Shown: in pieces, positions 1-33,310 of the stretch
Layout: each line of letters begins with the position of its first letter
Numbering within the stretch: the first letter of the stretch is position 1
Source: a virus
Direction: 5' to 3' (one strand)
Virus record (IMG/VR): IMGVR_UViG_3300047322_000123
Span: 1-33,310 of that record
Length of the DNA stretch: 33,310 nt
Notes under the pieces: model-generated
The model's database searches: none
Told to the model about the DNA's origin: nothing
What the model saw: the letters and a program-made list of their open reading frames with translations, nothing else
Program-made: the position numbers and the translations under genes

Positions 1-433
1 GGAGGTACGGAAACGACGCCGTTTCAGCGGTGCCCAACACTGGGACGATATGCATCTGGCCGCCCATCATCGTCCACTCGCCACGGCTGTCGCTGTAGTT
101 CCTGGCGCGACGGTTCGTCCACTCGTCGACGTCAGGAACGAAACGCATCGGCGCCACCAGAGTGGAAGAACGCCAGACGTTGGACGACAGCAGCATGCGC
201 CTGAAGTCGGTAGGTAAGGCCCAGGCCGTGGTGACGCCGTCGCCGGTAACCACTGCGTTCTTGGTCAGTTGTGTCCACTCACGGGTGTCGTAGGCGATCT
301 TCTGCGCCACCTCATTGGCCAGCGTCAGCATCTCCGACATGGTTCGGTTGGTGCTGATTGCCGAGAACACCGACGGCGGTATCGCCACGCCGACGGTTAG
401 GCAGACATCCTTGACCACCGACAGTAACGACAT
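1..433 (-). CDS. Head-tail adaptor-like protein, partial (C-terminus outside window)
   Basis: The reading frame opens at an ATG at 433 whose A of the start overlaps the TGA stop of the upstream gene (TGATG), and it stays open to the window edge for about 144 codons. The N-terminus is MSLLSVVKDVCLTVG, followed by a helical stretch (TMSEMLTLANEVAQKIAYD) and an acidic/aromatic segment with WALPTDFRRM. This layout, directly downstream of the major capsid protein and one accessory gene, resembles the small adaptor or neck proteins that connect the portal to the tail in podoviruses and some siphoviruses. That role is inferred from position and general composition, not from a diagnostic motif. The C-terminus is missing, so the length cannot be compared with family members. 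Confidence 0.7.
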   Translation of the reverse strand, partial: MSLLSVVKDVCLTVGVAIPPSVFSAISTNRTMSEMLTLANEVAQKIAYDTREWTQLTKNAVVTGDGVTTAWALPTDFRRMLLSSNVWRSSTLVAPMRFVPDVDEWTNRRARNYSDSRGEWTMMGGQMHIVPVLGTAETASFPYL

Positions 434-1149
434 CAGGCAACTTTCTGCTGGGCCTCGTTAGCCATTCGCACCAGGGTCTTGCGGTTCAGCGAGCCATGCG
501 GCGCGTGGCCGGTATTAGTCTTAATGAAGTCGCGCAGCATCTCCGGCGTCATGTGGTCGAACGGCCCGCCAGTCCTTTCGCCGTCCTTGTCGGACATGTC
601 GGCGAGGGCTTTGGCATCGTCTTCGAGGATCTGATTGCGTGCCCGCAGCGCCTCCAGCTCCGCCAGCACCTCGGCGGTCGGTGCGCCAAGCTTGGCTTCG
701 GCGATGAACTCGATGGCCTTGTTCTTCAGGTCGCGGCCATACGACCCCAGGTTCTTCAGCTCCTGGCCGTCGACATGGGCGAGCGCCTCGGCGGTGTAGA
801 TGTTGAGCGCCCGCAACTCGGCCCGGCGAGCCTCGGTGAGGAACGGCACATGCGTGAGCGGCGTGCCGCTCTTGGTCTGCATGGTGTGTTCCTTGAATTG
901 CCGGTACTGGCGGGGAAATCGTTCGGCGTAGGTGATCGCGATCTGCTCCTGCGTCGCGTCATCGTTGCCCCAGTGCGAGAAAGCCAGCGCCGGGAAAACT
1001 GAAACATTGCGTGATCCGGCGAAGCGGATCTCGCAGATCTCCATGTCGTCGTAGATCGGACGGCCTTCCTTGACGGAGCGGCCCTCGTTCTTGACGGCGT
1101 GATGCTTGAACAGCGCAACGATGGTGCTGTCTGGATCTCTGGTAGCCAT
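433..1149 (-). CDS. Capsid-adjacent protein with HhH-like and SAP-like segments
   Basis: 238 aa. I chose the ATG at 1149 (MATRDPDST) because a GGAG sits about 9 nt upstream; the longer frame to 1230 has no such site and runs through the intergenic gap below the capsid gene. Residues near 100-145 (LTEARRAELRALNIYTAEAL, then LKNLGSYGRDL) look like a helix-hairpin-helix or SAM-like helical domain. A coiled-coil stretch with a run of Leu and Ala follows, and the last 40 residues (TPEMLRDFIKTNTG...LNRKTLVRMA) resemble a SAP/LEM-like DNA-binding helix pair. It lies between the major capsid and adaptor genes, so a minor head component or DNA-contacting head protein is plausible. I cannot name the family. 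Confidence 0.75.
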   Translation of the reverse strand: MATRDPDSTIVALFKHHAVKNEGRSVKEGRPIYDDMEICEIRFAGSRNVSVFPALAFSHWGNDDATQEQIAITYAERFPRQYRQFKEHTMQTKSGTPLTHVPFLTEARRAELRALNIYTAEALAHVDGQELKNLGSYGRDLKNKAIEFIAEAKLGAPTAEVLAELEALRARNQILEDDAKALADMSDKDGERTGGPFDHMTPEMLRDFIKTNTGHAPHGSLNRKTLVRMANEAQQKVA

Positions 1150-1242
1150 TGACGATGTCTCCGTCTGAGGGAATGTGAAAGCAAGCGAGAGGCCGCCTGC
1201 GTGTTGGGGACGTTGACGGCCTCTCAACAACCTGGAGGGTTT

Positions 1243-2262
1243 CTAGGCCGCCGGGTTGCTGTCGTAGAAGCGCCAGTTGAACATCGGATTGACCTGGGTC
1301 AGCTCACCCATCCACCCGATAAACTGCGCAATGGCGTCCTTATCAATTGGCATTTGGCCTTCGCCCTCGAACAGCTTGTCGAAGTTTCTGTTCGGGTGAT
1401 AGCGAATGCGCAACGTGTCGGTGTCGATGCCAAAGGTCGTATTGGCAGGCATGTTTGAGCCAATGCCGCCATCGAGGACGATCTCCGCCCGCTTGCCGCC
1501 GCCGATATACTCCAGCGACGAGAACCCCAACTTACCGAGAGAAGTCTCGTTGGTTTGCCGCTGGATCGCCACGGTGGCCGCGTCGTAGGCCGCGTAGTGT
1601 TCCGGCGACATGATCAGCACGTCGGCGTGGTCCTTGCCGCGTGACTGTTTTCCCATCACCACGCTGAGCATCGGCCTGACGGTGGTGGCATTGACCTGGG
1701 TGCCAAGTGCCGGAGCCATGCTCTGGGCGTCGTAGGCCTTGGTCTGCCAGATCACGTTGGCACGATCGATGCCGCCGTACAGGCCGGAGTTGGTGACGAT
1801 GGGGATTGCGGTGGCGAGCCCGGTGAGCTGCTTGCCGCCGTTGGCGGTGCCGTCGCTGTAGATGGCGGCGTCCATGGCGTCTTCGAGGGCGCGTTCGGCG
1901 GCCTCGATGTAGCTGTCGTAGACGTCCATCAGCTGGCTTTCGCCTTCGTTGTTCAAGATCTCCTGCATGGAGAGGATGACGGGCACCACGACCATCTTCG
2001 GATCGAAGTAAGCGTCATTGAACAGATCGATGGCTGGGTTGAGCAGCTGATCGTAGCCGCTGTACCACTGCGGGACGTTCTTCGCGATCTGCAGGGTCTG
2101 GCGAATGCGCGGACCAGAGTAGGTCTGCCACAAGCCTTTCCGGCGCAGCACCGAGAGCAGTGCGTTGTTGTTGGAGACGAGATCCTGATAGCTGGAGGAG
2201 CGATCCTCCAGCGTCATCGACAAGATTTGCTGATAGGCAGCATTAGCGTTGATGTTAGGCAT
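1243..2262 (-). CDS. Major capsid protein (HK97-fold type)
   Basis: 339 aa, a normal size for an HK97-fold coat protein without an N-terminal delta domain. It begins MPNINANAAY and lies directly downstream of the scaffold gene, the standard scaffold-capsid order. An N-terminal arm precedes a long acidic helix (residues about 125-155, SYIEAAERALEDAMDAAIYS), the usual spine-helix position. The segment GKQSRGKDHADVLIMSPEHY corresponds to the A-domain strand region common in this type of coat protein, and the C-terminus (GWMGELTQVNPMFNWRFYDS) is a typical capsid ending. The Shine-Dalgarno is weak (CCGGAC), so translation may depend on the upstream scaffold gene, whose stop lies 15 nt away. Assignment rests on context plus overall pattern. 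Confidence 0.88.
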   Translation of the reverse strand: MPNINANAAYQQILSMTLEDRSSSYQDLVSNNNALLSVLRRKGLWQTYSGPRIRQTLQIAKNVPQWYSGYDQLLNPAIDLFNDAYFDPKMVVVPVILSMQEILNNEGESQLMDVYDSYIEAAERALEDAMDAAIYSDGTANGGKQLTGLATAIPIVTNSGLYGGIDRANVIWQTKAYDAQSMAPALGTQVNATTVRPMLSVVMGKQSRGKDHADVLIMSPEHYAAYDAATVAIQRQTNETSLGKLGFSSLEYIGGGKRAEIVLDGGIGSNMPANTTFGIDTDTLRIRYHPNRNFDKLFEGEGQMPIDKDAIAQFIGWMGELTQVNPMFNWRFYDSNPAA

Positions 2263-2277
2263 GGCATGTCCGGTCTG

Positions 2278-3507
2278 TTAGACGCTGCCATTCACCCGCT
2301 TCATCGCGTTCTGGATGGCGTCGCGTCGGCCAATCTTGATGTCGCTCTTGCGTGGCTGGCCGTTTGAGGGTCCGCCGGATGGTGCGCCAGAGATCGACTT
2401 GTTTGATCGGGTCTGAGCCGGTGTGCCGGTGCGGGTCTGAGCCGCTTGAGGTGGTCGGAGGCGATAGGCGCGCTGGTATGCAGTCTCGAGATCAAACCCT
2501 AGCTGCACTTCCTGCTCTATCAAGTCCCCCAGTTCATCGAACCCTGGATGCGCGTCGGCGAACTGGTCGACGGCGGACCGGGTGTTCGTGAAGACCTTCT
2601 CATGGTGCATCTGTTGCACGTTTTGCGCAAGTGAGGCGACCATCTGGTGCAGCTGGCCAATCTGCTGGCTCTGCGCCTGCTGGCCATTCTGCGCCTGCAC
2701 CATTTTGTGCTGATCGGGGGTCTGATTGAGAATGTGATAAGCGACGTCGCGCAGCCCAATCTTGTGGCCGTCGCGGGTCGTCAGGTTCAGATTGTTGACG
2801 ATGACGTCGAGGCCGCCGACAAGATCTGACCGCAGCTTTTGCTCCATCCCGACATAATTGGTCAGCGCCCGCTGCAGCGTGGTGCCCTGCTGAGACGCCA
2901 TCTGGTGGAAGTTGCGGATGGTGTTCATCTCGTCGTGGTCGCCGCGATACTTGCGATAGGCGCCCTCGAACTCCTGCTGCATGCGGTGAACTTCGCCGCG
3001 CACGCTCTCCGGCGCCGCCGCCCACTCCTGCTTGCCGCGCTCCGACATGCGCTGCGGCGGATCGCGGTATGGCGTGCCTTCCGGCAACTGGCGCGCTGGC
3101 TGGCCGGGCTGCTGCGCCTGCCCTGGCGCACGCTGCTCGCCGGGCTGCTGCTGCGCATCGGGCGGCCTAGCGAACCGGCCCTGCTCCCTATGCTGTTGTA
3201 AAACCTTGGGTTTTTCCTTCTCCATCGCCTCGGGCGGATTGTTGTCACCCATGCCGCGTTTGGCGGTCTTCGGCTTGTCGTCGGTGTTGGCCTTGTCGAA
3301 GGCCCGCTTGATGGCATCGCGCCGGTTGTCTGCCTTGCCGTGGCCACGATCGGCTTCGCCGGGTGGCTTCTCCGGCGCCTGCGATCCCAGCGGTGCGGGA
3401 GCGTTGGTCGGGTTCTGATTGATCACCACTTCGTTGGAAGCTGGTGCTGGTGCGGAAGGCGTGGATGCTGGTGCTGGTGTCGGTTGACTAATACCTACGT
3501 CTGACAT
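2278..3507 (-). CDS. Capsid scaffolding-type protein
   Basis: 409 aa, highly charged. The N-terminal half is rich in Pro, Gln, Ala and Gly and looks disordered (residues 1-160). It is followed by a helical central part (WAAAPESVRGEV, HRMQQEFEGAYRKY, NFHQMASQQG) and a Gln-rich coiled coil around residues 265-300. The C-terminus is basic (KSDIKIGRRDAIQNAMKRV), as expected for a helix-turn-helix capsid-binding tail of a scaffold. It ends 15 nt before the major capsid gene. These features fit an internal scaffold that directs procapsid assembly and is later released. An alternative is a structural head protein with a disordered N-terminus; no protease is visible nearby that would cleave it. Confidence 0.78.
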   Translation of the reverse strand: MSDVGISQPTPAPASTPSAPAPASNEVVINQNPTNAPAPLGSQAPEKPPGEADRGHGKADNRRDAIKRAFDKANTDDKPKTAKRGMGDNNPPEAMEKEKPKVLQQHREQGRFARPPDAQQQPGEQRAPGQAQQPGQPARQLPEGTPYRDPPQRMSERGKQEWAAAPESVRGEVHRMQQEFEGAYRKYRGDHDEMNTIRNFHQMASQQGTTLQRALTNYVGMEQKLRSDLVGGLDVIVNNLNLTTRDGHKIGLRDVAYHILNQTPDQHKMVQAQNGQQAQSQQIGQLHQMVASLAQNVQQMHHEKVFTNTRSAVDQFADAHPGFDELGDLIEQEVQLGFDLETAYQRAYRLRPPQAAQTRTGTPAQTRSNKSISGAPSGGPSNGQPRKSDIKIGRRDAIQNAMKRVNGSV

Positions 3508-3510
3508 GGG

Positions 3511-3837
3511 CTACCCCCTGGTGTGGGGCCGGTGACCGGCCTGATACATTTCGACGGCTTTCTTGATGGTCTGCCTACGCGCCGACTTCACCACCTTGTC
3601 TGCGGTGGCACGCACTTTCGGCTTAGGCTTCTCGGTGCCGACTTCAGTAAGGCCCAACGACTTACCGACAGCTCTGTATTGAGATTTTGACGTGTAGAAG
3701 CGCCCGTCGACCTGTTCGGTCTCGGGCATGATGTCTGATATAACGTGAGGACATGGCAGTGATGAGCGCGCCGGAGGTGTTAGCTCCCGCCTGACGCGCC
3801 ACCGTCCTGGTTCAATCTCGATCAGTTCTAGTGCCAC
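3511..3837 (-). CDS. Small conserved phage protein upstream of scaffold
   Basis: 108 aa, ending 3 nt before the scaffold start. The core (VISDIMPETEQVDGRFYTSKSQYRA, here quoted in part) belongs to a short protein type that I recognise from many phage head operons just before the scaffold or capsid gene: a VISD-M-T segment, then a DG-YTSKS-hR segment and a basic tail. It has lost the Cys pairs seen in zinc-ribbon relatives; only one Cys (LPCPHV) is present. The function of the type is unknown to me. The N-terminus (MALELIEIEPGRW) matches an ATG without a strong Shine-Dalgarno. Confidence 0.72.
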   Translation of the reverse strand: MALELIEIEPGRWRVRRELTPPARSSLPCPHVISDIMPETEQVDGRFYTSKSQYRAVGKSLGLTEVGTEKPKPKVRATADKVVKSARRQTIKKAVEMYQAGHRPHTRG

Positions 3838-3886
3838 GCGCCTCTAATATCAGAGGTGCGGTGGCTAACACTACTGCGTAGGTCTT

Positions 3887-4201
3887 TTACTTGCGCTTCT
3901 TTGCAGACCGCTCGTCGTCATCGTCGTCGTGCTTGGTCTGACCGGGCCGCGCTCCAGGCTGCCCTGGCTTTGACCCAGGCTGTTGCCCAGGCTGCTGTCC
4001 AGGGTTCGGATTGGGCTGCCCAGGGTTCTGGCCAGGATGCTGACCCGGCTGGTTTGGCTGGTTCTGTGCCTGCGCCTGCGTCTGCGTCTGCGCAGTGTTC
4101 GAACCCGGCGGCTCGTTGATGCTCTGCAGATCCGGCGGGTGGTTCGGCGACAAGCCCTGCTTGTCGCTGTGGGCCTGATCCTGGTCTTGCTTCTGGTTCA
4201 T
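3887..4201 (-). CDS. Low-complexity Pro/Gln/Gly repeat protein with SINEP motif
   Basis: 104 aa. The middle is a run of PGQ/NPGQ-type repeats (QPNQPGQHPGQNPGQPNP), followed by a short acidic patch (HDDDDDE) and a basic end (RSAKKRK). Near residue 27 it carries the motif SINEPPGS, shared with the two upstream neighbours. The start codon overlaps the stop of the gene upstream (ATGA), so translation is probably coupled. No enzymatic domain can be seen. A disordered virion or assembly protein is the likeliest reading because it lies between the portal and scaffold genes; that is inference. Confidence 0.6.
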   Translation of the reverse strand: MNQKQDQDQAHSDKQGLSPNHPPDLQSINEPPGSNTAQTQTQAQAQNQPNQPGQHPGQNPGQPNPNPGQQPGQQPGSKPGQPGARPGQTKHDDDDDERSAKKRK

Positions 4202-4404
4202 TTGTGCTTCCTTGGCTTTCCGTTCCCATTACGCTTTGCCTTCGTGGGCTTTGCGGCCCGCGCCCGTGGCTTGGCCTTGACGCTCTTGCGTCGCGGCTTT
4301 GGCGCCACCTCTGAACCCGGCGGCTCGTTGATACTCGGCAGCGCCCCTTCGGGGAGCTGCATTTGCTGCGCAGGCTGCGCAGGCTGTACTTGCGGGTCAC
4401 CCAT
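4198..4404 (-). CDS. Small basic Lys/Arg-rich protein with SINEP motif
   Basis: Start taken at the internal ATG at 4404 (MGDPQVQPAQ, 68 aa). It has a purine-rich GAGGTGAAA just upstream, whereas the longer frame to 4440 would add a short His-rich leader and overlap the upstream stop by 4 nt (also possible). The N-terminal half is Pro/Gln-rich and carries LPSINEPPGSE; the C-terminal half is strongly basic (RRKSVKAKPRARAAKP and so on), suggesting nucleic-acid binding. A 20-nt stretch encoding the SINEPPG part (4313-4332) is identical to one in the next gene (4101-4120). It could package with DNA in the head. Function unknown. Confidence 0.6.
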   Translation of the reverse strand: MGDPQVQPAQPAQQMQLPEGALPSINEPPGSEVAPKPRRKSVKAKPRARAAKPTKAKRNGNGKPRKHK

Positions 4405-4436
4405 GTTTTCACCTCTGTGCGCGTGATGCGCAGCGG

Positions 4437-4838
4437 TCAACGTCTGGATGATGATTTGGTTGTGTCGCCCTCTGGCGCATTGAAAGTAAATTCCACCTCG
4501 TTGGACATTACGTCAGCATTCCTGACCGCGACCGGCACAACGTCTGGCCCGTGCCACACGCTCATGTCGATGGCGGTCGACAGTCGCCCGTCGTCCTCTA
4601 GCGTCGTCGGCTCGTCGTAGTCGGCGAACACAATGATGCTGCCGGTAAAGAAGTTGGTGCCAGAGACATAGATGCGGAAGCCCGCACTGCCCAACACACA
4701 TTTGCTAGGCTCCAGGCCTGCCACTGTCGGCTTGGGGATGTCGCCCGCTGGAAACTTTCCAGGCTCGTTGATGCTGCGCGGCGTAACCATGGAGGTTCGC
4801 CCGGGTCCAGTCGGTTCATTGATGCTCTTGATGCCCAT
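4437..4838 (-). CDS. IPT/TIG-like protein with two N-terminal SINEP motifs
   Basis: 133 aa. The N-terminus carries two copies of the motif (KSINEPTGPG, then PRSINEPGKF). The rest (VAGLEPSKCVLGSAGFRIYV, SGTNFFTGSIIVFA and a later VRNADVMSNEVEFTF) has the hallmarks of an IPT/TIG immunoglobulin-like domain: a conserved P at the start, a G-F-x-V-x-G-xNF turn, and a C-terminal V-N-x-x-x-x-S-N-x-x-x-F-x-h ending. Such domains decorate capsids or tails and bind carbohydrates or neighbouring subunits. Start and stop overlap its neighbour as TAATG. A head-decoration or fibre-base protein is the most likely job. Confidence 0.72.
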   Translation of the reverse strand: MGIKSINEPTGPGRTSMVTPRSINEPGKFPAGDIPKPTVAGLEPSKCVLGSAGFRIYVSGTNFFTGSIIVFADYDEPTTLEDDGRLSTAIDMSVWHGPDVVPVAVRNADVMSNEVEFTFNAPEGDTTKSSSRR

Positions 4839-5398
4839 TAGGTGAATGTCCAGTTGGAGACAGCTGTCGACACGCCGCCGGTCATGACGGTGACGACCTG
4901 TGTGCCTGCGGTCGCCTTCTTCGGCGCATTGGCGACGGTGAGCGACGTCGCCGAAACCCAGACCGTGCTTTGCGGGTTGCCATTGATGTAGACCTGGGAG
5001 GCCCGGGTAAAGCCGGTGCCGGTGACGGTGAGCGCCACGTTGCCGGGGCCAGACGCTGGCGAGGCTGGCGCAAGCCCGGTGATGGTCGCCGCCGCCGAAC
5101 CGTTCAGCGACGAGGCGTGCGAGGCGTTCGGTGTCGCGGTGAAGTTGCCGAGATCCGACACAGTAACGGTCGGAGCGTAGGAGAGGCTGCCCGGCGCGGT
5201 GTACACCACCTCGGTGCCTGCGCCCTCGGAGGGGTTGCCGCCTGCGCTTGGCGCAGCGAACGCCGTCAGCGTGCCAGCCGTGCCGTCATCGATCGGCGTC
5301 AGGCCTGCGGTGGTCGGCGGTCGCATGCCGACTTGCCCGGTGAAGTTGGTTGGCGGTGTCGGGCCGTCCGGCGTCACTGTCAGTGGTGATTGAGCCAT
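4838..5398 (-). CDS. IPT/TIG-domain virion protein
   Basis: 186 aa. The N-terminal half is Pro/Thr/Ala-rich with a segment AGLTPIDDGTAG; the C-terminal 75 residues form a clear IPT/TIG domain (GLAPASPASGPGNVALTV, then GTGFTRASQVYINGN, VSATSLTVANAPKKATAG, and SNWTFT at the end). It is the second Ig-like protein in a row, upstream of the SINEP-bearing one, and the stop overlaps that gene's ATG. A GGAGA motif lies just upstream of the start. Likely a surface-exposed decoration protein of the head; a tail-fibre role cannot be excluded. Confidence 0.75.
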   Translation of the reverse strand: MAQSPLTVTPDGPTPPTNFTGQVGMRPPTTAGLTPIDDGTAGTLTAFAAPSAGGNPSEGAGTEVVYTAPGSLSYAPTVTVSDLGNFTATPNASHASSLNGSAAATITGLAPASPASGPGNVALTVTGTGFTRASQVYINGNPQSTVWVSATSLTVANAPKKATAGTQVVTVMTGGVSTAVSNWTFT

Positions 5399-5407
5399 GG
5401 TCGTCTC

Positions 5408-6970
5408 CTACTGTTGATAATTGTCCTGGGCGGCCAGTGCGCCAAACCCTGGCGCTGCTGCAGCACTCCCCCACAGCTTTGGGTTCCTGTACATCCATTC
5501 GGAAATGCTGTCGGCAACACGCGGCGTCACAAGCTGCGTCCTGGGTAACCCTACCGGCATTCGCGACGAATAGTAATCGGGACGTTCGGCTACTTTTACC
5601 GGGTCGCCATACTTCATCAAATTGGCGTGCAGGTCCGGTCCAGCAACATGCCAGGGCACAGATCCGCCAAATGTCCTCGGCTCACCACGAGCAGCGACCG
5701 CTGTTGGATATGTCGAATGCAACGATTGCTCGACACGACCAAGCCCCGGCTCGAACGGCGAGATGGTGAGCCCAACAGATCCCGTTGGCGTGTTGCGCAG
5801 ATGCGGATTGGTAATAGCGTAACGCAACTCACCGAGATCAGGGAAGCCAGCGTCTCGCGCCACCTCACTGTCCATTGCCTTCACCACTCTGCCGCGCTCA
5901 GTACCTGTTGCCGTGTTGCTGAGCCAATCGTGCAGCTTTGGCGAACGCCAGCCAGGAAAGCCTTCAACGCCCTCCATCGCCTTATTGATGAATGATGCGC
6001 CAGCGTTTGATATGCTGGACTGCCGGGCGAGATCGTAGGCCGGTAACGCCATCTGCTTCGAGCTGTCCACAGAATGCTTAGCCATGGCCTGATACATCAG
6101 CACCGGCTCACGGCCACGCGCCAGCACCTCGTTGCCCAGGTTAATCAGACCAGACGTCTGCGGCGAGGCGTTAGCCCACATACGCCGTGCATCTTCTGAC
6201 ATCCCGGCTATTGGTTTGTCGGCCTGCGAGAACGCATAGTCGGCGCCGCCCTCCATCGGCTGCGGACGTGTCAGCTTGGTGCCGCCGACGCTTTGCAGCA
6301 CACCGCCTGCTGTACTGCGGTCACCAGCAGCAAAGATCAGCTCCTTGCCAATCAGCGACTGTGGATCGATCACCGGACGCTCGAACTTCGGCTCACCAGT
6401 GATCTGATATTCCATCTCGTTCACTGGCTTGCCGGTGCGCAAGCCGGAGAAGCCGTGAAATTTATCGGTCTTCAAAAATGGTGAGCCCTCGTTGTACTTC
6501 ACGATGTTGGTGGCGACACTTGGCGTGTTCCCAGCCTGCCCTGGCTCAAACCCGGCGAGCGTATCGCGGCTTCGCCCCACCCTGCCGCCAGCCATACCCA
6601 GCGCGCCCTCCGGCGCTAAACCAAACCCAGCACCCGTGACATTGAACGCCGTACCAGCCGCGTAGTCCGCTGCTGCGCGACGCGGGTCATAGTCGGTACT
6701 CTGCTCTGTCGCGCCCTGCGTTGCCGGAAACTCATTGGCGGAGTAGTCGGCCATGGTCTGCATCAGACCACGCGCCTTATTGACCGGCTGCGTTACCAGC
6801 GCGTTCACCACCGGACCGACGATCTGCCCTGGCGCTTCAGTGCGCCCACCTGTCGGCTGCACCGACTGACGGGTGCGGGCCGCGAACGCCTCGAAGGCGT
6901 CCTGCGCCGCCTGCTGCTCGTCCAGCGGATAGCTGTCGGTAGCGGCCAAGCTGCCCATCTGGTCAGGCAT
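5408..6970 (-). CDS. Large virion-associated protein, unknown function
   Basis: 520 aa. It has no predicted signal peptide. Around residues 195-260 (PQSLIGKELIFAAGDRST, GGADYAFSQADKPIAG) it resembles a segment found in very large phage polyvalent or PLxRFG-type proteins that are injected with the DNA, in which a GDxT turn precedes a GG-D/A-hydrophobic strand. The rest is mixed alpha/beta, with AMAKHSVDSSKQMALPAYDL and a C-terminal WMYRNPKLWGSAAAA helix. It lies 3 nt after the 174-aa gene that follows the portal. I infer a minor head or ejection protein. The family resemblance is weak and from memory. Confidence 0.7.
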   Translation of the reverse strand: MPDQMGSLAATDSYPLDEQQAAQDAFEAFAARTRQSVQPTGGRTEAPGQIVGPVVNALVTQPVNKARGLMQTMADYSANEFPATQGATEQSTDYDPRRAAADYAAGTAFNVTGAGFGLAPEGALGMAGGRVGRSRDTLAGFEPGQAGNTPSVATNIVKYNEGSPFLKTDKFHGFSGLRTGKPVNEMEYQITGEPKFERPVIDPQSLIGKELIFAAGDRSTAGGVLQSVGGTKLTRPQPMEGGADYAFSQADKPIAGMSEDARRMWANASPQTSGLINLGNEVLARGREPVLMYQAMAKHSVDSSKQMALPAYDLARQSSISNAGASFINKAMEGVEGFPGWRSPKLHDWLSNTATGTERGRVVKAMDSEVARDAGFPDLGELRYAITNPHLRNTPTGSVGLTISPFEPGLGRVEQSLHSTYPTAVAARGEPRTFGGSVPWHVAGPDLHANLMKYGDPVKVAERPDYYSSRMPVGLPRTQLVTPRVADSISEWMYRNPKLWGSAAAAPGFGALAAQDNYQQ

Positions 6971-6973
6971 CGA

Positions 6974-7498
6974 CTACATTCCTCCCAAGATCATCTTGTC
7001 GAGGTCATCCTTGCTAAGGCCACTGAGATCATCAGACGGTGACAGGCCATAATGATCCTGCAAAGCCTGATTGGCGTCACGCTCCGCCTTGCGTTCGGCA
7101 ATCTCGCCGCCTTCCCGCTGGGTCAGATAATCGGTGAACTTGTCGACCGGCGTCGCCTGCAACGGATGCGGCATTGGCGGCGAGCCCTGCAGGCGCTCGT
7201 CCAGCGATTGCGAGAAGCCGTACTTGTCGGGCTGGCGGAATGTCATATCGCCAGCGCCACGCTGCATCTGCATGGCCTGCTCCATCACGTCGGACCAGCT
7301 GCTCGGTGCCTGTTGGGCACCCTCAACAATGACTGGCTCCTGCGTCTGGAAGCTGTGCGGGCCGGTTGGCCGCCGGTCTTCGATGTTCGTCGAGATGGCG
7401 GGCATCCTGGCCAGCGCCTGCTGCTCCAGGCCGCCAGTGATCGGCAGCGCATACTGGTCGCGCCGCGCCAGATTGCCCATCACCCATCTGCCGGGCAT
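6974..7498 (-). CDS. Virion-region hypothetical protein after the portal
   Basis: 174 aa, starting at an ATG that overlaps the portal stop (TGATG); MGNLARRDQ eighteen bases downstream is a possible second start. The protein is hydrophilic, with a Met/Gln-rich stretch (VMEQAMQMQRG), a TDYLTQREGGEIAERKAERD charged helix and an acidic end (GLSPSDDLSGLSKDDL). No known domain is visible. Being co-translated with the portal and next to the 520-aa protein suggests a minor virion or assembly role. That is only contextual. Confidence 0.68.
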   Translation of the reverse strand: MPGRWVMGNLARRDQYALPITGGLEQQALARMPAISTNIEDRRPTGPHSFQTQEPVIVEGAQQAPSSWSDVMEQAMQMQRGAGDMTFRQPDKYGFSQSLDERLQGSPPMPHPLQATPVDKFTDYLTQREGGEIAERKAERDANQALQDHYGLSPSDDLSGLSKDDLDKMILGGM

Positions 7499-9831
7499 CA
7501 GTGCCCTCCGCTGCCGTTGGGTCCAAACCCGTTCTGCAGCTTCAGCGCCGCCGCAGCCGACGCATGCTGCGCCTTCTCGGCGTTCTGTGCCCGCTGGTCT
7601 ATCGCCTTCTGCATGTCGGCGCTGGCCTTGAAGCGGGCGATCTCCATCTCCTGCGCCTTGCCCGCCATGTCGGCTTGGTGCGCCTCGCGGCTCTCCATCG
7701 CCTTCTGGTTCTGCACCGCGATCTTGGCTTGGTCGGACTGGATCGTGCCCTGCTGCTTGCTCTGCGCGATCTGGATCTGAGTGCTCAGCTCCATCTGCTT
7801 GTGATCGTCGGCCTGCTTCATCTTGGCCGCCTCCAGCGCACCGTCCTGCTGGTTCTTCGTCATCGCCGCCTGCTGCTTCATGTTCTCGATCTGCAGCGCG
7901 GTCTTGGCGTTGATCTGGGCCGGGTTGTTGTCCTGCTGCGGCTGCTGACCCTTCTGCTCCATCTGCTGGACGAGGTCATCGATAGCGCCATCGAGCGTGC
8001 GACCGGCGCGGTATGGCGCGACTGCGAACTTCAGCAGCTCACCGCAGAACGATGCGGTCTGCGGCTCCGCCGTGATCATCATCGACAATTGCTGGAGCAG
8101 CGGACCTAGCACCGAGATGAACTCGCCACGGCGTTTCTTCTCCGCGTTCTCGTCCTGCTGGATCGTGCTGTCCGTTTCGATGTCCAGCACGAATGATTTG
8201 GTACGACTGCCCTTGATGAACTGAAGCACCTGTTCGATGGTCGGCTTTTGCGCCAGCTTCTGGATCGCGTGGTTGGCACCTTCCTGCACCTGTTGAAATT
8301 GCTGCATGGCCTGCTGGGCCGCCTGCGGGTTCTGCTGACCCATCTGCTGGATTTGCGGTGACTGCATCAGCATCTGCGCCTGCTGTTGCTGCTGCTGCAT
8401 CTGCTGCTGGATCTTCTCGATCTGCTTTCGGATCAGATCCTGGGTCGGCAGCTGGGTCTGCGACATCGCGATGATGGTTTCAGGCTTGAACTTCTCGGTG
8501 ATGATCTCGGCGGTGATCTCCACCATGTCGCGGGCGACGCGCACCATCTCACGCTGTTTGTCGCGCACGCGAACAGAGCCATAGTCGGTCTTCAGCTCCT
8601 GGGCGCCCAGCGTCTCGTTGGGATCGGTCTCGCCGCGCATGATGTCGGACAGGCCGGTGATGGCGTAGATGTCATCAATGACTTGCTTGCGCAGCGCCAC
8701 CAGCGCCGTGATGGTCTGCGCGATCATGTCGATCGGCAGCCAGATGATGACTTCCTTGCTGCCGCCGAAGGCCGCCCAGTTGCTGATGGGGACGAGTACT
8801 CGTCCCGGCGTCTTGATCTTGATGGCGGCCTGGATAGCGTCGCTCAACTCGGCACCGCCAGCCGGGTAGAAGCCCTTGACCTCCAGCGCATCACTGAGCG
8901 CATGAATGCGGCCCGTCAGCGTGTTGATCTCATCGAGCTGGTCCTGGTACTGCAGCGCGTCCGGCACCGGCACCAGTGAGCCACGCTGCGTCGTGCCGTA
9001 GGCGGGCTTCGGGCAAGGGAAATAGTTTTGCAAGTCGAGGTGCGGATCGTCCTCGTCCAGGATGTCTTCGCAGCCCTTGGCGACCCAGATCACCCGCTCG
9101 CTGTTCTTGTCCCAGATCTCCCAGAACTTGGCGCGCTCGCGGTTGTCGGCGCCGCCAACGGAGCGGCTCTCCTTGTCGACGCTGTACTCGGCCTTCTGGT
9201 ATTCGTCGCCGCTGCTGTCGTGGAAACGCTTGCGGGCCTGCGTCCTGGTCAGGTAGCTCGCGCCAGCCACCCACCACACCTCGGTCCAATTGCGTGAGAT
9301 GCTGTGCAGGAAGTCGCGCCTATTCTTGAACTCCAGGCAGACCTTCTCGTGCGAGTGATAGGTGTCGGCGTCGTCGTCCTTCTCTTCGTACCGGCACCAC
9401 GGCACGCCGCGACCGTTCAGCGCCAGATCGTCGCGCACCAGGATCATGATGTCATCGATGCGGGCCAGATCGAACGCCACGATACAGCACCGCTCGATTA
9501 TCTCGGATGACTGCTGCGGCACCGGACGCCGGTCCTTGAACTTGGGGACGACGACCGGGATCGGCGGCTTGGCGTAGATGCTGGGCTTGATGACTTCCAT
9601 GTTCGCCCAAAACATTTGAAACTGTTTGTCGCGGGCGAGGCCGGTCAGCCGGTCCAGGCTGGCATACAGCTTGTCGATCTTGTCGCAGTGATCGTTCCAA
9701 TTCTTGTAGGCGTCTTCGCTCTCCTCCAGGATGTTCAGCCACGCCTTGGCTGATCCCTTGGGCTGCGCCGCTGGCGTGTACTCCAGATCGTCGTGGCGAA
9801 GATCCTCATCGTTCGGTTTGTCTTCAGCCAT
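7498..9831 (-). CDS. Portal protein
   Basis: 777 aa, forming the dodecameric DNA gate at the head vertex. The N-terminus has the characteristic helix pair and loop (FWANMEVIKPSIYAKPPIPV, about residues 74-93). The middle carries QLDEINTLTGRIHAL (299-312) and DDIYAITGLSDIMRGE (386-401), typical of large P22/podovirus-like portals. Residues 470-520 are a Gln-rich insertion (QQQMQQQQQQAQMLMQ), and 620-770 form a long Gln/Lys/Ala coiled coil, a likely C-terminal barrel reaching into the head. It lies downstream of the large terminase with two small ORFs between. The length is large compared with siphovirus portals (400-550 aa) but normal for podovirus-type ones. Confidence 0.9.
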   Translation of the reverse strand: MAEDKPNDEDLRHDDLEYTPAAQPKGSAKAWLNILEESEDAYKNWNDHCDKIDKLYASLDRLTGLARDKQFQMFWANMEVIKPSIYAKPPIPVVVPKFKDRRPVPQQSSEIIERCCIVAFDLARIDDIMILVRDDLALNGRGVPWCRYEEKDDDADTYHSHEKVCLEFKNRRDFLHSISRNWTEVWWVAGASYLTRTQARKRFHDSSGDEYQKAEYSVDKESRSVGGADNRERAKFWEIWDKNSERVIWVAKGCEDILDEDDPHLDLQNYFPCPKPAYGTTQRGSLVPVPDALQYQDQLDEINTLTGRIHALSDALEVKGFYPAGGAELSDAIQAAIKIKTPGRVLVPISNWAAFGGSKEVIIWLPIDMIAQTITALVALRKQVIDDIYAITGLSDIMRGETDPNETLGAQELKTDYGSVRVRDKQREMVRVARDMVEITAEIITEKFKPETIIAMSQTQLPTQDLIRKQIEKIQQQMQQQQQQAQMLMQSPQIQQMGQQNPQAAQQAMQQFQQVQEGANHAIQKLAQKPTIEQVLQFIKGSRTKSFVLDIETDSTIQQDENAEKKRRGEFISVLGPLLQQLSMMITAEPQTASFCGELLKFAVAPYRAGRTLDGAIDDLVQQMEQKGQQPQQDNNPAQINAKTALQIENMKQQAAMTKNQQDGALEAAKMKQADDHKQMELSTQIQIAQSKQQGTIQSDQAKIAVQNQKAMESREAHQADMAGKAQEMEIARFKASADMQKAIDQRAQNAEKAQHASAAAALKLQNGFGPNGSGGH

Positions 9832-9982
9832 GGTGCGCCACCCAATAGTCCCGGTTTACATCGCCTTCCCGGCAGAACGAGAACCATCGCTGCAAGTCGT
9901 GATCGATCATCGCATACAAAGGTATAGGCCGCCCCAACCGACACCGCGCCTTCCAGCGTCGCAGCGATGTCCGCTTCCGCAT
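9824..9982 (-). CDS. 52-aa basic protein between terminase and portal
   Basis: I place the start at the ATG at 9982, which overlaps the TGA stop of the preceding gene (TGATG). The frame ends 8 nt inside the portal gene. The peptide is basic at the N-terminus (MRKRTSLRRWKARC) and aromatic at the end (DLQRWFSFCREGDVNRDYWV). It fills an otherwise empty 150-nt gap in an operon without gaps, and the coupled start argues that it is real. No function can be given. A longer frame upstream to 10048 is ignored because it runs antisense-like through the neighbour gene without a start signal. Confidence 0.5.
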   Translation of the reverse strand: MRKRTSLRRWKARCRLGRPIPLYAMIDHDLQRWFSFCREGDVNRDYWVAHHG

Positions 9983-10236
9983 CACTTCACCACGCGAACT
10001 GTGCGCTCCTCTTTTTCCTTCGCCTCTCGTCTGGCTTCGCTGAGACAATGCTCCACCATCTCCAACGCATGCATCAACTTTCGGGCGCTCTTCTTACAAT
10101 TGTATGTGGATGAGCCATGATCACTGAATAGGATCGAGAACTTCAAATCGGCCACCTCCAGCTCAAGCTTGGCCAGATGCTCAACAACATCCATTAAATA
10201 ACTTGCCGTCGTTACGTTAACTGTCTTGTCACTCAC
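9982..10236 (-). CDS. Small helical protein following the large terminase
   Basis: 84 aa. The start overlaps the terminase stop (ATGA). It is largely alpha-helical with a heptad-like pattern (YLMDVVEHLAKLELEVADLK) and a basic, glutamate-rich end (EARREAKEKEERTVRVV). Candidates for this position include terminase or portal accessory proteins. I do not recognise the family. Confidence 0.68.
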   Translation of the reverse strand: MSDKTVNVTTASYLMDVVEHLAKLELEVADLKFSILFSDHGSSTYNCKKSARKLMHALEMVEHCLSEARREAKEKEERTVRVVK

Positions 10237-11597
10237 AGCTGCAACCCTCCACGACGTGGCTCCGGCGGTGGCGGGATTATCCAGCCCTCCTGCTTCGGCA
10301 CCACAACTTCACGGATCTTCGCGCCCTTCCAAGCCAGCGCCAGATAGCGAAAGGAGGCCGCCGGATGTGCTGTCCAGTCGTGAACGTCACTGGCTCTGAA
10401 GGCCTTCTTCTCATCATCCCATTCTCTTCTGTATTGTTCCAGCGCCGCAATGCCTGTTTCCTCGGTGCGGGTGTGAAACACGCACAGCGGCAGCAGCCTG
10501 CGCGCCGCGTTGATGCCGTCCTGGAACGAGGCGAACGTCACCAGCATCGGGTTCAGGCGGAAGCCCTGCATGGTCTCGACGCGGGTCTTGCCGGAGCCCC
10601 ACTCCTTCACCTTGGCATCGTGCGGCACATAGTCGGTGCCGTGCTTCCAGCCGTACTTGGCGCAACGCTGCTCGATCACCTCGGCGAAATGCTCGACACC
10701 GACGCCACTCGCCGCGTAGTGATCGAGCAGCACGACCTGGGCGCCCTGGGTCTGGAAGAACCAGATCGAGGTGTCGTCGGTGACGCCAATGTCCCAGGCG
10801 CAATCGACTGGCTCTGCCGGGTCAGCCTCGACCTCCAGCACGCGGCCCTCGTTGCGCACTTGCGCCATCTCCAGCGCGAAGTACGCGCCCAGGATCGCAG
10901 CGTTCCAGTCGCAGAAGTACTCCTGGCGATATTGCGCGGTGCCGACGTCGACACCGTACAGCGCCTGATACTCCCTTAAGGTTTCGGCAAGAGCTTCTGC
11001 GCTGACTGCGCCGGTATCTTCGGCGGTGAGCAACTCGGCGAACCACTCGCGTGACTGAGTGGCATGGTGAAACATTTCGAGCGCATGATTGCGTCCCCGG
11101 GGAGTAGAGATGAACGTCGCCCAGCCGTTGTTCTCTTCGACCATGGGCCGGTGGTAGGCCCACGCTGACGGGTTCGCCAGCGCCCATTCGCTGTAGACAA
11201 TTCCGGCAGTGCCTGCGCCGGTTGTGGCGTCGTATCGATCACTGCCAATGACTTGCCATGTGGATTTGTTTTTGAAACGGATGAACATGGAGTGATCGTT
11301 AACGCTGTCTCGAAACTCTTCGGGGAATGCCTCATCGATGCGTCGTCGTCCGGTGTGTGCATTGACTGCTGTCCATATTGCTTTACGGCCCTGCTCAAAT
11401 TCGGGGAGGCAATGCCAGTAATTACCAACTCGTTCCGTCGCCGCGATCATGGTGTTGTGCAGACAGACGTCGTCCTTACCGGCACGACGATGCCACACCG
11501 CCATCGCTCGCTTGCCGCCACCGCGCAGATAGCGCCACAGGTTCATCTGGTGATGCCGTGGCGTCCAGCCGTTGTGCGGCAGCATGATGTCGATCAT
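10233..11597 (-). CDS. terL: Terminase large subunit (packaging ATPase/nuclease)
   Basis: 454 aa. This is the motor that pumps DNA through the portal and cuts the concatemer. An adenine-binding Q-like start (WTPRHHQMNLWRYL, 11-24) precedes a deviant Walker A (HRRAGKDD, 36-43). A Walker B strand (GIVYSEWA, 132-139, Glu137 catalytic) and coupling motif III (FISTPRG, 162-168) follow. The C-terminal RNase H-like nuclease has an acidic residue in CAWDIGVTDDTSIW (Asp269) and another in DVHDWTAHPAASF (404-416). Upstream is a 36-aa membrane peptide whose stop overlaps this start. The short N-terminus and motif spacing fit podovirus-like terminases. The packaging type (headful or cos) cannot be told from this. 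Confidence 0.93.
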   Translation of the reverse strand: MIDIMLPHNGWTPRHHQMNLWRYLRGGGKRAMAVWHRRAGKDDVCLHNTMIAATERVGNYWHCLPEFEQGRKAIWTAVNAHTGRRRIDEAFPEEFRDSVNDHSMFIRFKNKSTWQVIGSDRYDATTGAGTAGIVYSEWALANPSAWAYHRPMVEENNGWATFISTPRGRNHALEMFHHATQSREWFAELLTAEDTGAVSAEALAETLREYQALYGVDVGTAQYRQEYFCDWNAAILGAYFALEMAQVRNEGRVLEVEADPAEPVDCAWDIGVTDDTSIWFFQTQGAQVVLLDHYAASGVGVEHFAEVIEQRCAKYGWKHGTDYVPHDAKVKEWGSGKTRVETMQGFRLNPMLVTFASFQDGINAARRLLPLCVFHTRTEETGIAALEQYRREWDDEKKAFRASDVHDWTAHPAASFRYLALAWKGAKIREVVVPKQEGWIIPPPPEPRRGGLQL

Positions 11598-11704
11598 GGC
11601 GAGCCCGCGAACGGCGCAATCAAGAAAACATAAAACACCGCGCCCACGACCGCCGCGCTAACAACGACGCCAGCAACGCCGCCTATCAACACCGCACTGT
11701 TCAC
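11594..11704 (-). CDS. Tiny single-pass membrane protein (36 aa)
   Basis: This ORF is too short for standard gene callers. A GTG at 11704 overlaps the stop of the TerS-like gene (GTGA), and its TGA overlaps the terminase start (ATGA), so it exactly fills the gap between them. The peptide (MNSAVLIGGVAGVVVSAAVV, then GAVFYVFLIAPFAGSP) is almost entirely one hydrophobic helix with small-residue motifs and no charge. The perfect double coupling is the main evidence. It could be a small membrane-active or holin-like peptide, but location upstream of terL gives no hint of function. Confidence 0.65.
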   Translation of the reverse strand: MNSAVLIGGVAGVVVSAAVVGAVFYVFLIAPFAGSP

Positions 11705-11940
11705 TTCTTGCCGCCCTCCAAAATATTTCTGATTGTAATTCTTATGTCGCCGCCGTCCTCGCCGCTGACCGGCTGCACCGGCTTGCCCCAGCCGCGTTGC
11801 AGCAGCAAATCGCTGGCGCGCAAGCGCAGCTCTTCGTTCGCGCCGCTGTCCATGATGCCAGCGATAGTCTGTATAGCGCGCACCGTGTGATTGCGCGCCA
11901 ACGAACGCGGATCGGCAATTCGTTCTTTCTTTTTCGTCAA
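11701..11940 (-). CDS. Terminase small subunit-like protein
   Basis: 79 aa. The protein has a basic N-terminus (MTKKKERIADPRSLARNH) and then a helical repeat-like section (RAIQTIAGIMDSGANEELRL, RASDLLLQRGWGKP) typical of short proteins placed immediately before the large terminase in many Rhizobiales phages, where they are usually annotated as TerS-like. It is shorter than classical TerS (140-180 aa) and I cannot see an N-terminal DNA-binding domain, so the assignment is positional plus pattern. The start overlaps the preceding stop (ATGA). Confidence 0.6.
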   Translation of the reverse strand: MTKKKERIADPRSLARNHTVRAIQTIAGIMDSGANEELRLRASDLLLQRGWGKPVQPVSGEDGGDIRITIRNILEGGKK

Positions 11941-12161
11941 TGTCTTAAGGGGTCACCCCCTCCTTGTTCCAGCCTGTCGACGCGATCGGTCAATCGCGAC
12001 ACCATGATGCTCAATTCCGAGATCTGCTCGTCGCGTTTGTTGAACTCGGCCAACAACATAGCCTCCAGTGCATCCTCGGCGGCCCGCAGCGCAATGTAGA
12101 CGTCGTTGCGCAACTCGATCAACGCGCTCTCGATCAGCGGCCTTATTTTTCCCTCGCTCAC
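11937..12161 (-). CDS. Small coiled-coil protein
   Basis: 74 aa from the GTG at 12161, chosen because a GGGGG run lies about 5 nt upstream; the longer open frame to 12383 lies over the HTH gene and has no start signal. The C-terminal half (FNKRDEQISELSIMVSRLTD, RVDRLEQ) is a strong parallel coiled coil; the front (IESALIELRNDVYIALRAAE) is also helical. The stop overlaps the TerS-like start. Function unknown; possibly an oligomeric partner of the packaging proteins. Confidence 0.62.
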   Translation of the reverse strand: MSEGKIRPLIESALIELRNDVYIALRAAEDALEAMLLAEFNKRDEQISELSIMVSRLTDRVDRLEQGGGDPLRH

Positions 12162-12229
12162 GCTATCCCCCACAGCAAAAAGCGCGCATTGCCCTGGCGG
12201 ACAATACGCGCCCTTGCCTGCGGCGACAA

Positions 12230-12463
12230 TTACTGCTGCGGCGGTCGCTCGCCGTGTTCGATCATCGAATTGAGCAGCAAGGCCTCGGCTGGCCTGACCT
12301 TGGTATCCCCGGCGATCATGCGGCGCAGCGTGCGCTCGCTGCGGCCCAGGAATTGACCCAGATAGGACTGCGTCACCTCCCACTCGATGGCGATCATCTT
12401 GAGCTGCGAGCCCCTCATGGTGCGCTTCTTCAGCCAGTCTGAACTACCGTTTTTCAAGACCAT
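12230..12463 (-). CDS. Helix-turn-helix DNA-binding protein
   Basis: 77 aa. Residues 30-60 (VTQSYLGQFLGRSERTLRRM, then IAGDTKVRPAEALLL) form an XRE/Cro-like helix-turn-helix, with the recognition helix in SERTLRRM and the typical Gly/Asp turn after it. The ATG at 12463 overlaps the stop of the tiny membrane ORF upstream. An internal start (MRGSQLKMIAIEW) 45 nt further down is possible. As the second gene of the leftward packaging operon it may regulate that operon or bind packaging DNA. Its operators might be the palindromic repeats around 12580-12660; this is a guess. Confidence 0.75.
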   Translation of the reverse strand: MVLKNGSSDWLKKRTMRGSQLKMIAIEWEVTQSYLGQFLGRSERTLRRMIAGDTKVRPAEALLLNSMIEHGERPPQQ

Positions 12464-12552
12464 CGCTGCCCCTCCATATGCGCGGTGATGAGGCTACCGA
12501 TAACGAACAGCACGAACGCCACCAGTAGAATACCTCCTGCTATTTCAAGCAC
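12454..12552 (-). CDS. Tiny membrane protein (32 aa), first gene of the packaging operon
   Basis: A GTG start at 12552 follows a perfect AGGAGG with a 5-nt spacer, the best ribosome-binding site in this operon. The peptide (MLEIAGGILLVAFVLFVIGS, then LITAHMEGQRWS) is one transmembrane helix with a short polar tail. The TGA at 12454-12456 overlaps the ATG of the HTH gene. The strong translation signal right behind the promoter at 12585-12613 argues that the peptide is made. Function unknown. Confidence 0.66.
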   Translation of the reverse strand: MLEIAGGILLVAFVLFVIGSLITAHMEGQRWS

Positions 12553-12584
12553 TAAAACCTCCTTATCATAAGTTGCGATGGCCT

Positions 12585-12613
12585 TACTTAGGCCAACACG
12601 GCACCCATGTCAA
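12585..12613 (-). promoter_or_regulatory. Leftward promoter for the packaging/head operon
   Basis: On the minus strand: -35 TTGACA (12608-12613), a 17-nt spacer TGGGTGCCGTGTTGGCC, and -10 TAAGTA (12585-12590). The expected start is near 12578, about 26 nt before the GTG at 12552. The spacer is closely related to those of three rightward promoters (13033, 13427, 24298), which share GGTGCC...TGGCC. The -10 is weak, so an activator or a phage-altered polymerase may be needed. Confidence 0.6.
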
Positions 12614-12630
12614 TCTGGCCGAGACAGCTG

Positions 12631-12660
12631 TTGACGAGGGATGCCAAGCTGACCTAATGC
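12631..12660 (+). promoter_or_regulatory. Rightward promoter of the 12687 gene
   Basis: -35 TTGACG (12631-12636), spacer containing ATGCCAAGCTGACC, and -10 TAATGC (12655-12660) with an 18-nt spacer. It belongs to the same family as the other elements but is the most diverged copy. It lies back to back with the leftward promoter, with their -35 boxes about 18 bp apart. Confidence 0.5.
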
Positions 12661-12686
12661 TATGCCATCAACAATGGAGTGCTGAC

Positions 12687-13010
12687 ATGGTCAGGATCAC
12701 CAACATTCTGCTGCTCGACCCCAGCGTAACCGAAGGCCAGATCGGGATGATCCCGTTCTGGATCGATCCCGGCGACAAGCGCCCGGCGAAGGAGCAGCTC
12801 AACGAACACTACGCCCACGGCGGCGGCTGGGATCCGCAGCCCGGCTTCACACTGAACCAGAAAAACGGGGCACTGAAATACCCCGGCGATCCGCCACTGC
12901 TGCCGCTGGCGGCGCTGCGGCTGCGCGACGAGCTGATCGCGATCTACCCCTACGGCTACGTCTGCATCGTCCAGCCCGACGGCAAGTTCGAAGCCTGCCG
13001 TATGGATTGA
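12687..13010 (+). CDS. Conserved phage protein, unknown function
   Basis: 107 aa from the ATG at 12687, with GGAG 7 nt upstream; the longer frame would start inside the promoter region. Key features are LLLDPSVTEGQIGMIPFW, KEQLNEHYAHGGGWDPQPGF and a terminal FEACRMD. I recognise the type from Rhizobiales phages (EQLN-HY--GGGW...CRMD), always small and without a known role. It is transcribed alone from its own promoter and ends at a palindrome and hairpin, so it is a monocistronic unit. It has the compact alpha/beta look of a single-domain cytoplasmic protein. Confidence 0.78.
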   Translation: MVRITNILLLDPSVTEGQIGMIPFWIDPGDKRPAKEQLNEHYAHGGGWDPQPGFTLNQKNGALKYPGDPPLLPLAALRLRDELIAIYPYGYVCIVQPDGKFEACRMD

Positions 13011-13023
13011 CTTATAAGTCAAT
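13006..13023. repeat. Perfect 18-bp AT-rich palindrome at the stop codon
   Basis: ATTGACTTATAAGTCAAT is its own reverse complement. It covers the TGA of the upstream gene and ends where the hairpin at 13022 begins. It contains a TATAA core and could be an operator for a dimeric repressor such as one of the two HTH proteins. Confidence 0.6.
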
Positions 13024-13059
13024 TAGGCCAGCTTGACATGGGTGCCAAGCTGGCCTAAT
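13022..13059 (+). terminator. 14-bp hairpin overlapping the next promoter
   Basis: Arms ATTAGGCCAGCTTG (13022-13035) and its exact complement (13046-13059) with a 10-nt loop. No U-run follows, so termination of the upstream gene is uncertain. The arms and loop contain the -35 and -10 boxes of the next promoter (13033-13061). Confidence 0.6.
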
Positions 13060-13061
13060 CC
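13033..13061 (+). promoter_or_regulatory. Sigma-70-like promoter of the 13090 gene
   Basis: TTGACA (13033-13038), spacer of exactly 17 nt (TGGGTGCCAAGCTGGCC), -10 TAATCC (13056-13061). The consensus -35 and exact spacing contrast with a poor -10. Expected transcript start is about 13068, 22 nt before the ATG. Confidence 0.6.
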
Positions 13062-13089
13062 TTGTCTATCGCAACCACAGAGGTGACCA

Positions 13090-13413
13090 ATGACCACCAA
13101 GACCACTCCCCTCGACAGCGGCTCCACTGATTTCGGCTTCACTGACCAGAAAGGCCGCGCCTGCGGCTACTCCTGGGTCATCACCCAGGTCGTCTATGAC
13201 CGTCCCACGACCTGGGGCAGCTTCGGCAAGCTCTTCGATATCGCCGCCAACGCCCCTGTCGTTCAGCTGGTCAGCAGCCCCACCCGCGACGGCAAGGGCT
13301 ACGGCCCAGCCTTCAACCGCGTCATGTGCCGCACCCTGGAGGAAGCCCGCCAGCTTGCGGTCAAGCGCGCCGACGCCTCGCGCAAGCGCGACGTCAAGAA
13401 ATTCTGCAAATAG
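13090..13413 (+). CDS. Small phage protein, unknown function
   Basis: 107 aa, ATG at 13090 preceded by GAGGTG. The N-terminal half is Thr/Ser/Gly-rich and contains ACGYSWVITQVVYD; the C-terminal half (CRTLEEARQLAVKRADASRK) is a basic helix. No recognisable domain. It is a single-gene transcription unit between two promoter-hairpin elements, resembling the arrangement of phage early host-takeover genes; that comparison is inference. Confidence 0.75.
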   Translation: MTTKTTPLDSGSTDFGFTDQKGRACGYSWVITQVVYDRPTTWGSFGKLFDIAANAPVVQLVSSPTRDGKGYGPAFNRVMCRTLEEARQLAVKRADASRKRDVKKFCK

Positions 13414-13417
13414 CCTA

Positions 13418-13451
13418 TAGGCCAGCTTGACACCCATGTCAGGCTGGCCTA
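13418..13451 (+). terminator. 15-bp hairpin with 4-nt loop, overlapping the next promoter
   Basis: TAGGCCAGC, T, TGACA, loop CCCA, TGTCA, G, GCTGGCCTA: 14 Watson-Crick pairs plus one G-U pair. It lies 5 nt after the stop of the upstream gene. The TTGACA box is part of the left arm. A U-run is absent. Confidence 0.62.
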
Positions 13452-13455
13452 AACC
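13427..13455 (+). promoter_or_regulatory. Sigma-70-like promoter of the 13491 gene
   Basis: TTGACA (13427-13432), 17-nt spacer (CCCATGTCAGGCTGGCC) and -10 TAAACC (13450-13455). Same family as the elements at 13033 and 24298, but the loop half of the spacer is inverted (CCCATGTC in place of TGGGTGCC). Confidence 0.58.
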
Positions 13456-13490
13456 ACCTCTACTGAACCCGTCCAACCAAGGTGACCAAC

Positions 13491-13787
13491 ATGACCAAGA
13501 CCAACCTGACTGCCACCATCGATGCCTACGGCGAACTGAAGGCGCAGATGGCCGAACTGGCGATCCGCGAGAAGGCGCTGAAGGAGGCGCTGGCTGACCT
13601 CGCCCCCGGCGCCTACGAGGGCGACTGGTACCGGCTGTCGATCTCGCAGGCGGACCGCGAGACGCTCGACATGGCGGCGGTGCGCGAGAAGCTTTCGCCG
13701 CAGTTCATCGCCGCGCACACCAACGTCACCCCGGTGCGCACGCTCAAGGTCGCCGCCCGTTCGGGCAAGCGGCTGGCGGCAGCGTGA
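13491..13787 (+). CDS. Conserved phage protein (coiled N-terminus), unknown function
   Basis: 98 aa. The ATG at 13491 (MTKTNLTATIDAYGELKAQM) is preceded by AAGGTG; an in-frame GTG at 13482 is part of that site. The N-terminal 40 residues form an amphipathic helix (ELKAQMAELAIREKALKEAL). The middle (LAPGAYEGDWYRLSISQADR) and DMAAVREKLSPQFIAAHT are strongly conserved in a protein type I know from Rhizobiales phages. It could be a small DNA-recombination accessory or structural protein; the function is not known to me. The stop overlaps the GTG of the next tiny ORF. Confidence 0.78.
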   Translation: MTKTNLTATIDAYGELKAQMAELAIREKALKEALADLAPGAYEGDWYRLSISQADRETLDMAAVREKLSPQFIAAHTNVTPVRTLKVAARSGKRLAAA

Positions 13788-13855
13788 GCTGGCCAGCCGC
13801 AATCGTCCTCGGGATCCTCTTCATCCTGCTGCTGGATATGCTGGATTATCGCTAA
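13784..13855 (+). CDS. Tiny membrane peptide (23 aa)
   Basis: GTG at 13784 overlapping the upstream TGA (GTGA), ending at TAA 13853-13855. The peptide (MSWPAAIVLGILFILLLDML, then DYR) is one hydrophobic helix with an acidic/aromatic end. A hairpin follows 5 nt later, suggesting that the transcript ends there. Very short, so evidence is limited to coupling and hydrophobicity. Confidence 0.48.
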   Translation: MSWPAAIVLGILFILLLDMLDYR

Positions 13856-13860
13856 TTTTG

Positions 13861-13889
13861 GGTGCGGTAGGCTGCCAGCCTACCGCACC
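13861..13889 (+). terminator. 13-bp perfect hairpin
   Basis: GGTGCGGTAGGCT pairs exactly with AGCCTACCGCACC around a 3-nt loop. Located after the tiny membrane ORF and before the 13921 gene. No U-run, so either a factor-assisted terminator or an RNA-processing/stability hairpin. Confidence 0.58.
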
Positions 13890-13920
13890 TCACCCTTCAG
13901 ATCAAATCAGGAACACCCCC

Positions 13921-14115
13921 ATGACCGCCATGACCCAGACCACGCCCACCGCCGTCGTCATCCGGCTTGCCAAGATGAACGGCACCCTGCTGCGCCAGGA
14001 GATCCCCTACGACGACGCCACCACCCAGGCCATCGCCAGCGCCGTCATCGAGATGATCAGCTTTGGCATGTCGATGGATGTCGGCGACATGATCACGGTC
14101 ACCGCCAGCCCCTAA
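13921..14115 (+). CDS. Small hypothetical protein
   Basis: 64 aa (MTAMTQTTPTAVVIRLAKMN...). A CAGGAAC lies about 8 nt upstream of the ATG; the earlier frame start at 13858 would run through the hairpin. The pattern is beta-strand, then helix (TTQAIASAVIEMISFGMSMD), then strand (VGDMITVTAS), a compact alpha/beta fold. Function unknown. It ends at a bidirectional terminator. Confidence 0.66.
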   Translation: MTAMTQTTPTAVVIRLAKMNGTLLRQEIPYDDATTQAIASAVIEMISFGMSMDVGDMITVTASP

Positions 14116-14116
14116 C

Positions 14117-14164
14117 GGGGGTTGCATTTAGGGGGTTGGGGTTAGGCCTCTAAACGCAACCCCC
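14117..14164. terminator. Bidirectional terminator between convergent genes
   Basis: GGGGGTTGCATTTAG (14117-14131) pairs with CTAAACGCAACCCCC (14150-14164), 14 of 15 positions. A second set of G- and C-runs inside and after it can form alternative stems. It separates the rightward 13921 gene from the leftward 14177 gene. Confidence 0.7.
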
Positions 14165-14176
14165 AAACCCAACCCC

Positions 14177-14791
14177 TCAAAAGGGCAGCGGCTCAACATC
14201 TCTCTCGTCGTCAAACGAGGCCCCTGCGGATATCCACCGCAGCGGGTCTTCGACGTTCATGCGAACCCCGGTGACGGTAGCGCCAGGAATGGTCAGCTTG
14301 GCTGCCGTAATCTGCCTGTAGTGCCCCAGCAGCTTGCCAATCTCGGCCATGGTGTAGATGGCGACCGCCCGCCCGTCATAACGCACCAGCGCCGCTCTCT
14401 CGCTGTCTGGCACCACAACGGCAACGGTGCCGTCCTCCAGCGCCACCTCCCACCGTTCCGGCGGCAACGGCTCCGCCCCAGCCTCCATCGCCATGCGGTC
14501 GCAGACCCGCCACGCCGTCGCCATGCGAGGCGCCTCCCGGACCACGTCATCCAGGGTGCCCAGCTGGATCGCCTTGTTGAACAGCAGCCGCTGCCGGTCG
14601 AATTTCTCCCTAGTGGGCTGGTCGACCAGCAGCCGGAGCCGATCGGCACCCCACCTGCGCTCCGCCTCGATAGCCGCCGCATCGGCGCCATCGATATGGC
14701 TGCGCCCGGTCAGGTAGGTGCCGTAGCTGTGGTCCCACCTAGCGGGCGTTGTGCTGCTCGCGATTTTTGGTTCGCTGCGTTTCGTCGCCAT
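14177..14791 (-). CDS. Hypothetical protein, end of the leftward early operon
   Basis: 204 aa. The start overlaps the previous stop (TGATG). The N-terminus (MATKRSEPKIASSTTPARWD) is basic and disordered. A helical middle (ADAAAIEAERRWGADRLRLL, TREKFDRQRLLFNKAIQLG) is followed by a beta-rich end with VALEDGTVAVVVPDSERAAL. It is the last gene before the terminator. No function is recognisable; conservation with Rhizobiales phage proteins of this length is from memory only. Confidence 0.75.
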   Translation of the reverse strand: MATKRSEPKIASSTTPARWDHSYGTYLTGRSHIDGADAAAIEAERRWGADRLRLLVDQPTREKFDRQRLLFNKAIQLGTLDDVVREAPRMATAWRVCDRMAMEAGAEPLPPERWEVALEDGTVAVVVPDSERAALVRYDGRAVAIYTMAEIGKLLGHYRQITAAKLTIPGATVTGVRMNVEDPLRWISAGASFDDERDVEPLPF

Positions 14792-15201
14792 CAGGCATCC
14801 TCCCTGACGTACGCCACCAGCAGCTTTTCAAACGACATGGTGTTGGGCTCCAGGCACTGGCCCAGCAGCGCCATGGTTAGCGCCCGGCACATGGGGATGC
14901 TCTGGCTGCCCAGCTGACGGAAGCAGTCCACCTTGCTGAACTCGCGTAGTGTCGCCGCCAAATCGTAACCCTGCATCGCCAGATCTATCGCTGTCTCCAG
15001 CATCAGCAGGGCGCGCTGCTGCTCCGACATTTTTCGCCACTGCGAATATGACGCCCCGATAGGATCACCCCACCAGCCGCCATCCTTGGCGTGAGAAAAC
15101 GGTTCGTGCCATTCCCGCAAATGCTCGACATCCTGAACCATGACCTTTCTGCTCTCGTCGTTGACCCAGACCACGCAAAATCTCGACTTGATTTTGGTCA
15201 C
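14791..15201 (-). CDS. Hypothetical early protein
   Basis: 136 aa. I prefer the GTG at 15201 because AGGAGG lies 4-5 nt upstream; the longer frame to 15237 places that site inside the gene. The N-terminus (MTKIKSRFCVVWVNDESRKV) is a beta-hairpin-like stretch, the middle has WWGDPIGASYSQWRKMSEQQ, and the end is helical (IPMCRALTMALLGQCLEPNT). It lies just downstream of the iteron-like repeat array, so it may be transcribed from within or across it. No known domain. Confidence 0.7.
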   Translation of the reverse strand: MTKIKSRFCVVWVNDESRKVMVQDVEHLREWHEPFSHAKDGGWWGDPIGASYSQWRKMSEQQRALLMLETAIDLAMQGYDLAATLREFSKVDCFRQLGSQSIPMCRALTMALLGQCLEPNTMSFEKLLVAYVREDA

Positions 15202-15248
15202 CAAACCCTCCTGTTTTTTCACGCTTCTGCCCCTCAACTCGCGGGGGC

Positions 15249-15418
15249 GGCGAAAGTACGCCGCTCCCCCCGTAGGGGGTCACTTTCGCCAAACCTACTT
15301 TCGCCAGTGATATCAAAGACTTCCAGCATGACAGCTCGCCACTTTCGCCACTTTAGTTTCGCCTTTAACTTCAAAGACTTACTGATGTACCCCCTTTTAC
15401 TTTCGCCGCACTTTCGCC
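15249..15418. repeat. Iteron-like array: ACTTTCGCC repeats in a degenerate 58-bp tandem unit
   Basis: Five exact direct copies of ACTTTCGCC (15282, 15297, 15341, 15399, 15410), one variant AGTTTCGCC (15355) and one inverted copy (15249-15257) lie in the noncoding gap between the primase-helicase and the 15201 gene. A second repeat, TCAAAGACTT, occurs at 15313 and 15371. Offsets of 58 bp link 15297 to 15355, 15313 to 15371 and 15341 to 15399, so two degenerate 58-bp tandem units are present. Such arrays are typical of replication origins bound by an initiator, or of multi-site operators. Its place beside the replication gene favours an origin. Confidence 0.72.
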
Positions 15419-15428
15419 GCTTATATTC

Positions 15429-17636
15429 CTAGATATCGGTCAATTTCCGATAACCCTTGAGACGTGTTTTGCTGTCCAAAATCTCCTCCACGATGACATT
15501 GTTTGCGACCCAAAAATCGAGCAAGTCCTGCACCGATTTTCTCTTCAACTGCCACCGCGACATGATGAGACGGACAGCTGGCCGCGCCGAATTAAGCGCC
15601 GCTCCCCACGGCTGTTTTTTGAACCACTGCTCCGACAGCGCAGCCAGGATCTCGTGCCTGACATGCAGCGGCGGCCAGCCCCGGGCATTGTCCTCGGCGT
15701 CCGGCGCATTGGGGTCGTCGTCCGTTCCGTCCACCACTATGGAGCTGCGACCCAGCGGCAATTCGATCTTCCTCACAGCGAAGGCCCGCTCCCAGCCGTC
15801 CTCGCCATCCTTGACCTTTTCAACGTAGAACGAGCCGGTCATAGCTCCAGGCTCGCGTCTGGCTTCGATGATGAAGTCGCCAGCGGCTGGAATGACAGTG
15901 GAGCCGCGAAAGCCGCCCTGCCTGTTGGTGTGATGCACGCCCACCACAACACACCCGTAACGCTCACGCACCGCCGCGCAGGCCGCCACGAAAATGGTCA
16001 TGTCCTTCTGCTGGTTTTCCTCCGCGCCGGGCAGCACCTTGGAAAGGGTGTCAACAAAGATCGCGGCAATGGGCTGCCCCGCCTCGGCAACGATGTCCTC
16101 CAACGTCGCCAGCAGGGTGCCGACATCCTCTGGGCGCATGAAGTTGATGCTTTGCTTGATCAGGAAGAATGGGGTTTCGGCAGTTGCCACCCCACGATTG
16201 GCCCGCCACGCCGCAATGCGATATTTGAAGAATGCGTGCCCCTCGGCACAAATGTAGATCACCGCCCCCGGCTTGTTGATGTCATAACCCCACCATTTCG
16301 GTTGCCTAGTTGTTATCGACAGCGCGATGTCGAGGCACATGAATGACTTCAGTGAGCTGGGCGGGCCATAAATGAAGCCCAGCGACTGCTCCACCACCAG
16401 CTTGTCGATCAGCCAGACCGGGTCGGGGGCGTTCTCGATCGCCGCCATATTGAGATATTCAAACCGCCTGCCAGGATCAGTCTTGGCCTGCCCAGGCCCG
16501 AAATCATCGACCGGGTCGTAGTACCGCCCTTTGCCTCCCCTGGCCTCATAAGCGGCCTGCTTCTGGGCGTGGATGGTCCTTGCCTCGTCCATGGTCCGCA
16601 TGCCGGGGATCTTGCCTTCGGCGAACCGCTTGAGGGCATAGACGCACTTGTCCATGAACGCCTCCGCCGTCCATGGCTGGCCATTGGCGCGGGGCCTGCT
16701 GATGTCGTTTGGTGGCCGGGAAAACTGCGGCCACGCCAGATTGTGCAGCGCCTGCGCGGTGGGAGCCGCCCCAGCCTCGCCGACAAGCTGGGCCAGACAC
16801 GCCGAGATGGTCTTGAGCATGTAGCCTTCGCGGCCATCGATGACGCCGCCCTCCAGGCCAAGGGCAGTAACGCCGCGCACCACGCCACCGGTCTCCACCA
16901 CCCTGGCCGGTGCGGCCTGCTCTGGCGGGGGCTGCGCGCCGGGCTGCGGCGGCGGAAACAGCCGCGCCAGCCGCTCCCAGCTGTAGCTGCGCGCCAGCGG
17001 CTCCCTGGGCGTGATCAGGGACGTCATCTCGGTCACCCGGCCCGGCTTGATCGGCCACGCCACGCTGCCCCCAAGCCGCATGACGCGAGAGGCGTTGGTC
17101 ACGGTGGGGTCGCCACTGAGCCCCACGGCCAGCCCCTTCAGCAGCGCCTCCGCCAGCCTGGGGTCGACAACGGGCTCGTCCAGCCGCCACCACAGCTGCG
17201 CCCTCGGATGCGGTGTCTGGCCAGTCACCACCACCTTGGTGGGCTTGTCCGTTCTGTATTTGTCCTTGGCCGTAGTGGCCGCGCCGGGCTCGTCCAGGTC
17301 AGCGTAGGCACAGGTCAGGGCCAGGAAGTCGGCGTCGCTGGCACGGCCAAACACGGCGGTGTCCGGCTTGCGCAGTGCGGCGCCCAGGTAGACGTTGCAG
17401 CCGGGCTGGCTGTTGAGGGTGACGGCGTGAGCGACCAGCTCGTCCAGCTGATCGGTGCCGTACAGCCTCGCGTGCCGCAGCGCCCGGGTGGTGGTGTCGG
17501 TCCAGGCCAGCTCGATCAGGCCATCGTGGCAGCCGCCCAGGTAGCCGCCAAACAGATGCTCCGCATGGGCCAGCATCTCAGCCGGTCGCGGCTCGAACAG
17601 GTTGTGGATATTGGTGTCGTCGTCCGGTATGGTCAT
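15429..17636 (-). CDS. Primase-helicase (RepB-type primase fused to RepA-like AAA ATPase)
   Basis: 735 aa. Residues 1-230 resemble an archaeo-eukaryotic-type primase/PrimPol: YADLDEPG (111-118, the paired Asp of motif I), PRAQLWWRLDEPV (144-156) and NASRVMRLGGSVAW (181-194). A Pro-rich linker (228-245) follows, then a helical section. The C-terminal part is a RecA-like hexameric helicase of the AAA_25/RepA type: Walker A GPPSSLKS (424-431), Walker B AIFVDTLSK (525-533) and a sensor-like VVVGVHHTNRQGGFRGS (563-579). It likely primes and unwinds DNA at the phage origin, with host polymerase, since no polymerase gene is seen here. The last 80 residues contain a winged-helix-like part (SVQDLLDFWVANNVIV). 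Confidence 0.87.
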   Translation of the reverse strand: MTIPDDDTNIHNLFEPRPAEMLAHAEHLFGGYLGGCHDGLIELAWTDTTTRALRHARLYGTDQLDELVAHAVTLNSQPGCNVYLGAALRKPDTAVFGRASDADFLALTCAYADLDEPGAATTAKDKYRTDKPTKVVVTGQTPHPRAQLWWRLDEPVVDPRLAEALLKGLAVGLSGDPTVTNASRVMRLGGSVAWPIKPGRVTEMTSLITPREPLARSYSWERLARLFPPPQPGAQPPPEQAAPARVVETGGVVRGVTALGLEGGVIDGREGYMLKTISACLAQLVGEAGAAPTAQALHNLAWPQFSRPPNDISRPRANGQPWTAEAFMDKCVYALKRFAEGKIPGMRTMDEARTIHAQKQAAYEARGGKGRYYDPVDDFGPGQAKTDPGRRFEYLNMAAIENAPDPVWLIDKLVVEQSLGFIYGPPSSLKSFMCLDIALSITTRQPKWWGYDINKPGAVIYICAEGHAFFKYRIAAWRANRGVATAETPFFLIKQSINFMRPEDVGTLLATLEDIVAEAGQPIAAIFVDTLSKVLPGAEENQQKDMTIFVAACAAVRERYGCVVVGVHHTNRQGGFRGSTVIPAAGDFIIEARREPGAMTGSFYVEKVKDGEDGWERAFAVRKIELPLGRSSIVVDGTDDDPNAPDAEDNARGWPPLHVRHEILAALSEQWFKKQPWGAALNSARPAVRLIMSRWQLKRKSVQDLLDFWVANNVIVEEILDSKTRLKGYRKLTDI

Positions 17637-17671
17637 GGGGCGTAGTCCTGTTGGAACGGGAATGCGTTCTC

Positions 17672-17708
17672 AGGCCCGGGGGTCGCGCTGGTCACCGCCC
17701 CCGGGCCT
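17672..17708 (-). other. 11-bp G+C-rich hairpin between the SSB-like and primase-helicase genes
   Basis: AGGCCCGGGGG (17672-17682) pairs with CCCCCGGGCCT (17698-17708). It lies in the 88-nt gap between the two genes. It lacks a U-run and may attenuate or process the operon RNA. Confidence 0.5.
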
Positions 17709-17724
17709 AATCACTCCCGCACTA

Positions 17725-18450
17725 TCAGCCGAAGTCGTCGGAGTTTACAGCCGCTTGCTGTTGCGGTGCCGCCGCCCGCTGGCCACCAGTGCTGGGGGCT
17801 GCGCCGCTGGTGGTCTGCGCCGCCGGGGCATGCCCATTACCGGAAGGCCGCGCCATGGTGCTTGGCGCCGACTTCAGCTGCGGCTCCAGATCGCCACGCG
17901 GTGCCCAGCCGACGATCTTCAGGGTCGGGTGGTAGTTGGTCGAGGACCGCTCACCGGACCCGGTCTTGACCGGCGTGGTCTTGACCAACATCAGCACCGG
18001 CAGCTTGCCGGGATTGGCGGCGCGCTGCTCCTTGTACTCGACGTACATGGGCTCGACGCCGGACAGGAACGCCTTGGAGGTGCCCATGATCTCGCGGATC
18101 GGCTTGTCGCCGCCGCAGTCCTTGGCCAGCTTCAGGATGAACCGCAGGCCATTCTTGTGCTTCTCGGAAGGCCGCGCCGGGAGCGCCCCGCCAGCCTCCA
18201 TTGCCTTCATGGTGGTCAGTGCCGACGATGGCGCGGAGCCGGGCGGGAAGTCGATCCAGCCCACCTCAAGGTTGTCGAAGTCGCACAGCGCCTTGAAGTT
18301 TCCCGTGATATCCACAGGATTGCTTTCGAACCCGTTGCCGGTATCGATCCGGTCGACCCGGAAGAACCGCCCGGCGCGGGCGTCGTACTTCACGATCGGC
18401 AGCCAGTCGCCGCCCTGTGAAACCTCGGTAGAAAAACCAAACACAGACAT
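17725..18450 (-). CDS. Single-stranded DNA-binding-like protein
   Basis: 241 aa from the ATG at 18450, with GGAG 8 nt upstream; an in-frame GTG 6 nt earlier is less well placed. The N-terminal 170 residues are beta-rich (WLPIVKYDARAGRFFRVDRI; PVLMLVKTTPVKTG), compatible with an OB-like fold. The C-terminal 60 residues are a disordered Ala/Gln/Pro-rich linker ending in the acidic-aromatic tip NSDDFG, the arrangement used by SSB proteins to recruit partners (compare DDDIPF of bacterial SSB). Position directly before the primase-helicase supports a replication role. I see no classical SSB sequence motif, so this is a functional-analogue call. Confidence 0.7.
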   Translation of the reverse strand: MSVFGFSTEVSQGGDWLPIVKYDARAGRFFRVDRIDTGNGFESNPVDITGNFKALCDFDNLEVGWIDFPPGSAPSSALTTMKAMEAGGALPARPSEKHKNGLRFILKLAKDCGGDKPIREIMGTSKAFLSGVEPMYVEYKEQRAANPGKLPVLMLVKTTPVKTGSGERSSTNYHPTLKIVGWAPRGDLEPQLKSAPSTMARPSGNGHAPAAQTTSGAAPSTGGQRAAAPQQQAAVNSDDFG

Positions 18451-18511
18451 TTTCACTTCTCCAGATGCCGCTATCAGGCCAGCGGCGGAGCCACACCGGA
18501 TGATCCCGGTA

Positions 18512-18973
18512 TCAGATGTGACGCCAAATTTTTCGGCGTCTAATTAAACTGACCAAAGATTGGCTGATGCCCATAAGGCGCGCCAGCTTTTTGCCTTCCA
18601 TTGGGGAACGTCGAATAGCAAGAACATCTGCATCCGTAATTCTTGCAGCTGGGTTTTTCATCCCACTAAGCTGTCTGCCTCTCGCCACCATGCCTTGCAT
18701 ATTGGTTTTTCTATCGCCGACACTCAGATGGTCAGGATTAATGCAACATGGCGTGTCACAGGAGTGCATTACGTCAAGCCCTGGCGGGATTGCACCCTTG
18801 AACACCTCGTAAGAAACTCGATGAACAAGCCTTGTTCTGCCTACGATGCTGCTGCCAATTTGGCCATAGCCGTAGGCGTTTAAGTACCCCATAAAAATCC
18901 AGCATCCGCATTCCGTAACAGGGATACAGCGTGACATCAGATAGACTGGCATGTCGCGTGCTTGGACCTCCAT
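18512..18973 (-). CDS. HNH homing endonuclease
   Basis: 153 aa from the ATG at 18973, which overlaps the TGA of the gene upstream (TGATG). The HNH_3-type core reads CWIFMGYLNAYGYGQIG, RLVHRVSYEVFKG, and VMHSCDTPCCINPDHLSVGD: His51-Arg52, His70, the Cys pairs (72, 76, 77), Asn79 and His82 are all present, plus Asn91 (TNMQGMVARGR). The C-terminus (AARITDADVLAIRR..LARLMGISQSLVSLIRR) is the DNA-binding helix-turn-helix of free-standing HNH enzymes. Its base composition is visibly more AT-rich than its neighbours. It probably nicks phage DNA lacking it and copies itself by repair; it interrupts the replication cluster without breaking a gene. Confidence 0.88.
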   Translation of the reverse strand: MEVQARDMPVYLMSRCIPVTECGCWIFMGYLNAYGYGQIGSSIVGRTRLVHRVSYEVFKGAIPPGLDVMHSCDTPCCINPDHLSVGDRKTNMQGMVARGRQLSGMKNPAARITDADVLAIRRSPMEGKKLARLMGISQSLVSLIRRRKIWRHI

Positions 18974-19302
18974 CAACGAAATTCGTCCTCCAGCGAGGGC
19001 GGCTCGTACTTGGTGTACGGCCCGTCGTAATCTTCCATGTCGTGCGGCGACGGCGAGGCCCGCGTCGCAAAGAACTCGCCCAGTTCAGGGTGCTTGTCCA
19101 TGAACCACCGCGCCATGCGCGGTGTCCAGTTGTTGTTGCACTTGAAGCTTTTGTCGCCCTGGTCGACGTGAAAATGCCAGCGGATACGGTGCAGGACCGC
19201 CCTGGCGGAATACCGGGTAAACTCGCGGGCTGCCAGCTCCAGTGAAAGCTTTTCAAACAGATAGACAACGTCGCCGGGAATGCCGGACAGATCCTTGTCC
19301 AT
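18973..19302 (-). CDS. Conserved early phage protein, unknown function
   Basis: 109 aa from the ATG at 19302 (MDKDLSGIPGDVVYLFEKLS), with GGGGAG seven nt upstream inside the end of the previous gene. The core (FTRYSARAVLHRIRWHFHVD, FKCNNNWTPRMARWFMDKHP, ELGEFFATRAS) matches a protein type I have seen repeatedly in alphaproteobacterial phages (N-N-x-x-x-x-x-AR-FM-x-x-P-E-x-x-x-FF-x-TR). It is likely a compact helical, possibly nucleic-acid-related protein co-expressed with the nuclease. No catalytic signature is evident. Confidence 0.78.
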   Translation of the reverse strand: MDKDLSGIPGDVVYLFEKLSLELAAREFTRYSARAVLHRIRWHFHVDQGDKSFKCNNNWTPRMARWFMDKHPELGEFFATRASPSPHDMEDYDGPYTKYEPPSLEDEFR

Positions 19303-19304
19303 GG

Positions 19305-20039
19305 TCACACTCCCCAAATCTCAAAGGCGGCTTGTCGCGCCGCCGGTTCGGCCCAGTAGAAGCTGTCCAGATCTGGCACCGTGATACTAACAAAAAAATT
19401 TGGATCGGACGATAGGTCAAGGAAGTTTTCGGCGGTCTGCGCGATGCGCAGCAGTGCGCGGCGGTGTTCGCGGATGTTCTCCAGTCCGTACACCTCCAGC
19501 TTTCGCGGTGTCACATAAATCAGCCGGGCGTCGATATTGTCGGACAGTGCATACAGCGCCACCTGACGGGCGTGGCCAGTCTTGATCTGGCTTGGCATCT
19601 TATCGGTGGTTTTGAGATCGCCTAGGATGCCGTGCGAACTCCATTCGTAGTCATAGTAGCCGACAATGGGCAGTTTCAGCCCCTCAGGCTTCCACTCGAC
19701 AAAGCCCTGGGTATTGCTGGGTGAGCCGTACTTACGCAGCTCGCTCAGTGCGCTCTCGACCATGGGGCCAATCGTGTCGCGATACTTCTCGCGGCGCGGG
19801 TCCGACGACATGACAGACAGCGTGTCGTACTTGGCGGCGGCGATGTCGATGCAGTCCTTGAGCGGCTTGGCGAGATCGGTGAGCCCTGCGGTAACGCCGT
19901 CCTCGACGCCAACGCCACGGTGGGCTGGGATGCCGACAGGCTGCTTGCGGCCCAGCACCCTTTCGAGAACAAACATAGCCGGTTCTGCTGCGAACAGATT
20001 GAGCGCCGACGGCGAGTGCCGCACATAGCTGTCGATCAT
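19305..20039 (-). CDS. PD-(D/E)XK nuclease (RecB/Cas4-like)
   Basis: 244 aa from the ATG at 20039 (ATGA overlap with the upstream stop); the longer frame to 20351 is a shadow of other genes. The nuclease signature is complete: RGVGVEDGV (Glu46), PIVGYYDYEW (Asp130), GILGDLKTTDK (Asp141 and Lys143) and HARQVALYAL (Gln159). This matches the Cas4/RecB-type exonuclease family, as in phage recombination or DNA-processing exonucleases. With the SSB-like protein and RuvC-like resolvase in the same operon, a role in recombination-dependent replication or host DNA degradation is plausible. Confidence 0.85.
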   Translation of the reverse strand: MIDSYVRHSPSALNLFAAEPAMFVLERVLGRKQPVGIPAHRGVGVEDGVTAGLTDLAKPLKDCIDIAAAKYDTLSVMSSDPRREKYRDTIGPMVESALSELRKYGSPSNTQGFVEWKPEGLKLPIVGYYDYEWSSHGILGDLKTTDKMPSQIKTGHARQVALYALSDNIDARLIYVTPRKLEVYGLENIREHRRALLRIAQTAENFLDLSSDPNFFVSITVPDLDSFYWAEPAARQAAFEIWGV

Positions 20040-20287
20040 TGTAGATCTGCCTTCTCGTTGCTCTTCATGGCGGAGCGGATTATTCGGGAAATGCGGTTGA
20101 CGTGTTCGTCCCGCTCTTCCGGTGACATGTTCTCGGTCATGACGTGAAGGCAGCCGCCAAGGATAAAAGCCAGAGCCGCCAGGGCATCGCGTGGATTGTG
20201 ATCGGTGATGACACCGAGAACTTGGTGCATCACCTTGTTGATGCGGGCTTTGCTTTCGCGGATCTGGTCTTCCTGGATCTTGTTCAC
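20036..20287 (-). CDS. Small helical protein of the early operon
   Basis: 83 aa from the GTG at 20287, which overlaps the stop of the RuvC-like gene (GTGA); the stop overlaps the nuclease start (ATGA). The protein is helical with a charged N-terminal segment (VNKIQEDQIRESKARINKVM), a hydrophobic middle (DALAALAFILGGCLHVM) and an acidic-basic end. Exact coupling to both neighbours supports it as real. Function unknown; possibly a cofactor of the resolvase or nuclease. Confidence 0.72.
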   Translation of the reverse strand: MNKIQEDQIRESKARINKVMHQVLGVITDHNPRDALAALAFILGGCLHVMTENMSPEERDEHVNRISRIIRSAMKSNEKADLQ

Positions 20288-20763
20288 AGCTTTTTCTCCG
20301 ACAGGTCGGCGGCGTAGATCGCCAGCAGCGCCGCCTCGGCGCGGCCAGCATCCTTCTTGCGGGCGAAGTCGGCGGCGTGATTGGGAAAGCGTTGAATGGC
20401 CATGATGCGGCATTGCTCCTTGCCGATAGGACCGCCCTGCACCTTCATCGCCCTTTTCCAGGACGACGCTGGTACTAGCAGTAGCGGCATTCCGATTAGC
20501 GCCACCACCGTCTTGGCCACGGCAAACGTCGCCGAAAACCGCCACGCCTGCATCACGCCATCGCGTGGCATGGGACCGACACGCTCGATGATGGCGTGAT
20601 TGGCCCCACTGCTCCTGATCAGGGCGCGGAGTGCATTGGGGTCGACCTCGCTGCCCATCACCGGCATGTCGTGAACCGCCACGCCAGCCGGGTAGGATGG
20701 CGCGTAGAACGCCACCGCCCCGGTCAGGCCAGGATCGATGGCGACGATGACGAGGTTTTCCAT
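20284..20763 (-). CDS. RuvC-like Holliday junction resolvase
   Basis: 159 aa from the ATG at 20763, overlapping the previous stop (TGATG); the longer frame to 20877 lies inside the GcrA-like gene. RNase H-like fold: VAIDPGLTGAVAF (Asp10), HAIIERVG (Glu60) and RKKDAGRAEAALLA (Asp138, with Glu143), equivalent to the Asp-Glu-Asp/Asp acidic cluster of RuvC. The SSWKRAMKVQGG segment is typical for this group. It would resolve junctions or branches before packaging. No RuvA or RuvB partner is seen in the window. Confidence 0.86.
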   Translation of the reverse strand: MENLVIVAIDPGLTGAVAFYAPSYPAGVAVHDMPVMGSEVDPNALRALIRSSGANHAIIERVGPMPRDGVMQAWRFSATFAVAKTVVALIGMPLLLVPASSWKRAMKVQGGPIGKEQCRIMAIQRFPNHAADFARKKDAGRAEAALLAIYAADLSEKKL

Positions 20764-21101
20764 CAGCGAGGGCCGTTGTAGGACGCCCGGCAGTGCCTGG
20801 GGCAGTACGGCGTGCCCTCCTCGACCTGATGGGCGCAGAACAGATACGGAGCCCGCTCGCCCAGCGGCCAGCGGCAATGCCGCCGCTCCAGATCCTCCAG
20901 CAATACTGGCTGCACCTCCTTTGGCTTGGGTTTTGGCTTGGCCTTCTCGACAAGCCGACGCATCCGGCCAATGGCGGAGCCCTTGCTGATTTCTTTCCTG
21001 AACTCGCGGGTCATGGTCTCGCCAATCTCGCGATAGTTCAGCCGCCCCTCACCCACCAGTGACCGCAGCCGGGCATCCATGCCCAAGGTCCATTCGGTCA
21101 T
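20763..21101 (-). CDS. GcrA-like cell-cycle regulator
   Basis: 112 aa from the ATG at 21101 (ATGA overlap). The N-terminus (TEWTLGMDARLRSLV, NYREIGETMTREF, SAIGRMRRL) matches the GcrA DNA-binding helical domain, in which a W-T segment precedes an HTH with a conserved IG-R/K-hRL end. The C-terminal half has the GcrA metal-like motif: CRWPLGE (76-82), FCAHQV (88-93) and YCPRHCRASY (99-108). In Caulobacter GcrA binds methylated GANTC promoters together with sigma-70. A linker of KPKPKPKE is shorter than in host proteins. This phage copy, second gene of the early operon, may redirect host cell-cycle transcription. Confidence 0.87.
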   Translation of the reverse strand: MTEWTLGMDARLRSLVGEGRLNYREIGETMTREFRKEISKGSAIGRMRRLVEKAKPKPKPKEVQPVLLEDLERRHCRWPLGERAPYLFCAHQVEEGTPYCPRHCRASYNGPR

Positions 21102-21328
21102 CGTTTTTTCCTCTTGATGGTTTTGCGGCGCATCGGCCACAGCTTGCTGGGGGCGCTGAAGCCGTTATCCTCCAGCAATCTAAAGAAGAGAACGTAGGTG
21201 TAGGACGGGAAGCGATTGCGGACCCGCCAATTGCTGACGACTTGCGGCGAGACGCCAAAGACAAGCCACATGCGGTCACTGCCACCTAATGCAGCGATAA
21301 CTTCTCTTGTGGTGCGAAGTGTTTTCAT
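21098..21328 (-). CDS. Cro-like HTH regulator, first gene of the leftward early operon
   Basis: 76 aa. Residues 5-40 (LRTTREVIAALGGSDRMWLV, then GVSPQVVSNWRVRN) form a Cro/YdaS-type helix-turn-helix with recognition helix SPQVVSNWR, and a basic C-terminus (MRRKTIKRKKR). The predicted transcript start (about 21328) coincides with the ATG, so the mRNA may be leaderless. It faces a rightward gene cluster across a 56-bp gap, the layout of a genetic switch, but no CI-type partner is visible. Confidence 0.8.
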   Translation of the reverse strand: MKTLRTTREVIAALGGSDRMWLVFGVSPQVVSNWRVRNRFPSYTYVLFFRLLEDNGFSAPSKLWPMRRKTIKRKKR

Positions 21329-21334
21329 CCTTGC

Positions 21335-21363
21335 AAGCTATTCCCGGGTCGGTTTATTGTCAA
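21335..21363 (-). promoter_or_regulatory. Leftward early promoter
   Basis: Minus strand TTGACA (21358-21363), 17-nt spacer, -10 TAGCTT (21335-21340). Spacing and -35 are consensus. It would start RNA at or next to the ATG at 21328. It does not share the GGTGCC spacer of the other promoter family. Confidence 0.58.
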
Positions 21364-21384
21364 AATAATGTGGAATGACCGCAC

Positions 21385-21663
21385 ATGACCCTACCCATGA
21401 CAAGGATACCCGGCGTCGCCGACAAGAGCAGCGTGCTGCCGGGAATGGCGTGGTACAGCGGCACCGGGCCGCAAGGCACCACATGCGGTACCTGTGTTCA
21501 CCGCCGCACACATATCCCCACCAGATGCATGAAGTTCCAGATGCTGACCGGCAAGTTTGGACCCATGGTCCGGGCGTTCTGGTACTCGTGCCGATATTAT
21601 GAGGAGAGACCGAAGGATGGCGAACCCAAACAGACTGCCAGCAATCCCATCAAGCATAGGTAA
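21385..21663 (+). CDS. Small Cys-containing phage protein
   Basis: 92 aa. Motif GPQGTTCGTCVHRR (Cys34, Cys37), then TRCMKFQMLTGKFG and AFWYSCRYYEER: four Cys that could hold a metal ion. The ATG at 21385 has a weak Shine-Dalgarno; ATG 21397 is an alternative. First gene of the rightward accessory cluster, overlapping the next gene by 47 nt. I recognise the type from other alphaproteobacterial phages; no function is known. Confidence 0.7.
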   Translation: MTLPMTRIPGVADKSSVLPGMAWYSGTGPQGTTCGTCVHRRTHIPTRCMKFQMLTGKFGPMVRAFWYSCRYYEERPKDGEPKQTASNPIKHR

Positions 21664-22024
21664 CGGGCCGCTGCCGGAGCATCACCTCAAGGCCGTCGAA
21701 GCCGGGCTGGCCGCCGCAGAGCATCTGAAGGCGGAGCGCGATACGCTGTCCGAGAAGCTGCACGAGGCCAACCTGAAGATCGACGCCATGACGATCCAGC
21801 TCGACAGCGTCAAGAGCGTCGTCAACATGATGGAAAGCACGTTTCTGTCGTCCAAGGCGGCGATGGAAGACACCATGCGGGTGTACCGCGAGGAGCGTGA
21901 TCAGGCGGTGACGCGCTGCGCAGAGCTGAACAGCGTGCTGACCAGCATCACGGCGGTGCTGCACACTGTCAATCAAGCGCCTCCGCTGTCGCCGGTAGAC
22001 GAGGAGCAGAGCGATCATGTCTGA
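21617..22024 (+). CDS. Coiled-coil protein
   Basis: 135 aa from the ATG at 21617 (AGGA close upstream); the longer frame starts inside the preceding gene. After a short Pro-rich leader, residues 20-110 form a continuous coiled coil (LAAAEHLKAERDTLSEKLHE, IDAMTIQLDSVKSVVNMMES, MRVYREERDQAVTRCAELNS). Soluble, no membrane segment. Likely an oligomeric early protein; function unknown. Confidence 0.72.
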   Translation: MANPNRLPAIPSSIGNGPLPEHHLKAVEAGLAAAEHLKAERDTLSEKLHEANLKIDAMTIQLDSVKSVVNMMESTFLSSKAAMEDTMRVYREERDQAVTRCAELNSVLTSITAVLHTVNQAPPLSPVDEEQSDHV

Positions 22025-22229
22025 GTTCAAGCAGTACCAGCGCAAGAATATTGCCGAGATCCGGCCCTATGTGCCGGGCGAGGATATGACCGGCATCAGC
22101 ATTGCCGCCGTCGACAGCATGAATGGTTCGCCTAAGGCAGGCGACATGATTGCTCGCAATCCTGCTGATCACAAAGATCAGTGGCTGCTGGCAATGGATT
22201 ACTTCGCGGAAAATTTTGAGCCGCTGTGA
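22017..22229 (+). CDS. Small conserved phage protein
   Basis: 70 aa. The sequence contains RPYVPGEDMTGISI, VDSMNGSPKAGDMIARNPAD and QWLLAMDYFAENFEPL, a widely repeated pattern in phages where the protein is found beside small regulatory ORFs. The ATG at 22017 has GAGGAG upstream and overlaps the previous gene by 8 nt. No function is established to my knowledge. Confidence 0.82.
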   Translation: MSEFKQYQRKNIAEIRPYVPGEDMTGISIAAVDSMNGSPKAGDMIARNPADHKDQWLLAMDYFAENFEPL

Positions 22230-22699
22230 CGTTGAACCTCGCTGGCCGGACGGTGCATGTTGTCGATGCCGCCGTCTGGGATAGCGACGGCAACGAAGTG
22301 GGGCGAAGATCTTATGCCTATCAAAACCCTATGACCGACAAGTCACGGATGCATCATGAGATCTGCGAATGGCACCTAGACCAGTATCCGTGGGAGTGTA
22401 CCTGTGGGCTGACGGCGCCAAAGGCTCCGTGGTTTGACAAGGCAGTATCTGAATTTGAGGGGCGGAGTGCCTGCATGACCGACATCGTTGAGCGGCTGCG
22501 CGACCGGGAATGCAAATTCTGTGATGAGGCCGCCGACGAGATCGAGCGGCTGCAAAGGGGCATTCGAGACTATTTGAACGGCGACTACGAGCCGAAGGTA
22601 TCAAATGTCGATAAATGTCCGCACGGCTTCTATGGCTATGAGGTCTGCGAGCACTGCACCGATGACCATTTTCGCAAACTACTTGGCGTTAAGACATGA
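22226..22699 (+). CDS. Cys-rich protein with internal MTDIVERLR module
   Basis: 157 aa from the GTG at 22226 (GTGA overlap). The front half (residues 1-83) has HHEICEWHLDQYPWECTCGL, a possible Cys/His metal site. At residue 84 the MTDIVERLRD module starts, followed by DEAADEIERLQRG and a Cys-rich tail (KCPHGFYGYEVCEHC). The internal ATG at 22475 has a GGAG-like site upstream and could be used as a separate start, so this may be a fusion of two genes or yield two products. Function unknown. Confidence 0.7.
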   Translation: MTLNLAGRTVHVVDAAVWDSDGNEVGRRSYAYQNPMTDKSRMHHEICEWHLDQYPWECTCGLTAPKAPWFDKAVSEFEGRSACMTDIVERLRDRECKFCDEAADEIERLQRGIRDYLNGDYEPKVSNVDKCPHGFYGYEVCEHCTDDHFRKLLGVKT

Positions 22700-23064
22700 C
22701 CGACATCGTTGAGCGGCTGCGCGAATACGCCTTGCTTGGATACTTGCCGGTTGAAGTAGCGGAGGGTCTGCCAGAAGCCGCCAACGAAATTGAGCGGTTG
22801 CAAGCAGAATTAAAGACCACAAGGAACACCGCCCTGATCAACTTAAAGGTTGCGAAGGACCGCGCCGACGAGATCGAGCGGTTGCGCAGAAGCGTCGAAA
22901 TATATCTCGCCGAAATCACGCGCTTGAAAGCTGAAACCTGAATGCAGTGGGTGCCATGGACCGGCCCCGTTCACGGTCAACACATTCAACTGGGCATTCC
23001 GTAAGCCACCGGGGTGGGCTGCATAGATGGAGCTAACATGACCGACATCGTTGAGCGGCTGCGC
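22475..23064 (+). repeat. 27-nt exact repeat encoding MTDIVERLR, three copies
   Basis: The stretch from ATGACCGACATCG to GCGGCTGCGC occurs at 22475-22501, 22696-22722 and 23038-23064, each time in frame as the start of a MTDIVERLR module. A second shared stretch (encoding A-DEIERL) follows at 22531, 22781, 22865 and 23143. The pattern reflects recent duplication, and the copies could recombine. Confidence 0.75.
22696..22941 (+). CDS. MTDIVERLR-family protein
   Basis: 81 aa, start overlapping the previous stop (ATGA). Begins MTDIVERLREYALLGYLPVE, then NEIERLQAELKTTRNT and a second ADEIERLRRSV block: a helical, leucine-zipper-like protein. It is the second of three related modules. These modules are common in phages and often precede small-metabolite or regulatory genes; function unknown. 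Confidence 0.74.
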   Translation: MTDIVERLREYALLGYLPVEVAEGLPEAANEIERLQAELKTTRNTALINLKVAKDRADEIERLRRSVEIYLAEITRLKAET

Positions 23065-23241
23065 GGCACACTGCTGGACAAGGACAACTTCCCGCGCATG
23101 GACAGCGAGAAATGGCTGCCGGTCGGGCTGGCAAAAGAGGCCGCCGACGAGATCGAGCGGCTGCGCGCCAGTAACAAGGCTTGGGAGCTTATCGCCAAAG
23201 CCCCGGCAGACTGGAAGGAACTGCCGGAGCGTAAGCCATGA
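23038..23241 (+). CDS. MTDIVERLR-family protein
   Basis: 67 aa, GGAG seven nt upstream of the ATG. MTDIVERLRGTLLDKDNFPR, then GLAKEAADEIERLRASNKAW. Third related module, with a shorter middle. The stop overlaps the start of the next gene (ATGA). Confidence 0.74.
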   Translation: MTDIVERLRGTLLDKDNFPRMDSEKWLPVGLAKEAADEIERLRASNKAWELIAKAPADWKELPERKP

Positions 23242-23576
23242 CCGACAAGCGCGCCGACGACTGTCTGCTGCTGGGCATCATAGGCCTGCTGGCGTTCGCC
23301 TTCCTGATGCTGCTGGTGAACGCCGCAGCCGCCGGTCAGGCCTGCCTAACCTACGGCGAGGCCAGGGCAAAATGGCCCAGAGAGTATCTGCGCTGGTCCG
23401 GCGATCACTGCTGGTACGTCAGGTCGTACCGGCCCGAAAGGCCGGTACGGCGGATTGCCCACGTCCGGCGAAATGTCTCGCCACTGGTGCAACCAGAGCC
23501 GGTTCAAATAATTGAGGATGCGCCCACGTTCGTGCCGTGGGATGATCGTGTTGGAATACCCACCGTAAAACCATAA
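23238..23576 (+). CDS. Small membrane-anchored or exported protein
   Basis: 112 aa. A hydrophobic helix at residues 9-31 (CLLLGIIGLLAFAFLMLLVN) is followed by ACLTYGEARAKWPREYLRWS and HCWYVRSYRPER. This C-T-Y-EAR-KWP-x...HCW pattern is one I know from Rhizobiales phages and mobile elements as a secreted or periplasmic small protein. The helix may be an uncleaved anchor or a signal peptide ending at AAAAGQA. Function unknown. Confidence 0.74.
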   Translation: MTDKRADDCLLLGIIGLLAFAFLMLLVNAAAAGQACLTYGEARAKWPREYLRWSGDHCWYVRSYRPERPVRRIAHVRRNVSPLVQPEPVQIIEDAPTFVPWDDRVGIPTVKP

Positions 23577-23587
23577 GGAGGCTACCC

Positions 23588-24229
23588 ATGCGACGCTTAC
23601 TTGTAGCGGCGGCGATGCTTTGCGCCTGCGCTACAGCGACCCGTGCCGACATCATTCTTGACACCACCGGAATTGGCGGTACCGGCGTCAACGTCACCTT
23701 CGAGAGTGTTGCCAGCTCCAACCTGATCCTTGGCCGCCTCAACGGTCAGAACAACGAAGTCGTTCGCTTCCGCGATCTGTCCGGCAACGGTGCCTTCACG
23801 GGTGCCGCCAACGGCAACGACATCAAGATCTTCAACACCAGCGATCTTGATATTTCGGTGTTCAACAGCCTCAACCTTACTCAGCTTGGCGTCACCAGGG
23901 ATGTCTTCTCCATCGTCGGCACTGGTACCGTTCTCTTTCATGTCACCGCGTTGGAAAGCAACGGCACTTTCCAGAACTTTAACTTCAGCAGCGTTTTGAC
24001 GAACGGCCAGAACGGCTTCGACTTCAAGGCCATCAACGGTGAGAAGATCTGGGACATGGATCTTGTCGTAGCCGGTGGCAGCATTACTGACTTCGAACAC
24101 TTTCGTATCGATGTAGCTCCTGCCGCTGCGGTTCCCGGTCCAATTGCCGGTGCCGGGTTGCCGGGTCTTATTGCGGCGTGCGGTGCGCTGTTCGGTCTGC
24201 ATCGTCGTCGGCGTAATCGTCTAGCCTGA
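23588..24229 (+). CDS. Secreted protein with VPGPI-type CTERM sorting signal
   Basis: 213 aa, with a strong AAGGAGG before the ATG. The signal peptide (MRRLLVAAAMLCACATATRA) is likely cleaved before DIILD. The mature part is beta-rich with repeated GTG and FN motifs. The C-terminus has VPGPIAGAGLPGLIAACGAL followed by a FGLHRRRRNR cluster: motif, hydrophobic helix, basic end, the three-part structure of PEP-CTERM/VPxxP-CTERM exosortase substrates. The protein would be exported and anchored or processed at the envelope. In a phage it is probably a lysogenic-conversion or surface-modifying factor. No exosortase is in the window. Confidence 0.82.
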   Translation: MRRLLVAAAMLCACATATRADIILDTTGIGGTGVNVTFESVASSNLILGRLNGQNNEVVRFRDLSGNGAFTGAANGNDIKIFNTSDLDISVFNSLNLTQLGVTRDVFSIVGTGTVLFHVTALESNGTFQNFNFSSVLTNGQNGFDFKAINGEKIWDMDLVVAGGSITDFEHFRIDVAPAAAVPGPIAGAGLPGLIAACGALFGLHRRRRNRLA

Positions 24230-24251
24230 TTGCTCCCAGTAGTCTCGCGTA

Positions 24252-24284
24252 TAGGCCACCCTGGCATCACGCCACGGTGGCCTA
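24252..24284 (+). terminator. Hairpin after the VPGPI protein gene
   Basis: TAGGCCACC (24252-24260) pairs with GGTGGCCTA (24276-24284); the loop can add a GGC/GCC stem. ATTTAT follows, giving a modest U-rich tail. Shares TAGGCC...GGCCTA arms with the hairpins at 13022 and 13418. Confidence 0.62.
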
Positions 24285-24297
24285 ATTTATGACTGAT

Positions 24298-24326
24298 TTG
24301 ACACGGGTGCCAGACTGGCCTATGAT
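24298..24326 (+). promoter_or_regulatory. Best-conserved rightward sigma-70 promoter
   Basis: TTGACA (24298-24303), 17-nt spacer CGGGTGCCAGACTGGCC, -10 TATGAT (24321-24326), nearly full consensus. Transcription should begin near 24333, about 20 nt before the ATG at 24353. Same spacer family as 13033 and 13427. Confidence 0.72.
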
Positions 24327-24352
24327 GGATTTGTCCATCACAGGAGGTGACC

Positions 24353-24634
24353 ATGTCTGACAAGCCTAGCCTACGCGACCGCCGCCGCACCGAAGCGCGT
24401 GATGCGCTTTATCGTGCGATGGAGCGCCGCGACCAGCTGATCGACAAGCTGGTCCGCAACGCCACTCACATCAAGACACTGAAGCAGACGCTCAAGCGCC
24501 TCAACATCGTTGACGACATCAAGGTATCAACGGTGCGCGCCTCGGTGGCCGAAGGCCGGATACTGGAGCCGCTGGAGATCGATACCGGCATCGCCCACGA
24601 TGACGACATGCCAGACCTGACAGGTGTGGCATGA
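24353..24634 (+). CDS. Small charged helical protein
   Basis: 93 aa from the ATG at 24353, with a full AGGAGG site at 24341-24346. The N-terminal half is very basic and helical (LRDRRRTEARDALYRAMERR), followed by a coiled stretch (IDKLVRNATHIKTLKQTLKR) and an acidic end. First gene of a two-gene operon from the strongest promoter of the window. Could bind nucleic acid; no known family. Confidence 0.75.
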   Translation: MSDKPSLRDRRRTEARDALYRAMERRDQLIDKLVRNATHIKTLKQTLKRLNIVDDIKVSTVRASVAEGRILEPLEIDTGIAHDDDMPDLTGVA

Positions 24635-25068
24635 AGGTCGTCATCACCGACGGCGGTCGCGCCGCCGCAGGCTACAAGGGCGGCGCAGGCGATTGCGTCG
24701 CTCGCTCCATCGCCATCGTCGCCGGGCTGCCGTACAGCGTCGTCTACGACCGGCTTGCCATTGGCACTGGCACCCAGCGCAAGTCCAAGCGCAGCACGCC
24801 ACGCGGCTTCACTGCCGCCAAGGGCATCAACGTGCGGCGAAAATGGTTCAAGGACTACATGACAGAGCTTGGCTTTGTCTGGACGCCAACCATGGGTATC
24901 GGCACCGGCTGCAAGGTGCATCTGGCTGATGGCGAGCTGCCCATGGGGCGCCTCGTCGTGGCGGTGAGCAAGCACTACACCGCCGTGATCGACGGCGTGA
25001 TCCATGACACGCATAACCCGCAGCGTGAGGGTAAGCGGTGTGTCTACGGGTATTTTTCAAAGCCCTAG
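24631..25068 (+). CDS. Possible papain-like Cys-His-Asp protein of phage type
   Basis: 145 aa, ATGA overlap. The motif GGAGDCVARSIAIVAGLPYS places Cys22 at the start of a helix, as in papain-like and C39-like peptidases. ELPMGRLVVAVSKHYTAVID has His115 on a strand, and GVIHDTHNPQREGKRCVYGY gives Asp126/Asn129 for the third position. I recognise it as a widespread small phage and actinobacterial/alphaproteobacterial protein type with the order C...H...D. Cysteine-peptidase activity is inferred from the fold-like pattern only. Confidence 0.72.
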   Translation: MKVVITDGGRAAAGYKGGAGDCVARSIAIVAGLPYSVVYDRLAIGTGTQRKSKRSTPRGFTAAKGINVRRKWFKDYMTELGFVWTPTMGIGTGCKVHLADGELPMGRLVVAVSKHYTAVIDGVIHDTHNPQREGKRCVYGYFSKP

Positions 25069-25073
25069 CAAAC

Positions 25074-25110
25074 AAACACCGCCTTGGCCGGGGAGGCGGG
25101 GGCGGTGTTT
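25074..25110. terminator. Hairpin between convergent clusters
   Basis: AAACACCGCC (25074-25083) pairs with GGCGGTGTTT (25101-25110), 10 bp, with G+C-rich loop. It can act in both directions, ending the rightward accessory operon and the leftward fibre/lysis operon. A second small stem (CATCATC/GATGATG, 25144-25163) lies beside it. Confidence 0.65.
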
Positions 25111-25171
25111 GCTTTAGTCTGCCCGAAGGGAAGAATGGAGAAACATCATCCATTACGATGATGCGTCCAGC

Positions 25172-25474
25172 CTAGCGCAGCCGGTCAGGCCCGGCAACAT
25201 GCTTATTCGCCTCCAGAGCCTCCGCTGGTTTAACAGCCGGTTCTGTGGCGTCGATGTAGACCGGGTTCTCGATGGTGAACATTTCCAGACCATCGCGCAG
25301 ATAGACGTGCGAGATGCCGTCGGCGCGGACGGTGATGTAGACGATCTGTGCCGGGTTGACCCACACGACCCGCGTGACAAGCCCCTCGCTGTCGCATTGC
25401 GTAAGCTGAAGCAGCCGGATGGCGGCAGCTCGCTCGATCGGAACGGTCCTGATGTCGTCAGTCGATGCAGGCAT
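25172..25474 (-). CDS. Hypothetical protein, last gene of the lysis/tail operon
   Basis: 100 aa (MPASTDDIRTVPIERAAAIR...). A beta-rich centre (VTRVVWVNPAQIVYITVRAD) and a hydrophilic end. The VWVNPAQI phrase appears in several phage proteins I remember from tail-lysis regions, without function. It overlaps the lipoprotein gene by 17 nt at its start. Confidence 0.68.
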   Translation of the reverse strand: MPASTDDIRTVPIERAAAIRLLQLTQCDSEGLVTRVVWVNPAQIVYITVRADGISHVYLRDGLEMFTIENPVYIDATEPAVKPAEALEANKHVAGPDRLR

Positions 25475-25655
25475 CTGTCCTCGTCGTGGTGGTGCGGGTG
25501 CGGCCCAGCACGGTGATGTCGGTGACCCGGCGTTCGGTGTTTACCGTGCCGCCACGACATTTGACGACAGGCACCTCGACGTCCTCGACCCAACGGCCCG
25601 CCCGGCAGCCCGTCATCAGCAGGCCAGTCAGCAGTACCATGGCGAGGCGTTTCAT
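25458..25655 (-). CDS. Small lipoprotein (outer-spanin candidate)
   Basis: 65 aa from the ATG at 25655 (ATGA overlap with the upstream gene). Signal MKRLAMVLLTGLLMTGC is a clear lipobox with Cys17 as the lipidation site. The short mature part is rich in Thr, Arg and Val (VVKCRGGTVNTERRVTD, TRTTTTRT). Small size, lipobox and position behind a small inner-membrane protein fit an Rz1-like outer spanin. It lacks the usual Pro-rich mature part, so other small lipoproteins are possible. Confidence 0.6.
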   Translation of the reverse strand: MKRLAMVLLTGLLMTGCRAGRWVEDVEVPVVKCRGGTVNTERRVTDITVLGRTRTTTTRTDACID

Positions 25656-25849
25656 CTTGTTGGCTGACAATTAGCGACGAGGTCCGAGATCAGCTTATCG
25701 CGCCGCAGACCGTGTTCGTTGACCGAATACAATAGCCCGGATGTCATGATCAGGAACAGCACGTTGACCAGGACCAGAGCCAGCGCCAGCGGCCTGTCCT
25801 TTAGGCCGTCGGTGACAGAGCTGATGATCTTGCCGGTGGTCTGGATCAT
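25652..25849 (-). CDS. Small inner-membrane protein (holin or i-spanin candidate)
   Basis: 65 aa from the ATG at 25849 (ATGA overlap); the frame to 25927 is a shadow of the upstream gene. N-terminus MIQTTGKIISSVTDGLKDRP, then a single transmembrane helix (LALALVLVNVLFLIMTSGLL), then a polar segment (VNEHGLRRDKLISDLVANCQ). This is the type I recognise as a short phage membrane protein next to lysis genes in alphaproteobacterial phages. One helix and an outside/inside tail suit an i-spanin or pinholin-like role. Confidence 0.66.
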   Translation of the reverse strand: MIQTTGKIISSVTDGLKDRPLALALVLVNVLFLIMTSGLLYSVNEHGLRRDKLISDLVANCQPTR

Positions 25850-27210
25850 GTGTACGGCGCTGTCGGTGGCGTGAAATTGGCGGTCCACATTGCCTTGCCT
25901 TTGACAATACGGAACTCGTCCATGCATTGGTACCCACCGTTATATCCCCCGGTATTCCAGTAGCCCCATATTATGGCGCCGCTGTTGCTTGGGAATGGCT
26001 GCGACGAGGCCTGGGTGGATTGCAGTATACCATCCTTGAAGCCGTAGAACGTGGTGCCTTTGCGAACGAGGGCGCGGTGCGACCACACGTTGGGAGTAAA
26101 TGGTCCGAGATTTAAGCTGCCAACAACATTCCAGCTTGCTTGGTCATTTGAGCCATAGGCATACAAAGTCCCGGCGCTTGCGTAACCTATCAAGAATGGC
26201 TGGTAGACAAGCTGGCCACTATCTCTCACCAATGTCGGGCGACTATCGACTCCGTCTAGACGATAGTCCCACCAATCAATCGTCAGGTCGCCATAGCCAA
26301 AGTTAAAGTCTTCGCTGTTCCCGAAATAAAAGTATGAGCTGTTGTAATCAACGTACAGCGATTGACCGAATTTGGCGGTGCCACTTATTTGCGATACGCC
26401 AGCGACACCGGCATTGCCCTTTGCATATACGGAGCTGTCTGGAAATGTTTGCGCCCCCGGTGTGCCGTCGCCGTGCAGCAGCAGCACAGTGTGGTATTGG
26501 GAATAATCCGGGATGGGACCATACGGTGTTGTTGGAGGAGAGAAATTAGATACCCATCTGGCAACGCCTTTGCTGAAACGGATTTGATCCATGTAGCCCT
26601 GGTAGTGGGTCGTCCACGGGCCAAAGTACAATCCGCCATTGCCCGTATAAAGCGGTAGCGCGGATGTCCACGTCGCTACTTGCGTGCCGTTCTTGAAGAC
26701 GAGAAATGTATTGCCGTTGCGAACGACTGCAAAATGGTTCCACACATTGTACTGAAGCGCGCCGCAATTAACGCCGCTGGCAATGTCCCATGTACTGTTG
26801 TTGCTCGACATGTAAACGAGCCAGTTGCCAGCACTTGAATAGCCAAGAAGGAACGCCTGTGGATTGGTGTCGGCACTTCGCCTCACAAAACAAGATTGAT
26901 CGGAGGCGGCAGTCCTGTACTCCCACCAATCGATTGTAAAATTGCCGCTACCAAAATCAAAGTCGGTGCTATTCGGCATGAACAGATAGCTGCCGCCCGG
27001 CAGATACATCGAGCCAGCGCCAACCTTGCTGGTGGCACTGATCTGCGTCGTGCCGTATGGAGTGCCAACACGCCGCTGCGTCGCGCCTATTCCCTTGTTG
27101 AGAAAGGTGCCGTCGTCAAACGACAGCAGCAGTGTGGTGTAGCCGTCGTTGCCGGTGGGACTGCCACCGGACGCGCTCATGCCAAGCGAGGGATTGACCC
27201 CCGACAGCAT
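25846..27210 (-). CDS. Tail protein with two LamG/concanavalin-like domains
   Basis: 454 aa. Two similar jelly-roll domains: first about residues 20-220 (GYTTLLLSFDDGTF, DFDFGSGNFTIDWWEYRT, VWNHFAVVRNGNTFLVFKNG, YMDQIRFSKGVARW), second about 235-450 (HTVLLLHGDGTPGAQTFPDS, DFNFGYGDLTIDWWDYRL, CMDEFRIVKGKAMW). They match the LamG-like fold used for carbohydrate or receptor binding on phage tails. Visibly lower G+C than the neighbours. Its start overlaps the stop of the fibre gene upstream, so it is probably a distal receptor-binding or fibre-tip protein. Confidence 0.82.
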   Translation of the reverse strand: MLSGVNPSLGMSASGGSPTGNDGYTTLLLSFDDGTFLNKGIGATQRRVGTPYGTTQISATSKVGAGSMYLPGGSYLFMPNSTDFDFGSGNFTIDWWEYRTAASDQSCFVRRSADTNPQAFLLGYSSAGNWLVYMSSNNSTWDIASGVNCGALQYNVWNHFAVVRNGNTFLVFKNGTQVATWTSALPLYTGNGGLYFGPWTTHYQGYMDQIRFSKGVARWVSNFSPPTTPYGPIPDYSQYHTVLLLHGDGTPGAQTFPDSSVYAKGNAGVAGVSQISGTAKFGQSLYVDYNSSYFYFGNSEDFNFGYGDLTIDWWDYRLDGVDSRPTLVRDSGQLVYQPFLIGYASAGTLYAYGSNDQASWNVVGSLNLGPFTPNVWSHRALVRKGTTFYGFKDGILQSTQASSQPFPSNSGAIIWGYWNTGGYNGGYQCMDEFRIVKGKAMWTANFTPPTAPYT

Positions 27211-27854
27211 TACCGGAAGTCCGGCTGGAACGAACAGAAGGCCAGATTGATACCGGCAAAATACGAATATGAGATGGCGTCCCTGGCGCCGTTAGCCGAC
27301 AGCGTTGGCTTGACGCCGCCGGGGAAGATCCACTGGTTGCCCCACGTCGTGATCGAGGCCCCGGCGGCGTTGGCGAAGAGATAGATCAGCCCCTTCTGCG
27401 ATTTCACGTTGACCGGGTTTGCCAGGGTGCGGCCAGCCGCCGTGACCGACACGGAAAAGTCTATGCCGGTGGAAAAGTCGCAAGTGATCGTCCCGCTGGT
27501 ATCCACGATCGTGACGGGACCAGCCGCGCTCCACAGCGTGCCGCTGGTGACCATCCTGGATTGCGGATTGTTGGACAGATACTCCGCCAGCGTTGCTGCC
27601 GTGACAGCGGACGCTGCAGCTCTCGTCGTGTCGGTCGGATGGACGTGATCTTCTCTGGAGTACTTGATCGAGCTGCCGGGCAATGCCGGTGAGGCGTTGA
27701 TGAGCGGCAGCGCCACTGAGGCATCGAGTGTGCCAGAGCTGCCGCCGTAGGTTGTCCACTTCTCGCCATCCCAGGTGTAGACCGGAAGCCCTGGAGTGGG
27801 CGTGGCCGGAAACTTTTGGCCTACGACAGGAGCGGCTGGAAAATCAAAGGCCAT
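27210..27854 (-). CDS. Tail fibre protein with shared MAFDFP N-terminus
   Basis: 214 aa, GAGGTG upstream of the ATG. N-terminus MAFDFPAAPVVGQKFPATPT, then [13 protein letters not shown], then [13 protein letters not shown]: nearly identical blocks begin the 507-aa fibre at 31481. The C-terminal half is a beta-rich module (FSVSVTAAGRTLANPVNVKS, ISYSYFAGINLAF). It lacks collagen repeats. Likely a short fibre or attachment subunit sharing a baseplate-docking N-terminus. Confidence 0.8.
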   Translation of the reverse strand: MAFDFPAAPVVGQKFPATPTPGLPVYTWDGEKWTTYGGSSGTLDASVALPLINASPALPGSSIKYSREDHVHPTDTTRAAASAVTAATLAEYLSNNPQSRMVTSGTLWSAAGPVTIVDTSGTITCDFSTGIDFSVSVTAAGRTLANPVNVKSQKGLIYLFANAAGASITTWGNQWIFPGGVKPTLSANGARDAISYSYFAGINLAFCSFQPDFR

Positions 27855-27857
27855 AGC

Positions 27858-28160
27858 TCACCTCAACAGTCTGCTGCGTTGGACGTTGGCTGCCGCCGTT
27901 ATCTGAGTGGCGGCGGATGTCATCTCGTTTCGGAAGCTTTCGATGGCGGCGCCATTGCCCCTGGTAACTTGGGCATTCTCGACCAGCAGCAGCGGCAAGA
28001 AACTCACGGCGCAGCCCCAGTGGTCGATGTCCTTGGTCGATTGCGGATCTTTGCCGCGAAGCAACTGCCACCAGGGACACTTGTGGCAGACCTCGCTCAT
28101 GTCCTTCCGGTGCAGCGGGCAGACCAGACCGGGTTCAGCGTGCGGGATCTGCGCCATCAT
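27858..28160 (-). CDS. Conserved Cys-rich phage protein
   Basis: 100 aa. Motif LVCPLHRKDMSEVCHKCPWW followed by DHWGCAVSFLPLLLVENAQV: Cys14, Cys25, Cys28 and Cys50, with His17, could bind zinc. A pattern (CPLHRKDMS-VCHKCPWW) that I know as highly conserved in alphaproteobacterial phages, usually in the tail-fibre/lysis cluster. Function unknown. The C-terminus is helical (NEMTSAATQITAAANVQRS). Confidence 0.8.
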   Translation of the reverse strand: MMAQIPHAEPGLVCPLHRKDMSEVCHKCPWWQLLRGKDPQSTKDIDHWGCAVSFLPLLLVENAQVTRGNGAAIESFRNEMTSAATQITAAANVQRSRLLR

Positions 28161-28483
28161 TGTTTTCCTAGTGCCGGTGGCGCCCTGCGGCGCGGGTCTA
28201 GTGGATGGTACGGGTCATCCGGCCTCTCCTCCGGTGGAGGGGGAGCCGCCGCTTCCCAGGCATCGAGCAGCCACTGGTATGGCGCAAAGCTGTCGATCTC
28301 GATGTTGGGTTCTCGGAGGTTGTCATAGGGATCCTCATCGACAAACTCGATGACGCCCTTGTGCTTCTCCTCGCTCCACTGGATGGCGTGGATGGTGTGG
28401 TCAACCTCGGTGCAGTCAACGCTGCGGCCTACGCCGTCAACGAACACCATGTTGTCAGACGGGATTACTGTTGCCGTTTTCAT
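28157..28483 (-). CDS. Small tail-region protein, fibre-assembly type
   Basis: 108 aa. VIPSDNMVFVDGVGRSVDCT, HTIHAIQWSEEKHKGVIEFV and IDSFAPYQWLLDAWEAAAPP form the pattern of a small protein commonly encoded beside fibre genes (V-P-x-D-x-M-V-x-V-D-G...AIQW...V-E-F/Y-x-D). In related contexts it has been suggested to help assemble or cap fibres; that is uncertain. The last 25 residues are Pro/Arg-rich and disordered. It overlaps the upstream cupin gene by 29 nt. Confidence 0.75.
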   Translation of the reverse strand: MKTATVIPSDNMVFVDGVGRSVDCTEVDHTIHAIQWSEEKHKGVIEFVDEDPYDNLREPNIEIDSFAPYQWLLDAWEAAAPPPPEERPDDPYHPLDPRRRAPPALGKQ

Positions 28484-28793
28484 GCTCCGGTTCCTTGGCT
28501 AGCTTCTTGGTGATGTGTACCGTTCGCGCATTGTCTTCGAGGCCTATGATCTCGTGCGGAAAGCCAGCGAAAGTATCAAGCACGGTGCCGCTCTCGTGTA
28601 TGCCGTTCTCCACGGCGCCGTTCTCCATTATGATCCTGATCAGTACGCGCCCTCTGGCAACGATGATGATATGAGACGTTGCATCATCGTGATTGTGCAT
28701 CGGCAAGCAGTCACCCGCCTTTTGATAGTCGTACATCAGCAACTGTAGGTCGCCTATCTTGGCTCCGTTGATGACCGGCATGCCCATACTCAT
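28455..28793 (-). CDS. Cupin-fold protein
   Basis: 112 aa from the ATG at 28793 (TAATG overlap with the oxygenase gene); the longer frame is not used. Cupin motif 1 is MHNHDDATSHIIIVARGRVL, with metal ligands probably His33, His35 and later His41; motif 2 is TVLDTFAGFPHEIIGLED with His near position 84. This is a single-domain metal-binding jelly-roll like small cupins. Its strict co-expression with a 2OG oxygenase in the fibre operon suggests a shared modification pathway or metal/sugar handling; substrate unknown. Confidence 0.8.
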   Translation of the reverse strand: MSMGMPVINGAKIGDLQLLMYDYQKAGDCLPMHNHDDATSHIIIVARGRVLIRIIMENGAVENGIHESGTVLDTFAGFPHEIIGLEDNARTVHITKKLAKEPEHENGNSNPV

Positions 28794-29362
28794 TAGCGCA
28801 ACTCCGGTCCCGCCACCCACATAACGAGTGATCGCCGCACACCTTTCGTCACCGGCCTCACCTCGTGAACGATCTCAGAGCGAAAGAACGTCGCCATGCC
28901 CCGCATACGCGGCATGGTAACTGGTGTGAGGTTGTGCGGGTACAGCCACAACTCGCCGCCCTCGTAGTCTTCAGGTTTCGACAACTGCAGGCTCATGCTC
29001 AGCTTGCGGTGATGATCGGTGTACTTGCCGTATGTACAGTCTGCATGAGAGCAGTAGCGGCCACCGTCGTATTCGGTCAGTTGTAGGTTTTCGATGGTCG
29101 TTAACTCCAGGTGGAAGTGCTTGTTGACTTGGTAGACCGCATCATCGAGAGCGGTGTAGAGCCACTCAATCTCAGGCTTAGGCATCAACCAATCGATTGT
29201 GCTGTCCCTCTGCTCAGGATTAACCTTGCCAGCGTCAACCTTGCCAGCGTGTTTATTGTCGCTCCACAGCGCATCAATCTTGTCCAACTCCTCCGCAGCG
29301 AACACTTCAGACGAAGCAACCCACGCTTGGCGCGGATACGTTTGTAGCTTCCACATAGACAT
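28793..29362 (-). CDS. 2-oxoglutarate/Fe(II)-dependent hydroxylase
   Basis: 189 aa. Double-stranded beta-helix enzyme: iron ligands His106 and Asp108 (GRYCSHADCTYGKY) and His166 (RSEIVHEVRPV), and Arg176 for 2-oxoglutarate (KGVRRSLVMWVAG). YDGGRYCSHADCTYG and LQLSKPEDYEGGELWLY are typical of the PKHD/prolyl-4-hydroxylase-like group. The full set of active-site residues suggests an active enzyme. The gene lies 2 nt behind a glycine/collagen-like protein and near a 507-aa collagen-like fibre, so hydroxylation of fibre proline or lysine is a reasonable idea. Repair or other substrates cannot be excluded. Confidence 0.88.
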   Translation of the reverse strand: MSMWKLQTYPRQAWVASSEVFAAEELDKIDALWSDNKHAGKVDAGKVNPEQRDSTIDWLMPKPEIEWLYTALDDAVYQVNKHFHLELTTIENLQLTEYDGGRYCSHADCTYGKYTDHHRKLSMSLQLSKPEDYEGGELWLYPHNLTPVTMPRMRGMATFFRSEIVHEVRPVTKGVRRSLVMWVAGPELR

Positions 29363-29364
29363 GT

Positions 29365-29958
29365 TCAGCTTGTCGTCACTTGCACGTAGCCAGGACTACC
29401 GGCACTTCCAGGACTACCCCAACCGCCAGTGCCACCAGGACTGCCTGGATTGCCATTCTGAATTGGCACACCAGGGCTTGTATGCCAGTAACCAGGGGCA
29501 CCTGCTGCACCGGCAGCACCATACATGCCAGCAGCTCCAGCAGTGCCAGCAGCGCCTACAACAACGCTGACACCTGTGCGTGGTTGAAGCGTGCTGCTGC
29601 TGCGTTGATACGTTGCGGTACCGGCAGCTTGGAATGATGATGCACCACCAGGACCACCAGCACCGCCTGGGCCACCAGCACCTCCTGCACCGCCACATCC
29701 GGGAGGAACATAGTATGCCGCCATACCCGGCCAGTACTGACAATTAGCGGGCGTCCACACGCCAACTCCGCAAGAGCAGTTGTAAAATATAGGATAGCTA
29801 CCGGGTGTCCCGGGTGACCCGGGTGATCCTGGTGTTCCAGATGATCCTGGTGTGCCGTTCACAACATTGGCGGCGACGGCACGATAATTATTCGGCACGA
29901 TAAATGACGCAGGGCCATTGATCATGCTTGTCCCAGTTATGATGGCGAAGCCTCTCAT
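29365..29958 (-). CDS. Glycine-rich, partly collagen-like tail protein
   Basis: 197 aa, TGATG overlap with the upstream fibre stop. Collagen-type blocks: GTPGSSGTPGSPGSPGTPGS (residues 35-54, proline in the third position of five triplets), GGAGGAGGPGGAGGPGG (89-105), and NPGSPGGTGGWGSPGSAGSP (170-189). Between them lies a Cys-rich block (CSCGVGVWTPANCQYWPG) and a GAAG repeat. A small fibre or adhesin that may trimerise; the hydroxylase gene starts 2 nt later. Confidence 0.8.
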   Translation of the reverse strand: MRGFAIITGTSMINGPASFIVPNNYRAVAANVVNGTPGSSGTPGSPGSPGTPGSYPIFYNCSCGVGVWTPANCQYWPGMAAYYVPPGCGGAGGAGGPGGAGGPGGASSFQAAGTATYQRSSSTLQPRTGVSVVVGAAGTAGAAGMYGAAGAAGAPGYWHTSPGVPIQNGNPGSPGGTGGWGSPGSAGSPGYVQVTTS

Positions 29959-31481
29959 CAGCCCAGGCTCGCGTTGACCGCCACAAGTTGCAGCAGTGTG
30001 TGGGTTGCATCAAAGACAGAATAGCTCATCACGCTCCACTTGTTGGCGATGGTGCCGATAGTGAACGCCGTATCACCGTCGCAGCAGTAGCCGTTCGATG
30101 TCAGACCGCTGAGCGTGCGGCTGCCGGTGGCGTCCTGTTTGATGGCGATCAGCCCATCGGTGCCGACAACCGGCGTCTGCAAATAGCCAAGGGTGCGATT
30201 GCCGCCCATTGAGTTAAGCCTGAAGTTGCGGCCAATTCCCCCACTTGAACCGCCCGGCACAACAATGGTGGCGGCGTCCGTCAGCAATACCCATGAGGTG
30301 TCGGGCGGAGGCGGCACGTTGGCGGCAACCTTGGCGTCCACATACTGCTTGGTTGCGGCGTGAAGAAGCGCCGTGGGATCTGCACCCAGCGTTAAAAAAC
30401 CGGACATGGTATCGCCGGTCTTGCTCACGAAATTGTTGATGTCGGGCTGCGGGCAGGCGACAATCCACTGGCCGGGCGGGCCGGACGGGTCAATGTAAAA
30501 CACATAAAGCAGCCCGCTATCACTCTCCCACCAAAGCGTGCCGGGCAGCGGATTGGCCGGGGCAACGTCCATGATGACAATGCCGGAACCACCCGTGGTT
30601 TTGTCATCGACATATTTTTTGGTGGCGCTGTGCAAATCTATTGTTGGTGCGCCGGACAGCGTCAGCAGGCCGGTCATGACGCCACCGGACTTGGCGACCA
30701 GCGAGGTGTCGCTGGGGTGAACGTGGTCTTCCCGCGAATAGGCTGTCGCGGCGCCCGGCGCAGCCACTCCGTTCATCACCGGGTTGACGGTGCTGGGCGC
30801 CAGACCAAGGTTGGCGCGGGCAGTGGCGTAATTTGTCAAACCGGCAAGGTTCTCCGACTTGAGCATGTCACCGGAGCCGGAACCGGCTGGTCCGGTTGCT
30901 CCGGTGGGTCCGGTAGGTCCAGGGCTGCCCTGTGGCCCGGGGGGTCCGGTCAATCCAAGGGGTCCGGTCTGCCCAGGCACCCCCTGGTCACCCGGGTCAC
31001 CCTTGTCCCCCTTGTCGCCCTTGACGCCCTGCGCCCCAGTCGATCCAGAGGGGCCAGCAGCGCCGGTCGAGCCGGATGCCCCGACTGGCCCCTGGGGTCC
31101 AGGCGGTCCTGGAGGCCCAACGGCGCCAGCAGGCCCAGGCCCGCCAGACATATCAACGTATCGCTTGGTGGCCGCCTGCAAATCCAATGATGGATCGCTA
31201 GCCAATTCCAGCACGCCGGTCATGACGCCGCCAGACAGGGCCAGCCGTGACGTGTCGCTGGGGTGGATATGATCCTCTCTGGAGAACTGAAACGAGATGC
31301 CCGGCAGGCCCGGCGTTTGATCCATTAGCGGGATAAGCAAACCGGCGGCGCCGGGCGCCGCCACGATGCCGCCATAAGTCGTCCACTTCTCGCCGTCCCA
31401 GGTGTACTGGGGCACACCGGATATTCCCGGCGAGGGATACCTGTCTCCGATTGCTGGCGATGCCGGAAAATCGAAGGCCAT
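29958..31481 (-). CDS. Collagen-like modular tail fibre
   Basis: 507 aa. Modules in order: [33 protein letters not shown] docking block (1-38); [33 protein letters not shown] with ATKRYVD; collagen-like GXY stretch (about 115-202, near 29 triplets, including GPPGPPGPQ and GDKGDKGDP); a second [12 protein letters not shown] plus [62 protein letters not shown]; and a beta-rich tip ([20 protein letters not shown]). A trimeric receptor-binding fibre with a collagen-like shaft. Confidence 0.86.
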
Positions 31482-31485
31482 CTGA

Positions 31486-32718
31486 TCAACTCTTCTTCGC
31501 GAGAATTAGATCAACGTACTGAACCTGGAGCGCGACTGAGTGAGCGTGCGGCTGACCGCCAGCGCCCCCAGCAACGCCAGAGGTGAGCGCCGGGCAGTCA
31601 ATGGTGTAGAGCGCGGTAGAGTACACAAAGTATCCCCAGATGCCGCCAGGGTTGTTCTCCTCGAACACGCCATACGGAATGGTATGCTTGTGTTCGGCCA
31701 TCTGCGACGAGGCCAGTGTGGCGCCGCTCGTTGCGTTCTGACTGAACACAGACGAGAACGGCGTGGCGCCGCCAGCGCCACCACCCGCAGTGCTGACGAT
31801 GCGAAGCGCCTTGTCGTGATGCGTGGTGACCTGGACCCATCCGGTTGGCGCTGCCGCCTGATAGAACGGCAGCGTGGTGTCGGTCGGAAACGGCGGCGGG
31901 ACGACGATGGAGGCGATAGCAGCGGCAATGTGATCGTCTACATATTTCTTGCTGACTGCCTCGTCATCGAACGTCGGCGGTTCATGCACATGCAGCGGTC
32001 CGGTCATGCTGTCGCCGCTGCGCAGCACCAGCGTGCTGATGTCGGGCTGTGGACAGGCGATAACCCACTGCGGCGGACCGTTCAGATCATTGTATCGGAC
32101 ATAAAGTAGTCCGGAGTCTGTATCCCACCAAAGCGTGTTATCGCGTGCTGCCGCAGGCGCCCCGTCTGATGTCTGCAATATTGTATCGGCGTATTGCTTG
32201 GGCACAGCTTGCAGCGTGCCGGTCGGATCACCGGACAGCGTCAGCAGGCCGGTCATGGTGTCACCGGCCTTCAGAACGAACATCGATGACTGATTGAGAA
32301 CCCACGTCGTCCAGACGCCGCCAATCTTCATGCGGACATAGACGGGACCGTTTGGATCGGTCAGGTCGCGGGCCTCGATAATAATCGCGCCTGGAGATGC
32401 CCAGTAGGCGATGCCAGCAAAGGCGTGGTTGGCGACGGGTGCGTTGGTGGCGAGGAGGTCTGAATAGAACGAGCCAGCCATCCACGAATAGCTGTCGTAG
32501 TTGTCGATATGCTGGAGCATCTTCTCGGCGGATAGATTATTCAGGGCGCCGTCTGCGGTCGACGCACCCGTGCCACCAGCAACGATAGGCCGTGGCGTGT
32601 TCAGATCCCGCTCAACGTCATGAACGAAAGAGTTGTACTTCTCGCTCTCAATCGTCGTGTCTGGAATGCCCTCGGTGCCGAGAGGTATGTGGTAAATGTT
32701 TGAGCCGTCGCGTGGCAT
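31486..32718 (-). CDS. Tail fibre with histidine-rich distal tip
   Basis: 410 aa. N-terminus [20 protein letters not shown] is a typical tail-attachment start. Fibre repeats [24 protein letters not shown] and [24 protein letters not shown] and the block [18 protein letters not shown] are shared with the 507-aa fibre. The C-terminus ([42 protein letters not shown]) has HxH motifs as in metal-binding fibre tips that form a needle or knob. First complete fibre gene of the cluster and probably the main receptor-binding protein. Confidence 0.86.
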
Positions 32719-32730
32719 GCCGCCCTCCGA

Positions 32731-33310
32731 TTAGTTTCCGCGACGCGGATTGACCGTTATCTGCAACGGCTTCTTCTTGTTGTCGCCTTCCGAGATCGCC
32801 TGCTCCGCGAGCGTCTGCGCGATGATGTCCCTCGTCCGCTGCGGCAAAACCTGATTGCCCAGGTAGGCCTGCCCAGGCTTGGAGACGACGGCGCGAGCCA
32901 CGGCGAATGGCGCTGCTACTCCAGCAGCGGTGCCAAGCGGTCCGAAGTGACTGCCGAGATAGCCGCCGCCAGCCGAAAGCGCATTCGGAAGATTGAATAA
33001 TTGCTGCCAGCCCGCTCGCGCCGTGGTGCCGGTTTGCGGCAGATCCTTGAGGACAAGACCACCAGCCCTGGCCAGCTCGTCCAGGTCGCCGCTTTGCGCC
33101 GAATACTGTGCGTTGCGTCCGGCGCGAGTGGTCTGCGCCACTCTGGCCGGAGACAGGTTCTCTATCGAACTGGCCACTGCCGGTTCGAGCTGCTTCATGT
33201 TGCCCCAGCGCCGATTGTTCGTGACCCAGGCCTCGGCATCCGCTGGCGATAGACCAGCCTGCATGGCCTGATCCAGTGACTGCTTGAACTCCCGAAGAGC
33301 GCGAGCCTCG
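32731..33310 (-). CDS. Partial internal virion/tail protein (N-terminus outside window)
   Basis: The frame remains open to the window edge, adding residues EARALREFKQSLDQA before MQAGLSPADAEAWV, so the annotated start at 33264 is internal. The part seen is about 193 aa: a helical DQAM-AGLSPADA segment, NLSPARVAQTTRAGRNAQYS, DLDELARAGGLVLKDLPQTG, and a hydrophobic end (GTAAGVAAPFAVARAVV). I recognise the pattern (RxxYAQ-GDL--LARAG--hhk-LPQSGT) from C-terminal parts of large internal or ejected proteins in Rhizobiales phages. Probably the end of a long protein. Confidence 0.7.
   Translation of the reverse strand, partial: EARALREFKQSLDQAMQAGLSPADAEAWVTNNRRWGNMKQLEPAVASSIENLSPARVAQTTRAGRNAQYSAQSGDLDELARAGGLVLKDLPQTGTTARAGWQQLFNLPNALSAGGGYLGSHFGPLGTAAGVAAPFAVARAVVSKPGQAYLGNQVLPQRTRDIIAQTLAEQAISEGDNKKKPLQITVNPRRGN

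Follow-up and report, generated by a model that had tools for sequence, protein, structure and literature searches.

The window analyzed here, a 33,310-nt stretch of DNA from a virus of bacteria (IMG/VR record IMGVR_UViG_3300047322_000123), encodes a 2OG-Fe(II) oxygenase directly behind a glycine-rich, adhesin-like protein of 197 amino acids. It is probable that this phage enzyme, of the prolyl-4-hydroxylase/PHD fold, hydroxylates the G-x-Pro-Gly prolines of its glycine-rich neighbor, and perhaps the Y-position prolines of the adjacent tail fiber. Support is provided by the catalytic residues, the predicted fold, the operon-like spacing, the recurrence of the pairing, and the enrichment of the enzyme with Y-proline proteins. 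The adhesin identity of this neighbor and its role as substrate, proline as the target residue, and a benefit to the phage are what we infer from these observations.

The gene run and its oxygenase

The genes and motifs considered are as follows (all on the minus strand).

27210..27854 (minus): 214-aa protein with an N-terminus like that of the 507-aa fiber (translations compared by eye)
28455..28793 (minus): cupin-like 112-aa protein (PF00190, E 0.0099, below cut-off, for a longer 121-aa reading)
28793..29362 (minus): 2OG-Fe(II) oxygenase, 189 aa, prolyl-hydroxylase fold, putative adhesin prolyl hydroxylase (PF13640, phrog_61, AF2 model, fold matches)
28835..28837 (minus): R176 codon, presumed 2-oxoglutarate-binding residue
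28865..28867 (minus): H166 codon, presumed third iron ligand
29039..29047 (minus): H106-x-D108 motif codons, presumed iron-binding
29365..29958 (minus): glycine-rich 197-aa adhesin-like protein, most likely substrate (layout resembles the Y-proline proteins of relatives)
29383..29454 (minus): Y-proline run GNP GSP GGT GGW GSP GSA GSP GYV, aa 169-192 of the 197-aa protein
29794..29856 (minus): Y-proline run GTP GSS GTP GSP GSP GTP GSY, aa 35-55 of the 197-aa protein
29958..31481 (minus): 507-aa tail fiber with a collagen-like block (PF01391, 5e-14; PHROG tail fiber families)
30876..31145 (minus): 30 GXY triplets of the 507-aa fiber, aa 113-202, possible second substrate
31486..32718 (minus): 410-aa tail fiber, upstream member of the gene run (phrog_24210 tail fiber, E 1e-15)

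The oxygenase was matched to PF13640 above the cut-off (E 6e-14, 53.2 bits vs 27) and to phrog_61 (E 1e-24). His106, Asp108, His166, and Arg176, which the original prediction had named in calling the enzyme complete, were invariant across all rows of an 81-row alignment; from family knowledge, we take the first three to be the iron ligands and Arg176 to be the 2-oxoglutarate residue. An AlphaFold (AF2) model of the enzyme (pLDDT 91.5) was structurally closest to Pseudomonas putida P4H (Z 21.3), PHD2 (about 20), algal P4H (19.5), and PBCV-1 vCPH (18.2), and a profile search matched PKHD-type, PBCV-1, P. putida, PHD2, and algal P4H structures. The profile, the HxD...H motif with its basic residue, and the matching folds place the enzyme in the 2OG-Fe(II) oxygenase superfamily (PF13640), for which this motif in a double-stranded beta-helix is characteristic. 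As modeled, it has the fold of known prolyl hydroxylases, a fold that leaves substrate and residue undecided.

Given that the glycine-rich ORF ends at 29365, the gap to the oxygenase is 2 nt, exactly as predicted. One base (29958) is common to the 197-aa and 507-aa ORFs (TGATG), and the cupin-like gene begins inside the oxygenase stop codon (TAATG overlap). Judging by this spacing, the oxygenase, 197-aa, and fiber genes are probably co-transcribed. The same gene order with an identical enzyme was recovered in five more IMG/VR contigs (L002-L006, among the best 80 of 115 relatives). The nearest phage found by portal protein is Rhizobium phage RHph_I3_18 (48%), the annotation of which contains no oxygenase/adhesin module of this kind. 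In locus L573, too, the adhesin and enzyme have a cupin look-alike (judged by eye) close by.

Candidate substrates in the window

The 197-aa protein contains four GXX runs (30 triplets) holding 10 Y-position and 2 X-position prolines, and both of the latter fall in GGPGG stretches of ambiguous phase. Across the entire protein, the pattern G[^GP]PG occurs 10 times and GP[^GP]G 0 times, so the five Y-prolines originally reported were an under-count; G-x-P-G holds 12 of its 22 prolines if GGPG is included. With its short interrupted runs the protein misses the PF01391 gathering cut-off (21.4 vs 27.2 bits), and it had no gp38 Pfam match at E ≤ 0.1. Its AlphaFold model was of low confidence (pLDDT 42) and was left unused.

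The 507-aa fiber passes the same gathering cut-off (52.2 vs 27.2 bits). Its repeat block was correctly recognized at the outset, with a count of 30 triplets rather than about 29, and contains 7 Y-position prolines (at least six had been expected) and 12 at X; G-x-P-G occurs 4 times in the fiber and G-P-x-G 9 times. The fiber was set aside as main substrate on this leaning of its block toward X (12 vs 7), and the closest partner of the enzyme is the 197-aa protein. The central idea of a phage hydroxylating its own collagen-like tail protein is retained, with its emphasis moved to the 197-aa protein as the likely adhesin and substrate; it is backed by the predicted fold, by the conservation of the active site, and by a genomic association seen in both directions of search.

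Under the proposed mechanism, the enzyme would be produced together with the products of the tail-fiber and adhesin genes and would hydroxylate the G-x-Pro-Gly prolines of the 197-aa protein, at the collagen Y position, prior to virion assembly; Y-prolines in the collagen block of the 507-aa fiber might be hydroxylated as well. The resulting hydroxyproline could give stabler triple-helical or polyglycine-II-type rods, or an altered receptor-binding surface.

The strongest of the alternatives, though unlikely, is that the adhesin is hydroxylated at some other residue (Asn, Asp, Lys, or aromatic) and that Y-proline simply typifies adhesins of this kind. In the repeats of large relatives the X position is most often taken by Asn, which stands before 394 of 590 G-x-P-G prolines, and low-proline glycine-rich proteins adjoin the enzyme in L009, L010, and L213. 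In the 197-aa protein, however, Asn precedes only 1 of the 12 G-x-P-G prolines and the unambiguous repeat prolines are 10 at Y and 0 at X; the fold matches, moreover, are prolyl hydroxylases, although the residue is not fixed by the fold.

Association of the enzyme with Y-proline proteins

Relatives of the enzyme were sampled as the best 80 of 115, the best 80 of at least 489, and the best 80 of 300, together with 63 from another search, and genes were called by script as greedy longest ORFs with no trained gene finder. Among the sampled relatives, a Gly-repeat gene was found within four genes upstream in 17/50 enzyme groups vs 4/59 downstream (Fisher p 5e-4); for distant homologues the values were 1/23 and 1/23. 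In many relatives the partner is, on sequence features, an upstream glycine-rich, Y-proline, adhesin-like protein. The pairing occurs in several separate enzyme lineages of the tree, including that of the window, and 24 rows carry a Y label, though several such loci were found via the Y-proline pattern itself. Two loci, L085 (S-SM2) and L151, take their Y label from other cluster members and have no Y-proline gene in their own stretches, so the "at least 6 changes" that starred branches force on the tree should be read as an upper figure. A similar pairing recurs in distantly related phages, a hint that these viruses may adjust their own tail adhesins chemically, much as animals do in stabilizing collagen.

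In 41/105 enzyme groups, the labels gave no Y-proline gene and no upstream Gly-repeat gene on the same strand within 6.5 kb. Among the five closest non-identical relatives (best 80 of 115), L007 has a glycine-rich gene only ~4.6 kb upstream and L011 has none in the fetched stretch. The enzymes of Synechococcus phages S-PRM1 and S-CAM9 are paired with X-proline collagen. On a bacterial MAG contig, a 355-aa Y-proline collagen-like open frame lies 27 nt upstream of a relative; same-strand glycine-rich neighbors were present in 8/80 relative loci of bacterial genomes (fetched stretch; upstream in only 2, L700 and L709), as called by a simple gene caller that is poor on high-GC DNA.

A reverse scan for Y-proline repeats, which did not use the enzyme, was evaluated by whole-record searches, with E < 1e-20 taken as a strong enzyme match. 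Pattern scans (GXY, random, and Y-proline) gave at least 120 stretches each, and whole records were searched for 50 of at least 120 GXY loci, 40 of at least 120 random loci (selected on length from 80 listed), and 91 of at least 120 Y-pattern loci (the loci whose stored stretch encoded a GXY protein with 9 or more triplets). Strong matches were obtained in 22/48 Y-biased and 6/43 non-biased records of the Y-proline scan, 4/50 general GXY records, and 0/40 random records. In two of the four enzyme-bearing GXY records (G027, G050) the enzyme was far from the stretch that had recruited the record. Co-occurrence of the kind that the original prediction proposed to look for is seen with glycine-rich Y-proline genes; of the 50 GXY records given a whole-record search, 46 showed no strong match.

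Once four proteins nearly identical to others had been removed (179 to 175), a strong match was found in 17/20 records with glycine-rich proteins whose prolines lie almost only at Y (G-x-P-G). In 14 of these 17 the enzyme gene follows on the same strand at a distance of 16 to 1,915 nt; in L559 and L626 it is on the opposite strand, and in L568 it is upstream. Strong matches occurred in 0/43 X-leaning records of this set when the Gly-repeat gene leaning most toward Y decided the class of each record, and in 3/46 (L365, L369, L580) when any X-leaning gene counted and a strong Y gene was absent. For the latter count and the glycine-rich contrast, three copies of the L590 protein were removed (179 to 176). 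Both the Y-bias thresholds and the glycine-rich Y-biased class were defined after the data were seen. Equally glycine-rich proteins without strong Y bias had the enzyme in 7/17 records, so the partner may be glycine-rich proteins generally and not Y-proline alone; the contrast between these classes ranged from p 3e-5 to not significant, depending on threshold. In a first comparison, the Y-proline fraction over all collagen-type proteins did not differ significantly between linked and unlinked cases (p 0.17 and 0.27); a signal emerged for the glycine-rich Y-biased class. Among 116 GXY proteins in 114 loci, 1 was Y-biased; 70 of these loci were covered by less than the whole record, and the enzyme is present in two (L364, L395).

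These associations also bear on a further reading, slightly less likely than modification of another residue, in which the gene serves auxiliary metabolism or DNA/RNA modification and its place behind the tail-fiber module, an insertion spot rich in genes, is a matter of chance. Tail modules in general accumulate extra genes, and this was counted in its favor. In some phages, relatives adjoin uvsW or a Holliday-junction resolvase; the original prediction had named enzymes without collagen-like proteins and at unrelated positions as evidence against itself, and such neighbors in the wider family, together with the 46 GXY records lacking a strong match, partly answer that description. For the 2OG oxygenases of phages, passages in two papers draw a link with 2OG/nitrogen metabolism or with DNA repair (Sullivan 2010, PMC3037559; PMC9146016). 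Yet the enzyme-blind scan recovers the pairing, the enzyme is rare in X-leaning GXY records (the 0/43 or 3/46 above), and the Gly-repeat association is polarized upstream. The pairing as a mere tail-module effect was considered and set aside. Modification of a host protein such as EF-Tu, favoring infection, is very improbable: the fold is matched best by 4iw3 (Z 21.3), the P. putida P4H in complex with EF-Tu, a protein that this P4H presumably modifies, but the linkage to Y-proline glycine-rich proteins is left unexplained.

Adhesin prolyl hydroxylation is thus preferred for the window. More tentatively, at close to even chances, it may be one case of a system widespread among phages, where a prolyl hydroxylase dedicated to the task makes Y-position hydroxyproline in glycine-rich or collagen-like adhesins, giving hydroxyproline-stabilized or -decorated host-recognition rods.

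Significance and relation to known systems

A literature search found no paper showing a hydroxylase/collagen-like adhesin pairing in phages. According to sections of the respective papers, many phages carry 2OG-Fe(II) oxygenases (14/16 cyanomyoviruses; PMC3037559), viral collagen can form part of tail fibers, and viral use of prolyl 4-hydroxylase "remains cryptic" (the latter two from a Baltic Sea virome paper, PMC9301287). A view printed in part of PMC3368898 holds that viral and bacterial collagens have no Y-proline preference and no prolyl hydroxylases; if the present proposal is true, phages would, contrary to that view, tune tail proteins post-translationally with oxygen. With a specific, testable substrate for one oxygenase subgroup, what has been a puzzle of annotation would become a question for the bench, and the system could yield small collagen-type prolyl hydroxylases plus their natural substrates.

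Among solved structures, the best sequence matches to the enzyme are PKHD-type PiuC/YbiX, although it falls below the equivalog cut-offs of their NCBIfam models (NF003972-NF003975; at most 50 bits vs cut-offs of 143 to 399, the best being 49.8 vs 143). The closest solved fold, P. putida prolyl-4-hydroxylase (4iw3/4j25, Z 21.3), is unlike the phage enzyme in being bacterial and solved in complex with EF-Tu. The vCPH of Paramecium bursaria Chlorella virus 1 (PDB 5c5t) is virus-encoded and shares the fold (Z 18.2; profile E 8e-12), but its source is a large virus that infects a eukaryotic alga, and it has no link here to tail adhesins. Cyanophage oxygenases of phrog_61 belong to the same PHROG, with about 31-40% identity to the window enzyme (rows listed); some lie behind fiber genes and some at unrelated positions, and their published roles are metabolic or repair. 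The gp38-type tail adhesins of T-even phages and haloarchaeal viruses, described in parts of PMC8651126 as host-range proteins, are glycine-rich and lie in fiber regions like the 197-aa protein; the words "oxygenase" and "hydroxylase" are absent from the main text of that paper. Mimivirus, a giant virus of amoebae, hydroxylates its own collagen, as described in part of PMC8968730 and as is proposed for the phage adhesin.

The tail region and its oxygenase

The window, an IMG/VR virus record of 33,310 bases, carries a recognisable major head protein, portal and terminase, and all genes examined lie on its minus strand. Among the phage records searched, the portal was nearest to that of Rhizobium phage RHph_I3_18 (48% over 79%), so an alphaproteobacterial host is possible.

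Tail-region genes of the window, in transcription order
Gene 1, minus strand: 410-aa tail fibre
Gene 2, 29958-31481, minus strand: 507-aa tail fibre with collagen-like block
Gene 3, 29365-29958, minus strand: 197-aa Gly-rich protein
Gene 4, 28793-29362, minus strand: 189-aa 2OG-Fe(II) oxygenase
Gene 5, 28455-28793, minus strand: 112-aa cupin-like protein
Genes 6-7, minus strand: two small ORFs
Gene 8, minus strand: 214-aa protein, similar to fibre N-terminus
Gene 9, minus strand: 454-aa protein with concanavalin-type domain

The 507-aa fibre and Gly-rich genes have one base in common, 2 nt separate the latter from the oxygenase gene, and the cupin start overlaps the oxygenase stop. In five further contigs the enzyme is identical and its two neighbours are the same. 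By eye, the cupin-like protein has a look-alike at L573:1537-1896, near the module of that locus (L-numbers are loci fetched in the scans).

The enzyme scored above the PF13640 cut-off, and H106, D108, H166 and R176 were invariant in an 81-row alignment whose rows are 28-42% identical to it. The profile built from these rows matched PKHD-type hydroxylases (E 2e-17), the PBCV-1 collagen prolyl hydroxylase (8e-12), P. putida P4H (2e-10), human PHD2 (1e-9), a bacterial P4H that we take to be the B. anthracis enzyme (3e-9) and algal P4H (8e-9). When membership of the PiuC/YbiX equivalog was tested, the enzyme was not a member. The AlphaFold model (mean pLDDT 91.5, pTM 0.88) had P. putida P4H as its best solved match (Z 21.3 over 183 residues, rmsd 2.9), followed by Trichoplax prolyl hydroxylase and human PHD2 (Z about 20), algal P4H with a (Ser-Pro)5 peptide (Z 19.5) and PBCV-1 vCPH (Z 18.2). 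Given these structural and profile matches, the predicted fold is that of a protein prolyl hydroxylase, which does not by itself fix the substrate.

Proline pattern of the neighbouring proteins

The 197-aa protein contains ten G-x-P-G motifs (counted as G[^GP]PG) and no G-P-x-G (GP[^GP]G), placing its prolines in the Y position by the collagen convention; the 507-aa fibre contains four and nine. PMC3368898 states that 4-hydroxyproline in the Y position adds stability to animal collagen, that a preference for Y-proline is missing from viral and bacterial collagens, and that neither bacteria nor viruses have prolyl hydroxylases for it. Over short stretches, the ends of the 197-aa protein aligned with those of the proteins of L602, L577 and L568, a low-complexity alignment that is suggestive only.

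In 14 large relatives there are 890 prolines, of which 590 lie in G-x-P-G. The residue preceding these prolines is mostly Asn (394; Ser 56, Gln 53, Gly 43, Thr 17), and in the window protein it is Ser 5, Thr 3, Gly 2, Ala 1 and Asn 1. As a rival reading, the enzyme could act on other residues of this neighbour, such as Asn.

Several of the 13 loci compared share one gene order. It starts with a small gene of roughly 100 aa and a long Gly-rich protein that can reach 1,599 aa and has a short N-terminus free of repeats; a DUF6065-like gene and then the enzyme follow, sometimes with a second 2OG oxygenase alongside. In L111 the Gly-rich protein has 69 G-x-P-G and 5 G-P-x-G, and the DUF6065-like gene is phrog_7084, its DUF6065 match being weak.

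Recurring genes in the modules of relatives
L111:7710-8435, L341:7316-8038, L573:4154-4846 and others: gene of about 240 aa between Y-proline protein and 2OG oxygenase
L111:3585-3911, L095:8706-9008, L341:3388-3732 and others: small gene of about 100-115 aa, directly before or after the Gly-rich gene

The L111 copy of the small gene had no match in Pfam or PHROG. That of the 240-aa gene matched 50 phage records, of which 48 have names that point to haloarchaeal hosts or halophages. A very divergent 2OG oxygenase (E 3e-7) follows the Y-proline Gly-rich protein at L696:6491-9564; it may belong to a separate enzyme lineage that occupies this position. 2OG oxygenases also cluster within single tail-fibre neighbourhoods (three genes, L633:4673-6432; five, L688:5817-10185). 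The cultured cyanophages S-PRM1 (L084, 2-5008) and S-CAM9 (L691, 519-6008) encode X-proline collagen-like proteins of 1,669 aa (cut at the stretch end) and 1,830 aa, with 28-29 G-P-x-G and no G-x-P-G, followed by one small gene and two 2OG oxygenase genes.

Co-occurrence of enzyme and Gly repeats

Relatives were drawn from four scans (best 80 of 115, best 80 of at least 489, best 80 of 300, and 63) and ten regions of the phage collection, giving 94 groups at 70% identity with 91 distinct representatives, 66 closer (at least 95 bits) and 25 distant. Among closer groups with enough flank, a strongly Gly-periodic gene lay within four genes upstream in 17/50 versus downstream in 4/59 (Fisher p 5e-4). 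Counter-examples include relatives that adjoin uvsW (Syn33) and a Holliday-junction resolvase (CRP-810). Distant groups had such a gene upstream in 1/23 and downstream in 1/23. Among the five closest non-identical hits in the best 80 of 115, three (L008, L009, L010) had, one or two genes upstream, a protein with 31-35% Gly; L007 had such a protein only about 4.6 kb upstream, and the fetched stretch of L011 contained none. Of 105 groups, 41 were labelled as lacking, within 6.5 kb, both a Y-proline gene and a Gly-repeat gene upstream; in another 13 the flank was too short. A second rival to hydroxylation of the neighbouring protein would be a role in metabolism or on DNA, as PMC3037559 and PMC9146016 give for cyanophages; a host protein could be the target instead, a third rival.

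Mapped on a 104-enzyme tree, the Y-proline label required 9 changes versus 21.9 when shuffled (0/500 as low), labels being inflated by loci found through the Y-proline pattern and two being doubtful. One clade of 13 (support 93/80) held 12 Y rows. The window enzyme grouped with that of L602 (91/91), where the Gly-rich gene carries 16 G-x-P-G but lacks G-P-x-G, and L573 paired with L582 (99/89). In an Acidimicrobiales MAG contig (L700:1-1685), a collagen-like open frame (90 triplets, 36 Y-Pro, 6 X-Pro) with what looks like a C-terminal sortase-type anchor ends 27 nt before an enzyme relative, a possible bacterial parallel; in other bacterial loci the enzyme was mostly unlinked to Gly-rich genes.

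In the reverse direction, a codon pattern requiring only Gly at every third residue and a random 14-mer control each returned at least 120 loci. Searched as whole records, strong matches (E<1e-20) occurred in 4/50 GXY versus 0/40 random records, and any match in 6/50 versus 1/40, so the enzyme is absent from most phage GXY records searched. Of the four records with a strong match, G032 carries the enzyme two genes behind a Gly-rich protein; in G050 it follows another Gly-rich gene at the same two-gene distance, some 17 kb away from the GXY stretch, and in G046 and G027 it is about 5.5 kb and more than 100 kb from that stretch. A second pattern of two Y-prolines, with X codons not starting with C, returned at least 120 loci, three seen earlier; strong and any matches occurred in 22/48 and 25/48 records with a Y-biased protein, and in 6/43 and 8/43 without.

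After copies were removed (175 of 179 records kept), the enzyme was counted by class.

Records with the enzyme, copies removed
Gly-rich (at least 25%) Y-proline protein: 17/20
Y-proline protein below 25% Gly: 2/14
Weak Y-proline: 1/15
Most Y-leaning Gly-repeat gene favours X: 0/43 (3/46 if any X-leaning gene qualifies)
No Gly-repeat gene in stored stretch: 0/43
Other: 8/40

With thresholds picked after looking at the data, the first class differed from all other records at p 2e-12 or smaller across 18 threshold sets; the contrast with equally Gly-rich proteins lacking Y bias was weaker (7/17, p 0.008 at the main threshold; p 3e-5 to not significant across the sets). The Gly-rich gene and the enzyme share a strand in 14 of the 17 positives, with the enzyme 16 to 1,915 nt downstream; it was on the opposite strand in L559 and L626 and upstream in L568. 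Of the three records of this class without a strong match, L644 encodes a divergent 2OG oxygenase (E 3e-7), located downstream of its Gly-rich gene at a distance of about 0.7 kb, and L593 and L587 had no enzyme match at E 0.001. L587:1-6897 is an open frame of 2,299 aa whose 604 triplets (GISGIPG type) include 365 Y-prolines, and its 64.7-kb record contains no matching enzyme.

Proposed hydroxylation and known viral systems

The proposal is that H106, D108 and H166 hold Fe(II), that R176 binds 2-oxoglutarate, and that the enzyme hydroxylates G-x-Pro-Gly prolines in the product of the neighbouring gene; the assembled rod would then be stabilised or its surface altered. The analysis shows the residues, the predicted fold, the gene spacing and the recurrence of the pairing; we infer the adhesin role of the neighbour, and likewise the substrate, residue, stereochemistry and benefit. 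Gly-rich tail adhesins are known host-range determinants (PMC8651126).

The full-text literature searched, mostly outside subscription papers, yielded no paper showing the pairing of such an enzyme with a collagen-like tail protein in phages, and a broad phage system of this kind is a bold reading. Closest to the idea is PMC9301287, which reports P4HA genes in Baltic viromes, leaving their use open, and notes that viral collagen can belong to tail fibres. The Phold paper (PMC12774648) describes PHROG 61 proteins resembling EGLN3 across marine phages, and the word collagen is absent from its main text. PBCV-1 has a collagen prolyl hydroxylase, by the title of its solved structure and as cited in PMC9301287, and mimivirus hydroxylates its own collagen, according to PMC8968730.
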